Shown here piece after piece: positions 1 to 64,000 of a stretch of 64,000 nt of DNA. Origin of the DNA: Tardibacter chloracetimidivorans (GTDB taxonomy: Bacteria; Pseudomonadota; Alphaproteobacteria; Sphingomonadales; Sphingomonadaceae); assembly GCF_001890385.1 (NCBI RefSeq), contig NZ_CP018221.1, positions 607,501 to 671,500 of the forward strand, written 5' to 3'. The notes under the pieces were generated by a model. The model was not told where the DNA came from. It did not search any database and saw nothing but the letters and a program-made list of their open reading frames with translations. Position 1 is the stretch's first letter. Each line of letters starts with the position of its first letter. Made by a program: the position numbers and the translations under genes.

Positions 1-1273
1 CGAGACCCACCCCCGACTGCTCGATCATCCCGGCCTTGCGTGGTCCGAGGAAGCCCATGGCAAGCAGCACCAGATCGGCCTTGAGCTGGAACTCGCTACC
101 CGGAATCTCCTTCATCTCCATCCGGCCGTCGTCGGATTTCACCCATTCGATGCGGACACATTCCAGCGCTTCGATCTTGCCGTTGCTTCCGATCGCGCGC
201 TTGGTGACGACCGCCCAGTCGCGCTCGCAGCCTTCCTCATGCGAGGATGAGGTGCGAAGCTTCAGCGGCCAGTCGGGCCAGGTCAGCGTCTTGTTTTCCT
301 TCGCGGGCGGCCTGGGCATGATCTCGAGCTGGGTCACCGACGCCGCGCCCTGGCGGTTCGAGGTTCCCACACAGTCCGACCCCGTATCCCCGCCGCCGAT
401 CACAACGACATGCTTGCCCGTCGCCGTGATCGATCCGCGCGGCGCGGCGCGCACCTCGTCGTCGCCTGCCACCCGCTTGTTCTGCTGGGTCAGGAACTCC
501 ATCGCGAAGCGGACGCCCGACAGTTCGGAGCCCGGAATCTCCAGCGGGCGCGGATGCTCCGCCCCTCCGGCCAGAACGACCGCATCGTAGTTTTCCCGAA
601 GCGAATCCATCGACACCATCACGCCCACTTCGACGGAGGTGCGGAACTCGACGCCTTCCGCCTCCATCTGCTGCGCACGGCGGTTGATCAGATGCTTTTC
701 CATCTTGAAATCGGGAATGCCATAGCGAAGCAGCCCGCCCAGGCGGTCGTTCTTCTCGAACACCGTCACGGCATGACCGGCGCGGGCGAGCTGCTGGGCG
801 CAGGCAAGCCCCGCCGGACCGGAACCGACGACGGCAACCCGCTTGCCGCTCCGGCGCTTGGGCGGCTGCGGCTGAATCCAGCCTTCTTCCCAGCCGCGAT
901 CGACGATCTGGCATTCGATCGTCTTGATCGTGACCGGCGCGTCATCGATGTTGAGCGTGCAGCTCGCCTCGCATGGCGCGGGGCAGACCCTGCCGGTGAA
1001 CTCCGGAAAATTGTTGGTGGAATGCAGCGTATCCAGCGCCACCTTCCAGTCGTCGGAATAGACCAGATGGTTCCAGTCCGGGATCATGTTGTTCACCGGA
1101 CAGCCGTTATGGCAGAACGGAATGCCGCAGTTCATGCAGCGCGCCGCCTGATCCTTCAGCTCGTTCTCGGGCAACGGCTTTACGAACTCGTTCCAGTTCT
1201 TCAGGCGCTCCTCGGGCTTTTCATAGCCGCGGTCGCGACGCTCGATCTCAAGGAATCCGGTGGGCTTTCCCAT
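1..1273 (-). CDS. gltD: glutamate synthase (NADPH) small subunit, C-terminus cut by window edge
   Basis: GltD passes electrons from NADPH through FAD and iron-sulfur clusters to the large subunit GltB, which makes two glutamates from glutamine and 2-oxoglutarate. Reading starts at ATG 1273 ([14 protein letters not shown]) and stays open for 424 codons to the left edge, so roughly the last 50 residues are missing. Visible are the N-terminal cysteine motifs [14 protein letters not shown] and [12 protein letters not shown] for [4Fe-4S] clusters. Two dinucleotide-binding glycine motifs follow, [10 protein letters not shown] (FAD) and [12 protein letters not shown] (NADPH). The last visible residues, [17 protein letters not shown], match the conserved end of the family. 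It lies 24 bp downstream of gltB, clearly as one operon. Confidence 0.97.
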
Positions 1274-1297
1274 TATCTGTTCTCCAGCGCGCGGGCG

Positions 1298-5938
<4,641 letters not shown>

Positions 5939-6182
5939 CTTCAACACAACCCCTGTTGCCCGCATTTCGTAGCGAGTGAAAAGCGCGGCGCCTCATACCG
6001 AAAATCTGGCCGCTGACAAATGCCGAGCTACGAACGGCAGCAGGCGAGGTTATACACGCCGGGCCAGCAGCGGCAGATCATTAACGATCTCCGCGCATCT
6101 GACATAACCTCGGTGGAATCTGCAACCCCCAAGGGGTGGCGATGGCCCTAAAGCCACCATGTCCGGCCATCAGAGGCCATGC

Positions 6183-7505
6183 TCAGCGGAGCTGACGCCC
6201 CGCCCGCACCTCGCGATGCGCGTGATCCAGAAACTCGTCCAGATTCGCCCAGCCGTCGCCGTCCGCATCGCCCCAGCCATCGTTACGCGCAGGGTCCAGC
6301 CCGTTCGCGACTTCCCAGGCGTCCGACATGCCGTCGCCATCCCCGTCCCGATATGGCGTGCCCGAGGCAATGGAGGGAAGCTGCCTGACGGCGTCCTTGG
6401 CGATGATGGAGCCGGTCCGCCTCATCACCTCGCTCACGATCTTCTGGTCAAATCCGTCACGGGGGAATGCGCCGGCGCCTGCCAGCACCGCATTATATGC
6501 CTGGCGGGCTGGCATCGCGCCCGACGCGAGCGCACACACCGGCTTGTTCACCACCGCGATGGTCGCGGGGTCGGTCGTCATGCGGAATATGCCGTCAAGC
6601 TGATTGCCCGAATGATAGATGCGGGCGATGCCCGTGGAGCCGATTGTCTGCCGGTCGATCGCGCCGATCGCGCCCGAGGTGTTCGGCCCGGCGCGGAAAT
6701 AGTTGTTGATGATGTTGACCGGCGTTCCCCCGGCGCTCTCCCATATCTCGGCGAACTGCGAACCGGCGTTGTAGAAGACGTTATTGACGATCTCCACGCA
6801 CGAATCAGGCGGGAAATTGGCGTCCGGATTGCGGTCGCCATTGTGCGCGCACAGATTCTTCACGAAGCTGAAGCGTTGCGGGCCGCGCGGATCGCTTGCA
6901 AGCAGCGCGCATTTATCGTGCCTAGGGATTCCCTCGGCGAATATCGACCATGACACGGTGATCAGATCGTTCTGGCCCTGTCCGTTGACATTCTCGTCCA
7001 GCGCCCATGAGCCGCTGACATGATCGAGGATGACATTGCTGCTGTCCTCGATCGTGAAGGCGTCGTTTCCACCCCTTTCCTCACCATTTCTGTCCGTCCG
7101 GACGCGAATGTGCCGGACGACGACGTCATGCGTGCGCTTGACCACCAGCGGGGTGAAGCCATTGGCTCCTCCCGCATGGGTCAGCAATATGCCGCCGCCG
7201 GGCGCGGTCTGCCCGGCGATCGTCAGATAGGGATTGCGGATGACAGGCGGCTCACCCGTGAAGCGGATGACGCCGCCCACGGTGAATACGCAGGTTCGAG
7301 GCCCCTTTGCGTCAATGCAGGCGCGCAGCGAGCCAGGCCCCGAATCGTTCAGGTTGCTCACCTTGATGACCGCGCCGCCCCGCCCGCCCTGGGCCTTGCG
7401 GCCAAAGCCTTCCGCGCCGGGAAAGGCATCGGGAGCCGCCGTGGCGGGAGGCGTACAGGACGGAAGAACGGCAGCGAAGGCGATCAGTAGCCGGGCGGTT
7501 CTCAT
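6183..7505 (-). CDS. secreted pectate-lyase-like right-handed beta-helix protein with C-terminal calcium loops
   Basis: This 440-residue exported protein has an N-terminal signal peptide ending near TAAPDAFPGAEGFG. A Cys in LPSC could make it a lipoprotein, but that is uncertain. The body (about 25-380) looks like a polysaccharide lyase family 1 / pectate lyase C beta-helix. It has NLNDSGPGSLRACID, VVVRHIRVR and NVILDHVSGSWALDENV, the last being the usual lyase motif region. Residues about 391-432 carry two Asp/Gly-rich loops (DGDGDGMSDAWE and DADGDGWANLDEF) of the calcium-binding thrombospondin-3/dockerin type. It is the last gene of the minus-strand export operon, so it most likely trims or releases the polysaccharide made here. 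ATG 7505 has GGAG seven bases upstream. Substrate is not predictable; a non-catalytic beta-helix is possible. Confidence 0.8.
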   Translation of the reverse strand: MRTARLLIAFAAVLPSCTPPATAAPDAFPGAEGFGRKAQGGRGGAVIKVSNLNDSGPGSLRACIDAKGPRTCVFTVGGVIRFTGEPPVIRNPYLTIAGQTAPGGGILLTHAGGANGFTPLVVKRTHDVVVRHIRVRTDRNGEERGGNDAFTIEDSSNVILDHVSGSWALDENVNGQGQNDLITVSWSIFAEGIPRHDKCALLASDPRGPQRFSFVKNLCAHNGDRNPDANFPPDSCVEIVNNVFYNAGSQFAEIWESAGGTPVNIINNYFRAGPNTSGAIGAIDRQTIGSTGIARIYHSGNQLDGIFRMTTDPATIAVVNKPVCALASGAMPARQAYNAVLAGAGAFPRDGFDQKIVSEVMRRTGSIIAKDAVRQLPSIASGTPYRDGDGDGMSDAWEVANGLDPARNDGWGDADGDGWANLDEFLDHAHREVRAGRQLR

Positions 7506-7522
7506 GGATACTCCAACATCGG

Positions 7523-8782
7523 TCAGTAGCGCAGCCGCAGTCCCACCCCCGCCCCGGTGCGCTTGAAGTCTTCAAGATCGATCCGCGCGTAACGCTGCGC
7601 ATAATTGGCGTTCACGAAGATCGAAATGTGGCGGTTCATCAGATATTCGACTTCACCGCCCACCGATGCCGTCGTCTCCCGCTGATCGGCTGCCCCGCCG
7701 CGATAGGAGGTGCGACGCACGCCCCCCCGAACGCTCATCAGCAGATTGTGGCGAATCTCCTGATCCAGCCGCAAGCCGATGCGCGTGTCGATACGTCCGC
7801 CCGCGCCCGACTGCACGGTGGCGACATCGCCCCGGAAGACATCGGCGGTGATCGCCGTCCGCTCGTCCGGCGACCAGGTGATCTTGCCGTTGGCGGCAAA
7901 GCCGGAAAAGGAACGGAGGGTCGGGTCATCGGAATTGGTGCGGAAAAGACCGATGCCTATCTCGCCGCGCCACTTGGTGCCGATGTCCAACCCCGCCCCC
8001 GTGAGGAAGCCGAGGGTCGTTGCATCGCGGTCAAGCCCGCTCCGGTCGACGCTGAGCCGGTGATCGCGGCGGTTGACGAAGCCCAGAAGGAACACGTCCC
8101 GCCCGGCCGCAAGCTGCGCCGACACGCGCACCGAGCCGCGCCAGGTGGTGAGATCGCGGTCGCTCTCATCCGGCGCGAGATAGTTCTGGCGCTGCACGCC
8201 GCCCTGCGCCCCGATGCCGATCCGGTTGAGCTTGTAGCTATAGCCGAGTTCGCCGCTCAACATGTCGATCTTGCGCGGCGGCAGATTGGGGTTGCGGGTC
8301 GCCTCCGGATCGGCCCTGCTCTCCACGTCCCGGTCGAACCGCGCGCCAAAGGTCAGGCGGTGCGCGCGGTTGAGGCCGTAATCGCCCTTGGTGCCCAGCC
8401 CGAAGGTCGTCCGGCTTTCCCGGCCGTTGTCGGTATATTCGCGATGATCGGCATGGATGTCGGACTTCAGCCGCACGTCGCCGAACTCCGACGTCGCGTC
8501 GATGCGTGGCGCGATGCTGACGATGATGTCGTCGTCCTCGTTCGCCGAGGTTGCGAACACGTTGCTTTCATACACGCTCTGCACGCGCAGTTCCGGCGCG
8601 ATCGTGGTCGTGCCGAAACGCATCCTGCGCGGTTCATAGCCCGGACGCGGTAGATCAAGGGCCGAGGTTCCCCGATCAACCTCCTGCGCCGAGGCTGCGC
8701 CAAGCGGCAGGAAAAGAGCCAGCAGCGAAACGGATATGACGGCCGGGCGGCCAGTCCGGGAAAACCGCATCACCACGCTCAA
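7523..8782 (-). CDS. outer-membrane beta-barrel protein of an exopolysaccharide export system
   Basis: The protein has 419 residues, with a signal peptide cleaved near AASAQE. A long run of alternating amphipathic strands follows, and the protein ends in an aromatic residue (LRLRY), as outer-membrane barrels do. It resembles the putative beta-barrel porin 2 type often encoded beside Wza-like genes. It overlaps the upstream export gene by four bases (TTGA): a TTG start at 8782 shares bases with that gene's stop. GTG 8776, GTG 8773 and ATG 8770 are alternatives. A GGAGGA ribosome site fits TTG best. The neighbouring Wza-like protein lacks an outer-membrane helix, so this barrel is a good candidate for the actual pore. 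That role is inferred. Confidence 0.8.
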   Translation of the reverse strand: MSVVMRFSRTGRPAVISVSLLALFLPLGAASAQEVDRGTSALDLPRPGYEPRRMRFGTTTIAPELRVQSVYESNVFATSANEDDDIIVSIAPRIDATSEFGDVRLKSDIHADHREYTDNGRESRTTFGLGTKGDYGLNRAHRLTFGARFDRDVESRADPEATRNPNLPPRKIDMLSGELGYSYKLNRIGIGAQGGVQRQNYLAPDESDRDLTTWRGSVRVSAQLAAGRDVFLLGFVNRRDHRLSVDRSGLDRDATTLGFLTGAGLDIGTKWRGEIGIGLFRTNSDDPTLRSFSGFAANGKITWSPDERTAITADVFRGDVATVQSGAGGRIDTRIGLRLDQEIRHNLLMSVRGGVRRTSYRGGAADQRETTASVGGEVEYLMNRHISIFVNANYAQRYARIDLEDFKRTGAGVGLRLRY

Positions 8783-9342
8783 AACCAGTCCTCCGGAACG
8801 AATACGGTGTCGCCAGGCATCACCGGCGTCTGCGGCGTGGCCTGACCCTTGATGATCTTGTCGCCCTCGTTCCGCGTGATCGAGGCCGATTTGGAATCAG
8901 CCCTGAAGGTATAGCCGCCCGCGATCGAAACCGCGGTCAGAACCGACATGCCGGGCACATAGGCATATTGGCCGGGGCGCTGCACCTCTCCCAGAATGAA
9001 GAAGGGACGATATTTCAGCACCTGAGCGCTGACGCTCGGGTCCTTGATCACGTCGCGCTGGCGCAGGTTGTTGGCGATCAGCGCCTCAAGCTCCTGCGTC
9101 GTCTTTCCGCGCGCCGGTATTTCGTCGACGAGGGGAAGCGAGATCGTCCCCGCATCGCCCACCACATAGGTGTTCGTCAGCGCGTCAAGCCCGAAGACAG
9201 AGATGCGGACTTCGTCCCCCGCCCCAAGGCGATAAACGGTCTGCTCCATCTTCTGGATCGGCGGCAGATTACCTTGCGGAGACGAACAGGCCGCCAGAAC
9301 GGCGGAGCCCGCCGCGATCAATAGTACATGTCGGATCATCAT
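8779..9342 (-). CDS. Wza-like polysaccharide export (OPX) lipoprotein, short form
   Basis: This is a periplasmic/outer-membrane export component of a Wzy-dependent pathway. The signal peptide ends in a lipobox (VLAAC), giving a lipoprotein. Next come a polysaccharide-export domain (YRLGAGDEVRISVFGLD) and one SLBB-like segment (FFILGEVQRPGQYAYVPG). At 187 residues it is about half the length of E. coli Wza, and it stops right after the SLBB region (TVFVPEDWF). It therefore lacks the C-terminal helix that forms the outer-membrane pore in Wza. ATG 9342 is preceded by a perfect AAGGAGG. A 94-bp gap separates it from the upstream ligase-like gene, the only sizeable gap in this operon and a possible internal promoter. 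Confidence 0.9.
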   Translation of the reverse strand: MMIRHVLLIAAGSAVLAACSSPQGNLPPIQKMEQTVYRLGAGDEVRISVFGLDALTNTYVVGDAGTISLPLVDEIPARGKTTQELEALIANNLRQRDVIKDPSVSAQVLKYRPFFILGEVQRPGQYAYVPGMSVLTAVSIAGGYTFRADSKSASITRNEGDKIIKGQATPQTPVMPGDTVFVPEDWF

Positions 9343-9436
9343 ACCCCCTCCTTGGACACCCCTGCCACAAAGGCGCAATTACAAGCGCATCCTACCCCAT
9401 CGTGCGCGCACCGCTTCATTGTCTTTGGAGGTACCC

Positions 9437-10711
9437 TTACTGGTGCGCGTTGTTTGGGGAAGATAATTTCCCCAATACGATGACCAACGCAAGCACCAAT
9501 GGGACCATCCACATGCGCGCGTACATGTGCGGACTCGCGACGGAGAAGATCAGGAAGGTGGAAAGCACCGACAGGCCAAGCGCCGCCGCCTGCCTGTCCA
9601 CCCAATAGACGCGCACCACGCTCACCCCGGCGATGGTCAGGAGAAGCATCCAGCCGAGCAGGGCCAGCAGCCCGCCTTCCGCCCAGAGGAGCAGATACAT
9701 GTTGTGGACGGGCACCTGCGTGGGGCTGACGACGCGATACTGGTCAACCCCGATCCCGACGAACATCGTGTCCTCCACGATCTCCCAGGCTTCGAGGATC
9801 AGGTCCATCCGGCCCGTGAACGTGCCGGCCTGGCTCATGTCGCCCGTCTCCAGCGCCTCGCCGACGCGGCCCTGGAAAACCTCCGGAAGCTCAAAGCCCG
9901 AGGCAAGGAGAACCGCCCCCGCCACGGCGAGCACCAGCGCGGCCTTCAGCGTCTGGCGCGTGCCGCCGACGATCAGGAACAGGAACAACACGATGAGCGC
10001 GCTGACAAAGCCGGTGAAAGAGGCGGACAGCACAAGGCCCAGCGCCAGAACCGCTCCCGTGACGTACACGGAAATCAGCGAAAGTTGGCCCCTGGCCCGC
10101 AGATAGAAGGCGAACGGCAGCGCCATGGCGATGACGGCGGCGTTCCAGTTCGGCTGACCGACGAACGCCCCCAGCCGGCCGCCGCCGGTGATGAAATTCT
10201 CGGATATCTTCTGATATTCCTGATAGCTGGCTTCATAACCATAGAAGATGGCCGCCCCAAAGGCCTCCATCAGCACAACACCGGCGATCATCGCCTTCGC
10301 GCAGACGAGCGCCCTTCTGTCGCTCCCCGGCTCTCCGAAAACGAACGGCAGGAGGACCAGGCCGAATCCATATTGCGCCGCCGCAACGAGCCAGCGGACC
10401 GGATCGCCGTTCATCACGCTGCCGATGAACAGGCCCAGGATCATGATGACGTAGGCGGACAGCCAGTAGAGCGTCGTCGGCCCGAACGGCCGCGTCTGGA
10501 CATGGCCGCTGCTCATAAGCAGCGCTGCGGCGATCATGAACAGGATGTCGCTTGTGGTGACGAACACCTCGGCTGGACGCCACTCGACATAGGGCGACAG
10601 CAATGTCGCCAGCGCCGCAAAGAAAAGCGCCAGCTTGAGGAGAGAAGAAGAGGATTCCCTTGTATTCGCGTACACTGGGGCGGCAGAATAGGCGGGACGG
10701 GTGCCTGCCAT
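9437..10711 (-). CDS. O-antigen ligase / Wzy-type polymerase family membrane protein
   Basis: This 424-residue inner-membrane protein has about 10-12 hydrophobic segments and a large periplasmic loop near residues 270-340. The loop contains FTGRMDLILEAWEIVEDTMFVGIGVDQYR and the HNMYLLLWAEGG motif, hallmarks of the Wzy_C/WaaL superfamily. It is the only such protein in the window, so polymerisation of flipped repeat units (Wzy) is more likely than ligation to lipid A. Sequence alone does not separate the two. The start is ATG 10711, where TGATG couples it to the stop of the upstream sulfotransferase gene and GGAGG lies just before. An in-frame start 33 bp upstream is rejected for that reason. 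Confidence 0.85.
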   Translation of the reverse strand: MAGTRPAYSAAPVYANTRESSSSLLKLALFFAALATLLSPYVEWRPAEVFVTTSDILFMIAAALLMSSGHVQTRPFGPTTLYWLSAYVIMILGLFIGSVMNGDPVRWLVAAAQYGFGLVLLPFVFGEPGSDRRALVCAKAMIAGVVLMEAFGAAIFYGYEASYQEYQKISENFITGGGRLGAFVGQPNWNAAVIAMALPFAFYLRARGQLSLISVYVTGAVLALGLVLSASFTGFVSALIVLFLFLIVGGTRQTLKAALVLAVAGAVLLASGFELPEVFQGRVGEALETGDMSQAGTFTGRMDLILEAWEIVEDTMFVGIGVDQYRVVSPTQVPVHNMYLLLWAEGGLLALLGWMLLLTIAGVSVVRVYWVDRQAAALGLSVLSTFLIFSVASPHMYARMWMVPLVLALVIVLGKLSSPNNAHQ

Positions 10712-11565
10712 CAAGCCTCCTGCGGCTCCGCTTCCAGCCAGCACCCCATGTCGCGGCCAAGCATCTTGCTCAGTTCCGCCACGTCATAGGCGTAATATTC
10801 GCTCAGGCGGCGGCGCAGATCATCGGTCAGAGGGGGATAGTCGACCGGCCGGGCGAACTTGCTGCGAGCGGCCTCGAACCAGCTGTTCTGCCGCCACGGT
10901 TCCGCAAGATGCTTCACCGGACGGAGCAGCCGTCGAAGCGCGAGCGGAAGCATGGGCGCTTCCTTGAACTTGACCGGCCCACCCACCTTGAGCGAGGGAG
11001 TCCGGGGTGCGCCGATATGGTCGCACACCTGGCCGATCACCTCATCCGGGCGGCTCTTGATGTCGTCATAGAGTATGATGCTGATCTGCTCGCGCGGAAA
11101 AAAGTCCAGAAAGCGGGACAGATGGCGAAAATAGAGGCCATCTTCCAGAAAGCGCGGGATGCTGGTTTCCGAGCGGATCAGATAGCGTTCGGGATGGGGC
11201 GTCACCGCGCCGCGCCGGAAAAACATGCAATAGTCCGAATAGGCGCGATCGATCGGGTTGCGCAGCTGGACGACAAGCCGGGCTTCGGGAAGCCGCTGCG
11301 CAATGCGCCGCGCAGCCTCCGGATGGGCGAGATAGTCGGCCGATTTCTCGCCGATCACCTGGTCCGCGTCGGCGGCGGCGAAGAAATCTTCGTACCAGTC
11401 CGGCCCGCGGTGGAATTCGGTGCTGAAATAATGCGGCTCAGGCCCCGGCATGAAAATGCAGGGGTTGTGCTGCAACTGATAGTTTATCCATGTCGTCGCC
11501 GATTTGGCAGCGCCGATCACGATAAAGTTCGGGAGGGTGGGACCGGGCACTGGCTGCTCCTTCAC
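10711..11565 (-). CDS. sulfotransferase domain protein
   Basis: The protein has 284 residues with both PAPS-binding motifs of the sulfotransferase family. The 5'-phosphosulfate loop near the N-terminus is NFIVIGAAKSATTWIN, and the 3'-phosphate motif is VVQLRNPIDRAYSDY. The family moves sulfate from PAPS to a hydroxyl or amine. Here the acceptor is presumably the polysaccharide or its lipid-linked repeat unit, since the gene sits between the polymerase-like and aminotransferase genes and overlaps both (one and four bases). No signal peptide is seen, so action would be cytoplasmic, before export. Sulfated bacterial exopolysaccharides are known but uncommon. The specific acceptor cannot be read from the sequence. 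Confidence 0.88.
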   Translation of the reverse strand: MKEQPVPGPTLPNFIVIGAAKSATTWINYQLQHNPCIFMPGPEPHYFSTEFHRGPDWYEDFFAAADADQVIGEKSADYLAHPEAARRIAQRLPEARLVVQLRNPIDRAYSDYCMFFRRGAVTPHPERYLIRSETSIPRFLEDGLYFRHLSRFLDFFPREQISIILYDDIKSRPDEVIGQVCDHIGAPRTPSLKVGGPVKFKEAPMLPLALRRLLRPVKHLAEPWRQNSWFEAARSKFARPVDYPPLTDDLRRRLSEYYAYDVAELSKMLGRDMGCWLEAEPQEA

Positions 11566-12791
11566 CGGGCTGCCGCCGTCAGCACCGACCGCGCGACCTG
11601 GCCTATCCTGACCATTTCTATTTCCTGAAACATGTGATCCACCTGAAACATGATGCTTGTCTCGCCCAGCGCCCGCGCCTGGTCCAACGGCGCGACCGTG
11701 GCCTCCCCTGCCCCCGCAAACGCCCCTTCCCGATAGATTTCCGGGCAGGTGCCGGTGAAGCAGGGCGCACCGGCTGCATTGATTTCGGCAACGATCCTGT
11801 CGCGGGTCCAGCCCGGCGCAAGCCCGGCCGTTTCGATGAAGGCATAATATTTATAATAGGAATGGTCGACGCCTTCCGGCGGCACGGCAAGCCTTACATT
11901 GGGCAGGTCCGCCAGCGCGCTTTCCAGGATCGCCGCATTCCGCCGCCGCGCGGCAAGCCATTGGGGCAGCTTGCCGAGCTGCTGAAGCCCGATCGCCGCC
12001 TGCATCTCCGTCAGCCGGAAGTTCGTTCCAAAGGAGTCGTGGAGCCAGCGGAACGCGTTGCCGGATGCTGGCGATTCAACCGACCGGCGGTTCTTGCCAT
12101 GATCCTTGTACGACCATGCCACCTCCCATGGCGCTTCCTCCCTGAAGAGGAGCATGCCGCCTTCGCCGCCGGTCGAGATGATCTTGTCGGTGCAATAGGA
12201 GAATGCCGACGCGTCGCCGAAGGAACCCACCGGCCGGCCGCGAAGCGCCGCGCCATGCGCCTGCGCGCAATCCTCTATCACCTTCAGGTCATGCGCCCGC
12301 GCCAGCGCCATGATCTCCTCCATTTCGCAGGGCCAGCCCGCAAGATGAACGGCGATGATGGCCCGGGTCCGCGGTGTCAGGACGCGCTCTATCGTGGCGG
12401 CCGTGATGTTCTGGCTGACCGGGTCGACATCGGCGAAGACGGGGACTGCGCCCAGCGACACCGCGCAGCTGGCCGACGCAATGAAGCTGCGCGGCGTGAC
12501 CACCACTTCATCGCCCGGGCCGATGCCAAGCGCCCTCAGCCCAAGCTCCAAAGCCAGGGTGCCGTTGGCGAGCGCAATGGCGTGCGGCATGTCGCACAGC
12601 AGCGCCATCGCCTTTTCAAAGGCCCGGCACTGGTCGCCATGCTGCAAGGCGTTGACCCGCCCGGATCGCAGGACATCGGCAACGGCCGCGATCTCGTCCT
12701 CGTCATAATGGGGCCAGCGCGACCGGATCGCCGGTTGAGCCTGGAGGATCTCGGCCGAATCGGCCGCCTCATGTGAAAGCACGGTGCTCAT
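11562..12791 (-). CDS. DegT/DnrJ/EryC1/StrS-family sugar aminotransferase
   Basis: This is a 409-residue PLP enzyme of the sugar-nucleotide aminotransferase family, which converts keto sugar nucleotides to amino sugars with glutamate as donor. The PLP-anchoring lysine is in CTDKIISTGGEGGM. Other family motifs are ALANGTLALELGLRALGIG, VIEDCAQAHGA and TNFRLTEMQAAIGLQQL. The gene follows the membrane dehydratase by five bases, which would supply a 4-keto-6-deoxy substrate. Together they resemble the PglF/PglE steps towards 4-amino-4,6-dideoxy-GlcNAc. ATG 12791 has only a weak ribosome site, suggesting coupling to the dehydratase. Substrate is inferred from context. Confidence 0.88.
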   Translation of the reverse strand: MSTVLSHEAADSAEILQAQPAIRSRWPHYDEDEIAAVADVLRSGRVNALQHGDQCRAFEKAMALLCDMPHAIALANGTLALELGLRALGIGPGDEVVVTPRSFIASASCAVSLGAVPVFADVDPVSQNITAATIERVLTPRTRAIIAVHLAGWPCEMEEIMALARAHDLKVIEDCAQAHGAALRGRPVGSFGDASAFSYCTDKIISTGGEGGMLLFREEAPWEVAWSYKDHGKNRRSVESPASGNAFRWLHDSFGTNFRLTEMQAAIGLQQLGKLPQWLAARRRNAAILESALADLPNVRLAVPPEGVDHSYYKYYAFIETAGLAPGWTRDRIVAEINAAGAPCFTGTCPEIYREGAFAGAGEATVAPLDQARALGETSIMFQVDHMFQEIEMVRIGQVARSVLTAAAR

Positions 12792-12796
12792 TTTTG

Positions 12797-14824
12797 TTAT
12801 GCCGCGTGGCTGGCGGTGCCCGTCGGCCGCGTCTGGCGCGACCGGGCGAACTGCACCGTTTCGGTTTCGGTCTGGGGTTCGGCTTCCGTTTCCGGCTTCG
12901 CTGGAGCGCTGCTCTCCAGCAGGCGGCGGACAAGGGCGCGCGTCTTTGCCGAGTCATTGCTTGCCGAGGCTCGTGCAAGCTCGTCGAACGCATCGTTCAG
13001 CGTGACAAGCGGCACCGGAATAGGTTCTGCTTCCTTGATGCCGGAAATGACGGACGGAAGCTGCCGTTCGCCCTCGTCGAACAATTCCTCGTAAAGCTTC
13101 TCGCCGGGCCTCAGCCCCACGATGTCGATCTTCACGTCGCGTTCCGGCTCCAGCCCGGCAAGGCGGATCATGCGGCGGGCGATGTCCATGATCTTGATCG
13201 GTTCACCCATGTCGAGGACGAATATGCGTCCCCGCCGCACGCCGCCGACCAATGCCCGCGCCGTGCTTTGCAGAATGAGCTGCACCGACTCATGGACGGT
13301 CATGAAATAGCGCCGGATATCGGGATGGGTGACGGTCAGCGAGCTGCCGCGACGAAGCTGCCGCTGGAAAAGCGGTATCAACGACCCGCTGGAGCCGATG
13401 ACGTTGCCGAAACGCACGGTGAGGAAACGCGGGGCGTCCGGATCATCCTGCCCCTCCAGATCGAGAGCCTGGCAATAAAGTTCGCCAAGCCGCTTGGTCG
13501 CGCCCATCAGGCCGACCGGGTTGACCGCCTTGTCGGTCGAGACCTGCACCATGGCCTGAACGCCATAGTCCTTGCAGGCATCGGCGACATTGCGCGTGCC
13601 CAGGACATTGGTCTGCACGCCCGCGCAGGGATGCTGCTCCACCAGCGGCACATGCTTCAGCGCGGCGGCGTGGAAGACCAGATCGGGCCGATGCTCGGCG
13701 AACGCCTGCATCACGGCCGGCCGCTGGCGGATGGAGCAGAGCACGGCCTTCCGCTCGATGTCCGGATGGTTCTCCTGAAGCTCAAGATCGATCGAGTAGA
13801 GATTGAATTCGCTGCTGTCTATCAGCACGAGCTGGCTTGGGCGGAGCGGAGCGATCTGGCGCACCAGCTCGCTTCCTATCGTTCCCCCGGCGCCTGTCAC
13901 CAGCACCCGCCGGCCATGGATCGCCTGGCTCACCACTTCGCTGTCGAGCACCGCCTGCGGGCGGCCCAGAAGTTCGGCCATGTCGATGTAGCGCAGATCC
14001 AGTTCGCCCACGCGGCCGTGCTCCAACTCGGCGAGCTTCGGCAGGCATGCGACCTTCAATCCAAGGCTTTCCGCCTGGGTGACGAGGCGCAGCATCGCGG
14101 GTCCCCGCAGCCGCTCCGACGATTCGGTGATGATGAGGGAAGCCGGGCGCATGCCCTTGGCCTCCATCTGCTTGACCACTTCCTCCAGCGCATCGGTCGA
14201 TCCCAAAATGGGTACGCCGCGCAGCTTCATGCGAATGTGGGAGCCGCTGTCGTCCAGAATACCGACGGGCCGGAACTCGGCGTCGGCGCTCGATTCCAGC
14301 AGCCGCAGGACCGTTTCGACACGGTCCCAGGGGCCGACCAGAAGCGACGGCCGCCGGTGTGCGCTGTCAGTCGACCGGACGGGACGGCCATGGTCGCCCC
14401 GCTGATATTCGCAATACATCCGCCTGGCCACGCGCGCACCGCCCAGCATCACGACCAGCAGCAGCCAGTGGATGACGGGGATCGAGCGCGGCATCCAGTC
14501 CAGCCTGCCCAGCACCAGCAGGGCAATGAGGAGGACGCATATCGAAAGCGTTACGCCCTGGACGACCATGAAGATGTCGGCAAGCGAAGTGTACCGCCAC
14601 ATACGGCGGTAGATCCCGATGGTATTGAATACACCGAAGGCGATAAGGGCGAAAAGCGGTGCTGCGACCCACAGGCCCTGCACCACGGCGGGCTCCAGGG
14701 CTCCGCTCACCCTGAGCGATACCGCAAAGACGAGCGACGATGCCGCCATTGTGAGGTCGATCGCGATGATCGCGAGGAACCTCATTCGTGCGTTCTGCAT
14801 CAAAGCCATTACATTGGCGGCCAC
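12797..14824 (-). CDS. membrane-bound nucleoside-diphosphate-sugar 4,6-dehydratase (FlaA1/CapD/WbpM/PglF type)
   Basis: The protein has 675 residues: four predicted membrane helices at the N-terminus, a CoA-binding-like Rossmann domain, then an extended-SDR dehydratase domain. The second nucleotide motif is VLVTGAGGTIGSELVRQ. The catalytic region QVSTDKAVNPVGLMGATKRL lacks the usual Tyr-xxx-Lys, as in the WbpM/PglF family. Such enzymes make UDP-4-keto-6-deoxy-GlcNAc. The C-terminal about 60 residues are rich in Glu/Thr/Pro and look disordered. The start is GTG 14824 with GGGGGA nine bases upstream. ATG 14809 is possible but has no ribosome site. It is the first gene of the minus-strand operon, driven from the divergent region to its right. 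Confidence 0.88.
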   Translation of the reverse strand: MAANVMALMQNARMRFLAIIAIDLTMAASSLVFAVSLRVSGALEPAVVQGLWVAAPLFALIAFGVFNTIGIYRRMWRYTSLADIFMVVQGVTLSICVLLIALLVLGRLDWMPRSIPVIHWLLLVVMLGGARVARRMYCEYQRGDHGRPVRSTDSAHRRPSLLVGPWDRVETVLRLLESSADAEFRPVGILDDSGSHIRMKLRGVPILGSTDALEEVVKQMEAKGMRPASLIITESSERLRGPAMLRLVTQAESLGLKVACLPKLAELEHGRVGELDLRYIDMAELLGRPQAVLDSEVVSQAIHGRRVLVTGAGGTIGSELVRQIAPLRPSQLVLIDSSEFNLYSIDLELQENHPDIERKAVLCSIRQRPAVMQAFAEHRPDLVFHAAALKHVPLVEQHPCAGVQTNVLGTRNVADACKDYGVQAMVQVSTDKAVNPVGLMGATKRLGELYCQALDLEGQDDPDAPRFLTVRFGNVIGSSGSLIPLFQRQLRRGSSLTVTHPDIRRYFMTVHESVQLILQSTARALVGGVRRGRIFVLDMGEPIKIMDIARRMIRLAGLEPERDVKIDIVGLRPGEKLYEELFDEGERQLPSVISGIKEAEPIPVPLVTLNDAFDELARASASNDSAKTRALVRRLLESSAPAKPETEAEPQTETETVQFARSRQTRPTGTASHAA

Positions 14825-15230
14825 TTTAATTTTCCCCCGCAGGCAATGGTGGGTCTAAAAAATGTGCCGGTTGCGGTTCTTGGGTCTGGCAAACTCCGGC
14901 GGTCCTGCGTTTCATTCTTGTCGAACGCTTGTAAGCCGCCACGATAAGCCCCTGCGGCGGCGTCCATAACCAGACATTTTGGGCAATATGCTTTGTAGAT
15001 ACCCAGCGGTCGGTGGAGTAGCATCCGGGTTCGTAAATGCCCGGAAAGGTCAAAAGGGGTAGGCGCGGCGAAAGAGAGTGGCCCCGATGGATGCGGCATG
15101 GCGCCGATGCCGCGACGACGGATCAATTCAGCGCCAAAAGCGCAAAAGGATGATGCCCGGAGTTCCACATAGGATGTCGCAGCCGGCTCGCTAAGTTCCG
15201 GCGACGGCGTTTTCGTAAAGTGCAAACATC
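14825..15230. promoter_or_regulatory. 406-bp divergent intergenic region between the two arms of the polysaccharide locus
   Basis: There is no credible gene here. Open frames exist on the minus strand, but they have poor codon bias and no recognisable product. Position implies promoters for both the minus-strand export operon (start 14824) and the plus-strand glycosyltransferase operon (start 15231). I searched for sigma-54 -24/-12 elements on both strands and saw none. No clear palindrome or riboswitch fold stood out. The exact promoters are not assigned. Confidence 0.5.
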
Positions 15231-16493
15231 ATGGATGCTGGCCACATCACCTCTGCCTTTTCCCCGCAAGAAGCGAAGGACGCGACCTCTCGTGCGGGGT
15301 CTCGCCCCGTGCCCCGTTCTTCACGGACGGACAGCGATCAACCCGCCACCATCTGTTTTCCCTTCGCCGGCGGCATCATGGGCGGAAGCCATATCTCCGC
15401 GCTGAAGCTCATCGGGGCGCTGGACCGGAAGAAGTACCGGCCGCTGATCGTCCTGCACGACGATCGCGGCCAGTTCGCCGATTTCCTGCGGGCCGAGGGC
15501 GTCGCCTTCGAGCATGCGCCCACGCCCTGGCATCTGGCCCCGGCAAGCCGCGCCGAAACCATCGGCAAGATGATGGGCGCGCCAAAGGCACTGGCCTCGC
15601 TCGCGCGCTATCTCCAGCAGCGGGAGGTCCGGATCGTCCATACCAACGAAGGGCCGATGCACGTCACCTGGGGCCCGGCGGCGCGCCTGGCGGGTCGCAA
15701 GCTGCTCTGGCATCATCGCAGCAGCCCCCGGGCGAAAGGCCTCAGGTTTCTGGCGCCGCTGCTTGCCCATCGGGTCGCGTCCGTTTCCCGGTTCGCCGCG
15801 CCTCGGCCAGGCGTGTTTTCCGCAGCCGGCAGATGCACCGTCGTCCACAGTCCGTTCGACACCGATGCGCCGAAGGCGGACCGTGTCGTCAGCCGGACCG
15901 ATGCGATCAAGGAACTGGGCATCGCCGCTGAAACGCCCATTCTGGGCTATTTCGGCAATATGGTGACGCGCAAGCGGCCCTTGCTGTTCGTGGAGACGAT
16001 CGCGGCCATCAACCGCCGCCGCCCGAACAATCCGGCAATCGGCCTGTTGTTCGGCTCTCCGCTGGAAGATGGCCTCTATCAGGCGGTGATCGCACGCGCG
16101 GCGGAGTTGGGCGTTTCCGATCACATCCGGATGATGGGCTTTCGCCACCCGTCCGAGCCGTGGATGGCGGCCTGCGACGCCCTTCTGGTTACTGCCGTGG
16201 ACGAACCCTTCGGCCGCACGCTGATCGAGGCGATGCTGCTCGAAACGCCGGTCATAGCGGCCAATTCGGGCGGCAATCCAGAGGCGATCGAAGACGGGGA
16301 GAACGGGCTGATTGTCCCCCCCGATGATCCGGAGAGCTTCGCCGAGGCGGCGCTGGCGCTGATCGATGACCCGGCAAGGGCGAAGCGGATCGCCGTCACG
16401 GCGCATGAGCAGGCGCTCAGCCGCTTCGGCGTGGAGCGCCACTGCGCCCAGATAAGCGCGATCTACGACCAGCTTTTGGCGGACGCGGCATGA
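15231..16493 (+). CDS. glycosyltransferase family 4
   Basis: This 420-residue cytoplasmic GT-B enzyme is of the GT4 type. The N-terminal half holds the acceptor domain with FPFAGGIMGGSHISALKLI. The C-terminal half has the nucleotide-sugar domain with GYFGNMVTRKRPLLF and the E-x7-E motif EPFGRTLIEAM, followed by NPEAIEDGENGLIVP. The first about 38 residues before the fold are atypical, so the true start may be later (for example GTG 15309). ATG 15231 has no clear ribosome site. It is the first gene of the right arm and overlaps the next transferase by four bases. It adds one sugar to the lipid-linked repeat unit; donor and linkage are unknown. Confidence 0.85.
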   Translation: MDAGHITSAFSPQEAKDATSRAGSRPVPRSSRTDSDQPATICFPFAGGIMGGSHISALKLIGALDRKKYRPLIVLHDDRGQFADFLRAEGVAFEHAPTPWHLAPASRAETIGKMMGAPKALASLARYLQQREVRIVHTNEGPMHVTWGPAARLAGRKLLWHHRSSPRAKGLRFLAPLLAHRVASVSRFAAPRPGVFSAAGRCTVVHSPFDTDAPKADRVVSRTDAIKELGIAAETPILGYFGNMVTRKRPLLFVETIAAINRRRPNNPAIGLLFGSPLEDGLYQAVIARAAELGVSDHIRMMGFRHPSEPWMAACDALLVTAVDEPFGRTLIEAMLLETPVIAANSGGNPEAIEDGENGLIVPPDDPESFAEAALALIDDPARAKRIAVTAHEQALSRFGVERHCAQISAIYDQLLADAA

Positions 16494-17692
16494 AAATCCT
16501 GCACGCTATCACGGGCCTGAGCGTCGGCGGGGCCGAAAACATGCTCGCCAAGCTGATCGAGGAGGCGAGCACCCGCCAGTCCGCCTATGACCCTTCCGTG
16601 CTTTCGCTGATGACCCCGGGCGACATTTCCCAGCGCATCCTGAACTGCCGTGTGCTGATCGACACGCTCGGCATGCACCAGGGGCTGCCGACGCCCAGCG
16701 CGCTGGCGAAACTCGTCGGCGTCACCCGCCGCGTTCGGCCCGACATCATCATCGGCTGGATGCACCACGCGGTGCTGGCCGCCACGGCGGCGCAGAGGAT
16801 GCTGCCATCCCGCCCGCCCGTCGTCTGGAACATCCGGCACTCGCTGAGCGACATCTCGCACGAAAAGCCCATGACCCGCGCGGTCCTGCGGCTCTGCGCA
16901 AAGCTGTCGCGCATCCCGTCGGCGATCATATACAACTCGCACGTCGCTGCCCTTCAGTACGAAGCCTTCGGGTTTCCGGCAGGCGCGGCCGTCGTCATCC
17001 CCAACGGCTTCGATTGCGACCAGTTCCAGCCCCGTGCCGACGCGCGGGCGGAGTTCTGCAACAGATTCGGCGTGGACGAGAAAGCGACGATCGTCGGCCT
17101 CGTCGCGCGTCTTCACCCGATGAAGCAGCCCGAGGTGCTGGTGGAGGCGGTCCGCCGCGCCCGCGCCAAGGGGCGGGACATGCACCTGCTCATCATGGGT
17201 AACGGGGCTGATGATCCCAGATCGGATCTCACTCGCACGCTCCACGCCAGCCTGCCCGCCGACCGGTTCACCACCATCGGCCATCAGGAGAATGTCGCCC
17301 ACTGGATGCCCGCGATAGACATTTTTGCGCTGTCGTCCGGCTGGGGTGAAGGTTTCCCCAATGTCATTGGGGAGGCCATGGCCTGCGGCAATCCCTGCGT
17401 CGCCACCGATGTCGGGGACGCGCGCTGGATCATCGGCGAAAACGGCGGCATCGTACCGCCCGGAGAGCCGGAGGCGCTCGCCGACGCGCTGATCGCGCTA
17501 TACGACATCGGCAGCGAAGCCAGGCAAAGGCTGGGCGAAAAGGCGCGCCAGCGCATCATCCGCGACTTCTCGCTGCCCGAGATCGCCCGCCAGTATGAGG
17601 CCCTTTACGATCGGGTACTGGACAGGGCGGCTGCGGCGCAAACCGTGTCTCCCCTGTCGAATGACGTTCGGAATACTGCATGTGCGGGCTGA
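16490..17692 (+). CDS. glycosyltransferase family 4
   Basis: This is a 400-residue GT-B retaining glycosyltransferase. The opening, [20 protein letters not shown], is the typical GT4 glycine loop. Further motifs are [29 protein letters not shown] and [19 protein letters not shown], the last containing the E-x7-E signature. It starts by ATGA overlap with the preceding GT4 gene and overlaps the amidotransferase gene by 13 bases, so translation is coupled through all three. It assembles the polysaccharide repeat unit on the cytoplasmic face. Sugar specificity cannot be assigned. Confidence 0.87.
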
Positions 17693-19692
17693 CCGGTATA
17701 TTCGACCCTCTGTCGAGGGGGGGCGACATAGCGCAGGGCGTCGCGGCGATGACTGCCCGGCTCCAGCATCGCGGGCCGGATGACGACGGACTGTGGGTAG
17801 ATGCGGAGGCGGGGATAGCGCTGGGCCACCGCCGCCTTTCAATCGTCGATCTGTCGCCGGAGGGCCATCAGCCGATGGCGTCCCATGGCGGACGCTATGT
17901 GATCGCCTTCAACGGCGAAATCTATAATTTCAAGAGCCTGCGTGCGGAACTTGTCGCGCAAGGCCATGCCTTCAGAGGCGGGTCCGACACCGAGGTTCTG
18001 TTGGCCGCCATCGAGGAGCATGGCCTCGCCGCCGCGTTGAACCGCATTTCGGGCATGTTCGCCTTCGCGCTGTGGGACAGGCAGGAACGGCAGCTGCACC
18101 TCGTCCGGGACAGGCTCGGCAAGAAGCCGCTCTATTACGGCCTGAGCGGCGGACGGCTGATCTTCGCGTCCGAGTTGAAGGCGATCATGGCCTGCCCCGG
18201 CTTTCGGCCTGAGGTGGACCGCGACGCGCTCACCGCCTATTTCAGATATCAATATGTCCCTGCGCCCCGGTCGATCTGGCGCGGCATATCGAAGCTGCCG
18301 CCCGGCCACAGCATCACCATTGACGCAAGCGATATCGGAACGTCCGGGGCCGACGGCCTGCAGCATCTGCCATGCGCCTATTGGTCGATGGAATCGGCGT
18401 CCTCGAACGGTGTCGACCACTGCCTGAAGGGTCCGGCCGATGCGATGCTGGACCGGCTGGACGCCGTGCTGAACCATGCAGTCGCGGAGCGGATGATCGC
18501 CGATGTGCCGCTGGGCGCGTTCCTTTCCGGCGGCATCGATTCTTCGCTGATCGTCGCCATAATGCAGTCCCAGTCGGCAAAGCCGGTCCAGACCTTCACC
18601 ATCGGCTTTGACGAAGGTTTTTATGACGAGGCGGCCGCCGCCCGGCGGGTCGCGGGCCATCTGGGGACGGATCACACCGAGTTCGTCGTCACCGCAGCCC
18701 AGGCGCGCGACACCATTCCGGATCTGGCGGCGGTCTATGACGAACCCTTCGCCGATCCTTCAGCGATACCCACGATGCAGATCGCGCGGCTTGCCCGCTC
18801 CAAGGTGACGGTCTGCCTTTCCGGCGACGGCGGCGACGAGTTCTTCGGCGGCTATGGCCGCTACGCACTGGCAACACGGCTGGGCGACGGGATCGACCGC
18901 TTCCCCCGCTGGCTGCGCGGGCTCGCGGGCCATGGCCTTACCGGCCTCCCGGTAGGCTTCTGGGACGCAGCGCTTGGCGGATTGCGTGGAACGCCATTGA
19001 CCGGCCTCAGGGGCGGCATATCCGGCGACCGGGTCCACAAGCTGGCGCGGCTGCTCGATGCGCGCGATCGGGATGCGCTCTATCATGCGATGATCAGCGT
19101 CACTTCCCGTCCGGAAACGCTGGTCCGTGGGGGAGCCGAGCCGTCCGCCCTGTTCGGCGAGTGGTCCGGCCCCTCGCCGCTTTCATCGCCCCTCCATCGC
19201 ATGATGTACCGCGACGCAGTGACCTATCTTCCCGATGACATTCTGGTGAAGGTCGACCGGGCCAGCATGGCGGCGAGCCTTGAGGTGCGCAGCCCGTTGC
19301 TGGATCAGCGCGTGATCGAACTGGCCTGGCGGCTGCCGGTGGAGATGCTTCGCCGCGACGGCGCGGGCAAATGGCCGCTGCGCCAACTCTTCGACCGTTA
19401 TCTGCCCTCCGAGCTTCGCGACCGGCCGAAGCAGGGCTTCGCCATTCCCGTCGCCGAATGGCTGCGCGGCCCGCTGCGGGACTGGGCGGAGCATCTCTTC
19501 GATCCGGCCAGAATGGAAGCCGACGGCCTGCTCAACCCCTCGCCCGTCCGCAGGCTGTGGGAAGAGCATCTCACCGGCTCGCGGAACTGGAGCGCCCGGC
19601 TCTGGACGATCGCGATGTTCCAGTCCTGGCGGGAACACTGGCTGGAGTCCGTTCCCGGCAGCGCGGACCAGCAGCAGGCGGAAGCGGCATGA
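17680..19692 (+). CDS. asnB: asparagine synthase-type glutamine-dependent amidotransferase
   Basis: This is a 670-residue AsnB-family enzyme. It has an N-terminal class II glutaminase with Cys2 as nucleophile ([10 protein letters not shown]), and RGPDDDG and FNGEIYN motifs. The C-terminal ATP-pyrophosphatase domain has [10 protein letters not shown] near residue 285. Housekeeping AsnB makes asparagine. In polysaccharide loci, relatives such as WbpS amidate the carboxyl of uronic acids. Because this locus also encodes a nucleotide-sugar dehydrogenase and a uronate epimerase, uronamide formation is the more attractive role here, by inference. The gene overlaps its neighbours by 13 and four bases. 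Confidence 0.85.
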
Positions 19693-21449
19693 AGGTTCTG
19701 GTGCTCGCCAGCCTTGCCTATTCGCTGGTCAATTTCCGGCGCGATTTGCTTGCGGCGATGGCGGACGCCGGTCATGAAGTGATCGCCTGCGCGCCCGATG
19801 ACGGCGAGGCGGGGATCACCGCCGCGCTCGACGGGATCGGCGTCGGCTTTCGCGACATTCCCATGTCCCGCACAGGCACCAACCCCTTTGCCGATCTTCG
19901 CACGCTTTCGGCCTATGTCCGGCTGATGCGGCGGGAGCGGCCGGATGTGGTGCTTGCCTATACGCAAAAGCCGATCATCTATGGAGGCATCGCCGCCCGG
20001 ATCGCCGGTGTCGGGCGCTTCTTCGCGATGGTCAGCGGGCTTGGCTATGTCTTCACCGACGATGGCGGAAAGCCCCGGCGGCGGCTGCAACGGCTGGTCG
20101 CGTCGCTTTATCGCGCAGGCGTATCGCGCGCGGGGGCGGTATTCGTATTCAACCGCGACGACCGGGCCGAAATGCTCCGGCACGGCATATTGCGGCCCGA
20201 CCAGAAAGTCGTTCAGGTGCCGGGTTCGGGCATCGACACGCGGCGGTTTCAAGCCTCACCCGTGCCCGATGGCGCGCCGGTGTTTCTGCTGATCGCCCGG
20301 CTCCTTCGGGACAAGGGGCTTTTCGAATATGTCGAGGCCGCGCGGATCGTGCGCCAGACCCGGCCCGAGGCTCGGTTCCAGATACTCGGCCCGCTCGACC
20401 CCAACCCCGCCGGTATCAGCCGTGCCGAGCTGGACGGCTGGATCGCCCAGGGCGATATCGAATATCTGGGCGCAACGCGCGATGTGCGACCCTATCTGCA
20501 GGCCTGCACCACCTATGTCCTCCCCTCCTACCGCGAAGGGCTGCCCCGCACGGTGCTGGAAGCGATGGCGACCGGCCGGGCCGTCATCACCACCGATGCG
20601 CCGGGCTGTCGCGAACCCGTGGAGCCGGATGTGAACGGCTATGTCGTCCCGGTCCGCGATCCGGCACGGCTGGCCGATGCCATGACGAAGTTCATCGCCG
20701 ACCCGACCCTTGCCGTCACCATGGGCGCAGCATCGAGGCGCATCGCCGAAGACCGCTATGACGTCCGCAAGGTGAACGCGCTGCTTCTGGAAGCGATGGA
20801 ACTGAATGGCGGCGGCGCCGCGCCGATGATCGTCTCCCCAAACCGGGGCCGGGGCCAGCGGATGGTGGATATCCTCGTCGCAGGCGTGGCGGCGGTAGTG
20901 GCGGCTCCGCTGATGCTGCTGACCGCCGCGGCGATTGCAGTCGGCCTCGGCAGGCCCGTGCTCTTCACCCAGACGCGCGCGGGGCGGAACGGCCGTCCGT
21001 TCCGGCTCGTCAAGTTCCGCACCATGACGGACGCGCGCGACCGGGACGGCAGGCTGCTGCCGGACGAGGAGCGGCTGACCCGTCTTGGCCGCTTCCTGCG
21101 GCGCAGCCGGGTCGATGAAATCCCCGAACTGTGGAACATCATGAAGGGCGACATGAGCCTTGTCGGGCCGCGCCCGCTGCTGCCGGACACCGTCGATGAC
21201 ATGGGTTCCGACGGCATCCGGCGCGGATTGGTGCGGCCGGGGCTGACGGGCTGGGCGCAGGTGAACGGCAATGCCCGCCTCAGCGGCAAGGACAAGCTGG
21301 CGCTTGACCTCTGGTATATAGATCATGCCTCGGTCGCGCTCGATCTGCGGATCATATTGAAAACCATCGGGGTGGTATTCGCGGGGGAACGCATCAACCG
21401 CTCCGAAGTCGGGAGGGCCTATGCGGGCGGTCATAGTCGGCGCGGTTGA
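19689..21449 (+). CDS. fusion: GT4 glycosyltransferase + monotopic phosphoglycosyl transferase (PglA-PglC-like)
   Basis: This 586-residue protein joins two successive steps of repeat-unit assembly. Residues 1 to about 375 are a GT4 transferase like PglA/WbaZ ([46 protein letters not shown]). From about residue 391, a re-entrant membrane helix ([19 protein letters not shown]) begins a PglC/WbaP-core phosphoglycosyl transferase. Its motifs are FRLVKFRTM, the catalytic Asp-Glu of [17 protein letters not shown] and [11 protein letters not shown]. The PGT half loads phosphosugar onto undecaprenyl phosphate and the GT4 half would add the second sugar. ATG 19689 overlaps the asnB stop (ATGA). No other initiating transferase is seen in the locus. 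Confidence 0.88.
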
Positions 21450-22335
21450 AAGCACGCGCGTGACGTTGCGGGCGCTGGCGGATGCGCCCGGCTGGGAAGC
21501 GGCGGCGCTGATCACCCTGCCTCCGGAGCTGGCGGCGCGCCATTCGGATTTCGTCGACATGTCGGCCGAAGCGGCGGAAGCCGGGGCTCGCGTGATCCAC
21601 GCCTCCGACAGCAATGCGCCGGACGTGCTTGAGGCCGTGTCGGCCCTTGCCCCCGATTACGTGTTCGTCATCGGCTGGTCCCAGATCTGCAAGCCGGCCT
21701 TCCGTCAGGCTGCGGGCGGTCAGGTGATCGGCTATCATCCCGCTCCCCTGCCCCGCCTGCGCGGCCGCGCGGTCATTCCATGGACTATCCTGCTCGATGA
21801 AAAGATCACCGCCTCGACCCTGTTCTGGATCGACGATGGAGTGGACAGCGGCCCGATTCTGGCGCAGCGCTATTTCCATATCGCGCCGGATGAAACGGCG
21901 GCGAGCCTCTACCGGCAACATATGGAAGCGCTGGATCGGATGCTGAGGGAAAGTCTGCCGATGCTCGCCCAAGGGTCTGCGCCGCGCCTCGTCCAGGATG
22001 AACGCCACGCGACCTGGGCGACAAAGCGGACACCTGCCGACGGGCGGATCGACTGGACGCTACCGGCGGCCGAGATCGACCGGCTGATCCGCGCTGTGGG
22101 GCGGCCTTATCCGGGCGCATTCACCGAGACAAAGGCCGAGCGCCTTACCATCTGGGCGGCGCGTCCATGGCCCGAATCCGCCCGGCACGCCGCAATGCCC
22201 GGTCAGGTGGTCGCCCGCAACGAAGGCGGCTTCGTCGTGCGCTGCGGCGATGGTGGGGCGCTTGAGATAACCGATTTCACAATCGCCTCGGGGCAGCCGC
22301 CCCGGCTCCACAGCATGCTTGGATCGGCACGATGA
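21421..22335 (+). CDS. sugar N-formyltransferase (methionyl-tRNA formyltransferase-like)
   Basis: This 304-residue protein has a formyltransferase fold followed by an Fmt-type C-terminal domain. It would transfer a formyl group from N10-formyl-tetrahydrofolate to an amino sugar. His106 in GYHPAPLPRLRGRA and Asp142 in DDGVDSGPILAQ match two of the three catalytic residues of Fmt (Asn-His-Asp). The Asn position is Gly104 here. It is not the housekeeping Fmt, because it sits in a sugar locus, overlaps the fusion gene by 29 bases, and is followed by a PIG-L deacetylase gene sharing four bases. GGGAGGG lies before ATG 21421. The likely substrate is a 4-amino or de-acetylated sugar made in this locus (inference). 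Confidence 0.8.
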   Translation: MRAVIVGAVESTRVTLRALADAPGWEAAALITLPPELAARHSDFVDMSAEAAEAGARVIHASDSNAPDVLEAVSALAPDYVFVIGWSQICKPAFRQAAGGQVIGYHPAPLPRLRGRAVIPWTILLDEKITASTLFWIDDGVDSGPILAQRYFHIAPDETAASLYRQHMEALDRMLRESLPMLAQGSAPRLVQDERHATWATKRTPADGRIDWTLPAAEIDRLIRAVGRPYPGAFTETKAERLTIWAARPWPESARHAAMPGQVVARNEGGFVVRCGDGGALEITDFTIASGQPPRLHSMLGSAR

Positions 22336-23015
22336 GCGCCCTTGAGAATGTGCGGCGGGCGCTGGTCATAGCGCCCCATCCCGACGACGAGATATTGGGC
22401 TGCGGCGGCACGATTGCCCGGCTTTGCGCGGCCGGGGTCGAGGTCCATGTCGCTATCGTCACACGCGGAAAGCCGCCCCGGTTCGATGCCGCCCATGTCC
22501 GCCGGGTGGAGGAGGAGGCGCGCGCCGCCCATGATTTCCTTGGCGTTACCCGCAGCCATTTCCTCGATTTTCCGGCCGCCGGGCTGGATCAGGTCTCCCA
22601 TGCCGAGATCAACGGCGGCATCGCCAAGCTGGTGCAGGAAATCGACCCCGACACATTGTTCCTGCCGTTCATCGGCGACGTGCATGTCGACCATCAGCTG
22701 ATCTTCACCTCGGGTATGGTTGCGGCGCGCCCCCGCGCCAGCCACTATCCGCGCCGGGTCTACGCCTATGAGACGCTGTCGGAAACAAACTGGTACGCGC
22801 CCGGAGTGACGCCCGCCTTCCAGCCCAATATGTTCGTCGACATCAGCGGCTTTCTTCCGCAGAAGCTGGAGGCGTTCGGCCTCTATCGCTCGCAGGTGCA
22901 GGCCTTCCCCAACGAACGTTCGGTGGAGGCGCTTCGGGCGCTTGCGATGCTTCGGGGGTCAACCGTCCATCGCGAGGCGGCCGAGGCATTCGTCCTCCTG
23001 CGTGAACTCGCCTGA
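22332..23015 (+). CDS. PIG-L family N-deacetylase
   Basis: This is a 227-residue zinc-dependent deacetylase of the LmbE/PIG-L family. The metal motif IAPHPDDEILGCGGT is near the N-terminus, and the second metal site GDVHVDHQ is near residue 120. Relatives remove N-acetyl from GlcNAc-like sugars in lipid-linked or nucleotide form. It starts by ATGA overlap with the formyltransferase gene. The pair suggests acetyl removal followed by re-acylation of the exposed amine. The exact sugar is unknown. No signal peptide is present, so action is cytoplasmic. Confidence 0.88.
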   Translation: MSALENVRRALVIAPHPDDEILGCGGTIARLCAAGVEVHVAIVTRGKPPRFDAAHVRRVEEEARAAHDFLGVTRSHFLDFPAAGLDQVSHAEINGGIAKLVQEIDPDTLFLPFIGDVHVDHQLIFTSGMVAARPRASHYPRRVYAYETLSETNWYAPGVTPAFQPNMFVDISGFLPQKLEAFGLYRSQVQAFPNERSVEALRALAMLRGSTVHREAAEAFVLLRELA

Positions 23016-23026
23016 GGGTGCCGGCC

Positions 23027-23998
23027 GTGAAGACGCTGCGTCTCCTCATCACCTCCGCCGGGAGGCGCGCCGGGCTGGTGCAGTGCTTTCGCGCCGACGC
23101 CGCCGCGCTGGGGATCGAGCTGGAAGTCATCGCCTGCGACCTGGAGCCGGAACTGAGCGCCGCCTGCCATCTCGCCGACCGCCGCTTTGCCGTTCCCCCG
23201 GTGACAAGCGCCGACTATGTCGATGCGGTGCTGGAGATATGCCGCACATATGAGGTGGGGCTTGTCGTGCCGACGATCGACCCGGAGCTTCTGCCGCTTA
23301 GCTTGGCGCGCGGGCGTTTCGAGCAGATCGGCGCCAGCGTCGCGGTCAGTTCCCCTGAGCTGGTGGAGATTGCGCGCGACAAGCTGGAGACAGCCAGGTT
23401 TCTGGCCCGGCATGACATCCCTTCCCCCGCGACCGCTGCGGCGGAGGATGTGCGCGACAATCCCGACGCCTGGGATTGGCCCCTGATCGTGAAGGCGAGG
23501 AGCGGCAGCGCCAGCCGCGGCCTGCGACTGGTGAACGAGCCTTCCGACCTGCCGGACCTGACGACAAGCGAGCCGCTGGTCGCCCAGCAGCGCCTGACCG
23601 GCACGGAATATACGGTCAATGTCTATTTCGACGGCGACGGGCGGTTGCGAACCTCGGTTCCCCATGAGCGTATCAGGGTGCGCGCGGGCGAAGTCGAAAA
23701 AGGCGTGACCCGCCGATTGCCGCAGCTTCAAGACCTTGCGGAAAGGATTGCAGCCGCGCTTCCCGGCCCTCGCGGCGCGCTCTGCTTTCAGGCGATCGTC
23801 GACGACAATGGCGACGCCTCGGTGTTCGAGATCAACGCCCGCTTTGGCGGCGGATACCCGCTTGCCCATCGGGCCGGGGCGGCTTTCGGGCGCTGGCTGA
23901 TGGAAGAACGCCTTCAATTGCCCAGCAGCGCGAATGACGACTGGCGCAACGGCGTGACGATGTTGCGCTATGACGCAGCGGTGTTCATCGATTCATGA
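23027..23998 (+). CDS. ATP-grasp ligase (carbamoyl-phosphate-synthase-large-subunit-like)
   Basis: This roughly 323-residue ATP-grasp protein resembles the CarB-like group often found in polysaccharide loci. It has an N-terminal Rossmann-like part (LLITSAGRRAGLVQCF). The ATP-binding lysines lie in WPLIVKARSGSASRGL, and the metal-binding end motif is VFEINARFGGGYPLAHRAG. ATP-grasp enzymes join a carboxylate to an amine or thiol through an acyl phosphate. With a deacetylase and a formyltransferase next door, ligation of an amino acid or other acid to a sugar amine is plausible but unproven. GTG 23027 is chosen because GAGG sits nine bases upstream; GTG 23018 is in frame but too close to that site. 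Confidence 0.8.
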   Translation: MKTLRLLITSAGRRAGLVQCFRADAAALGIELEVIACDLEPELSAACHLADRRFAVPPVTSADYVDAVLEICRTYEVGLVVPTIDPELLPLSLARGRFEQIGASVAVSSPELVEIARDKLETARFLARHDIPSPATAAAEDVRDNPDAWDWPLIVKARSGSASRGLRLVNEPSDLPDLTTSEPLVAQQRLTGTEYTVNVYFDGDGRLRTSVPHERIRVRAGEVEKGVTRRLPQLQDLAERIAAALPGPRGALCFQAIVDDNGDASVFEINARFGGGYPLAHRAGAAFGRWLMEERLQLPSSANDDWRNGVTMLRYDAAVFIDS

Positions 23999-24717
23999 CA
24001 GCGCCCGTTGCATCCGTGGTCGTTCTCGATCTGGACGACACCTTATACCTGGAACGGGATTATGTGCGGAGCGGCTTCAAGTCCGTGGAGCAATGGCTGG
24101 CGCTGGAAAGGGCGGCGGCCGGATTTTCCGATACATGCTGGCGTCTGTTTGAAGGCGGCCACCGGGGCGACATTTTCGACCAGGGACTTCTGGAACTGGG
24201 GCTGGATAGCCGCGCGGAACTGGTCGCGCAGCTTGTCACTGTCTATCGGGAACACCACCCCGACATCGCCTTGCAGCCCGACGCCCGCCGCTTTCTTGAA
24301 GCATCGCGGCCGGGTCAGGCCATCGCGCTGCTCACCGACGGGCATCTGGTGTCGCAGCAACGAAAGATCGAGGCGCTCGGCATTGCCGCCTATGGCGTCA
24401 ACCCGCTTGTGATCACCGGCCTGTGGGGGCGGGACTACTGGAAGCCGCACCGGCGGGGCTTTGAGACGATCATGGCGGAATATGGTCTTCCGCCATCGGC
24501 CTTCACCTATGTGGGCGACAATCCCGCCAAGGATTTTACAGCGCCCAGCGCCATGGGCTGGCGAACGGTCCAGATCACCAGACCCGGCGGCGTCCACAAT
24601 GCTGTCGGGCCCGGAGTTCCCGATCTTGTCATTTCCAGCCTTGATGAGTTGCCGACCGAATGGCCTTGCGGACCCATGGAGGACACCACCCAACGCACTG
24701 CTGCAGGGGCGCCATGA
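23995..24717 (+). CDS. HAD-superfamily hydrolase
   Basis: This is a 240-residue haloacid-dehalogenase-type phosphatase. Motif I is VVLDLDDTLYLERDY with the nucleophile Asp, motif II is ALLTDG, motif III Lys is in YWKPHRRGF, and motif IV is YVGDNPAKDF. It overlaps the ATP-grasp gene by four bases (ATGA). In such cassettes HAD proteins often dephosphorylate a sugar phosphate or a small precursor of the ligated group. The substrate is not predictable. It is close in layout to the CarB-like/HAD pairs of capsule loci. Confidence 0.85.
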   Translation: MTAPVASVVVLDLDDTLYLERDYVRSGFKSVEQWLALERAAAGFSDTCWRLFEGGHRGDIFDQGLLELGLDSRAELVAQLVTVYREHHPDIALQPDARRFLEASRPGQAIALLTDGHLVSQQRKIEALGIAAYGVNPLVITGLWGRDYWKPHRRGFETIMAEYGLPPSAFTYVGDNPAKDFTAPSAMGWRTVQITRPGGVHNAVGPGVPDLVISSLDELPTEWPCGPMEDTTQRTAAGAP

Positions 24718-24720
24718 ACA

Positions 24721-25836
24721 ATGCGGATCGCATTTATCATCGCGGCTCTGGGCGCTGGTGGCGCGGAAAGAGTCATAAGCCTTATCGCCAATGACTGGGC
24801 CACGAAGGGGTGGCAGGTGACGGTCATCGCCTTCGATGATCCGGCCGATCCCGTCTATCACCATTTCCACCCTTCGATCGAACTGGTCCGGCTGAACCTG
24901 TCGCCCGCGTCCGGACGGCGCCTGAGCGGCGTCTGGTTGAATCTCCAGCGCGTTTTCGCGCTACGACGGTCGCTGAAACGGCTCCGACCGGATGTCGCAG
25001 TCAGCTTTCTAACCAAGATCAACGTCCTTGCGCTGCTGGCAAGCCGTGGAATGACGCTCCCCGTCATCGTATCGGAACGGAACAATCCCCGTAGGCAGGC
25101 CGCGCATCCGCTTTGGGCGCAGATTCTCGCGAAGCTTTATCCGCGGGCCGACGCGATCGTGATGCAGACCCGCGACAGCCTGGAATGCCTGCCGCCATCG
25201 GCGCGGGCACGGGCGCACGTCATTCCCAATCCGGTAAGCGCCCCTGCCACCGCAGCTCCGGGCGACCGGCCGACCGTCATTGCCGGTGTGGGCCGCCTTA
25301 TCCCCCAAAAGGGCTTCGATCTTCTCATCCGGGCATTCGCAACTGTCGCCGGACAGTTCCCCCAATGGAATTTGGTGATCTGGGGCGAAGGAGATGAACG
25401 GACGCGGCTTCAGGCGCTCACCGACGAGCACGGCCTTCAGGGACGAATAAGCCTGCCCGGCGTATCACCCACGCCCGGAAGCTGGATCGAAGAAACCGGA
25501 GTTTTCATCTTATCGTCGCGTTTTGAAGGATTTCCGAACGTTCTTGCAGAGGCTATGGCAGCAGGACTGCCGGTCATCGCCTTCGATTGCGCTTACGGAC
25601 CCCACGATCTTATCATCCCTGGCCAAAACGGCATATTGGTTCCGCCGGAGGATGTCGCCCTGCTTGCCACCGCGATGACGGATCTTTTGAGCAGGCGCCA
25701 ACTGCAGGCGCAGCTAGGATCGGCCGCAAAAATGGATACGCGGCGTTTCCTGCCGGACGAGATCATCGGCAGGTGGACCGCTCTGGTCGAGTTGTTTCAG
25801 GCTGGCACAGCGTCAACAAATCCAAATAAGCTCTGA
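24721..25836 (+). CDS. glycosyltransferase family 4
   Basis: This 371-residue GT-B enzyme resembles PglH/PglJ. The start IAFIIAALGAGGAERVISLI is the glycine loop, VGRLIPQKGFDLLIRAF opens the second domain, and EGFPNVLAEAMAAGLPVIA carries the E-x7-E motif. Three bases separate it from the HAD gene. It is the last gene before a 237-bp gap, and no terminator was seen after it. From about 25490 onwards the third codon positions become noticeably less GC-rich than in the genes to the left. Confidence 0.87.
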   Translation: MRIAFIIAALGAGGAERVISLIANDWATKGWQVTVIAFDDPADPVYHHFHPSIELVRLNLSPASGRRLSGVWLNLQRVFALRRSLKRLRPDVAVSFLTKINVLALLASRGMTLPVIVSERNNPRRQAAHPLWAQILAKLYPRADAIVMQTRDSLECLPPSARARAHVIPNPVSAPATAAPGDRPTVIAGVGRLIPQKGFDLLIRAFATVAGQFPQWNLVIWGEGDERTRLQALTDEHGLQGRISLPGVSPTPGSWIEETGVFILSSRFEGFPNVLAEAMAAGLPVIAFDCAYGPHDLIIPGQNGILVPPEDVALLATAMTDLLSRRQLQAQLGSAAKMDTRRFLPDEIIGRWTALVELFQAGTASTNPNKL

Positions 25837-25983
25837 TACTTACCCAAGAGTCATTACAAAAGCATGTGGACGCGGGTATCGGCTTTCAATCTGTCGGACA
25901 GCTTTACACTCCCCTCCTAACGGGTACGGAAGCAAATCCCTTAAGTGGCCCTCCCATAAGAGCTAATTGAACAATCCCTCATC

Positions 25984-25999
25984 TGGCACGGCAAATGCA
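25984..25999 (+). promoter_or_regulatory. sigma-54-type (-24/-12) promoter candidate
   Basis: The sequence TGGCACGGCAAATGCA matches the RpoN consensus TGGCACG-N4-TTGC(A/T). The GG (25985-25986) and GC (25997-25998) dinucleotides sit at exactly the canonical spacing, with one mismatch (A for T). A transcript would begin near 26010, about 64 bases ahead of the LuxR-type regulator at 26074. Transcription would then need RpoN and an enhancer-binding activator. Confidence 0.65.
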
Positions 26000-26073
26000 T
26001 AGGAAGAACCATTGCCACAACGGGGCGGTTTATTTTCTATTGGTTTCGGCCACGTACAGGGGAAGGCTGAGTC

Positions 26074-26802
26074 ATGTCCGAGGAAATTCGTGTATCCATC
26101 GTAGGACGCAATGAAATTGTGAGAGAAGGCCTGAAACGGATCCTCCTCGATCAATCTTTTATTGTCGAATGGGCCGTGGCGGAGAGCGAAACGCTCTCCC
26201 GATCGATCGACAGCTCAAATCCACCTGATCTGATCATCGTGGACGGGCACTCGGACAACAAGAATTACCACGTATGCCGTGATCTTCACAGCCAGTTTCC
26301 ACAGTCGCACATCGTGTTGATGGCCGACGAGTTTCAGGTCGAAGATGTCGCCAACGCCTTTGGGGCCGGAGTCGACGGCTATCTTGTAAAGGCCATTTCG
26401 TGCGAGCCGCTCGGCAGCGCGCTCCGGCTGGTCGCCCATGGCGAGAAGGTCATCCCCTCGCAGATCGTCGAGGCGCTTGCCGATCCGGTCTGGCGCAACG
26501 GCGCAAGGGCGTTGGACACCGGCAAGCTCGATCTCAACCTGTCCGACCGGGAAATCGAAATTCTCAGGTGCCTTGTAACAGGCGACGCAAACAAGATCAT
26601 CGCCCGCAGGCTCGACATCACGGAAGCGACCGTCAAGGTTCACATCAAGGCCATCCTCCGGAAATTGAGGGTTATGAACCGGACGCAGGCGGCCATCTGG
26701 GCGGTCACGCGCGGGCTGCATCAGGACGAGCCTGTCGCGACCGCGTCTATCCACAATCTCGCCGACCAGCCGCGCCCCCTGCTCCGCGCCGCCGGAGCCT
26801 GA
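26074..26802 (+). CDS. LuxR/NarL-family response regulator with degenerate acidic pocket
   Basis: This 242-residue regulator has a receiver-like domain (1 to about 120) and a C-terminal LuxR helix-turn-helix (LNLSDREIEILRCLVTGDAN, TEATVKVHIKAILRKL). The phosphoacceptor Asp57 (LIIVDGHSD) and Lys106 (YLVKAIS) are present. The two N-terminal acidic residues that bind magnesium are Gly11 and Arg12 (SIVGRNEIVREG), and the Thr/Ser switch position appears to be Ala84. Phosphorylation by the normal route is therefore doubtful. It sits behind a sigma-54-like promoter and is closed by a strong terminator, so it forms its own unit. No histidine kinase gene is nearby. It probably controls the polysaccharide locus. 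Confidence 0.9.
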   Translation: MSEEIRVSIVGRNEIVREGLKRILLDQSFIVEWAVAESETLSRSIDSSNPPDLIIVDGHSDNKNYHVCRDLHSQFPQSHIVLMADEFQVEDVANAFGAGVDGYLVKAISCEPLGSALRLVAHGEKVIPSQIVEALADPVWRNGARALDTGKLDLNLSDREIEILRCLVTGDANKIIARRLDITEATVKVHIKAILRKLRVMNRTQAAIWAVTRGLHQDEPVATASIHNLADQPRPLLRAAGA

Positions 26803-27143
26803 CGACCGGCCAGGCACTGTCGATATCGATGCCGGGGCGCTCGCATGGGCGCCCCGGCATCGTTTTCCTGATTCCCGTCTCCGGCGCCGCCCAGTGCGCC
26901 CCTTTGCATATACTCCTTGAGGAGTAGCCGCATGATCAGGCGGGAATTCTTCTACCTCCGGAGGCTAGTCGCATGCGCCGCCGACACCCATCATGCTCTC
27001 TGGCAATGGCCTGAAAGCTGCGCAACCATGCCCGGCTAGAGCCACAGAGGACCGCCCGCGCGGCACGCGCCGCAGAGCAGGCAAGCCAAGAGGAATACAA
27101 TGTCGGACAGCCGCGCCAGGGTATTTTTCGTCGGGATTGAGAT
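26803..27143. promoter_or_regulatory. 341-bp non-coding leader before the Wzc-type kinase gene
   Basis: After the terminator, about 275 bases precede the kinase start and must hold its promoter. Visible elements are a short inverted repeat, TACTCC-TTGA-GGAGTA (26911-26926), and a 10-bp palindrome CCTCCGGAGG near 26956. Either could be an operator or an mRNA hairpin. No sigma-54 element with correct spacing and no credible open frame were seen. Confidence 0.45.
26827..26866 (+). terminator. strong rho-independent terminator
   Basis: A perfect 14-bp stem pairs 26827-26840 with 26849-26862 around an 8-base loop and is followed by TTTT (26863-26866). It lies 25 bases after the stop of the regulator gene and separates it from the kinase gene downstream. 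Confidence 0.93.
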
Positions 27144-29444
27144 ATGAACGCGCCAATCTTCATGACGGATCAGACGACATCGGATTCCGGGCCTCATGGC
27201 TCGCGCGTGATGGGGCCCTCCGAGCTTCTTCGGATATTGCGTCGGCGGCGTCTCATCATCTTCCTGACGATCGGCCTTATCGTGGGCCTGACCGCGCTCG
27301 TCCTGCAAACGGTGACTCCGCTTTACAGGTCGGAAGCCATCGTGATCGTGGAATCGCCCGAAGCCCCGGGCGATGACCCGGCCGCCACCGTCGCCAAGGC
27401 GCGTGAAAACGAGATCAGGGTCATCACCTTCCTGCAACTTCTCCAGTCGCGGGCAATGGCCGGGCGTGTCGTCCATGACCTCGCGCTGGTCGACGACCGC
27501 GAGTTCAATCCCGGCGCCGACCCCGACAAGCCTGCGATGGTGGAACCGAGCTTCTGGGAACGGCTGAAGAGCGTTTTCACCGGGTCGGACCCTGCGCCCG
27601 CAACCACGGCGGAACCGCCGCAGCCGATCGCCTCGACGCCTGAGACCTTGCGCGAGGCGGTGATCGACAGGCTAATCGACAATGTGTCGGTCGACCAGAT
27701 CAACAAGTCGAACATGATCAAGGTGACCGCCTATTCGGTGAGCGCGGAAAAAGCCCAGCGAATCGCAAACAAGCTCGCGTCGGTGGCGATGCTTCACCAG
27801 ATCGAGAAGCGGGAAAACGCCTCCGAGGAGACGGTCGCCTCTCTCACCAAGAGGGTAGCCGAGTTGCGCGAGCAGGTGCTTGAGGCCGATGAGCGCGTCG
27901 CCACCTACAGGAAGCGGCACGGCATCACCCAGGGCATGAGCGACCTGACCCAGATGGACCGGCTGGCCTCCGAACTGGCCGGAGCGCGCGCCACCAGGGC
28001 GGATGCGGAAGCCCGGTCGAGCACGATCGGAGCAGCCTCGTCCGCCGGGGCAGCCGCTTCTCCCCTGCTTGCCGACTTGCAGACGCAGGAGATCACGCTT
28101 CAGCGCAGGATCGCCGAACTCTCGGCCATGTACGGCCAGGGCCATCCGGACATGCAGAACGCAAAGGCGCAGCTTTCGCAGGTTCAGACCCGCATCTCCG
28201 AAGAGCTTTCCCGCGCGAGCATTGGCCTTCAGGCTGAAGCTGCTGCACGGCGAAGCCGGGAAGCGCAGCTTGCCGGCGAGATGGGCTCCCTGAAGGCGCG
28301 CGCGCTTCAGCAGGGCGTGGAAAATGTGGCGCTGATGGACCTGGAGCGCGACGCCGAGACCAATCGGACGCTCTACGTCTCTCTCCTCAGCCGCCTCAAG
28401 GAGCTGGAACGGCAGGACGACGTCGGCCAATCGGATGCGAACTTCATTTCGCGCGCCGCAGTGCCGCTGTCGCCCAGCTATCCCGCGACGAAGCGGATTC
28501 TGGCCGTTGCCCTGGTCGCAAGTCTGGTCCTGGCCGCGATCCTCGCGTTCATTGCCGAATCCATGGACGGCCGCATTCGGACCAGCGAGCAGATGGAATC
28601 GCTGACCGGCTTCCCCGCGCTCGCCATGGTTCCGGAAAAGCCTGAAAACTGGGGCGATCTGCCGCCCTATGTGGCCATCATCGAACGACCGTGTTCGGCC
28701 TTTTCCGAGGCGCTCAGATCCGTTCAGCAGGAACTGGCCGCCCGGGCGCGGGACAATGCGGCGCAGACGGTGGTCATCACCTCCCCACTGCCGGGCGAGG
28801 GCAAGACGACCCTGTCGATGAGCCTGGCCGCCGCTGCGGCCGCCACCGGAATCGAATCGGTCATCGTCGACCTCGATCTCCGCAGGCCGGGGCTGCAGAA
28901 CATGTCGGAGCAGATCGCTGCCGGACCGGACCTTCTCGATTTCGTCGACGGGGATTGCGCGATCAACGAAATCCTCCGCTGGGATCCGCGCGTACCGAAG
29001 CTGGCGATGATCGGCGTGAAACGCGCCGCCAAGGACCCGGGCGCGACTTTGTCCTCTCCTCGCCTCCGCACGCTTCTGGAGGAATTGCGCCAGCGCTACA
29101 AATTCATCGTTCTGAATACCGCGCCGATTCTTCCCGTGCGCGACGCCAAGCTGCTCGCGGCGCAGGCGGACGAGGTGCTGATGATCGCGCACTGGGCGAA
29201 GACTCCACCCGACGCCGTCAGGTCCGCCACCCGCATTTTGGGGCGCACCCTGACGGGCGCTATCCTCAATAGGGTCGACTACAAGAAGCACGCCGGGCTG
29301 GTTTATGGCGACGCCATTCAGCACTATGCGAAATATTCGCAATATTATGGAGAAACAGCGCCGGAGGACGCCGAGACGACCAGCGAGCCGGCCGCGCCCG
29401 CATGGCGTCAACTGCTCTCCGGCCTTATCCGCAAGGCGGCTTGA
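27144..29444 (+). CDS. wzc: Wzc-like polysaccharide co-polymerase with C-terminal tyrosine-kinase domain
   Basis: This is a 766-residue inner-membrane protein of the PCP-2a/BY-kinase class that governs chain length and export. It has an N-terminal Wzz domain with a first membrane helix (IIFLTIGLIVGLTALVLQ), a long periplasmic coiled coil (about 230-430), and a second helix near 455-475. The cytoplasmic kinase has Walker A SPLPGEGKTTLS (about 548-556) and Walker A' VIVDLDLRRPG. At the Walker B position it has IVLNTAPILP, with Asn658 where Asp is usual. The C-terminal tyrosine cluster is present (LVYGDAIQHYAKYSQYYGE). It lies two bases upstream of the second regulator gene. The partner phosphatase (Wzb) is not in the window. 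Confidence 0.93.
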   Translation: MNAPIFMTDQTTSDSGPHGSRVMGPSELLRILRRRRLIIFLTIGLIVGLTALVLQTVTPLYRSEAIVIVESPEAPGDDPAATVAKARENEIRVITFLQLLQSRAMAGRVVHDLALVDDREFNPGADPDKPAMVEPSFWERLKSVFTGSDPAPATTAEPPQPIASTPETLREAVIDRLIDNVSVDQINKSNMIKVTAYSVSAEKAQRIANKLASVAMLHQIEKRENASEETVASLTKRVAELREQVLEADERVATYRKRHGITQGMSDLTQMDRLASELAGARATRADAEARSSTIGAASSAGAAASPLLADLQTQEITLQRRIAELSAMYGQGHPDMQNAKAQLSQVQTRISEELSRASIGLQAEAAARRSREAQLAGEMGSLKARALQQGVENVALMDLERDAETNRTLYVSLLSRLKELERQDDVGQSDANFISRAAVPLSPSYPATKRILAVALVASLVLAAILAFIAESMDGRIRTSEQMESLTGFPALAMVPEKPENWGDLPPYVAIIERPCSAFSEALRSVQQELAARARDNAAQTVVITSPLPGEGKTTLSMSLAAAAAATGIESVIVDLDLRRPGLQNMSEQIAAGPDLLDFVDGDCAINEILRWDPRVPKLAMIGVKRAAKDPGATLSSPRLRTLLEELRQRYKFIVLNTAPILPVRDAKLLAAQADEVLMIAHWAKTPPDAVRSATRILGRTLTGAILNRVDYKKHAGLVYGDAIQHYAKYSQYYGETAPEDAETTSEPAAPAWRQLLSGLIRKAA

Positions 29445-29446
29445 GC

Positions 29447-30229
29447 GTGGCGGAGATCATCCCGCTTCTGGAGACGCGCCGTGCGCAGCGCGGCTGGAGC
29501 GACGGGCACGACAATGTGTCGCGCATCGTGCCCAAGCGGGTATCGGCCAGGCCCAGCCGCTCCGATACGGCGGATGCGGCGCTTCAGGGCTTTCGGATTC
29601 TGGTGATTGATCCGCAGCCGCTCACCCGCAATTGCCTGATCGCCGCGATGCGCGATATCGCGAACCTCGTCGACATAACCGCCGTGGAAGGCGCGGAGGA
29701 AGCCGCCAGGCTGACCAATAGCGGGGCGCTGTTCGACGTCGCCATACACAATCTCGATCACAGCGCGCCCGATCCCGGCAGCCTGATGCAGGCGGTATCA
29801 CCGGTGCTTTCGGCAATTGAGGACATACCGCTGATCGTCCTTGCCGCCAGCACCGAAACCTCGTTCCTGACAACTGCGATGAAGCTGGGCGTCAGCGCCT
29901 ATCTCACCAGCGACACGCCGCTTGCCACGATGCTGGACGCAATCCGCCTCCTGTCGTCCGGCTGGATGATCTACCCTGCCTTCAAGCAGGAGGAGACGCC
30001 CCACGGCGGCCATCTTATCGCTCCCAGGGAGAATGGCGCCTCGCCGAGGCTGACCCCGCGGCAGGAACAGGTCCTCAAGTGCCTGGCGACCGGAATGCCC
30101 AACAAGACCATCGCCTTCCAGCTCAAGATGAGCGAAAGCACGGTGAAAGCGCACATCAAGGAAATCATGCAGCGGCTGGGTGCAGCCAACCGCACGCAGG
30201 TCGTCGCCCTGATGGGCAGGAACGACTAG
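29447..30229 (+). CDS. LuxR-family regulator with pseudo-receiver domain
   Basis: The protein has 260 residues from GTG 29447: about 48 extra N-terminal residues, a receiver-like fold (about 49-170), then a LuxR helix-turn-helix (LTPRQEQVLKCLATGMPNKT, SESTVKAHIKEIMQRLG). At the phosphoacceptor position the residue is Asn102 (FDVAIHNLD), and the conserved Lys is Ser155 (AYLTSDTP). It therefore cannot be phosphorylated in the normal way. The gene begins two bases after the kinase stop and 13 bases before wzx, so it is expressed with the export machinery. ATG 29402, inside the kinase gene, is an alternative start. The C-terminal 60 residues resemble those of the regulator at 26074, suggesting related targets. 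Confidence 0.88.
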   Translation: MAEIIPLLETRRAQRGWSDGHDNVSRIVPKRVSARPSRSDTADAALQGFRILVIDPQPLTRNCLIAAMRDIANLVDITAVEGAEEAARLTNSGALFDVAIHNLDHSAPDPGSLMQAVSPVLSAIEDIPLIVLAASTETSFLTTAMKLGVSAYLTSDTPLATMLDAIRLLSSGWMIYPAFKQEETPHGGHLIAPRENGASPRLTPRQEQVLKCLATGMPNKTIAFQLKMSESTVKAHIKEIMQRLGAANRTQVVALMGRND

Positions 30230-30242
30230 GGGTCGGACATTT

Positions 30243-31622
30243 ATGATCCGCTACGGGAAATCACGCTGGCGGTCGGTCGTGAGCGCCGCCGGCCAGTGGC
30301 GCGGCGATGAGCCGCTGCGCACCCGGCTGGTCAACATCGCTCACCTGATGTCGGGAAATCTGGCAAGCGGGCTGATCAGCCTTGCCGCCATCGCCCTGAC
30401 CGCGCGGGCGCTGGGTCCGGCGAGCTACGGCATTCTGGCGCTCGCCATCGCCTATGTCCGCGTTGTCGAACGCCTCGTCACCTTTCAGAGCTGGCAACCG
30501 CTCATCAAATATGGCGCGGAGGTCACCGATCCCGAACACGCAGCGGATTTCAAGTCGCTGCTGAAATTCGGTCTTCTCCTCGATGTTGCAGGGGCGGTCG
30601 CCGCATGGGTGATCGCAACGGCGCTCGCCCTCCTGGCCAGCCCGCTGTTCGGTTGGGACAACCAGGTGATGACGCTGGTCGCCATCTACTGCACCGTGCT
30701 TCTGTTCAACATAAGCGGCACGCCAACCGCGATCCTGCGCCTCTATGGCCGGTATCATGCGGCAGCCTATGGCCCCATTGGAAATGCGCTGTTGCGCGTC
30801 GGGCTATGCTACCTCGGCATCCGCAACGGGGCCGGGCTCGACTATTTCGTGTTCGTCTGGATGGCGACCCAGATCCTCGGATCGCTCACCTTCCTCGGAT
30901 TCGGCATACGTGCCCTCCGCGCCAACGGCATCAGGGGGGTTCTCGCCGCGCCGATCAAGGGCGTGACCCAACGCTTCCACGGCCTCTGGAGCTTTGCCTG
31001 GCAGAGCAATCTGTCGCTCACCCTGCGTTCCAGCGCGCAGCAGCTCGATACGCTGCTGGTGGGTGCGCTCGCCGATCCGGCGTCGGCGGGCTTCTATCAT
31101 ATCGCCAAGCAGGTCGGGCGCATGGCGCAGCAGATCGGCGTGCATGTGCAGGCGGTCCTGTACCCCGATGTGGCAAGGCTGTGGGCGGCGGGCGCAATCC
31201 AGGAGTTTCGCCGCGCCATATTGCAGGTCGAGGTGATGCTCGCCGCCTTTGGGATAGCAGTCGTCCTGCTCCTGCTGGCTGCGGCAAAGCCGATTCTGCT
31301 CTACACCGCCGGGCCTGCCTTCCTTGGCGCCGCGCCGCTCATGATCGTCCAGGGCATTGCCGTGGCGGCGATGCTGCTCAGCTTTCCGGCCCGCTCCGCC
31401 CTGCTCGCCATGGGTCATCAGCGGCAGGTGCTGAACGTGGCGATGGTTTCCACGGTCGCTTTCCACTGCGCGGCGCTGGCGCTGATCCCGCTCATCGGCG
31501 CAATGGGGGCGAATATCGCGCATATCCTGCTGGGTTTTGTCTGGCTGGTGATGCTGGGTACGCTATTGCGGCGGGAACTGAGCCACGCACCGCTCGCAGG
31601 CGCGCCTACCCCCTCCGTATAG
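30243..31622 (+). CDS. wzx: Wzx-type oligosaccharide flippase
   Basis: This 459-residue inner-membrane protein of the MOP/polysaccharide transporter family has about 12-14 hydrophobic helices. The N-terminal region (MSGNLASGLISLAAIALTAR ALGPASYG) is typical of Wzx/RfbX. It would flip undecaprenyl-diphosphate repeat units to the periplasm for polymerisation. It is the only flippase in the window, matching a Wzx/Wzy route. The gene follows the second regulator by 13 bases with a GGGG ribosome site before ATG 30243. Confidence 0.88.
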   Translation: MIRYGKSRWRSVVSAAGQWRGDEPLRTRLVNIAHLMSGNLASGLISLAAIALTARALGPASYGILALAIAYVRVVERLVTFQSWQPLIKYGAEVTDPEHAADFKSLLKFGLLLDVAGAVAAWVIATALALLASPLFGWDNQVMTLVAIYCTVLLFNISGTPTAILRLYGRYHAAAYGPIGNALLRVGLCYLGIRNGAGLDYFVFVWMATQILGSLTFLGFGIRALRANGIRGVLAAPIKGVTQRFHGLWSFAWQSNLSLTLRSSAQQLDTLLVGALADPASAGFYHIAKQVGRMAQQIGVHVQAVLYPDVARLWAAGAIQEFRRAILQVEVMLAAFGIAVVLLLLAAAKPILLYTAGPAFLGAAPLMIVQGIAVAAMLLSFPARSALLAMGHQRQVLNVAMVSTVAFHCAALALIPLIGAMGANIAHILLGFVWLVMLGTLLRRELSHAPLAGAPTPSV

Positions 31623-31735
31623 TCCGATTGGCGAGATCGCACCGGCCGTAATCCGTTTTGGATCAGGCGCTACCCGTCCGCCCATTATCGCCCGCCTCCC
31701 CGCAATGTCAGAGTCCGCCGGGTTCAGGAGTAGCT

Positions 31736-33352
31736 ATGACGTCAACTGTTCTGACGGTCCGGAAAACGCTGATGGGAGCCATTTCGCGCCTGCTGTCGCT
31801 GCAACCCGGCTCCGCCCTGCGAAACACCGCCGTCGGCGCGATCGCCGTCATGGCCATCGGGCTCTTCGGCCGCGTGCTGTCCTACCCCGTTCAGGATGAC
31901 GAGAATATCCATATCGCCACGGCGCTTCTGCTGTCGGATCACCACATCTACCGCGACCTCGGGTTCGTTCATCTGCCCAACCTGCCGCTGATGCTGAACG
32001 CCGTCTTCTCGCTCAGCGGAACCGATCATTATGTGCTCGCCGGACGGCTGCTCGTCTGCCTTGCCTGGGTAGGAGCCGCCGCAGCGCTGGGACTGATCGC
32101 CTGGCAGAAAACGAAGAGCCCCGCGGTGGTCGCGACGGCCATCATCCTGCTGATGACGAACACGTTGCTGCTGGGCCCGGCGGGAATGCTCGTCACCAAC
32201 AACCTGCTTCCGATCACGGTCTCGCTGTTCGGACTCTATTTCTTCATCAGGGGCATGGAAGAATATCGCGGCCGCCCCTGGCTGTTCTTCCTTTCGGGCC
32301 TGTGCATTTCGGTGGCGATCGGGCTGAAGGTCAACAACATCTTTCTTGTGCCGCCGTTCGCCGCCGCCGCGTTTCTCGCTCCGGCCGGACAGCCATTTGG
32401 CGCCCGGTTGAAACATGCGGTGCTTCCGATGATCGCCGGCGGCTTGGTCGGCGGGCTCCCCGCGCTCTATTATCTGGCTCAGGATCCGGATGGCTTTCTG
32501 GCGCACACCTTGCGCTACTTCACCTACGCTCATCACGACTATTGGCAGACGCTGGACGAGCCGAAGGTCATGGGCATGGCGGGCAAGTTGCAGATCGCCG
32601 AACAGATGTGGCTGGGCGGCGCGACGCTGCTCGCCGCATGCCTCGCACTCTACCAGTTCTTCGTGCCGCTCTCGTCGCGGGAAAGGCCTGAGGGGCATGT
32701 GGCGGCGGGCTGGCTGTTCTGGCTTACGATCGGCCTCATCGCGCTTGGCGCGGCCGTGTCCTTCATTCCGACACCCGCCTTTTCGCAATATTTCACGCCG
32801 CCTGTCGCCTTTGTGATCGTCCTCGTCATCGTCACCCATGCGGGGCTCGACGAGCGCGAACGCCGCCTCGCCTTGCCGTTGATGGCGGCCGTTGTCGCAC
32901 TGTCGATGGTGGCGGGCGCCTCCCGCCTGGTTCCGGGCATTCCCGCCTTCTTCATGCCGCACAAGTGGACCGGCATAGTCGTGCACGACAACGCGCGCGC
33001 GGCGTTGGGTCAAATCGGCGGCACGGCTGCGCCCAGGGTGGCGACGCTCTGGCCGATATATGCGCTGGAAGGCGGCGGGACGATCTATCCCGAATTCGCC
33101 GCCGGGCCGTTCGTCTATCGTATCGCGGACCACATACCGGCGGCCGACCGGCGTCACTTCCGGACGACCTCCGCCTCCCGGCTTCCCGCCTTCCTCGACG
33201 CGGATCCTCCGCAAGCGATCATCGTGAAAAACAACGGCCGCTCCGACGGGGAGCTTCGCGATTACGCCATCGCCAATGGTTATCGGCCGGTGCCTCTCGA
33301 CCGGTCGGGCGAACTCAGCGTCCTTGTCCGGCCAGATTCGGGGAAGAAGTGA
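31736..33352 (+). CDS. GT-C (ArnT/PMT-like) integral membrane glycosyltransferase
   Basis: This 538-residue protein has about ten membrane helices followed by a soluble C-terminal part (about 430-538). The first periplasmic loop carries SYPVQDDENIHIA, the acidic motif found in ArnT/PMT-type GT-C enzymes. These use polyprenyl-phosphate sugars on the periplasmic side. It could decorate the polysaccharide or a lipid after flipping. A possible donor-making partner is the GtrB-like gene at 38895. ATG 31736 has AGGAG seven bases upstream; an in-frame ATG at 31658 lacks one. A 178-bp gap with no credible gene follows before rfbF. Confidence 0.75.
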   Translation: MTSTVLTVRKTLMGAISRLLSLQPGSALRNTAVGAIAVMAIGLFGRVLSYPVQDDENIHIATALLLSDHHIYRDLGFVHLPNLPLMLNAVFSLSGTDHYVLAGRLLVCLAWVGAAAALGLIAWQKTKSPAVVATAIILLMTNTLLLGPAGMLVTNNLLPITVSLFGLYFFIRGMEEYRGRPWLFFLSGLCISVAIGLKVNNIFLVPPFAAAAFLAPAGQPFGARLKHAVLPMIAGGLVGGLPALYYLAQDPDGFLAHTLRYFTYAHHDYWQTLDEPKVMGMAGKLQIAEQMWLGGATLLAACLALYQFFVPLSSRERPEGHVAAGWLFWLTIGLIALGAAVSFIPTPAFSQYFTPPVAFVIVLVIVTHAGLDERERRLALPLMAAVVALSMVAGASRLVPGIPAFFMPHKWTGIVVHDNARAALGQIGGTAAPRVATLWPIYALEGGGTIYPEFAAGPFVYRIADHIPAADRRHFRTTSASRLPAFLDADPPQAIIVKNNGRSDGELRDYAIANGYRPVPLDRSGELSVLVRPDSGKK

Positions 33353-33530
33353 TGTCGCCGTGTCAACTCGCCGTTCTGGCTAACACTCTTTTGCGTCCCG
33401 CCGTCACCGATGGGCATGGCGCGCCAAATTGCCCACCGCGCTTACCTCTCCTGCGCTCCGCCGTTTCGACGGCCCGGATGTATAACCGGAGACAGCTTTC
33501 GATGACGTTGCGTCAATGGGGGAGCCGTAT

Positions 33531-34349
33531 ATGAAAACAGTGCTTCTTGCAGGCGGCCTTGGTTCCAGACTGGCCGAGGAAACGGTCCGTATTCCAAAGC
33601 CCATGGTGGAGGTGGCGGGCCGCCCCATCATGATGCACGTCATGGATATCTACAGCCATTGGGGCCACCATGATTTCATCGTGGCGTGCGGCTATAAATG
33701 CCTGCTCATAAAAAGCTTTTTTCAAGACCTCCACCTGATGAACAATGATTTCACGGTGGCCCTGAAAAGCGGCGGCATGACGCTGCGCCCGACAGGCAAG
33801 ATCGATTGGAACGTGTCGGTCGTGGATACCGGCCAGACGACCATGACCGGCGGCCGCCTGCTGAGGCTGCGCGACTGGCTGGACAATGAGACCTTCATGG
33901 TCACCTATTCGGACGGCGTCGGCAACATAGACATCGATGCGCTGCTGGATTTCCACCGCGCGCACGGAAAGCTTGCCACCGTAACGGCGGTTCAGCCTCC
34001 CGCGCGGTTCGGCAATCTGGAGCTTGAGGGCGACCAGGTCGTCGAGTTCACCGAAAAGGTGCAGAAGCAGGAAACCTGGATCAACGGCGGCTTCTTCGTG
34101 TTCGAGCCGGGCGTGCTGGATTATCTGCCGGGCGATTCCGAACCGCTTGAGCAATCCCCGCTGATCAACCTTGCGCGGGACGGCGAACTTTTTGCCTACA
34201 AGCACAACGGTTTCTGGCACCCGATGGACACCGTCCGCGACCGGGACCACCTTGACCGGCTGGCGAGCGAGGGCACCCCGCCCTGGATGGAGTTTTCGCG
34301 CGAACCGCGGCTCCTCAAGGCGGAATCGCCGGCCATGCTCCATGTCTGA
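33531..34349 (+). CDS. rfbF: glucose-1-phosphate cytidylyltransferase
   Basis: RfbF makes CDP-glucose from glucose-1-phosphate and CTP, the first step of all CDP-6-deoxyhexose pathways. The protein has 272 residues, the usual length is about 257, and it begins with the nucleotidyltransferase motif VLLAGGLGSRLAEET. It then has VEVAGRPIMMHVM and the substrate motifs VTYSDGVGNIDID and WINGGFFVFEPGVLD. ATG 33531 has GGGGGAG seven bases upstream; ATG 33516 is in frame but less likely. It overlaps the dehydratase gene by eight bases, opening a five-gene CDP-sugar module. Confidence 0.95.
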   Translation: MKTVLLAGGLGSRLAEETVRIPKPMVEVAGRPIMMHVMDIYSHWGHHDFIVACGYKCLLIKSFFQDLHLMNNDFTVALKSGGMTLRPTGKIDWNVSVVDTGQTTMTGGRLLRLRDWLDNETFMVTYSDGVGNIDIDALLDFHRAHGKLATVTAVQPPARFGNLELEGDQVVEFTEKVQKQETWINGGFFVFEPGVLDYLPGDSEPLEQSPLINLARDGELFAYKHNGFWHPMDTVRDRDHLDRLASEGTPPWMEFSREPRLLKAESPAMLHV

Positions 34350-35466
34350 TCGACGGGAATCCGTGGATTTCGGCAATGCCTTTGCAGGCAGGCGGGTGCT
34401 GGTCACCGGCCATACCGGCTTCAAGGGCGGTTGGCTGTCGCTGTGGCTTCAGCGGCTTGGGGCGCATGTCACAGGAGTCGCGCTTCCGCCGCCGCCCGGC
34501 CCGTCCATCTTTGAATCCACCGGGGTCGCCCAGTCGGTCGATCATCGCATCGGCGACATCCGCTCCCCGGACTCCTTTGCAAGCGCCGTAAAGGGGGTAG
34601 AGCCGGAGCTGCTCATCCATATGGCGGCGCAGTCGCTCGTTCGCCCCTCCTATGAGGAGCCGGTCGACACCTTCCTGACCAATGTCACCGGCACTGCCGT
34701 CGTGCTGGACGCCGCCCGCCGCATGCCGTCGCTGAAGGCGATCGTCGTCGTCACGAGCGACAAATGCTATGAAAATCACGAATGGCCGTGGCCCTATCGC
34801 GAGACCGACGCATTGGGCGGCGCAGATCCCTACAGCGCGTCCAAAGGCTGCACGGAAATCGTCGCGAATTCGTTCCGGCGCTCCTATTTCAACGCGCCCG
34901 GTGCGCCGCTGCTGGCGACAGCCAGGGCGGGCAATGTGTTCGGCGGGGGCGACTGGGCGGTGGACCGGCTTGTGCCGGACATCGTCCGGGCGATCATGGC
35001 CGGGACGCCCGTCGACATCCGCAACCCGGGCAGCGTCAGGCCGTGGCAGCATGTGCTGGAACCACTGTCGGGCTATTTGACACTTGCCGCCCGCCTGCTT
35101 GGAGACAATGGCGCGTCCTTTGCCGACGCCTGGAACTTCGGGCCGGAGCCGCAAGCCTTTCTGAACGTGGAAACGCTGGCGCGCACGCTTTGCGACGCCT
35201 GGGGCGCAGGTGCGCCGCCGCTGCGGCTGGGCGTGGGAGGCGGTCCGCACGAGGCGGGCATGCTGACGCTCGACAGCAGCAAGGCGCACGCCGCGCTGGG
35301 CTGGCGTCCGCGACTGTCTTCGGATGAGGCGATACGGCTGACCGCCCAATGGTATCGCGCCCATGCGAATGGCGACACCAATCTTCGCGCGCTGAGCCTG
35401 GCTCAGATCGATGCCTATTCAGGCGGCGCGCCCCTTGCTGAACCGGAGCTCAAGATATGCGCGTGA
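34342..35466 (+). CDS. rfbG: CDP-glucose 4,6-dehydratase
   Basis: RfbG converts CDP-glucose to CDP-4-keto-6-deoxyglucose. It is a 374-residue extended SDR with the NAD motif VTGHTGFKGGWLSLWL, the catalytic VVTSDKCYEN segment and active-site DPYSASKGCTEIV. VRPWQHVLEPLSGYLTLA is a family signature. ATG 34342 lies inside the end of rfbF (eight bases overlap), and the end overlaps the next gene by ten bases, so the three are translationally coupled. Confidence 0.95.
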   Translation: MSDRRESVDFGNAFAGRRVLVTGHTGFKGGWLSLWLQRLGAHVTGVALPPPPGPSIFESTGVAQSVDHRIGDIRSPDSFASAVKGVEPELLIHMAAQSLVRPSYEEPVDTFLTNVTGTAVVLDAARRMPSLKAIVVVTSDKCYENHEWPWPYRETDALGGADPYSASKGCTEIVANSFRRSYFNAPGAPLLATARAGNVFGGGDWAVDRLVPDIVRAIMAGTPVDIRNPGSVRPWQHVLEPLSGYLTLAARLLGDNGASFADAWNFGPEPQAFLNVETLARTLCDAWGAGAPPLRLGVGGGPHEAGMLTLDSSKAHAALGWRPRLSSDEAIRLTAQWYRAHANGDTNLRALSLAQIDAYSGGAPLAEPELKICA

Positions 35467-36668
35467 ATTATGGCCAGACTGTCCATGGCGAGGAAGAAAT
35501 CGCCGCCGTTGTGGACGTGCTGCGCACCTCCACACAGATGGGCGCCCGCGTCCGGAAAATGGAATCGCACGTCGCGGCCCTTTTCGACAAGAAATATGGC
35601 GTGATGGTCAATTCGGGTTCGTCGGCCAATTACCTGGCCGTTGAACTTCTGAACCTGCCGGCAGGCAGCGAGGTGATAACCCCCGCCCTCACCTTTGCGA
35701 CGACCGTCGCTCCGATCGCGCGCCAGAAGCTGGTCCCCGCCTTCGTCGATGCGGCCGAAGGCACCTACAACATCGACGTCGATCAGATCGAGGCGATGAT
35801 CACGCCCGCAACCCGCGCGATGATGATCCCGTCGCTGATCGGGAACCTGCCCGATTGGGACCGTATCCGCGCCATCGCCGACAAGCACGGGCTGCTGGTG
35901 GTGGAAGACAGCGCCGACACGCTTGGCGCGACGCTTCGCGGCACAAGCACCGGCACCCGGTCGCACATCAGCACCACCAGCTTCTACGGATCGCACGTCA
36001 TCAACGCCGCGGGCAACGGTGGCATGATCTGCATCAACGATGACGAGCTTGGCCGCCGCGCGCTGCTGCTCCGCTCCTGGGGCCGCACCTCTTCGCTCTT
36101 CGTGCAGTCCGAAAGCATCGAGACACGCTTCAACGTGGAGCTGGACGGCATCCCCTATGACGCCAAGTTCCTGTTCGAAGAACTCGGCTACAATCTGGAA
36201 CCGTCCGAGATCGGGGCCGCCTTCGGCCTTGTCCAGCTCGACAAGCTCGACCGGAACATCGCCGCGCGGGAGCATAACTTCAAGCGTCAGCTCGATTTCT
36301 TCTCACGCTATGAGGAGTGGTTCATCCTGCCTCGGCAGATGCCGGAATCGCGCACTGGCTGGCTCGCCTTTCCGCTGACGATCCGCCCCGATGCGCCGTT
36401 CACGCGCACGCAGATGCAGATCTGGTTCGAGGAGCGCGATGTTCAGACGCGACCCGTCTTCACGGGCAACATCCTGCGCCAGCCGGCCATGAAGAGCGTG
36501 CCTTCGCGCACGGCGGAAGGCGGCTATCCGGTGGCCGATGCGGTGATGCGGGGCGGCATCTTGCTGGCCTGCCACCACGGCCTCGACGACGCGCAGATCG
36601 ATTTCATGCACCAGACCTTCGAGGATTTCGTCGCGAGCATGGCGACATCGCGAGCAGCAGTCGCCTGA
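35457..36668 (+). CDS. RfbH-like CDP-4-keto-6-deoxyglucose 3-dehydratase lacking the iron-sulfur cysteines
   Basis: This 403-residue PLP/PMP-fold enzyme is of the DegT family. His180 (TTSFYGSHVINAAGNGGM) replaces the PLP-binding Lys, which marks dehydratases of the E1 (RfbH/AscC/DdhC) and ColD groups. Classical E1 enzymes bind a [2Fe-2S] cluster through four Cys after the WGRD motif. Here that stretch reads SWGRTSSLFVQSESIETRF, and the whole protein has only two Cys (192 and one near 363). No E3 reductase gene is present. A ColD-like, glutamate-driven 3-deoxygenation without iron-sulfur is therefore likely. Length and neighbours (rfbF, rfbG) agree with C3 deoxygenation of a CDP sugar. Confidence 0.85.
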   Translation: MRVNYGQTVHGEEEIAAVVDVLRTSTQMGARVRKMESHVAALFDKKYGVMVNSGSSANYLAVELLNLPAGSEVITPALTFATTVAPIARQKLVPAFVDAAEGTYNIDVDQIEAMITPATRAMMIPSLIGNLPDWDRIRAIADKHGLLVVEDSADTLGATLRGTSTGTRSHISTTSFYGSHVINAAGNGGMICINDDELGRRALLLRSWGRTSSLFVQSESIETRFNVELDGIPYDAKFLFEELGYNLEPSEIGAAFGLVQLDKLDRNIAAREHNFKRQLDFFSRYEEWFILPRQMPESRTGWLAFPLTIRPDAPFTRTQMQIWFEERDVQTRPVFTGNILRQPAMKSVPSRTAEGGYPVADAVMRGGILLACHHGLDDAQIDFMHQTFEDFVASMATSRAAVA

Positions 36669-36670
36669 AC

Positions 36671-37924
36671 ATGCCCAGCCAGAACGGGAAAGCCCAACCG
36701 ATGACCACACTCTCTCAGTGCCGCGCCTGCCTCGCGCCCGATCCCTATCTGTTTCTGCCGATGGGCGATCACCCGCCGGCGCAGGCATTCATCCGGTCTG
36801 GCGACGTCGCCAAGGATCAGCCGGCCTTCCCGCTCAACACGCAGGTCTGCCTTGAATGCGGACTGATCCAGGTCGCCGACCAGATCCCCGCCGATTATTT
36901 CCGTCACTATCTCTATGTGCCCTCGGGCGCCGCCACCATGCACACCCATTTCCGGGGGCTGGCAGAGGTGGTGACCGAAAAGGCGAACGGCGGTCTGGTC
37001 ATCGACATCGGCTGCAATGACGGGCTGATGCTGATGGCGGCGAACGGCATGGGCGCGCGGACGCTGGGGATCGACCCCGCCGCTAACATCGTCGAGATCG
37101 CGAACGAGCGCGGAGTCGATGTGCACGTCGCCTATTTCAACCCAGCGACCGCCGCCGAAGTGCTGGAAAAGCACGAAGCGCCGAAGGTAATCTGCTCGAC
37201 CAACACCTTCAACCATATCGGCGACCTGCATGATTTCATGAAGGGCGTGGACATTCTGCTTGCCGATGACGGCACCTTCATACTCGAACTGCCCTGGGCC
37301 AAGGACCTGATCGAAAAGAACGAGTTCGACACTGTCTATCAGGAGCATCTGTCGGAGTTCAGCCTGCTGTCGCTTGCAAGGCTCGGGGCCTTCTTCGACA
37401 TGCACGTCGTCGATGTCACGCGGCTTGGCGTGCATGGCGGATCGATGCGGATATTCCTGCGCCGCAAGGCGATGAACGACACGCCCGCGCCTGTCGTCCA
37501 GGAAATGCTGGACGAGGAACTGGCGTCCGGCATGCTGGACAAGGAAAGCTATGACGCCTTCACCCGGCGGGTGGACGATGTCGGCACGGAATTGCGCCAG
37601 ATGCTGAAGGAGATGAAGGCGAAGGGGCTGAAGATCGCGGGTTATGGCGCGCCGGCCAAGGGCAACACCCTGCTCAACTATTTCGGCATCGGTCCCAGCG
37701 AGCTTGATTTCCTGGTCGACCGTAACCCGCTGAAGCACGATCTCTATTCGCCGGGCATGAAAATCCCGGTGCGCGGAACCGACGCGATCACTTCTGAAAA
37801 GCCTGATGTGCTTCTCGTGCTCGCCTGGAACTTCTTCGACGAGATCAAGGACCAGCAGGCGGATTTCCTGGCGGCGGGCGGGCAGTTTCTGGTGCCCTTG
37901 CCCCAGCCGACGCTGGTGAACTGA
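36671..37924 (+). CDS. SAM-dependent sugar C-methyltransferase (TylC3/NovU type)
   Basis: This protein of about 417 residues matches the three-part C-methyltransferase family. It has an N-terminal zinc site (CRACLA ... CLECGLIQV), a central SAM domain (LVIDIGCNDGLMLMAA) and a C-terminal domain with AGYGAPAKGNTLLNYFGI. The motif EHLSEFSLLSL includes the usual catalytic segment. Relatives add a methyl group to carbon 3 (or 5) beside the 4-keto group of 6-deoxy nucleotide sugars. Acting after the C3 dehydratase, it would give a C-methyl-branched 3,6-dideoxy sugar. The start is uncertain: ATG 36671 or ATG 36701, neither with a strong ribosome site. Confidence 0.88.
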   Translation: MPSQNGKAQPMTTLSQCRACLAPDPYLFLPMGDHPPAQAFIRSGDVAKDQPAFPLNTQVCLECGLIQVADQIPADYFRHYLYVPSGAATMHTHFRGLAEVVTEKANGGLVIDIGCNDGLMLMAANGMGARTLGIDPAANIVEIANERGVDVHVAYFNPATAAEVLEKHEAPKVICSTNTFNHIGDLHDFMKGVDILLADDGTFILELPWAKDLIEKNEFDTVYQEHLSEFSLLSLARLGAFFDMHVVDVTRLGVHGGSMRIFLRRKAMNDTPAPVVQEMLDEELASGMLDKESYDAFTRRVDDVGTELRQMLKEMKAKGLKIAGYGAPAKGNTLLNYFGIGPSELDFLVDRNPLKHDLYSPGMKIPVRGTDAITSEKPDVLLVLAWNFFDEIKDQQADFLAAGGQFLVPLPQPTLVN

Positions 37925-37965
37925 GGCAGTCCGACAGGGCGTTAGGGTCAGGACTCATCAAGCAC

Positions 37966-38898
37966 ATGGCCGAGCGTGTAGTCATCACAGGTGGCGCGGG
38001 TTTCATCGGGTCCCATCTTGCGCGGCGCTGCGTGGCCGAGGGGCTGGACGTGCATCTGATCGTGCGTCCGTCGTCCTCGCTTCACCGGCTGGCCGGCGAG
38101 ATCGACCGCCTGACCGTCCACACGGCCGATCTTGGCGACGAGCCCCGGTTGCGGGCGTTGCTCGCCCGGATCGCGCCCGATCGCGTCTTCCACCTTGCCG
38201 CGCGGACCCGTGGCGCGGACGCGGCCGACACTCTGGCGGATGCGCGGAACCTGCTGCTCCTGCTGCAATTGCTGGCCGAACAGGACCGGCCGCCAAGTGT
38301 GGTCGTCCGGACAGGCTCGATCGCGGAATATGGCACGGGGCCGCTTCCCTATCGCGAAGACCAGCATGAGGAGCCGGAGACGCCCTATGCCGTCGCCCAT
38401 GTGATCGGCACGGAACAGCTCCGCAGATTGGCGTCCATGCTGACCTTCCCCGTCGTCACGGTGCGGCTGGCGCTCGTCTATGGGCCGGGACAGTCCGAGG
38501 ACTTCCTGATACCGGCGATGATCCGCCGCTGCCTTGAAGGCCAGCCCCTCACCGTCCGCCATCCCGACGACCGGCGCGACCTGCTCCACATCGACGATGC
38601 AGTGGAGGGGCTGATGCAGCTTTCAGAGGCGAAGCTGATGGGACACACCGTCGTCAACCTTGCCACCGGCGTGGCCCCCAGCATGCGCGAGGCGGCGAAA
38701 CTGGTCCTCGCGGCCACGGGCGCCGATCCCGCGCTCGTGACGCTTTCCGATACACAACCCGGCCGTACCCCGTCCGAACTGCGCGCTGCGCCCGATCTCG
38801 CGCAGTCGCTGGTCGGCTGGAAGGCAGCCCTCAACCTGGCCGACGGGATCGAAAAGACCGTGTCGGCGATGCGCAGCCATGATCGGATCGCAGCATGA
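37966..38898 (+). CDS. NAD-dependent epimerase/dehydratase family protein with YxxxH active site
   Basis: This is a 310-residue extended SDR with VVITGGAGFIGSHLARR at the N-terminus, Ser118 in RTGSIAEYG and Tyr141. The lysine of the normal Tyr-x3-Lys is His145 (ETPYAVAHVIGTE). In position it would be the 4-ketoreductase that finishes the CDP-sugar pathway after the C-methyltransferase. The loss of the catalytic Lys makes normal chemistry uncertain. It overlaps the following GT2 gene by four bases. Confidence 0.82.
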   Translation: MAERVVITGGAGFIGSHLARRCVAEGLDVHLIVRPSSSLHRLAGEIDRLTVHTADLGDEPRLRALLARIAPDRVFHLAARTRGADAADTLADARNLLLLLQLLAEQDRPPSVVVRTGSIAEYGTGPLPYREDQHEEPETPYAVAHVIGTEQLRRLASMLTFPVVTVRLALVYGPGQSEDFLIPAMIRRCLEGQPLTVRHPDDRRDLLHIDDAVEGLMQLSEAKLMGHTVVNLATGVAPSMREAAKLVLAATGADPALVTLSDTQPGRTPSELRAAPDLAQSLVGWKAALNLADGIEKTVSAMRSHDRIAA

Positions 38899-39890
38899 GA
38901 CATGGCGTCGACAATGATCGGACCAAGGTCTCGATCCTCATTCCCTGCTTCAACGAAGAGGCGAATGTCGGGAGCGTCTATGCCGCCGTCACCGGCGTGT
39001 TCCGCACCCTTCCCGACTATGATTACGAGATCATCTTCACCGACAATCATTCGACCGACCGCACCTTCGCGCTGCTGAGGGACATGGCGGCGCGGGACCC
39101 GAAGGTGCATGTCATCCGCTTTTCGCGCAACTGCGGCTATCAGCGCTCGCTGCTCACCGCCTACAAGGCGGCGACGGGCGATTGCTCGATCCAGCTCGAT
39201 TGCGACCTGCAGGACCCGCCGGAGCTTATCCCGCAGATGCTCGATCTCTGGCGGCAGGGCCATCAGGTCGTCTATGGCATCCGCCGTTCCACCGACGAAG
39301 GCGCGGTGACGAGCTGGAGCAGGCGCGCCTTCTACCGGCTGATCGCGTCGATGAGCGAGGACGATCTTCCATTGAATGCGGGTGAGTTCCGCCTGGTGGA
39401 TGCGTGCATCCTCGCCCAGCTTCGGACGGTGAACGACACCTCCCCCTATATGCGCGGCCTCATCAGCTCGATGGGCTTTTCGCAGATCGGCTTCGAATAT
39501 GATCGCCGGGCACGGGTGGCGGGCAAGAGCAAATTCCCCTTCGAGGCGATGCTGGGGCTGGCGGTCGACGGCGTGCTCAACCACTCGCTGGTCCCGCTCA
39601 GGATCGCATCGGCGGTGGGCCTGCTCGTCGGCAGCTTCACCTTCGTCCTGATGTTCGTCTATCTCGCGGGACGGCTGATCTTCGGCCAGGACTGGCCCGC
39701 CGGTTTTGCGACCACAACGCTGCTGCTCTTGATGTCGATCTCCATGAACGCGCTCTTCATGGGCGTGCTGGGCGAATATCTGGGCCGCATCTTCATGCAA
39801 TCGAAGCAACGCCCGACCCCCATCATCGAAGTAACCCTCAACATGCCGCACAAACAGCCGTCACAGCTCTCGCTCACGGCCGCAGAATGA
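38895..39890 (+). CDS. GT2 glycosyltransferase, GtrB/ArnC-like, with two C-terminal membrane helices
   Basis: This 331-residue GT-A enzyme has VSILIPCFNEEANVGSV at the start and the donor-binding IQLDCDLQDPPELIPQM. A long C-terminal part holds two membrane helices (about 237-300). This architecture fits enzymes that move a sugar from a nucleotide to undecaprenyl phosphate, making a lipid-P-sugar donor for periplasmic glycosylation. The ArnT-like protein at 31736 would be a natural user. It overlaps both neighbours by four bases. Confidence 0.85.
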   Translation: MRHGVDNDRTKVSILIPCFNEEANVGSVYAAVTGVFRTLPDYDYEIIFTDNHSTDRTFALLRDMAARDPKVHVIRFSRNCGYQRSLLTAYKAATGDCSIQLDCDLQDPPELIPQMLDLWRQGHQVVYGIRRSTDEGAVTSWSRRAFYRLIASMSEDDLPLNAGEFRLVDACILAQLRTVNDTSPYMRGLISSMGFSQIGFEYDRRARVAGKSKFPFEAMLGLAVDGVLNHSLVPLRIASAVGLLVGSFTFVLMFVYLAGRLIFGQDWPAGFATTTLLLLMSISMNALFMGVLGEYLGRIFMQSKQRPTPIIEVTLNMPHKQPSQLSLTAAE

Positions 39891-41179
39891 CGACGCCCCT
39901 ATCCAGTCCGCCCGGCGGAGAACGCATCGCCGTCATCGGCCTGGGCTATGTCGGCCTGCCGCTTGCCGTTGCGCTCGCCCGGCGGTTCGACTGCATCGGC
40001 ATCGACATCGACAGCAACCGGATCGCCGAACTGAAGGCGGGACACGACCGCACAAGGGAAGTGACGCCGGACACGCTGGCCGACAGCGGCCTCCGCCTCA
40101 GCGAATGCATTGAGGACGCCCAGGACACGGACATCTTCATCGTCACCGTTCCGACGCCCGTCGACAGCGCGAACCAGCCGGACCTGCGGCCGGTGCTGGG
40201 GGCGACCCGCGCCATCGCCGCTATCCTGAAACGAAACGCCGGGACGATCCTGGTCTATGAAAGCACCGTCTATCCGGGCGTCACCGAGGATGTGTGCGGG
40301 CCTGAACTTGAGCGGCTTTCCGGGCTGAAGCGCGGCGTCGATTTCTTCCTGGGCTATTCGCCGGAGCGGATAAACCCCGGCGACCGCGAGCATACGGTGG
40401 ACCGGATCACAAAGGTGATCGCGGGGGAAAACGCAGAAGTCACCGAGAGGCTCGCCACCATCTATGGCGCGGTCACCAGTGGCGGCGTTTTCCGGGCCGC
40501 ATCGATCAAGACGGCGGAGGCCGCCAAGGTGATCGAGAATGCGCAGCGCGACATCAACATCGCCTTCATGAACGAGATCGCGCAGATCTTCGGCAAGATC
40601 GGCCTGTCGGTGCATGACGTGCTGGACGCGGCCAACACGAAGTGGAATTTCCTGCGCTTTGCGCCGGGCCTGGTCGGCGGGCACTGCATCGGCGTCGATC
40701 CCTATTATCTGAGCTACAAGGCGCAGCAGCTCGGCATGTTGCCGCGCGTGGTGCTGGCGGGACGATCGATCAACGACGGCATGTCCAACTATCTGGCGGA
40801 CGAGGTTCACTCCCGCCTGGGCAAGGCCGGCCGCGTGCTGATGCTGGGCCTCACCTTCAAGGAGGACGTGCCCGACCTGCGGAACTCCAAGGTTGTGAAC
40901 GTCATAGAACGGCTGAAGTGGATCGGCCATGAAGTGACGATCCACGATCCGCTGGCCGATCCGCAAGAGGCGGCGCATGAATATGGCCTTCACGTCGACG
41001 CTGCGGCGCTCGACAGGCGATATGACGCGGTGATTGCAGCCGTGCCGCACGCCCGCTATCGCGGGTGGAACGGCGAGGACATCGCGCGCATAGTGGAAAG
41101 CGGCGGGTTGGTTGCCGATATCAAGGGGATATGGCGGGACGTCGAGTTGCCGCCCGATCTCCGCCGTTGGCAGCTTTGA
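39887..41179 (+). CDS. nucleotide-sugar 6-dehydrogenase (TviB/WbpA type)
   Basis: This 430-residue UDP-sugar dehydrogenase oxidises C6 to a carboxylate with two NAD. It has IAVIGLGYVGLPLAVALA at the N-terminus, STVYPGVTEDVCGPEL, and the catalytic Cys near residue 267 in VGGHCIGVDPYYL. GLTFKEDVPDLRNSKV is in the C-terminal domain. The motif set is closer to TviB/WbpO (HexNAc dehydrogenases) than to UDP-glucose dehydrogenase, though substrate cannot be fixed. Twenty-eight bases downstream lies a uronate-type epimerase. The uronic acid is the probable target of the AsnB-like amidotransferase. Confidence 0.9.
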   Translation: MTTPLSSPPGGERIAVIGLGYVGLPLAVALARRFDCIGIDIDSNRIAELKAGHDRTREVTPDTLADSGLRLSECIEDAQDTDIFIVTVPTPVDSANQPDLRPVLGATRAIAAILKRNAGTILVYESTVYPGVTEDVCGPELERLSGLKRGVDFFLGYSPERINPGDREHTVDRITKVIAGENAEVTERLATIYGAVTSGGVFRAASIKTAEAAKVIENAQRDINIAFMNEIAQIFGKIGLSVHDVLDAANTKWNFLRFAPGLVGGHCIGVDPYYLSYKAQQLGMLPRVVLAGRSINDGMSNYLADEVHSRLGKAGRVLMLGLTFKEDVPDLRNSKVVNVIERLKWIGHEVTIHDPLADPQEAAHEYGLHVDAAALDRRYDAVIAAVPHARYRGWNGEDIARIVESGGLVADIKGIWRDVELPPDLRRWQL

Positions 41180-41207
41180 TCCAACCGCAGAAAAGGGAAT
41201 TGCTTGA

Positions 41208-42218
41208 ATGGCCGTGCTTGTTACCGGAGCCGCAGGGTTCATCGGCTTCCATACGTCGCTGAGACTGCTGGAACGGGGCGAAGAGGTGATCGGGATCGAT
41301 AACCTCAACGCCTATTACCCCGTGTCGCTGAAGCAGGCCCGCCTTGCCGAGATCGAGCGCCGCCATCCGGGCGCGTTCGAGTTTATCCATCTGGATTTCG
41401 CCGACATGGCCGCGCTGACGGAAACGCTCAAGGGCCGCCCGATCGACCGGATCGTGCATCTGGGCGCGCAGGCGGGCGTGCGCTATTCGATCGAGAACCC
41501 CCATGCCTATGTGCAATCCAACCTGGTCGGCCATGTGAACATGCTGGAGTTCGCCCGGCATTCAGACCGGTGCGCCCATATGGTCTATGCCTCCTCCTCG
41601 TCCGTCTACGGCTCCAACAAGCAGATGCCGTTTTCGGTGGAGGACCGGGTCGATCATCCCATCTCGCTCTACGCCGCCACGAAAAAGGCGGACGAACTGA
41701 TGAGCGAGACCTACGCCCATCTTTACCGGCTGCCGCTCACGGGCCTTCGCTTTTTCACCGTTTACGGGCCGTGGGGGCGTCCGGACATGGCGATGTGGCT
41801 GTTCACCGACGCCATATTGAAAAACCAGCCGATCAAGGTGTTCAACCACGGCAACATGCGGCGCGATTTCACCTTCATCGACGACATCGTGTCCGGCGTG
41901 GTCGCCTGCCTGGACAACCCGTCCCCGGATGACGGAGCCGTGAAGGCGGGCGGGTCGGTTTCTCCCCACCGGGTCTACAACATCGGCAACAACCGGCCCG
42001 AAGAACTGATGCACATGATCGACGTGCTCGAGGAGGCCGTGGGCAAAAAGGCCGTTCGGGATTTTCAGCCGTTACAGGCGGGCGACGTCCCCGAAACCTA
42101 CGCCAATATCGACGCGATCAGCAGCGATCTCGGCTTTGCTCCGACGACGTCGATCGAAGCGGGCATTCCGCGCTTCGTCGACTGGTTCAAGGCTTATCAC
42201 CAGTTGGAGATGGCCTGA
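41208..42218 (+). CDS. UDP-glucuronate 4-epimerase family (CapI/LspL-like)
   Basis: This 336-residue extended SDR has VLVTGAAGFIGFHTSLRLL, the family loop GIDNLNAYYPVSLKQARL, and an active site with SSSSVYGSN and Tyr-Lys in LYAATKKADELM. RYSIENPHAYVQSN and RFFTVYGPWGRPDMA are typical of UDP-glucuronate 4-epimerases. It would turn the uronic acid made by the preceding dehydrogenase into its C4 epimer. It is the last plus-strand gene of the locus, and its stop codon directly abuts that of the convergent gene at 42219. Confidence 0.9.
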   Translation: MAVLVTGAAGFIGFHTSLRLLERGEEVIGIDNLNAYYPVSLKQARLAEIERRHPGAFEFIHLDFADMAALTETLKGRPIDRIVHLGAQAGVRYSIENPHAYVQSNLVGHVNMLEFARHSDRCAHMVYASSSSVYGSNKQMPFSVEDRVDHPISLYAATKKADELMSETYAHLYRLPLTGLRFFTVYGPWGRPDMAMWLFTDAILKNQPIKVFNHGNMRRDFTFIDDIVSGVVACLDNPSPDDGAVKAGGSVSPHRVYNIGNNRPEELMHMIDVLEEAVGKKAVRDFQPLQAGDVPETYANIDAISSDLGFAPTTSIEAGIPRFVDWFKAYHQLEMA

Positions 42219-43193
42219 TTATTTCGCCCCCAGCAGGAGTGTGATGTTGGACGCATTATACCCGCTGCCCTCCCCGCCGGCGTGAAGCACGCGGTGAAGC
42301 GTCGGGCGCAAACCGAATTGGCGGGCGGCCAGTCCGGGTATCACCAGAAGCTCGCCGGAGTTCAACTCCACGCCATGCCACCAGCGGCCGTCGAACAGCT
42401 GGGTCAGAATCGTGTCGCGCTCACCGCTCAGCGCGCTGAAATAGCGGCCGTCATAATGCGGCTTGCCGATGATGCTTTCCCCTTCGGCCACCGCATGCTT
42501 GCGATCCGCCTTGTGGAAAAGGCCGTTCAGCTTCATGACGGCGGGCCTCAGCCAGGGCGATAGGCATAAAAGCGCGAAGATGTCGGCAAGGCCTTGCGCC
42601 GCAAACGGTCCGCGCGCCATCTCCCGGTAGCGGTCAAGCCGGTAGCCGAGCTGCGACCAGCGCCCCGACGCACTTTCCACCAGATCGCAAAGCCGGCCTA
42701 TATCGCTAAAGGAATGCTGATATTTGAGGCGCTGGACGACCGCCTTGAAGGGTGTCGGCACCTTGCCCGGCGCGACCAGGCCTGAAAACAGATCGGTCAC
42801 GATCCGCCAGCAGATATCGAGCGCGGCCGGGTCCGGCGTAAAGGAAGCGGCGCCCTGGCCGAGCACGGGAGGAAAGCAGCGCAGACCGCCGGTCGCGGGG
42901 TCCGGCTCCAGTTCCAGCTTGCGGCCGATATAGCCGATCCGCCCCGGCGAGAAGTGCATGACATCGCCCGTGCAGTTCAGCCCGCCATCGGAATAAAGAT
43001 TCCGCGCCATGTCGACCACCGGCGCTTCCCACGGCAGCCGCTCTTCCCCCGCATTTGCCGCCCTCATGCGGGGCAGCAACATTTCCCAGGCCTTCTGGAT
43101 GCGCGGGTCGCCTTTGATCACGACCCCGATGGCGCCCTCGCGAAAAAGCGCGCCCAGCCGGCCTGCCGCAAGCTGGCTTGCGTCAAGGTGCAT
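42219..43193 (-). CDS. putative 2-oxoglutarate/Fe(II)-dependent oxygenase-like protein
   Basis: This is an about 324-residue protein of no certain family. Its C-terminal part resembles isopenicillin-N-synthase-type oxygenases. It has a His-x-Asp in KPHYDGRYFSALSG, then QLFDGRWWHGVELNSGELLV and a distal His in TLHRVLHAGG, giving a His-Asp-His iron triad. The N-terminal 180 residues are unassigned. No signal peptide or membrane helix is seen. It runs convergently into the epimerase gene with no gap and is not clearly part of the polysaccharide operon. ATG 43193 (GAGAAG upstream) is preferred to GTG 43226. A hydroxylase of a sugar, lipid or metabolite is possible. Confidence 0.55.
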   Translation of the reverse strand: MHLDASQLAAGRLGALFREGAIGVVIKGDPRIQKAWEMLLPRMRAANAGEERLPWEAPVVDMARNLYSDGGLNCTGDVMHFSPGRIGYIGRKLELEPDPATGGLRCFPPVLGQGAASFTPDPAALDICWRIVTDLFSGLVAPGKVPTPFKAVVQRLKYQHSFSDIGRLCDLVESASGRWSQLGYRLDRYREMARGPFAAQGLADIFALLCLSPWLRPAVMKLNGLFHKADRKHAVAEGESIIGKPHYDGRYFSALSGERDTILTQLFDGRWWHGVELNSGELLVIPGLAARQFGLRPTLHRVLHAGGEGSGYNASNITLLLGAK

Positions 43194-43377
43194 GATCTTC
43201 TCTGCTGCGGCCTGCTGAAGCGCCACGGATGGTTCCGGTCACGATTGGTTGCCAAATTCACAATCCACGCGCGCGCATGGACGTAAAGCCTGGCATTGGG
43301 GCTAATCCGGTTGCTCCGACGCATCGGGCAGGTACGGGGCACTTGTGTGCGCCACCGCTTTGCTGCAACGAAACGCC

Positions 43378-44148
43378 ATGACCGACCCGATACCTGCGGC
43401 AACCGTAATCATCGTTCGCGACCAGCCCAACGGCTATGAAGTGCTGATGGTGGAACGGCATGCCCAGCTGGCGTTCGCCGGCGGCGCAGCAGTCTTCCCC
43501 GGCGGCCGCATAGACGAGGACGATCACCTGATAGCCGCCTCGGCCCCGATCGGCGAAGCCTCGGCCGGCCTGGAGAGGCTCGACGCAGCCGCCCGTATCG
43601 CGGCGATGAGGGAAAGCCTGGAAGAAACTGGCATTGCCATAGGTGTCGACGGGCTGCCACTGCATCGCTGGGCGGACTGGAGGGCTGCGCTGCATTCCGG
43701 AAAGCCGTTTTCAGAAATGCTGATGGCCGAAGGGTTGCGCCTGAACCTGGGCAGCCTGACGCCGTTCGCCCGCTGGCTGCCGCCGTCCAGAAGGCTGAGC
43801 CGGATTTTCGACACCCGATTCTACATTGCCAGGGCGCCAGAGGATGCGCCCATGCCCTTCCTTCCTGATGGCAGGGAGACGACCCGCATCTTCTGGACCC
43901 GACCGCAGGATATGCTTGAGTCCGCCGGCCAGGGCGCGGCGCAGATCATCTTTCCGACCCGACGAAATCTGGAACGGCTTGCAGTGCATGCCGACTATGC
44001 AGCGCTGGAGGCGCATGCCCGCTCGATCACTGTCAGGACCATCCAGCCACGAACCGAAGAAGCGGAAGGCCGGCGCTGGCTCGTCATACCCGACGATCAG
44101 GGATATCCCCTCACCCGCGAACCGCTCGACAGCGCCGAGCGGGAGTAG
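43378..44148 (+). CDS. Nudix hydrolase family protein
   Basis: This 256-residue protein has the Nudix helix: AAMRESLEETGI contains the REx2EExG core of the box, and FPGGRIDEDD precedes it. The long insertion between the FPGGR strand and the RESLEE helix, and the overall length, fit the NUDT19/RP2-like group that acts on CoA derivatives or other nucleoside diphosphates. Substrate is not predictable. ATG 43378 is chosen because the protein starts right before the first strand; GTG 43345 is possible. It is divergent from the oxygenase-like gene and convergent with the isomerase gene. Confidence 0.85.
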   Translation: MTDPIPAATVIIVRDQPNGYEVLMVERHAQLAFAGGAAVFPGGRIDEDDHLIAASAPIGEASAGLERLDAAARIAAMRESLEETGIAIGVDGLPLHRWADWRAALHSGKPFSEMLMAEGLRLNLGSLTPFARWLPPSRRLSRIFDTRFYIARAPEDAPMPFLPDGRETTRIFWTRPQDMLESAGQGAAQIIFPTRRNLERLAVHADYAALEAHARSITVRTIQPRTEEAEGRRWLVIPDDQGYPLTREPLDSAERE

Positions 44149-44158
44149 CAGCTGGCGC

Positions 44159-45007
44159 TTAGCGCCTCGTCCAGACGCCGGGAAAAACATCCTCGCCCGG
44201 ATAGGCGACCAGAACATCCGAGCCCGGCTTCAGAGAGATTTCCGCCTTCTCATCGACGACCCACGCCTCTCCGGCCTTGATGGGCTGACCTGCCAGGGAA
44301 CCGCCGCCGACGAGCGGCACGACCCACACGGGCTTGTCGGGCGGCGGTTGCAGTTCGCCCGCGCCTTCCATCTTCCAGCGTTCCAGCACGAACTTGGGAC
44401 CATCGCACAGGATCGTTCTTCCGTCCCCGATCTCCCGCGGCACATGCGGCGTGACATAGGGCACCGGATCGGACACGGCGATGCCGTCGTCGAGATGAAG
44501 TTCGCGGGGGCGGCCATAGTCCCAAAGCCGGTAGGTGAGGTCTACATTCTGCTGTATCTCGACAAGGGTAAGCCCTTCACCAATGGCATGGACGGTCCCG
44601 GCGGGTGAGTAGAACACGTCACCGGCCTTGACCGATTTCCAGAACATCACATCCTCTATCGTGCCGTTGAGGGCGGCCTCCCGCAATTCCTCACGGGTCA
44701 TCACGCGGCGCGTACCGATGGCGATGGTCGCGCCCGGATCGGCCTCCAGCACGACCCATGCCTCGTCCTTGCCGCGCGGATAGCCCCGCGCCTTAGCGCC
44801 CTCATCGTCGGGATGAACCTGAATGGACAGATTTTCGCTGGTGAACAGATATTTGACGAGCAGTTCCGGCTCGCTTCCGTCGGGCATCTGAAACCAGATT
44901 TCCCCAACCGGCTCGCCGCAGTTCATCACGTCATCGAAAGCGGGCCACAAGGTCCGGCGGCCCCAGGGCTTTTCCACCCTTTTGGTGATGAGTTTCACGA
45001 CAGCCAT
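44159..45007 (-). CDS. manA: class I phosphomannose isomerase family protein
   Basis: This is a 282-residue type I mannose-6-phosphate isomerase-like cupin protein. The metal-binding motifs are VKYLFTSENLSIQVHPDDEG (Gln/His) and a downstream FYSPAGTVHAIGEGLTLVEI with the third His. WDYGRPRELH is conserved near the C-terminus. The family interconverts fructose-6-phosphate and mannose-6-phosphate, supplying GDP-mannose for polysaccharides. It is shorter than E. coli ManA (391), as in other alphaproteobacteria. ATG 45007 has GAGGAGG seven bases upstream. A longer reading frame to 45343 has no support. Confidence 0.88.
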   Translation of the reverse strand: MAVVKLITKRVEKPWGRRTLWPAFDDVMNCGEPVGEIWFQMPDGSEPELLVKYLFTSENLSIQVHPDDEGAKARGYPRGKDEAWVVLEADPGATIAIGTRRVMTREELREAALNGTIEDVMFWKSVKAGDVFYSPAGTVHAIGEGLTLVEIQQNVDLTYRLWDYGRPRELHLDDGIAVSDPVPYVTPHVPREIGDGRTILCDGPKFVLERWKMEGAGELQPPPDKPVWVVPLVGGGSLAGQPIKAGEAWVVDEKAEISLKPGSDVLVAYPGEDVFPGVWTRR

Positions 45008-45058
45008 TTCGCCCCTCCTCGCATCCCACAGGCACAACGCCGAGAGCGCCGGAGGTAT

Positions 45059-45078
45059 CCCGCCCTGAAAAGGGCGGG
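45059..45078. other. perfect 8-bp hairpin with GAAA tetraloop
   Basis: CCCGCCCT pairs with AGGGCGGG around GAAA between two minus-strand genes. The stem is strong, but neither strand has a T-run after it, so it is not a standard rho-independent terminator. It may stabilise or end a transcript. Confidence 0.5.
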
Positions 45079-45092
45079 AGACTGTCAGGCGT

Positions 45093-45632
45093 TCACGCCG
45101 GTTCGCACTTCTCCACCCATTCAGGGTAGAACACCGGCTCGCGGATAGACCAACCCGGCGCGGTTGCAACCGCCTCCGGAATGGTTTCGAGCAGAGCCTT
45201 GCGCCGCGTCGGATCAAGCGACGGCAACATCGCCGCCGAAGCGAACGCGCCGGGCAGCCACGGCCTGACCCGCGCGCCGAGCAGCCGTTCGTAGAGAAAG
45301 CGATAGGAGGAAAAGCTCGGCAACCGCCCCTGCCCCAGGTCAAAGCCGCTGAGCGCGATCAACGGGCCGTAAAAGGGCATCAGGTCGCCCAGGTCGGGGC
45401 CGTCCGGAATGATCGGCCGGATTTCGTCGAGCAGGTCGTAGACCGCAGCCTGTGCGCGAATGGCGGCCGCTTCCACCATATCGCGGGACCAGAGCTGGAT
45501 TGCGTCCGCGCGATGCAATCCGATGTCGAGCGAGCGCCGGACATAGCGCTGCGTGGCCGCCGGAAAGCCTGCGAACTCCTGCATTTCCTTCAGGGTCGCC
45601 GCGCCGTCATTGCGTCTGTGAATGCTGCCCAT
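45093..45632 (-). CDS. hypothetical protein
   Basis: I do not recognise this protein of about 179 residues. It has no signal peptide, membrane helix or known motif. It is soluble, rich in Leu/Ala and Pro, with a conserved-looking core (DLGDLMPFYGPLIALSGFDLG) and LLETIPEAVATAPGW near the end. ATG 45632 (MGSIHRRNDG) has GGGG upstream and is preferred to TTG 45674. Codon use is like that of the neighbours, so it is probably real. It lies 85 bp before the manA start on the same strand. Confidence 0.65.
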   Translation of the reverse strand: MGSIHRRNDGAATLKEMQEFAGFPAATQRYVRRSLDIGLHRADAIQLWSRDMVEAAAIRAQAAVYDLLDEIRPIIPDGPDLGDLMPFYGPLIALSGFDLGQGRLPSFSSYRFLYERLLGARVRPWLPGAFASAAMLPSLDPTRRKALLETIPEAVATAPGWSIREPVFYPEWVEKCEPA

Positions 45633-45789
45633 ATCCCCGCGTCTCCATAGTCCCGAAGGAACATTAGGACACAAAGCCTTGATGGGTGCTTAACCATCCA
45701 CGGGCCTCGCTCCATTACGGAATGATGACGCCAATCATGTTGCGCCGCAATAAAATAATCGGACGGGGGCCTGGTGGAACGGCGCGGGT

Positions 45790-47730
45790 CTACCGGGCGC
45801 GATTCGCAACCAGGCTGTCGACGACCGACGGGTCGGCCAGCGTGGTGGTGTCACCCAAATTGCTGGTGTCGCCTTCCGCTATTTTCCGGAGGATTCGCCG
45901 CATGATCTTGCCGGAGCGGGTCTTGGGCAGGCCCGGCGAGAACTGGATCGTATCGGGCGTCGCGATCGGCCCGATCTCCGTTCGCACCCATTTCACCAGT
46001 TCCGATCGCAGGTCGTCGGACGGCTCCTCACCCGCGTTGAGCGTGACATAGGCGTAGATGCCCTGCCCCTTGATGTCGTGCGGGAAACCGACGACAGCCG
46101 CCTCGGCAACCTTCGCGTGAGCGACCAGCGCCGATTCGACTTCCGCCGTGCCCATGCGGTGACCGGACACGTTGATAACATCGTCGACGCGCCCGGTGAT
46201 CCAGAAATAGCCGTCCGCATCGCGGCGGCAGCCGTCGCCGGTGAAATACTTGCCCTTGTAGGTCGAGAAATAGGTCTGGAAGAACCGCGCGTGATCGCCC
46301 CAGACAGTCCGCATTTGCCCCGGCCATGAGCGGGTTACAACCAGATTGCCCTCAGTCGCGCCTTCCAGCACCTTGCCATCGGCATCGACAATTTCGAGCG
46401 CCACTCCGAAGAAGGGCTTGGTCGCAGAGCCGGGCTTCAGGTCGGTCGCACCGGGGAACGGCGCGATCATGGCCGCGCCCGTCTCGGTCTGCCACCAGGT
46501 GTCGATGATCGGGCAACGGCCCTCGCCCGGCACGCGATGATACCAGAGCCACGCTTCGGGATTGATCGGTTCTCCGACCGTGCCGAGAAGCCTCAGCGAC
46601 TTGCGGCTGGTGGAGGTGACGGGTCCGTCCCCTTCCCGCATCAGCGAGCGCAGCACCGTGGGCGCGGTGTAGAGGATGTTCACCTGGTGGCGGTCGACCA
46701 CTTCCCAGATGCGCGAGGGTGTCGGCCAGTTCGGCACGCCCTCGTACATCAGCGTGGTCGCGCCATTGGCGAGCGGCCCATAGACGATGTAGCTGTGCCC
46801 CGTGACCCAGCCGACATCGGCCGCGCACCAATAGATTTCGCCCCGCCGGTAATCGAACAGCAGTTCGTGCGTCAGCGACGCCCAGACGAGATAGCCGCCG
46901 GTTGTATGGAGAACGCCCTTGGGCTTGCCGGTGGAGCCGGACGTATAAAGGATGAACAGCGGGTCTTCCGCGCCCATCGGCTCCGGCGGGCAATCGGCGC
47001 TGACCCCGGCTGCCGCCTCATGATACCAGAAATCGCGCCCGGCCGTCATGGCCACCTCGCCGCCGGTGTGGCGCACCACGACCACCTTTTTGACCGAGGG
47101 GCAGCTTTCGACAGCGACATCGACATTGGCCTTGAGCGCAACCTTGCGGCCGCCCCGCAGGCCTTCATCGGCGGTGATGATGATGTTGGAATCGCAGTCC
47201 TGCACGCGCCCGGCGATGCTGTCGGGTGAAAACCCGCCGAACACGACGGAATGGATCGCGCCGATCCGCGTGCAGGCGAGCATGGCGAACGCCGCCTCTG
47301 GGATCATCGGCAGATAGATGGTGATCCGGTCGCCCTTCTTCGCCCCGGCCGCCTTCAGCACATTGGCGAAGCGACAGACCTCGGCGTGAAGCTCGCGATA
47401 GCTGATCCGCCGCGGTTCCGCCTTGGGGTCATCCGGCTCCCAGATGATGGCAATGTCGTCGCCCCGGCTTTCCAGATGCCGGTCAAGGCAGTTGGCGCTG
47501 ACGTTCAGCACCCCGTCCTCGAACCATTTTATGCCGAAGTCCGCCTCGTCGAAGGACCAGTTCGATACCTTGGTGAATGGCTTGATCCAGTCGATCCGCC
47601 GGCCGTGTTCCAGCCAGAAGGCGTCGGGAGCGCCAAGCGACTGCCGATACATTTCGGCATAACGCGCCGTATCCACCTTCGCACGCGCGGCCCATTCGGC
47701 CGGAACTGGAATCACCGTCTCGGCACTCAC
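45790..47730 (-). CDS. acs: acetyl-CoA synthetase (AMP-forming)
   Basis: Acs activates acetate to acetyl-CoA through acetyl-AMP. The protein has about 646 residues, the normal length. Motifs are the AMP-binding loop [38 protein letters not shown], the hinge [19 protein letters not shown], and the C-terminal acetylation-site lysine in [19 protein letters not shown]. The start is GTG 47730 or TTG 47733, side by side, with AAGGAG upstream; GTG has the better spacing. It stands alone, 55 bp from gcrA. Confidence 0.97.
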
Positions 47731-47784
47731 CAAAGTCTCTCCTTTATCCTTATCCGGGTTCGAGTCACTCGGGCCGCAGCGCGG

Positions 47785-48390
47785 TCAGCGTATCCTGGGC
47801 GCGCCATAGGGCGGCGGCGGCGGACGCCTGTCGCGGCGGGGAAGCTGCGCCTGATAGGCGACTGCGCAATGCTCCACGCAATAAGGAAAGCCGGGATTGG
47901 AGGGCTGCCCGCAGAAGTGGAAATCAGGCTCGCCCGGATGGCCGATCGGCCATTTGCAGATCTTGTCGCTGAGGTCGAGAAGCGTGGTCTTGCCCTCGAT
48001 CTCCTTGCTCGGCTTGGCCGGAATGGAACGGCGCGGCGGCGCGGGCGGACCGGAAGGCGGCACCGGCCCGGTCGGCGTTCCCGGCCGCAGCATGCGGGAA
48101 GGCTGCGACGCCTGGACGGCCGGCTCGGGTTCAGGCTGTTCGACCTTGGGCGGAGCGGGCGGCGGCGCTGGAGGCTGGGCGGGCGCGGCGGCAGCGGCCG
48201 GAGCCGCTTCGCTCGGGGCGTCCGTCGCCTTCACCGGAGACGGCCGCGACTGCAACCCGAGCCGGTGCGCCTTGCCGATCACGGCATTGCGGCTCACGCC
48301 TTCGCCAAGCGCATCGGCGATCTGGCTGGCGGTCATGCCCTGTTCCCAGAGCCTTTTCAGTTTGTCGATCCGTTCGTCGGTCCAGGACAT
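47785..48390 (-). CDS. gcrA: GcrA cell cycle regulator
   Basis: GcrA is an alphaproteobacterial sigma-70 co-regulator that acts at methylated GANTC promoters. Residues 1-50 form the conserved DNA-binding domain (SWTDERIDKLKRLWEQGMTA, SRNAVIGKAHRLGL). A long Ala/Pro-rich linker follows, then a C-terminal cysteine segment (ICKWPIGHPGEPDFHFCGQP, FPYCVEHC) that contacts RNA polymerase sigma region. The 201-residue length is slightly above Caulobacter GcrA (173) because of the linker. Its upstream region contains an 18-bp palindrome and a divergent ABC permease gene. Confidence 0.95.
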   Translation of the reverse strand: MSWTDERIDKLKRLWEQGMTASQIADALGEGVSRNAVIGKAHRLGLQSRPSPVKATDAPSEAAPAAAAAPAQPPAPPPAPPKVEQPEPEPAVQASQPSRMLRPGTPTGPVPPSGPPAPPRRSIPAKPSKEIEGKTTLLDLSDKICKWPIGHPGEPDFHFCGQPSNPGFPYCVEHCAVAYQAQLPRRDRRPPPPPYGAPRIR

Positions 48391-48423
48391 TCAACTTCCT
48401 TCAAAACTTTTCGGCCGTCCTAG

Positions 48424-48441
48424 CGCAAGCGATCGCTTGCG
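48424..48441. repeat. 18-bp perfect palindrome in the gcrA/permease divergent promoter region
   Basis: CGCAAGCGATCGCTTGCG is its own reverse complement. It lies 33 bp upstream of gcrA and 32 bp upstream of the permease start, in an 83-bp intergenic region. It may be a repressor operator shared by both genes. No factor is assigned. Confidence 0.6.
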
Positions 48442-48473
48442 GCGACTCCCGGCAACCATTAGTCGGTCATTCC

Positions 48474-49301
48474 ATGAACGACCAGACAGATCGCCGGACG
48501 ATGAACGAGCCCGGCACTCCGGTAATCCCGATGATCAATTGGACAGGACTTTGGACGCTCTATCTGAAGGAGGTGCGGCGTTTCTTCAAGGTCCAGCTTC
48601 AAACGATCTGGGGTCCGGCGCTTACAACCCTTCTCTTTCTGGTCATCTTCACGGTTGCGCTGGGCCGCGCCGGGCGGACGGTAATGGGCGTGCCATTCGC
48701 CGATTTCATTGCGCCGGGACTCATCATCATGGGAATGATGCAGAACGCCTTCGCCAATTCCAGCTTCGGACTGCTCGTGGGCAAGGTGCAGGGAACGATC
48801 GTCGATTATCTGATGCCGCCGCTCTCCACCGGCGAATTGCTGACGGCGCTGACGGCGGCGGCCGTCACCCGCGCCATTCTGGTCGGGGTGGCGGTCTGGC
48901 TGGCGATGCTGCTGTGGCCGGACGTGCATGTCGGCGTCCGGCATTTCTGGGCGCTGATCTGGTTCGGCCTGATGGGTGCGGTGCTGCTCACCCTTCTTGG
49001 CCTGCTGACCTCCGTCTGGGCTGAAAAGTTCGATCACGCCGCCGCCGTCACCAATTTCGTCATCGCGCCGCTGTCGCTGCTTTCGGGTACCTTCTATTCG
49101 ATCGACAATCTGCATGGCACGTTCAGGCTCATCAGCCACCTGAACCCGTTCTTCTACGCCATTTCCGGCTTTCGCTACGCCTTTCTCGGCGTCGCCGATT
49201 CGCCGGTTCTGATCGGGGCGACGGTATTGCTTGCGATCAATCTGGGGCTGGGCGCGCTGTGCTACGCCATCCTGCGCAGCGGGTGGAAGCTCAAGGCTTG
49301 A
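48474..49301 (+). CDS. ABC-2 type transporter permease
   Basis: This is a 275-residue membrane protein with six hydrophobic helices, of the ABC-2 family (YadH/NodJ-like). It has LYLKEVRRFFKVQLQTIWGP at the N-terminus and LLSGTFYSIDNLHGTFRL, NPFFYAISGFRYAFLG near the C-terminus. Such permeases pair with an ATPase encoded elsewhere to export drugs, lipids or glycans. No ATPase gene adjoins it here. ATG 48474 has no clear ribosome site, and starts at 48501 or 48531 are possible. A terminator follows 38 bp after the stop. Confidence 0.88.
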   Translation: MNDQTDRRTMNEPGTPVIPMINWTGLWTLYLKEVRRFFKVQLQTIWGPALTTLLFLVIFTVALGRAGRTVMGVPFADFIAPGLIIMGMMQNAFANSSFGLLVGKVQGTIVDYLMPPLSTGELLTALTAAAVTRAILVGVAVWLAMLLWPDVHVGVRHFWALIWFGLMGAVLLTLLGLLTSVWAEKFDHAAAVTNFVIAPLSLLSGTFYSIDNLHGTFRLISHLNPFFYAISGFRYAFLGVADSPVLIGATVLLAINLGLGALCYAILRSGWKLKA

Positions 49302-49338
49302 ACGCCGGACCGGCCGGCTGTAAAAGCCCCGCTCAGCC

Positions 49339-49364
49339 AGGCGGCCGGAACGGGCCGCCTTTTT
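49339..49364 (+). terminator. rho-independent terminator after the ABC permease gene
   Basis: AGGCGGCC (49339-49346) pairs with GGCCGCCT (49353-49360) around a six-base loop, followed by a TTTT tract. It separates the permease gene from argD. Confidence 0.85.
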
Positions 49365-49401
49365 GCGTTTCTGGAATCCAGCCTCGTTCAGGAGGGACAT
49401 G

Positions 49402-50589
49402 ATGACGATCTCGCCGCTTATGCCCGTCTATCCCCGGTGCGACGTACGTCCCGTGCGCGGCGACGGTTGCTATCTGATCGACGAGAGCGGCAAGCGTTTT
49501 CTGGATTTCGCAAGCGGCATTGCGGTCAACATCCTGGGCCACAGCCACCCCCATCTGATCGGCGCGATCCAGAGGCAGGCGGCGACACTGATGCATGTGT
49601 CGAACCTCTATGGTTCGCCGCAGCAGGAACATTTCGCGCAGCGGCTGGTCGATTCAACCTTTGCCGATACTGTATTCTTCACCAATTCCGGCGCGGAAGC
49701 GGTGGAATGCGCAATCAAGACCGCGCGCCGCTATCACTTCGCGACCGGCAATCCGCAGCGCCATGCGCTGATCTGCTTTTCGAACGCCTTCCATGGCCGC
49801 ACGCTCGGCACGATCAGCGCGACCAATCAGGAGAAGATGCGGGGCGGGTTCGAGCCGCTGCTGCCGGGTTTCACCGTTGTCGATTTCAACGATCTCGCAG
49901 CCGCCGAAGCCGCCATCACCGATGAAACGGCAGGCTTCATGCTGGAGCCCGTGCAGGGCGAAGGCGGCATCCGCCCGGCGACGCAGGAGTTTCTCTCCGG
50001 CTTGCGCGCGCTGTGCGACAAGCACGGCCTGCTGCTGATACTGGATGAGGTCCAGTGCGGCTATGGCCGCACCGGCACCTTCTTCGCCCATGAGCAATAT
50101 GGCGTGACGCCCGACATCATGGCCGTCGCCAAGGGCATCGGCGGCGGCTTCCCGCTGGGCGCATGTCTTGCCACCGAAAAGGCGGCGCAGGGCATGACGT
50201 TCGGCACCCATGGCTCCACCTATGGCGGCAATCCGCTCGCCATGGCGGCGGGCGAGGCGATTCTGGACGTGGTGCTGGACCCCGCATTCCTGCCGCAGGT
50301 CAGGGCGACGGGTGAAAGGCTGCGTCAGGCGCTGGAGCAGATGATCCCGAATCACGACCAGCTTTTCGAGAGCGTTCGCGGCATGGGGCTGATGCTGGGC
50401 ATCAAGCTCAAGAGCGACAGCCGCGCCTTTGTCGCCCATATGCGCACGCACGGCCTCCTCGCAGTGGCGGCCGGCGACAATGTCGTCCGCGTCCTGCCCC
50501 CACTCGTCATCGAGGATTCACACATCCGTGAGTTTGTGGACAAGCTGTCGGAGGCGGCGCGGAATTATGAAGTGAGCGATGCGGCATGA
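49402..50589 (+). CDS. argD: acetylornithine/succinyldiaminopimelate aminotransferase
   Basis: ArgD is a PLP enzyme that makes N-acetylornithine in arginine biosynthesis, with a side role in lysine synthesis. It has 395 residues, the family length. Motifs are [45 protein letters not shown] and the PLP lysine in [17 protein letters not shown] 49402 has AGGAGG with optimal six-base spacing; ATG 49399 is adjacent. It overlaps argF by four bases. Confidence 0.96.
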
Positions 50590-51515
50590 CCCGGCACTTC
50601 CTCAACCTGTCGGACGCGGGCGGCGATGCGGTCAGGGCGATGCTGGACGACGCGCTTCGCCGCAAGCAGCAGCGCCTTCAAATGCCCAAGGGCGCTGCCG
50701 ACGCGGATGCGCCGCTTGCGGGGCACACGCTGGCGATGATCTTCGAGAAGAACTCGACCCGCACCCGCGTTTCGTTCGACATGGCGATGCGTCAGCTTGG
50801 CGGCGGCACTATCGTGATGGAGTCAGGCTCCACCCAGCTTGGGCGCGGGGAGACCATCGCCGACACCGCACGGGTTCTCTCGCGCTTTGTCGATGCGATC
50901 ATGATCCGCACCGACGATCACCAGAAGATCGTCGATCTGGCCAGATACGCCACCGTGCCGGTGATAAACGGCCTGACCGACGACTCGCACCCCTGCCAGA
51001 TCATGGCGGACCTGCTGACGGTGATGGAACGCCGGGGCGGTTTGGCGGGAACCCGCTGGGCGTGGCTGGGCGACGGAAACAATGTCCTCCATTCCATCAT
51101 CGAGGCGGCGAGCCTGATGGATTTCAGCGTCAGCGTGGGGTGCCCGGCCGGATATGATCCGTCGATTGAGGTGGTCGAAGCCGCCCGCAAGCTGGGTGCC
51201 GCCGTCGACATCATCCGTGATCCCGCAAAGGCCGTCGCTGGTGCCGATGTCGTCGTCACCGACACCTGGATTTCCATGGGTCAGTCGCACGCCGAGGAGA
51301 AGCTGCGCACGCTGGAGCCCTATCAAGTGACGCCCGCGATCATGGCCGCTGCTGCCGCCGACGCGCTGTTCCTGCACTGCCTGCCCGCCCATCGCGGCGA
51401 GGAAGTGGTGGACGCGGTGATCGATGGCCCCCAATCGGCAGTGTGGGACGAGGCCGAAAACCGGCTCCACGCGCAAAAATCCGTCCTGCTGTGGGCTCTG
51501 GGAAAACTGGGGTGA
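50586..51515 (+). CDS. argF: ornithine carbamoyltransferase
   Basis: ArgF joins ornithine and carbamoyl phosphate to citrulline. It has 309 residues, usual for the family. The carbamoyl-phosphate site is [20 protein letters not shown], with [11 protein letters not shown], and the ornithine/catalytic motif is [13 protein letters not shown]. It starts by ATGA overlap with argD and ends by GTGA overlap with hslO, so the three genes form a coupled operon. Confidence 0.97.
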
Positions 51516-52426
51516 ACGCGACCGGCTATCCGGAAGGCCATTATGCGCTGAGCGACGCGGATCGCTGTATCCCCTTTTCGATACCGGGCCGCAACGCGCG
51601 GGGACGGATCGTGCGGCTGGGGCCGGTGCTCGACGCCATTCTGTCGAACCACAATTACCCGCCCCTGCTGACCGGCCTTCTTGCGGAGGCGCTGACGCTG
51701 ACCGCGCTTCTCGGATCGATGCTGAAGGAAGCCGGAGGGCAGCTCACACTTCAGGCGCAGGCGCAGGGTGGCACGATCGACCTGCTGGTGTGCGATTATC
51801 AGGCAGGGGCGCTGCGCGGCTATATACGCCACGACCCGGACCGGCTCTCGGTGCTGAACGAGAAGTCGGGCCTTCGCGACATGTTCGGCGAGGGTTATCT
51901 CGCCCTCACCTTCGATCAGGCGCTCACCGGCGAGCGCTATCAGGGCATCGTCCCGCTGGAGGGCGAAAGCCTTGCGGATGCGGCCCAGCATTATTTCAGC
52001 CAGTCCGAGCAGATACCGTCGCTCGTGCGGCTGGCGATGGCGGACATGGGCGATGCGGGACATGTCGCCGGCGGGCTGCTTCTCCAGCATCTTGCCGAGG
52101 GCGAGATCGGGCGCGAGCGGCTGCATGTGCGGCAGGATCATCCGGATTGGGAGCATGTCCGCCTGCTGGCCGAGACGGTGACGGACGATGAACTGACGGA
52201 CACAACGCTGCCGCTTGAAAACCTGCTCTGGCGGCTGTTCAACGAAGACGAAGTCAGGGTGACGGAAACTCAGCCCTTGTCGCGCGGCTGCCGCTGCACG
52301 ATCGAACATATCCGCGACGTGCTGGCCCGCTTTCCGGAATCCGAACGCATCGAGATGCGCGGAGAAGACGGCCTCATCACCGTCGATTGCGCCTTTTGCG
52401 CGCGCGATTTCCGGATAGAGAGTTAG
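51512..52426 (+). CDS. hslO: Hsp33 family redox-regulated chaperone
   Basis: Hsp33 is a cytosolic holdase switched on by oxidation and unfolding. The protein has about 304 residues. The C-terminal zinc-thiol switch is present: Cys-x-Cys in [11 protein letters not shown] and Cys-x2-Cys in [10 protein letters not shown], 31 residues apart. The start is GTG 51512 overlapping the argF stop. Its stop overlaps the stop of the convergent protease gene by four bases, so there is no room for a terminator. Confidence 0.93.
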
Positions 52427-52950
52427 TTGAGGATCAACCTGTCATCAGCGATGGTGACGGTCCCCACCTGCCGCAGCCAGCTCTGACCGAGCAGGGATAC
52501 GCCGAGATCGCCGTCGATCACCGCTCCGGCGACGTTTCGCGCCTCGAGCGGGCCGATGCGGATGCGATCGATCGTCACCGGCTTCAGCGGCACTGTGCCA
52601 TTCGCCGTCCGCGCCGTTCCGGTAAACTCGCCGGCACGCGGGGAAATGCCCGCGCGCTGAGCGTCCGCGCGGGACAAGGCGACCGCTGTCGCCCCGGTGT
52701 CTATCAGGAAACGCACAGTCGCAGCGCCAACCTGGGCGTCGGCGTAAAAATGCCCGTCTTCCGACCGCGGTATGACCACCTTAGCGATGCCGTTGCCGAC
52801 CTGCCCGGCCTCCTCGGCGACGGGCGTGGCGCTGACGGCAAGGGTCCGCGGTTCCGGCTCGGCCGACGAGCTTTCCTGCGACGCTGACGGAGCGAAGATC
52901 AGGCCCAGCACAAACAGCAGAACCACCATGGCTACCAACAGCCTCATCAT
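52423..52950 (-). CDS. membrane-anchored retropepsin-like aspartic protease (clan AA, TIGR02281-like)
   Basis: This about 175-residue protein has one N-terminal membrane helix (LLVAMVVLLFVLGLIFA), a Ser/Glu/Pro-rich linker and a small aspartic protease domain. The active-site motif is FLIDTGATAVALS. One such domain would need to dimerise, as retropepsins do. The family is widespread in alphaproteobacteria; its target is unknown. ATG 52950 has AAGG with fair spacing. ATG 52989 is in frame but weaker. Confidence 0.85.
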   Translation of the reverse strand: MMRLLVAMVVLLFVLGLIFAPSASQESSSAEPEPRTLAVSATPVAEEAGQVGNGIAKVVIPRSEDGHFYADAQVGAATVRFLIDTGATAVALSRADAQRAGISPRAGEFTGTARTANGTVPLKPVTIDRIRIGPLEARNVAGAVIDGDLGVSLLGQSWLRQVGTVTIADDRLILN

Positions 52951-53086
52951 CCGCGTCACCTTCTTGCCTGTGGATATGCCAGGCTCCATATTCGCACGAG
53001 AAACTTTATAGATGGTTGTTCACGTTCCTGCGGACCTGTAACAACGGCACCGAACGGTCTGACAGCCATCGAACAGGACATTTGCC

Positions 53087-53611
53087 ATGAATAATGCTGC
53101 CTTGGGTTCCTCCATGACTCCGCCGACTGTGGACTTGGCGGAGCAGGCAAAGCTGGCGCTCCGCCGCATGGCGAAATCGGTGAATGTCATTACCTGTATG
53201 CACGAAGGCGTGCGCTATGCCATGGCTGCGACCGCCGCCGACGCGCTTTCCATGGACCCGCCGTCGATGATCGTTTCGGTCAACCGGTCAGCTTCGCTGC
53301 ATGCGCCGCTGTCTGCCGGGGCCAATTTCTGCATCAACGTCCTTTCGCGGCAGCAGGAGGAGATATCCCGCGCCTGTGGCGGCAAGCTGAAAGGCGAGGA
53401 ACGGTTCGCGCTTGGCGAATGGCTGGAGGGCGTCGACGGCGTCCCGGTGCTGGCCAATTCTCAAGCCAGCATCGTCTGCAAGAATGAAGTGTCCGTGTCC
53501 TATGGCACCCACGGCATCTTCATCGGCAAGGTGCTCCAGATCTTCCAGCATGGCGAGGTGGACCCGCTCGTCTATATCGACGGCCGCTACACCACCACCC
53601 TGCCCGCCTGA
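53087..53611 (+). CDS. flavin reductase family protein
   Basis: This 174-residue protein of the HpaC/DIM6-NTAB flavin reductase-like family binds FMN and reduces it with NAD(P)H, or works in an associated monooxygenase. Motifs are AMAATAADALSMDPPSMIVS, the cofactor loop NRSASLHAPL, and THGIFIGKVLQIF with the usual C-terminal YIDGRYTT. No partner monooxygenase gene adjoins it. It lies just before modABC, with only 15 bp before the possible upstream modA start (53627). Confidence 0.88.
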   Translation: MNNAALGSSMTPPTVDLAEQAKLALRRMAKSVNVITCMHEGVRYAMAATAADALSMDPPSMIVSVNRSASLHAPLSAGANFCINVLSRQQEEISRACGGKLKGEERFALGEWLEGVDGVPVLANSQASIVCKNEVSVSYGTHGIFIGKVLQIFQHGEVDPLVYIDGRYTTTLPA

Positions 53612-53674
53612 TAGGGTGAACGGCGCATTCGCCTGACCCTTCACACCCGGGCGCTCGCAGCTTTCCTGCTCCTG

Positions 53675-54391
53675 ATGCTACCGCTTCCGGCTTTGGCGGC
53701 GGGGCCGCTTGTGCTGGCGGCCGCCAGCCTGCAGGAGAGCCTGAACGCCGCCGCCGATGCGTGGGCTGCAAAGGGCCATGAACGTCCCGTCCTTTCCTTC
53801 GCCGGATCATCGGCGCTGGCGCGGCAGATCGAAGCGGGCGCGCCAGCGGACATGTTCATTTCCGCCGACGAGGCCTGGATGGACGAACTCGCGCGCAAGG
53901 GCCTGATCCGCCGGGGCACGCGCGCATCCTTTCTCTCCAACCGGCTGGTCCTGATCGTCCCTGCGGGCGCGCCGCTCGACATCGCCATCCGTCGCGGCTT
54001 TCCACTGGCGCGCCGCCTTGGCGCGGGAAGGCTTGCAATGGCCGATCCCGACGCCGTGCCCGCCGGCAGATATGGCAGGCAGGCGCTTTCCAGCCTCGGC
54101 GTCTGGCCGCAGGTCGCACCCAAGGTCGTACGCGCCGAAAATGTGCGCGCGGCGCTTGCCCTGGTGCAACGGGCGGAGGCTCGGGCCGGCATCGTCTACG
54201 CAACCGATGCGCGGGCGACGAAGGGCGTCGCGGTGGCGGGCATGTTCCCCGCCGCAAACCATTCCAGGATCAGCTATCCGCTCGCGATCCTCCGCACCGT
54301 CAGCCACCCGGACGCGGAACGATTCAGGGCCTTTCTTCTGTCGCCTCAGGGCAAGGCCGTTTTCGCGCGATATGGATTCGGCGCGAAGTGA
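53675..54391 (+). CDS. modA: molybdate ABC transporter periplasmic binding protein
   Basis: ModA captures molybdate (or tungstate) in the periplasm. Motifs are LVLAAASLQESLNAAADAWA, VLSFAGSSALARQIEAGAPAD and MFISADEAWMDEL. From ATG 53675 the signal peptide is only MLPLPALAAG, too short and without a basic end. The frame is open upstream to a stop at 53612. It would give RLTLHTRALAAFLLLMLPL, a proper signal peptide, if translation starts at ATT 53627 (or CTG 53633); AGGGTG lies eight bases before ATT. It is followed by modB with a four-base overlap. Confidence 0.92.
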   Translation: MLPLPALAAGPLVLAAASLQESLNAAADAWAAKGHERPVLSFAGSSALARQIEAGAPADMFISADEAWMDELARKGLIRRGTRASFLSNRLVLIVPAGAPLDIAIRRGFPLARRLGAGRLAMADPDAVPAGRYGRQALSSLGVWPQVAPKVVRAENVRAALALVQRAEARAGIVYATDARATKGVAVAGMFPAANHSRISYPLAILRTVSHPDAERFRAFLLSPQGKAVFARYGFGAK

Positions 54392-55092
54392 CCATCTGGC
54401 CTCTGACTCCTGAAGAAATCGAGACGCTGCGCCTCAGCCTGAAGGTGTCGCTGGCCGCCACCGCCGCAATACTGCCGATCGCCTTTGCGCTCGCCTATGT
54501 CCTGGCGCGCAAGCGCTTTCCGGGGCGCATGCTGCTGGATGCGCTGGTTCACCTGCCGCTGGTCATCCCTCCAGTCGTCACCGGATATCTGCTGCTGCTG
54601 CTGTTCGGGCGCAACGGTCCTGTCGGTGCCTGGCTCGACAGCTGGTTCGGCCTCACGGTCATGTTCCGCTGGACCGGAGCCGCGATCGCGGCGGGCATCA
54701 TGGCCCTTCCCCTCGTCGTCCGGGCGATCCGCCTGTCGATCGAGGCGGTGGATGGACGGCTGGAAGGCGCTGCCCGCACGCTGGGGGCGTCGCCGCTCAG
54801 GACCTTTGCAACCATCACCCTTCCGCTCAGCTTTCCCGGCGTGATCGCGGGAGCGGTGCTGGGGTTCGCCAAGTCCGTCGGCGAATTTGGCGCGACCATC
54901 ACCTTTGTCTCGAACATCCCCGGCGAAACCCGGACGCTTTCGGTGGCGGTCTACTCCGCGCTTCAGGTGCCTGGGGCAGAGGCGAGCGTGGTGCGGCTTG
55001 CGGTTCTGTCGGTGCTGCTTTCCATCGGGGCTCTGATCGTGTCGGAATGGTTGGCCCGGCGCATGACGGGTGGACGCTCTCATGTCCTCTGA
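54388..55092 (+). CDS. modB: molybdate ABC transporter permease
   Basis: ModB is the membrane subunit of the molybdate transporter. The protein has 234 residues with five to six helices. It carries the EAA-type loop (EGAARTLGASPLRTFATITL) that contacts the ATPase, and FAKSVGEFGATITF, which is typical of ModB/CysTW. GTG 54388 overlaps the modA stop (GTGA), and modC starts 11 bases inside its end. Confidence 0.95.
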   Translation: MTIWPLTPEEIETLRLSLKVSLAATAAILPIAFALAYVLARKRFPGRMLLDALVHLPLVIPPVVTGYLLLLLFGRNGPVGAWLDSWFGLTVMFRWTGAAIAAGIMALPLVVRAIRLSIEAVDGRLEGAARTLGASPLRTFATITLPLSFPGVIAGAVLGFAKSVGEFGATITFVSNIPGETRTLSVAVYSALQVPGAEASVVRLAVLSVLLSIGALIVSEWLARRMTGGRSHVL

Positions 55093-55738
55093 AGCCGATC
55101 TGGCGTTCGACATTGCGGTAAAGCGGCGGCTGGGCAATGTCTCGCTGGCGTTCGACATCGCCGCGGGGCCCGGTCTCACCGCGTTGATCGGCCCATCCGG
55201 CTCGGGCAAGTCAAGCCTGCTCAACATGGTCGCCGGCCTGCTTCGTCCCGACGAGGGCCGGATTTCGGTGGGCGGGCAGATGCTGTTCGACAGCGCGGGC
55301 GCGGTCAACCTTGCCCCCGAGACGCGCCGCTGCGGCTATATCTTTCAGGATGGCAGGCTGTTCCCGCATCTGAGGGTGCGGGCCAATCTCACCTATGGAG
55401 AAGCGCTCACCCCGTCACCCGAACGCAGGTTCGGCCTCGATCAGGTACTGGATTTCCTTGGAATCGCGCATCTGCTCGACCGCTGGCCCGCGACATTGTC
55501 AGGCGGTGAAGCGCAACGGGTCGCAATTGGGCGGGCGCTGCTGGCGGGTCCGCGCTTTCTGTTGATGGACGAGCCGCTGTCGTCGCTTGACGCCCCCCGC
55601 CGCCGCGAGATCATGGAAGTGATCCGCGGCGTCCGCGACGATCTGCGCCTGCCGATTCTTTATGTCACCCATGACGAACGGGAAGTCGACCAGCTCGCCA
55701 CGACCCGGATCGAGATCGAGGAACCCCGCAGAATCTGA
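55082..55738 (+). CDS. modC: molybdate ABC transporter ATP-binding protein, short form
   Basis: ModC powers molybdate uptake. It has Walker A IGPSGSGKSSLLNM, signature LSGGEAQRVAIGRALL, Walker B FLLMDEPLSSLD and switch His in YVTHDERE. At 218 residues it ends just after the nucleotide-binding domain and lacks the C-terminal molybdate-binding TOBE domain of the roughly 350-residue E. coli protein. ATG 55082 lies within modB. Seven bases separate its stop from the convergent depolymerase gene. Confidence 0.93.
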   Translation: MSSEADLAFDIAVKRRLGNVSLAFDIAAGPGLTALIGPSGSGKSSLLNMVAGLLRPDEGRISVGGQMLFDSAGAVNLAPETRRCGYIFQDGRLFPHLRVRANLTYGEALTPSPERRFGLDQVLDFLGIAHLLDRWPATLSGGEAQRVAIGRALLAGPRFLLMDEPLSSLDAPRRREIMEVIRGVRDDLRLPILYVTHDEREVDQLATTRIEIEEPRRI

Positions 55739-55744
55739 CCGGCT

Positions 55745-56971
55745 TCAGCCCCGATGGTGGGTCTTGATGAACTTTTCCACCACGGGCGCAATCTCCTCGC
55801 GCCAGCGCCGGCCGTTGAAAATGCCGTAATGGCCCACGCGGCGAGCCATCAGATATTTCTTATTGCTCTCCGGCAGGTTGACCGTGTGCTTGAGCGCCGC
55901 CTTGGTCTGGCCAAGACCCGAAATATCATCCCGCTCACCCTCCACGGCAAGCAGGGCGACATCGGTTATCGCTGCGAGATCGACATGGCGGCCGCGGTGC
56001 CGCATCTCGCCCTTCGGCAACAGGTGCCGCTGGAAAACCGTGTCGATCGTCTGGAGATAGAACTCCGCCGTCATATCGCACACGGAGCGATATTCCTCGT
56101 AAAACGCCTTCGTTGCGTCGGCGCTTTCGCCATCGCCCTCGACAAGGTGTCTGAACATCGACCAGTGGCTCTCGAGATGGCTGCCAAGGTTCATCGTCAT
56201 GAACCCCGCAAGCTGGAGAAAGCCGGGATAAACCTTCCGCCGCGATCCCGGATAGAGATAGGGCACGGTGGCGATCACATTCTGCTCGAACCAGGCATGA
56301 GGCCGGGTGGTCGCCAGCTCATTGACCACCGTCGGCGCTTCGCGCGTATCGACCGGGCCGCCCATCATGGTGAGCGAGGCAGGCAGCATCGGATGTTTTT
56401 CGGCCGACATCAGCGCAACGGCCGCAAGCGCCGGCACCGATGGCTGGCACACCGCAAGCATGTGCGCGCCAGGGCCGATCACGTCCAGAAATTCGATCAG
56501 ATAATCGATATAGTCGTCGAGGTCGAAATGGCCCTCTTCCACCGGCACCAGCTTGGCGTCACGCCAGTCGGTGATGTAGACGTCGTGGCCCGGCAGCATC
56601 CGCTCGACCGTGCCCCGCAGCAGCGTGGCGAAATGGCCCGACATCGGGGCCACGATCAGCACTTTCGGTGCGCCGCCCGGAGCGCCGACACGGCGGAAGT
56701 GCTTCAACTGGCCGAAGGGCTTGCGGAGGATCACTTCCTCCTCGACGGGACAGACCTCGCCGTCGACCATCACGCTGGTGAAACCGAAAGCGGGCTTGCC
56801 TCTGGGCGCGGACGCATGTGCGAACACATCCAGCGCAGACGCCACCAATGGACCCATGGCGCTGTACGACAGCGGATTGCTGGGATTATTCAGCCATTCG
56901 GCCGAAGCATCGGCCCATGCGCTTGCACCTGCGAACCACAGGCGCTGCAACTCATATGCATTGTACAACAT
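55745..56971 (-). CDS. phaZ: intracellular polyhydroxyalkanoate (PHB) depolymerase
   Basis: PhaZ degrades stored polyhydroxybutyrate granules. It has 408 residues, normal for the alphaproteobacterial PhaZ type. It is an alpha/beta hydrolase in which Cys replaces the nucleophile Ser, seen here in HMLAVCQPSVPALAA. The acid is in LAVEGERDDISG and the catalytic His in RVGHYGIFNGRRWREE. LYNAYELQRLW at the N-terminus and HLESHWSMFRHLV are family hallmarks. The gene stands alone downstream of clpX on the same strand, 136 bp away. Confidence 0.93.
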   Translation of the reverse strand: MLYNAYELQRLWFAGASAWADASAEWLNNPSNPLSYSAMGPLVASALDVFAHASAPRGKPAFGFTSVMVDGEVCPVEEEVILRKPFGQLKHFRRVGAPGGAPKVLIVAPMSGHFATLLRGTVERMLPGHDVYITDWRDAKLVPVEEGHFDLDDYIDYLIEFLDVIGPGAHMLAVCQPSVPALAAVALMSAEKHPMLPASLTMMGGPVDTREAPTVVNELATTRPHAWFEQNVIATVPYLYPGSRRKVYPGFLQLAGFMTMNLGSHLESHWSMFRHLVEGDGESADATKAFYEEYRSVCDMTAEFYLQTIDTVFQRHLLPKGEMRHRGRHVDLAAITDVALLAVEGERDDISGLGQTKAALKHTVNLPESNKKYLMARRVGHYGIFNGRRWREEIAPVVEKFIKTHHRG

Positions 56972-57107
56972 CAGTCGTCAGTCCCCGAGCAACCATGCCC
57001 CGTACCGCATCCCCGCCACAGCTTCCGGTCCATCCAGGTCCGGCGGCCCAGCAACCGCCGATACCCGGCCTTAACGCCGGATTGATGCAACACACGCCGC
57101 TGATTGC

Positions 57108-58367
<1,260 letters not shown>

Positions 58368-58542
58368 ATTACAATTCCTTTCGGCCGGACCTACCGGCAC
58401 GCGCGACCACCAGCCCTATCCTAGACCGGCAGCATCCAAGGCCGCAATCCGCCTTTGGGCGAAAAATGGATAGGTATACCTCCATCGAGTTTCCGACATT
58501 AGCGAACATATTCAAAATAGCACCTTAACGGCCGCGACAAAA

Positions 58543-59175
58543 TCAGGCGGCCTGCGCCTCTCCCTCGGCGGGCGCCGGACGCTTTTCAAACACTTCGTCG
58601 ACGAGGCCGAACGCCTGCGCTTCGTCCGCCGAATAGAATTTGTCGCGGTCCATCGCCTTTTCGATCTCTTCAAGCGGCCGACCGGTGTATTTCGAATAAA
58701 GCTCGTTCATCCGGTGCCGGATACGCAGGATTTCCTTGGCCTGAATCTCGATGTCGGCCGCCATGCCCTGCGCGCCGCCCGAGGGCTGGTGCACCATGAT
58801 CCGCGCGTTCGCCATCGCCACGCGCATGCCCGGCTCCCCGCTTGCAAGAAGGAAGGAACCCATCGACGCAGCCTGGCCCACGCACACCGTGCCGACGCGC
58901 GGGCGGATATACTGCATGGTGTCGTGAATTGCCATTCCGGCCGTCACCACGCCGCCCGGCGAGTTGATGTACATGTAGATGTCCTTCTTCGGATTTTCCG
59001 ATTCGAGGAACAGCAGCTGGGCCACGATCAGCGAGGCCATGTGATCTTCGACCTGACCGGTGACGAACACGATCCGCTCGCGCAGCAGGCGCGAGAAGAT
59101 GTCGAACGAGCGCTCTCCGCGGCTCGATTGTTCGATAACCACGGGAACGAGCGCGGAGTGAGGCAGGTCGATCAT
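58543..59175 (-). CDS. clpP: ATP-dependent Clp protease proteolytic subunit ClpP
   Basis: ClpP is the tetradecameric serine protease that degrades proteins unfolded by ClpX. It has 210 residues with catalytic Ser104 ([11 protein letters not shown]), His129 ([11 protein letters not shown]) and Asp178 ([12 protein letters not shown]). ATG 59175 has GGAG ten bases upstream. In most alphaproteobacteria tig lies directly upstream. Here two glycosyltransferase genes intervene. Confidence 0.98.
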
Positions 59176-59346
59176 CGGATAAAGCTCTCCATAGGACGCC
59201 CCTCTAAATCGGGCGAAACGGCTATGGTTTCAATAGCCCGCCCCCAGAGTTTGGCAAGCGTGGGGCTTAGCTGCGGCAATGAACGGCCTTTCCAGTTCCG
59301 ATTCTCATGGCATAACTAGCCGGGCCGGTGGCGTCGGAGTCGGCCA

Positions 59347-60636
59347 ATGTCCTGGTTTGCAAGGCGTGAAATTCTCGTCATCTCGCTGCTTGTGGCCGCC
59401 GGTGTCGCGTTGCGGATCGCCTGGGTTATGGCCGGAGGACATCTCGCGCCCGTGATCAGCGAGATGTACAATATCTCGGGTCGGTTCGCGATCGACGGTG
59501 TGCTTGGCGACGCCTTCAGGCCGGGCCAGGGGCCTACGGCTCATGCAATGCCGCTCAGCCCGATGTTGGCGGGCGCGGTCTATCGGGTTCTGGGTATTGG
59601 AACGCCAGCGGCCGAGTTTGTCCTCACCCTTGTTTCTCTGTGCTTTACATTCGGCTCCTTCCTTCTGGTCTACAAAATCTTTCGCACGCTCGGCACGCCC
59701 TTGTGGGCCTGTCTGGCCGCACTGGCCCTTGCCTGCCTGTTGCCCGTCAATCTCTCGCTGGAGGCCGTAGCCTTCCGAACCTGGGAAGGCGCGCTTGCCG
59801 TTTTTCTGATGGCCTGGATGATGCTGCTGGCGGTCAGGCTTGATGCGGGAGAGACGCGGCCGACCAAGGCGCAGTACGCCGGCATTTCCCTGCTGTGCGT
59901 CATCAGCTTTGTCGTGAATCAGGCTGTGGGGGTTGCAAGTTTCGCGATGCTGGGCCTGCTCGCATGGCGGCGTTCGGGGCTTCGGGCGGCCGTCGGCACG
60001 GGCGCGCTGTCCCTCGTCCTGACCGCGCTGGTCCTCACTCCCTGGATGCTGCGGAACGGCGAAACCATGGGCGAGCGGCTATGGCTTCGCAGCAATTTCG
60101 GGCTTGTTCTCGCCACCGGCTTCCATGACGGCATGTCGGGGAAGGACCAGCGGCAGGCGTTCGTCGACCGGATGGACAGTGTGGACCCGCTGATGAGCGA
60201 TACCGCCTATGCCCGGATGAAGCAGATGGGCGAACTCGCCTATAACCGGGAACTGGCAGGCCGGGCGCAGGCCTGGATCAGCGCCCATCCGACGCAGAGC
60301 CTCGGGATCGCGCTCGGCTATCTTCGCCAATATTATTTCCCGCCGGAATGGCTGTGGCACATCTATAGCGACCGGAGCAGGAGCACATGGGTCAAGGCGC
60401 TCAGCCACTGGCTGATTTCGGCGCTGGGCCTCGCCGGACTGGCCATGGCCCTGTGGCAAAGGCGGCGCGGCTTCATCTACGTCGCATTCGGGGCGCTGAT
60501 ACCGGCCCTGCCCTATATGCTGGCCCAGCCGGTCCTCAGATACCGCTATCTGGTGTTCGCGCTCCTGCTGTTTCTGGCGGCGGATTTCGTCGCTCGTCTG
60601 GCTGCTACAAGGCCAAGAACCGCCTTGGCCGCCTAA
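59347..60636 (+). CDS. GT39/GT-C-like integral membrane protein
   Basis: This 429-residue protein has about nine membrane helices, and its layout resembles GT39-type membrane glycosyltransferases. The first periplasmic loop has ISEMYNISGRFA, and a second has LRSNFGLVLATGFHDGMS. The usual Asp-Glu motif of ArnT is not seen; a Glu is present at that loop. LRQYYFPPEWLWHIYSD precedes the last helices. It is convergent with, and overlaps by four bases, a GT2 gene that may make its lipid-linked donor. Function is otherwise unknown. Confidence 0.7.
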   Translation: MSWFARREILVISLLVAAGVALRIAWVMAGGHLAPVISEMYNISGRFAIDGVLGDAFRPGQGPTAHAMPLSPMLAGAVYRVLGIGTPAAEFVLTLVSLCFTFGSFLLVYKIFRTLGTPLWACLAALALACLLPVNLSLEAVAFRTWEGALAVFLMAWMMLLAVRLDAGETRPTKAQYAGISLLCVISFVVNQAVGVASFAMLGLLAWRRSGLRAAVGTGALSLVLTALVLTPWMLRNGETMGERLWLRSNFGLVLATGFHDGMSGKDQRQAFVDRMDSVDPLMSDTAYARMKQMGELAYNRELAGRAQAWISAHPTQSLGIALGYLRQYYFPPEWLWHIYSDRSRSTWVKALSHWLISALGLAGLAMALWQRRRGFIYVAFGALIPALPYMLAQPVLRYRYLVFALLLFLAADFVARLAATRPRTALAA

Positions 60637-61625
60637 AGCGCCGACGCCGATCGTGGTGCTGCATGGGCCAGATAGGCGAGCCGCTTCATCTCGCGGCGGC
60701 CCCTTGTGACCGTATCGAGGATCAGACCGCTGAATCCGTTGAGGACCGCGATCAGCACCAGGCCCGTGCAGAGGATCGCGGTCGGGACGCGGGGCACGAG
60801 GCCTGTCTCGAAGAAGGTGATGAACAGCGGGACCGACAGGACCACCGCGATCAGCGCCAGCATGCCCCCGATCGCTCCGAAGAAGGCGATCGGCCGCTCG
60901 ATGCGGTAGAGGTTGATCATCGTCTTCAATATCCGCCAGCCATCGCGATAGGTGCTGAGCTTGGACGCCGATCCTTCCGGCCGCGCGCCATAGGCCGTGC
61001 GCAACTCGGCGACCGGCATCTTCAGTTCAAGCGCGTGGACGCTGATTTCCGTCTCGATCTCGAAGCCTTCGCTCAGCACGGGGAAGCTCTTGACGAAACG
61101 ACGCGAGAAGACCCGATAACCAGATAGAATATCGCTGAAACTGCGGCCGAACATGCGGGCGAGGATACCCGTGAGCATGACGTTTCCAAGGCGATGGCCC
61201 CGGCGATAGGCCGCATCGATCTCGGACGCGCGTGCGCCCACCACCATGTCGAGCTGGTCTTCCAGCAAGCGGCGCACCATCAGCGGCGCGGCGGAAGCGT
61301 CATAGGTCGCATCGCCATCAGCCATGACATAGACGTCAGCGTCTACATCGGCGAACATGCGGCGGACGACATAGCCCTTGCCCTGCATACGTTCCGTGCG
61401 GACGACCGCCCCAGCCGCCTCGGCGATTTCGCGCGTCCGGTCACCGGAATTATTGTCGTACACATAGATGTCGGCGTGCGGCAGGGCTTCCCTGAAGCTG
61501 CGGATCGTCTGCGCGATCGCCGCTTCCTCATTATAGCAGGGCAGGATCACGGCGACGCGAGGCCGGTCCATCATGACGGCCGCGACCACTTCTTCTGACA
61601 TGATTTCATTCATACCGGCGTCCAC
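60633..61625 (-). CDS. GT2 glycosyltransferase, dolichol/polyprenyl-phosphate-sugar synthase-like
   Basis: This is a 330-residue GT-A enzyme with VAVILPCYNEEAAIAQTIRS at the start, IYVYDNNSGDRT, YVMADGDATYD for metal/donor binding, and two C-terminal membrane helices (about 235-300). It resembles polyprenyl-phosphate mannose/glucose synthases that make lipid-P-sugar donors. GTG 61625 has GGGGAG at good spacing; ATG 61613 is an alternative. It follows tig after a terminator and is convergent with the GT39-like gene. Confidence 0.85.
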   Translation of the reverse strand: MDAGMNEIMSEEVVAAVMMDRPRVAVILPCYNEEAAIAQTIRSFREALPHADIYVYDNNSGDRTREIAEAAGAVVRTERMQGKGYVVRRMFADVDADVYVMADGDATYDASAAPLMVRRLLEDQLDMVVGARASEIDAAYRRGHRLGNVMLTGILARMFGRSFSDILSGYRVFSRRFVKSFPVLSEGFEIETEISVHALELKMPVAELRTAYGARPEGSASKLSTYRDGWRILKTMINLYRIERPIAFFGAIGGMLALIAVVLSVPLFITFFETGLVPRVPTAILCTGLVLIAVLNGFSGLILDTVTRGRREMKRLAYLAHAAPRSASAL

Positions 61626-61686
61626 GCCGCGCTCCCCGTCCTGTCACCGCGCAATCTGCTGCATGGCAAGCCCGGTGACAAGACAA

Positions 61687-61717
61687 AGGCCCGGACGCAT
61701 TTTCACACGCCGGGCCT
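61687..61717 (-). terminator. probable terminator of tig
   Basis: AGGCCCGG (61687-61694) and CCGGGCCT (61710-61717) form a stem on the minus strand just downstream of the tig stop. It is followed by an imperfect T-run (TTTGTCTT). Confidence 0.65.
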
Positions 61718-61738
61718 CTGCTCATTCCGTGCCGAATG

Positions 61739-63328
61739 TCAGCCTTCCGGCTTTTCGGCCTTTTTCTTCGCCGCGGGCTTCTTTGCCGCAGGCTTTGCGG
61801 CAGCGTCGCTGCCTTCCGCCTTCTTCGCTGCCGGCTTCTTCGCTGCCGGCTTCTTCGCGGCGGGTTTCGCCTTGGCTGCGGCTTCCGCCGGTTCGGCCTC
61901 GTCGTCCTTCTTCGCCTTGGCCTTTGCGGCAGGCTTCTTCGCCGGCTTCGCATGATCATGGTCGTGGTCATGACCGCAGCCGGGGCCATGCACATGGCCT
62001 TCTTCTTCCTCGATCGCTGCTTCCAGCTCGGCGCGGGTCACGCTCCGGTCGGTGATTTCCGCCTTTTCCAGCAGGAAATCGACGACCTTCTCCTCATACA
62101 GAGGCGCGCGGATCTGCGCCTGTGCCATCGCGTTCTGCTGGACATATTCGAAGAACCTTTTCTGGTCCTCCGGGCGATACTGCTGCGCGGCCTGCGCGAT
62201 CAGCCGGCTCATCTCCTGCTGGCTGATCTGCACGTCGTTGGCCTGGCCGATCTCCGACAGCAAAAGCCCCAGACGCACGCGGCGCACGGCGATGGCGCGA
62301 TAGTCCTCGCGCTCCGCCTCCAACTCGGCCTTGGCGGCCTCGACATCGTCTTCATGGCTCGCCTCATGGAGAAGCTGCTGCCAGATCTGCGAGAACTCCG
62401 CCTCCACCATAGACGGCGGCACATCGAAATCATGGGTGGCGGCAAGCTGGTCGAGCAGCTTGCGCTTCATATGCGTGCGCGTCAGCCCGTTCAGTTCCTG
62501 CTCGACCTGGCCCTTCAACAGCTCGCGAAGCTGGTCCACGCCCTCAAGGCCCAGCGACTTGGCGAAGTCGTCATCGGCCTTGGCCTCCTTGGGCGACTTC
62601 ACCTCGGTGACCTTCACATCGAAGGTCGCGGCCTTGCCCTTCAGATAATCGACATTGTAATCCTCGGGGAAGGTGACGTTCAGCGTCTTCTCGTCCCCCG
62701 CCTTCACGCCGGCAAGCTGGTCCTCAAAGCCCGGAATCAGCCGTCCGGAGCCGATCTCGACCGACATGCCTTCACCGGTGCCGCCTTCAAACGGCTCCCC
62801 GTCGACCTTGCCGACGAAATCCATCACCACCAGATCGCCGAAGGCGGCCTTATGGGTCTTCGGCGCTTCCTCGAAGCTCTTCTGCTGGGAGACGATGCGC
62901 TCCAGAGCCGCCTCGATTTCCTCGCCGGTCGCCTCGACCATCAGCCGCTCAAGCTTCAAGCCTTCGATCTGCGGCGTCGGGATCTCGGGAAGCACTTCCA
63001 GCTCCACCGTCACCTCGGCGTCCTTGCCGGCTTCATAGCCCTCCGCCAGATCGACCGAAGGCTGCATCGCGGGGCGCAGCTTGTTGTCGGCAAGCAGCTT
63101 CTGAACGCTGTCCTGAACCGCCGTCTGCAAGGCTTCCTGCTCCAGCGCCGGGCCGTGCATCTTGCGGACGAGATTGGCCGGCACCTTGCCGGGGCGGAAG
63201 CCCGGCATACGCACCTGCGGGGCCACGGCGGCCAGCTGGATATCAACGCGCTGCGCGATGTCCTTCGCCGGAATCACCAGCTTGTAGGCGCGCTTCAAAC
63301 CCTCGTTCAGCGTCTCGGCAGTCTGCAT
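61739..63328 (-). CDS. tig: trigger factor with His-rich and Lys/Ala/Pro-rich C-terminal tail
   Basis: Trigger factor is the ribosome-bound chaperone and peptidyl-prolyl isomerase. It has 529 residues. The N-terminal ribosome-binding motif is MPGFRPGKVPANLVRKMHG, the FKBP-type domain starts at FGDLVVMDFVGKVDGEPFEG, and the C-terminal chaperone arms follow. Normal length is about 430-450. From residue 445 an extra 85 residues appear: HVHGPGCGHDHDHDH (445-459), then a PAAKK-repeat tail to the end. ATG 63328 (MQTAETLNEG) is chosen by homology; AGGAAGG lies 11 bases upstream. A longer frame to 63424 crosses the tRNA remnant and is rejected. Confidence 0.96.
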   Translation of the reverse strand: MQTAETLNEGLKRAYKLVIPAKDIAQRVDIQLAAVAPQVRMPGFRPGKVPANLVRKMHGPALEQEALQTAVQDSVQKLLADNKLRPAMQPSVDLAEGYEAGKDAEVTVELEVLPEIPTPQIEGLKLERLMVEATGEEIEAALERIVSQQKSFEEAPKTHKAAFGDLVVMDFVGKVDGEPFEGGTGEGMSVEIGSGRLIPGFEDQLAGVKAGDEKTLNVTFPEDYNVDYLKGKAATFDVKVTEVKSPKEAKADDDFAKSLGLEGVDQLRELLKGQVEQELNGLTRTHMKRKLLDQLAATHDFDVPPSMVEAEFSQIWQQLLHEASHEDDVEAAKAELEAEREDYRAIAVRRVRLGLLLSEIGQANDVQISQQEMSRLIAQAAQQYRPEDQKRFFEYVQQNAMAQAQIRAPLYEEKVVDFLLEKAEITDRSVTRAELEAAIEEEEGHVHGPGCGHDHDHDHAKPAKKPAAKAKAKKDDEAEPAEAAAKAKPAAKKPAAKKPAAKKAEGSDAAAKPAAKKPAAKKKAEKPEG

Positions 63329-63392
63329 GCTCAAGGCAACCTTCCTGAAATCGTAATCCTTTGGGGCGCGCCCGTCCGCATTCGCAGCGGTC

Positions 63393-63449
63393 TGGTGCGG
63401 GCGAAGGGACTCGAACCCCCACATCTTGCGATACTGGAACCTAAATCCA
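63393..63449 (-). other. 3' part of tRNA-Leu(UAG): attachment-site duplicate of an integrated element
   Basis: On the minus strand this 57-base stretch runs from the anticodon stem through the long variable arm and T arm to the CCA end of a tRNA-Leu. It holds TGGATTTAGGTTCCAG (anticodon TAG at 63441-63443), GGGGGTTCGAGTCCC and CGCCCGCACCA. The 5' half (acceptor GCGGGCG and D arm) is absent; sequence to the right does not match a tRNA. This is what is left at one end when an element integrates into the 3' half of a tRNA gene. Confidence 0.88.
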
Positions 63450-63482
63450 TGAAATCACAAGATTCTCTCAGTTTTACGCCAC

Positions 63483-64000
63483 TCATCCCAAGGCTCCCAC
63501 GATGGGAGAGGCTGCTATAAGCGCGGTGGGGGACGTGTCAACCTCTGTCACTTTTACACTGGTAAAGTGAGAATTGAGGGTAGCCAACGCGTCCACCAGC
63601 ATCCCATCGTTGACGTGAGCATACCTGAGCGTCGTCTCGATACGCTTGTGGCCCATGAAACGTTGGATGACCCTCAGGTTGACATTCGCCATCACAAGCC
63701 GAGTGCAGCATGTGTGCCTACAGGCATGGAAGACGAACCAAGGGTCACTCTTGAGGCCCATTGCCTCTCTCGCTTGCTCCCAGGCATACCGAAGCTGATG
63801 GACGTTAGGGATCGTTCGGTCGATCACAATCTGACTGAGGTTCTCGAAGGTCTCTTCATCTACCGGGATGGACCGGGGGGACCCGCTCTTGGTCTTCCAT
63901 AAGTGGACCCAACGATCCTGAAGCTGCTCACGCTCAAGCGTCAGTATCTCGCTCCGCCTCATTCCGGTCTTAATGTCTGCCTTGACGGTCATCCAGACGT
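63483..64000 (-). CDS. tyrosine recombinase/integrase, N-terminus beyond window edge
   Basis: The visible 172 codons form the catalytic domain of a phage-type integrase. All active-site residues can be seen: Arg in TGMRRSEILTL, Lys in KTKSGSPRSIPV, His and Arg in HACRHTCCTRL, His in FMGHKRIETTL and the nucleophile Tyr in RYAHVND. The gene ends 33 bases from the tRNA-Leu remnant, the usual place for an integrase next to its attachment site. The reading frame continues past the right edge without a clear start. Codon use is less GC-biased than in neighbouring genes, in line with horizontal transfer. Confidence 0.93.
   Translation of the reverse strand, partial: VWMTVKADIKTGMRRSEILTLEREQLQDRWVHLWKTKSGSPRSIPVDEETFENLSQIVIDRTIPNVHQLRYAWEQAREAMGLKSDPWFVFHACRHTCCTRLVMANVNLRVIQRFMGHKRIETTLRYAHVNDGMLVDALATLNSHFTSVKVTEVDTSPTALIAASPIVGALG

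Follow-up and report, generated by a model that had tools for sequence, protein, structure and literature searches.

The closest described parallels to the locus analyzed here are pairs of NarL- or LuxR-type regulators. In Streptomyces, BldM acts either alone or together with WhiI, a partner whose receiver pocket is degenerate (PMC4125116). The RcsB-RcsA system, discussed in the same paper, combines a NarL-type regulator with an accessory LuxR-type partner in the control of capsule synthesis. A 2025 review called it unknown what turns bacterial pseudo-receivers on or off (PMC12632262). By the definitions of that review the two regulators described below, T1 and T2, are both atypical response regulators, T2 being aspartate-less as well, a class that is already known. 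In our searches of open-licence papers we found no description of a conserved T1-T2 pair or wzc-T2 unit, nor of the regulation of a sphingomonad polysaccharide cluster by such a pair. The pair is conserved and genetically simple, with polysaccharide as its obvious output and Wzc as an obvious candidate partner, and for these reasons the switching of pseudo-receivers is directly testable here.

The window is a stretch of 64,000 nucleotides from Tardibacter chloracetimidivorans (contig NZ_CP018221.1). Judged by gene content it contains a Wzx/Wzy-type exopolysaccharide cluster (6183-42218, limits approximate) with genes for an outer-membrane barrel, a Wza-like export protein, Wzy, an aminotransferase, glycosyltransferases, a sugar transferase, an amidotransferase, and epimerases, and the T1-T2 pair lies inside it. 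As the original prediction had proposed, two LuxR-type regulators flank a wzc gene, and both ORFs were found: T1 (26074-26802, plus strand, 242 aa) and T2 (29447-30229, plus strand, 260 aa), on either side of wzc (27144-29444, plus strand), whose domain matches indicate a Wzz-type chain-length domain fused to a BY-kinase domain. T2 begins with a GTG 2 nt past the wzc stop (an alternative ATG at 29402 would overlap wzc), and a wzx-type flippase gene (30243-31622, plus strand), probably in the same operon, follows 13 nt downstream of T2; these gaps support the predicted co-transcription of T2 with wzc and wzx. T1 is set apart from the wzc operon by a strong terminator-like hairpin on the plus strand at 26827-26862, an inverted repeat of 16 pairs, 13 of them G-C, followed by TTTT. 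The genome encodes 13 GerE proteins, T1 and T2 included. The claim that no histidine kinase is near also held, since none is encoded within 80 kb of the pair and the closest HATPase_c gene is ~80 kb off. The locus lacks the nearby kinase gene of a two-component system, and a distant kinase is possible.

Both proteins combine a receiver-like domain with a C-terminal GerE HTH, which places them in the NarL/FixJ (LuxR-HTH) class. In domain searches T1 matched GerE at 2.8e-20 and Response_reg at 3.7e-8. In an alignment to NarL, the pocket residues DD1, DD2, D, T, and K correspond to G11, R12, D57, A84, and K106 of T1, so that DD1, DD2, and T are lost while the phosphoacceptor Asp57 and Lys106 are retained. 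The AlphaFold2 model of T1 (mean pLDDT 87) has beta1 at 5-10, beta3 at 53-57, beta4 at 79-84, and beta5 at 102-105, with the pocket residues at the expected strand ends and Asp57 ending beta3. The identification of Gly11-Arg12 as the former acidic pocket was thus borne out. By sequence, however, T1 is not completely disabled, because Asp57 and Lys106, which had been left unmentioned, remain; with Asp57 present, T1 is not aspartate-less. From what is known of the family, the metal site on which ordinary phosphotransfer depends is likely missing from T1.

T2 matched GerE at 5e-19 and gave no Response_reg match at E <= 0.001. The same NarL positions in T2 are D55, P56, N102, Ala, and S155, meaning that DD2, D, T, and K are lost and only the first acidic residue, Asp55, is retained. 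Model strands beta1 (50-54), beta3 (98-102), and beta5 (151-154) put the named residues where they would be expected, as in T1. The predicted assignment of Asn102 to the phosphoacceptor position and Ser155 to the lysine position is therefore confirmed by the NarL alignment, the model strand ends, and the family alignment alike, and T2 has an aspartate-less receiver. A MAFFT pairing offered Asp104 as the phosphoacceptor, and we rejected it since the strand ends and the family alignment place Asn102 there. With Asp55-Pro56, Asn102, and Ser155 in its pocket, T2 likely cannot be an Asp-phosphorylated receiver, in keeping with general knowledge of the family.

The idea that T1 and T2 are a local oddity did not survive comparison with other genomes, as both belong to recurrent families. 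Relatives of T1 with 33-59% identity are found throughout the family; the closest among named records are from Sphingomonas and Sphingobium, and more divergent ones come from Microvirga, Bradyrhizobium, Mesorhizobium, Skermanella, and others. We scored the pocket in 44 Sphingomonadales sequences, 40 of which have an intact N-terminus. The acidic pair is intact in none of these 40, both acidic residues are missing in 38, and DD2 is Arg or Lys in 22, while Asp57 is retained in 42/44 and Lys106 in 35/44. At the Ser/Thr position Ala, Val, or Phe is frequent, and among the other Alphaproteobacteria the Asp and the Lys are eroding too. Because the same losses recur in two protein families and many genomes, they are more than chance, and sequencing error or isolated pocket decay was rejected as their source. 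A basic residue at DD2 recalls the D13K change that makes CheY constitutively active, but the equivalent D13K change in EpsW of Myxococcus is not activating (PMC4671073), so a basic residue there does not by itself imply an active protein.

Counting a locus as a polysaccharide setting when >=2 core families lie within 10 kb, we found such a setting for 22 of 42 T1 loci in Sphingomonadales and 8 of 43 elsewhere, with markers that were taken from proteins of the window and overlook more divergent clusters. Comparison regulator loci qualified in 8/59 cases, five of which turned out to be T1 partners or T2-like regulators. By these markers many T1 loci lie outside recognizable polysaccharide clusters.

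Pairing of T1 with a second regulator is a recurrent theme in which the partner differs. A second LuxR-type gene adjoins the T1 relative at many Bradyrhizobium loci. Six of them (L122, L127, L130, L132, L137, and L150, at ~8.5-10.9 kb) encode T1 relatives with His or Gln at the phosphoacceptor position, divergent from a second regulator whose acidic pair is DR and which mostly retains Asp and Lys. Microvirga (L116, L118, L121, L125, L134, L141, and L143) has tandem pairs of T1 paralogues that have lost different parts of the pocket (C-K/Q..Asp..Ala and E-P/S..Asp or Gly..Lys). At two other loci (L072, 9158-10542; L084, 9793-11178), two divergent-pocket T1 paralogues, one with Asp changed to Glu, are arranged tail to tail away from recognized polysaccharide genes. 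HTH-only GerE proteins of 75-83 aa are encoded directly 3' of a T1 relative at L086 (11919-12170), L087 (10381-10611), and L170 (10980-11207), and may be another form of partner.

A T2 profile was searched against 398 genomes of the family, among which related genomes make the counts non-independent. T2 occurs in 8/398, the source genome included, and T1 in 59/398. T1 is present in every one of the eight genomes that carry a sphingomonad T2, at a distance of ~6 kb or less in six and 17-26 kb, within the same polysaccharide region, in two. Adding Sphingomonas sp. NFR04 gives nine T2 loci (a Sphingobium quisquiliarum record and G273 are apparently identical), with T1 in the same region at all nine, seven of them within ~6 kb and two at 17-26 kb. 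The linkage persists despite varying gene order: T1 wzc T2 wzx; T1 wzx(-) wzc T2; T1 wzx T2(-) wzc(-); T1 T2(-); and T1(-) T2. The phosphoacceptor Asp and the Lys are missing in 15/15 T2-like proteins; canonical receivers that the profile also caught (L089, L219-L221, L242, L247, L248, and L250) were excluded by their pockets. In phylogenetic trees the T1 clade has support of 100/99 and the sphingomonad T2 clade 100/98. Since the trees separate both clades, T1 and T2 are old, distinct lineages, and T2 as a recent T1 duplicate was rejected. In the second tree the source T1 and T2 each group with their NFR04 counterparts, which is consistent with joint inheritance.

These patterns suggest that the conserved T1-T2 pair is a phosphate-independent control module. 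The original idea that the two regulators are unconventional ones working without ordinary histidine-kinase signaling has good support in the case of T2 and is likely in that of T1. Our leading proposal, a phosphorylation-independent pair dedicated to the exopolysaccharide cluster, is tentative, and we would give it as a whole somewhat less than an even chance. T1 would be the main DNA-binding regulator of the cluster, active without phosphate. Because its metal site is lost and roughly half of the sphingomonad T1 relatives have a basic DD2, as in the CheY variant, T1 is probably set by its own amount or by a partner and not by a histidine kinase. T2, being aspartate-less, would serve as an accessory regulator that the wzc operon produces, its supply following Wzc expression. 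It would join T1, as a heterodimer or on a shared operator, and change the target choice or activity of T1. Transcription of the cluster would thereby be tied, as a form of feedback, to the expression level of the wzc-T2 operon. A T1-T2 heterodimer is plausible by analogy with BldM-WhiI and RcsA-RcsB, given the recurrent pairing. The recognition-helix cores are nearly identical (ATVKVHIK in T1, STVKAHIK in T2) and compatible with common half-sites, although such similarity is common within the NarL family.

A candidate operator lies in the region (14825-15377) from which the PolySyn2 and glycosyltransferase operons diverge and which holds their promoters. The element GCGCAAAAGGATGATGCCCGGA at 15140-15161 is weakly conserved, with similar elements in the corresponding position in four other genomes (G107, G043, G071, and G011). 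This non-palindromic element exceeded mononucleotide shuffles, a weak control, and clusters at the PolySyn2/glycosyltransferase divergent promoter, where the signal could partly reflect start sites. We also considered a palindromic operator near T1, which gave a weak signal only.

The same distribution can be read differently, with T1 and T2 as independent homodimers that have no physical partnership and are each governed only by expression level, a described mode of control for pseudo-receivers (PMC12632262). Most genomes with T1 lack T2, from which it follows that T1 has to be capable of working unaided, and outside the Sphingomonadaceae T2-like genes occur without T1 (G527) or away from polysaccharide genes (L239 and L241). 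However, linkage at 9/9 sphingomonad T2 loci despite rearrangement suggests joint function, and we regard independent action as possible but on the unlikely side.

The position of T2 beside wzc raises the possibility that T2 reads Wzc directly, its pseudo-receiver binding the cytoplasmic kinase domain or becoming tyrosine-phosphorylated, so that transcription would follow the assembly machine. T2 lies directly 3' of wzc on the same strand at 7/9 loci, with gaps of 2, 22, 13, 59, 23, -4, and -4 nt (gene starts from a simple caller), and the wzc-T2 unit is kept even when it is inverted relative to T1. Outside the family, a T2-like gene lies just 5' of wzc in G491. Of the original suggestion that the regulators may respond to the neighboring tyrosine kinase, a genetic tie to wzc is supported for T2, which overlaps wzc at two of these loci, and not for T1. 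But operon neighbors need no physical contact, and no wzc is near T2 at the remaining two of the nine loci (L064 and L073). Wzc itself keeps Walker A (GEGKT) and A' (DLDLR) and has a Tyr-rich stretch close to its C-terminus, but the Walker B Asp is replaced by Asn (FIVLNTAPILP), as in its relatives from these clusters (LNAPPILP, INAPAIL), a change that may alter kinase activity. On balance direct reading of Wzc by T2 seems unlikely. An extended version, in which the T2 pseudo-receiver would monitor the Wzc kinase/co-polymerase and pass the reading to T1 as direct feedback without a histidine kinase, is slightly more doubtful still.

VpsT binds c-di-GMP, and it is among the structural neighbors of both the T1 and T2 models. 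A small ligand, for example c-di-GMP or a sugar nucleotide, might likewise be recognized by the two pseudo-receivers, and there are known cases of pseudo-receivers that bind ligands (PMC12632262). VpsT is not the closest neighbor, however; NarL, LiaR, RcsB, and others match both models better, and inspection by eye revealed no VpsT-like c-di-GMP motif in T1 or T2, making this explanation improbable. We consider it very improbable that T1 continues to function as a receiver whose phosphorylation does without the acidic pair and relies on its strongly conserved Asp57 and Lys106, given that the metal site is absent in all Sphingomonadales T1, the Ser/Thr is often replaced, Asp and Lys erode in the wider family, and no kinase is encoded nearby.

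We return to the preferred reading, a phosphate-independent T1-T2 pair, in comparing the locus with known systems. Among Alphaproteobacteria, FlcA and AcfR are LuxR/NarL/FixJ-type regulators that affect flocculation or exopolysaccharide and are likened to T1 and T2 here by description only; AcfR has been described as phosphorylatable (PMC7945327). VpsT and CsgD are also atypical FixJ/LuxR-type regulators and control matrix genes (PMC12632262). The T1-T2 pair includes a regulator encoded in the wzc operon. To our knowledge, no wzc-linked partner is known for VpsT or CsgD. BldM and WhiI of Streptomyces are likewise two orphan atypical NarL-type regulators, but they govern development and the BldM pocket is complete, whereas T1 would be without a metal site and the T2 gene belongs to the wzc operon. 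BldM and WhiI form a heterodimer, while the evidence for a T1-T2 partnership is linkage, pairing, and similar recognition helices. RcsB of enterobacteria is a true phosphorelay receiver, whereas the T1-T2 pair has no histidine kinase gene nearby; RcsB is itself among the structural neighbors of both the T1 and T2 models.
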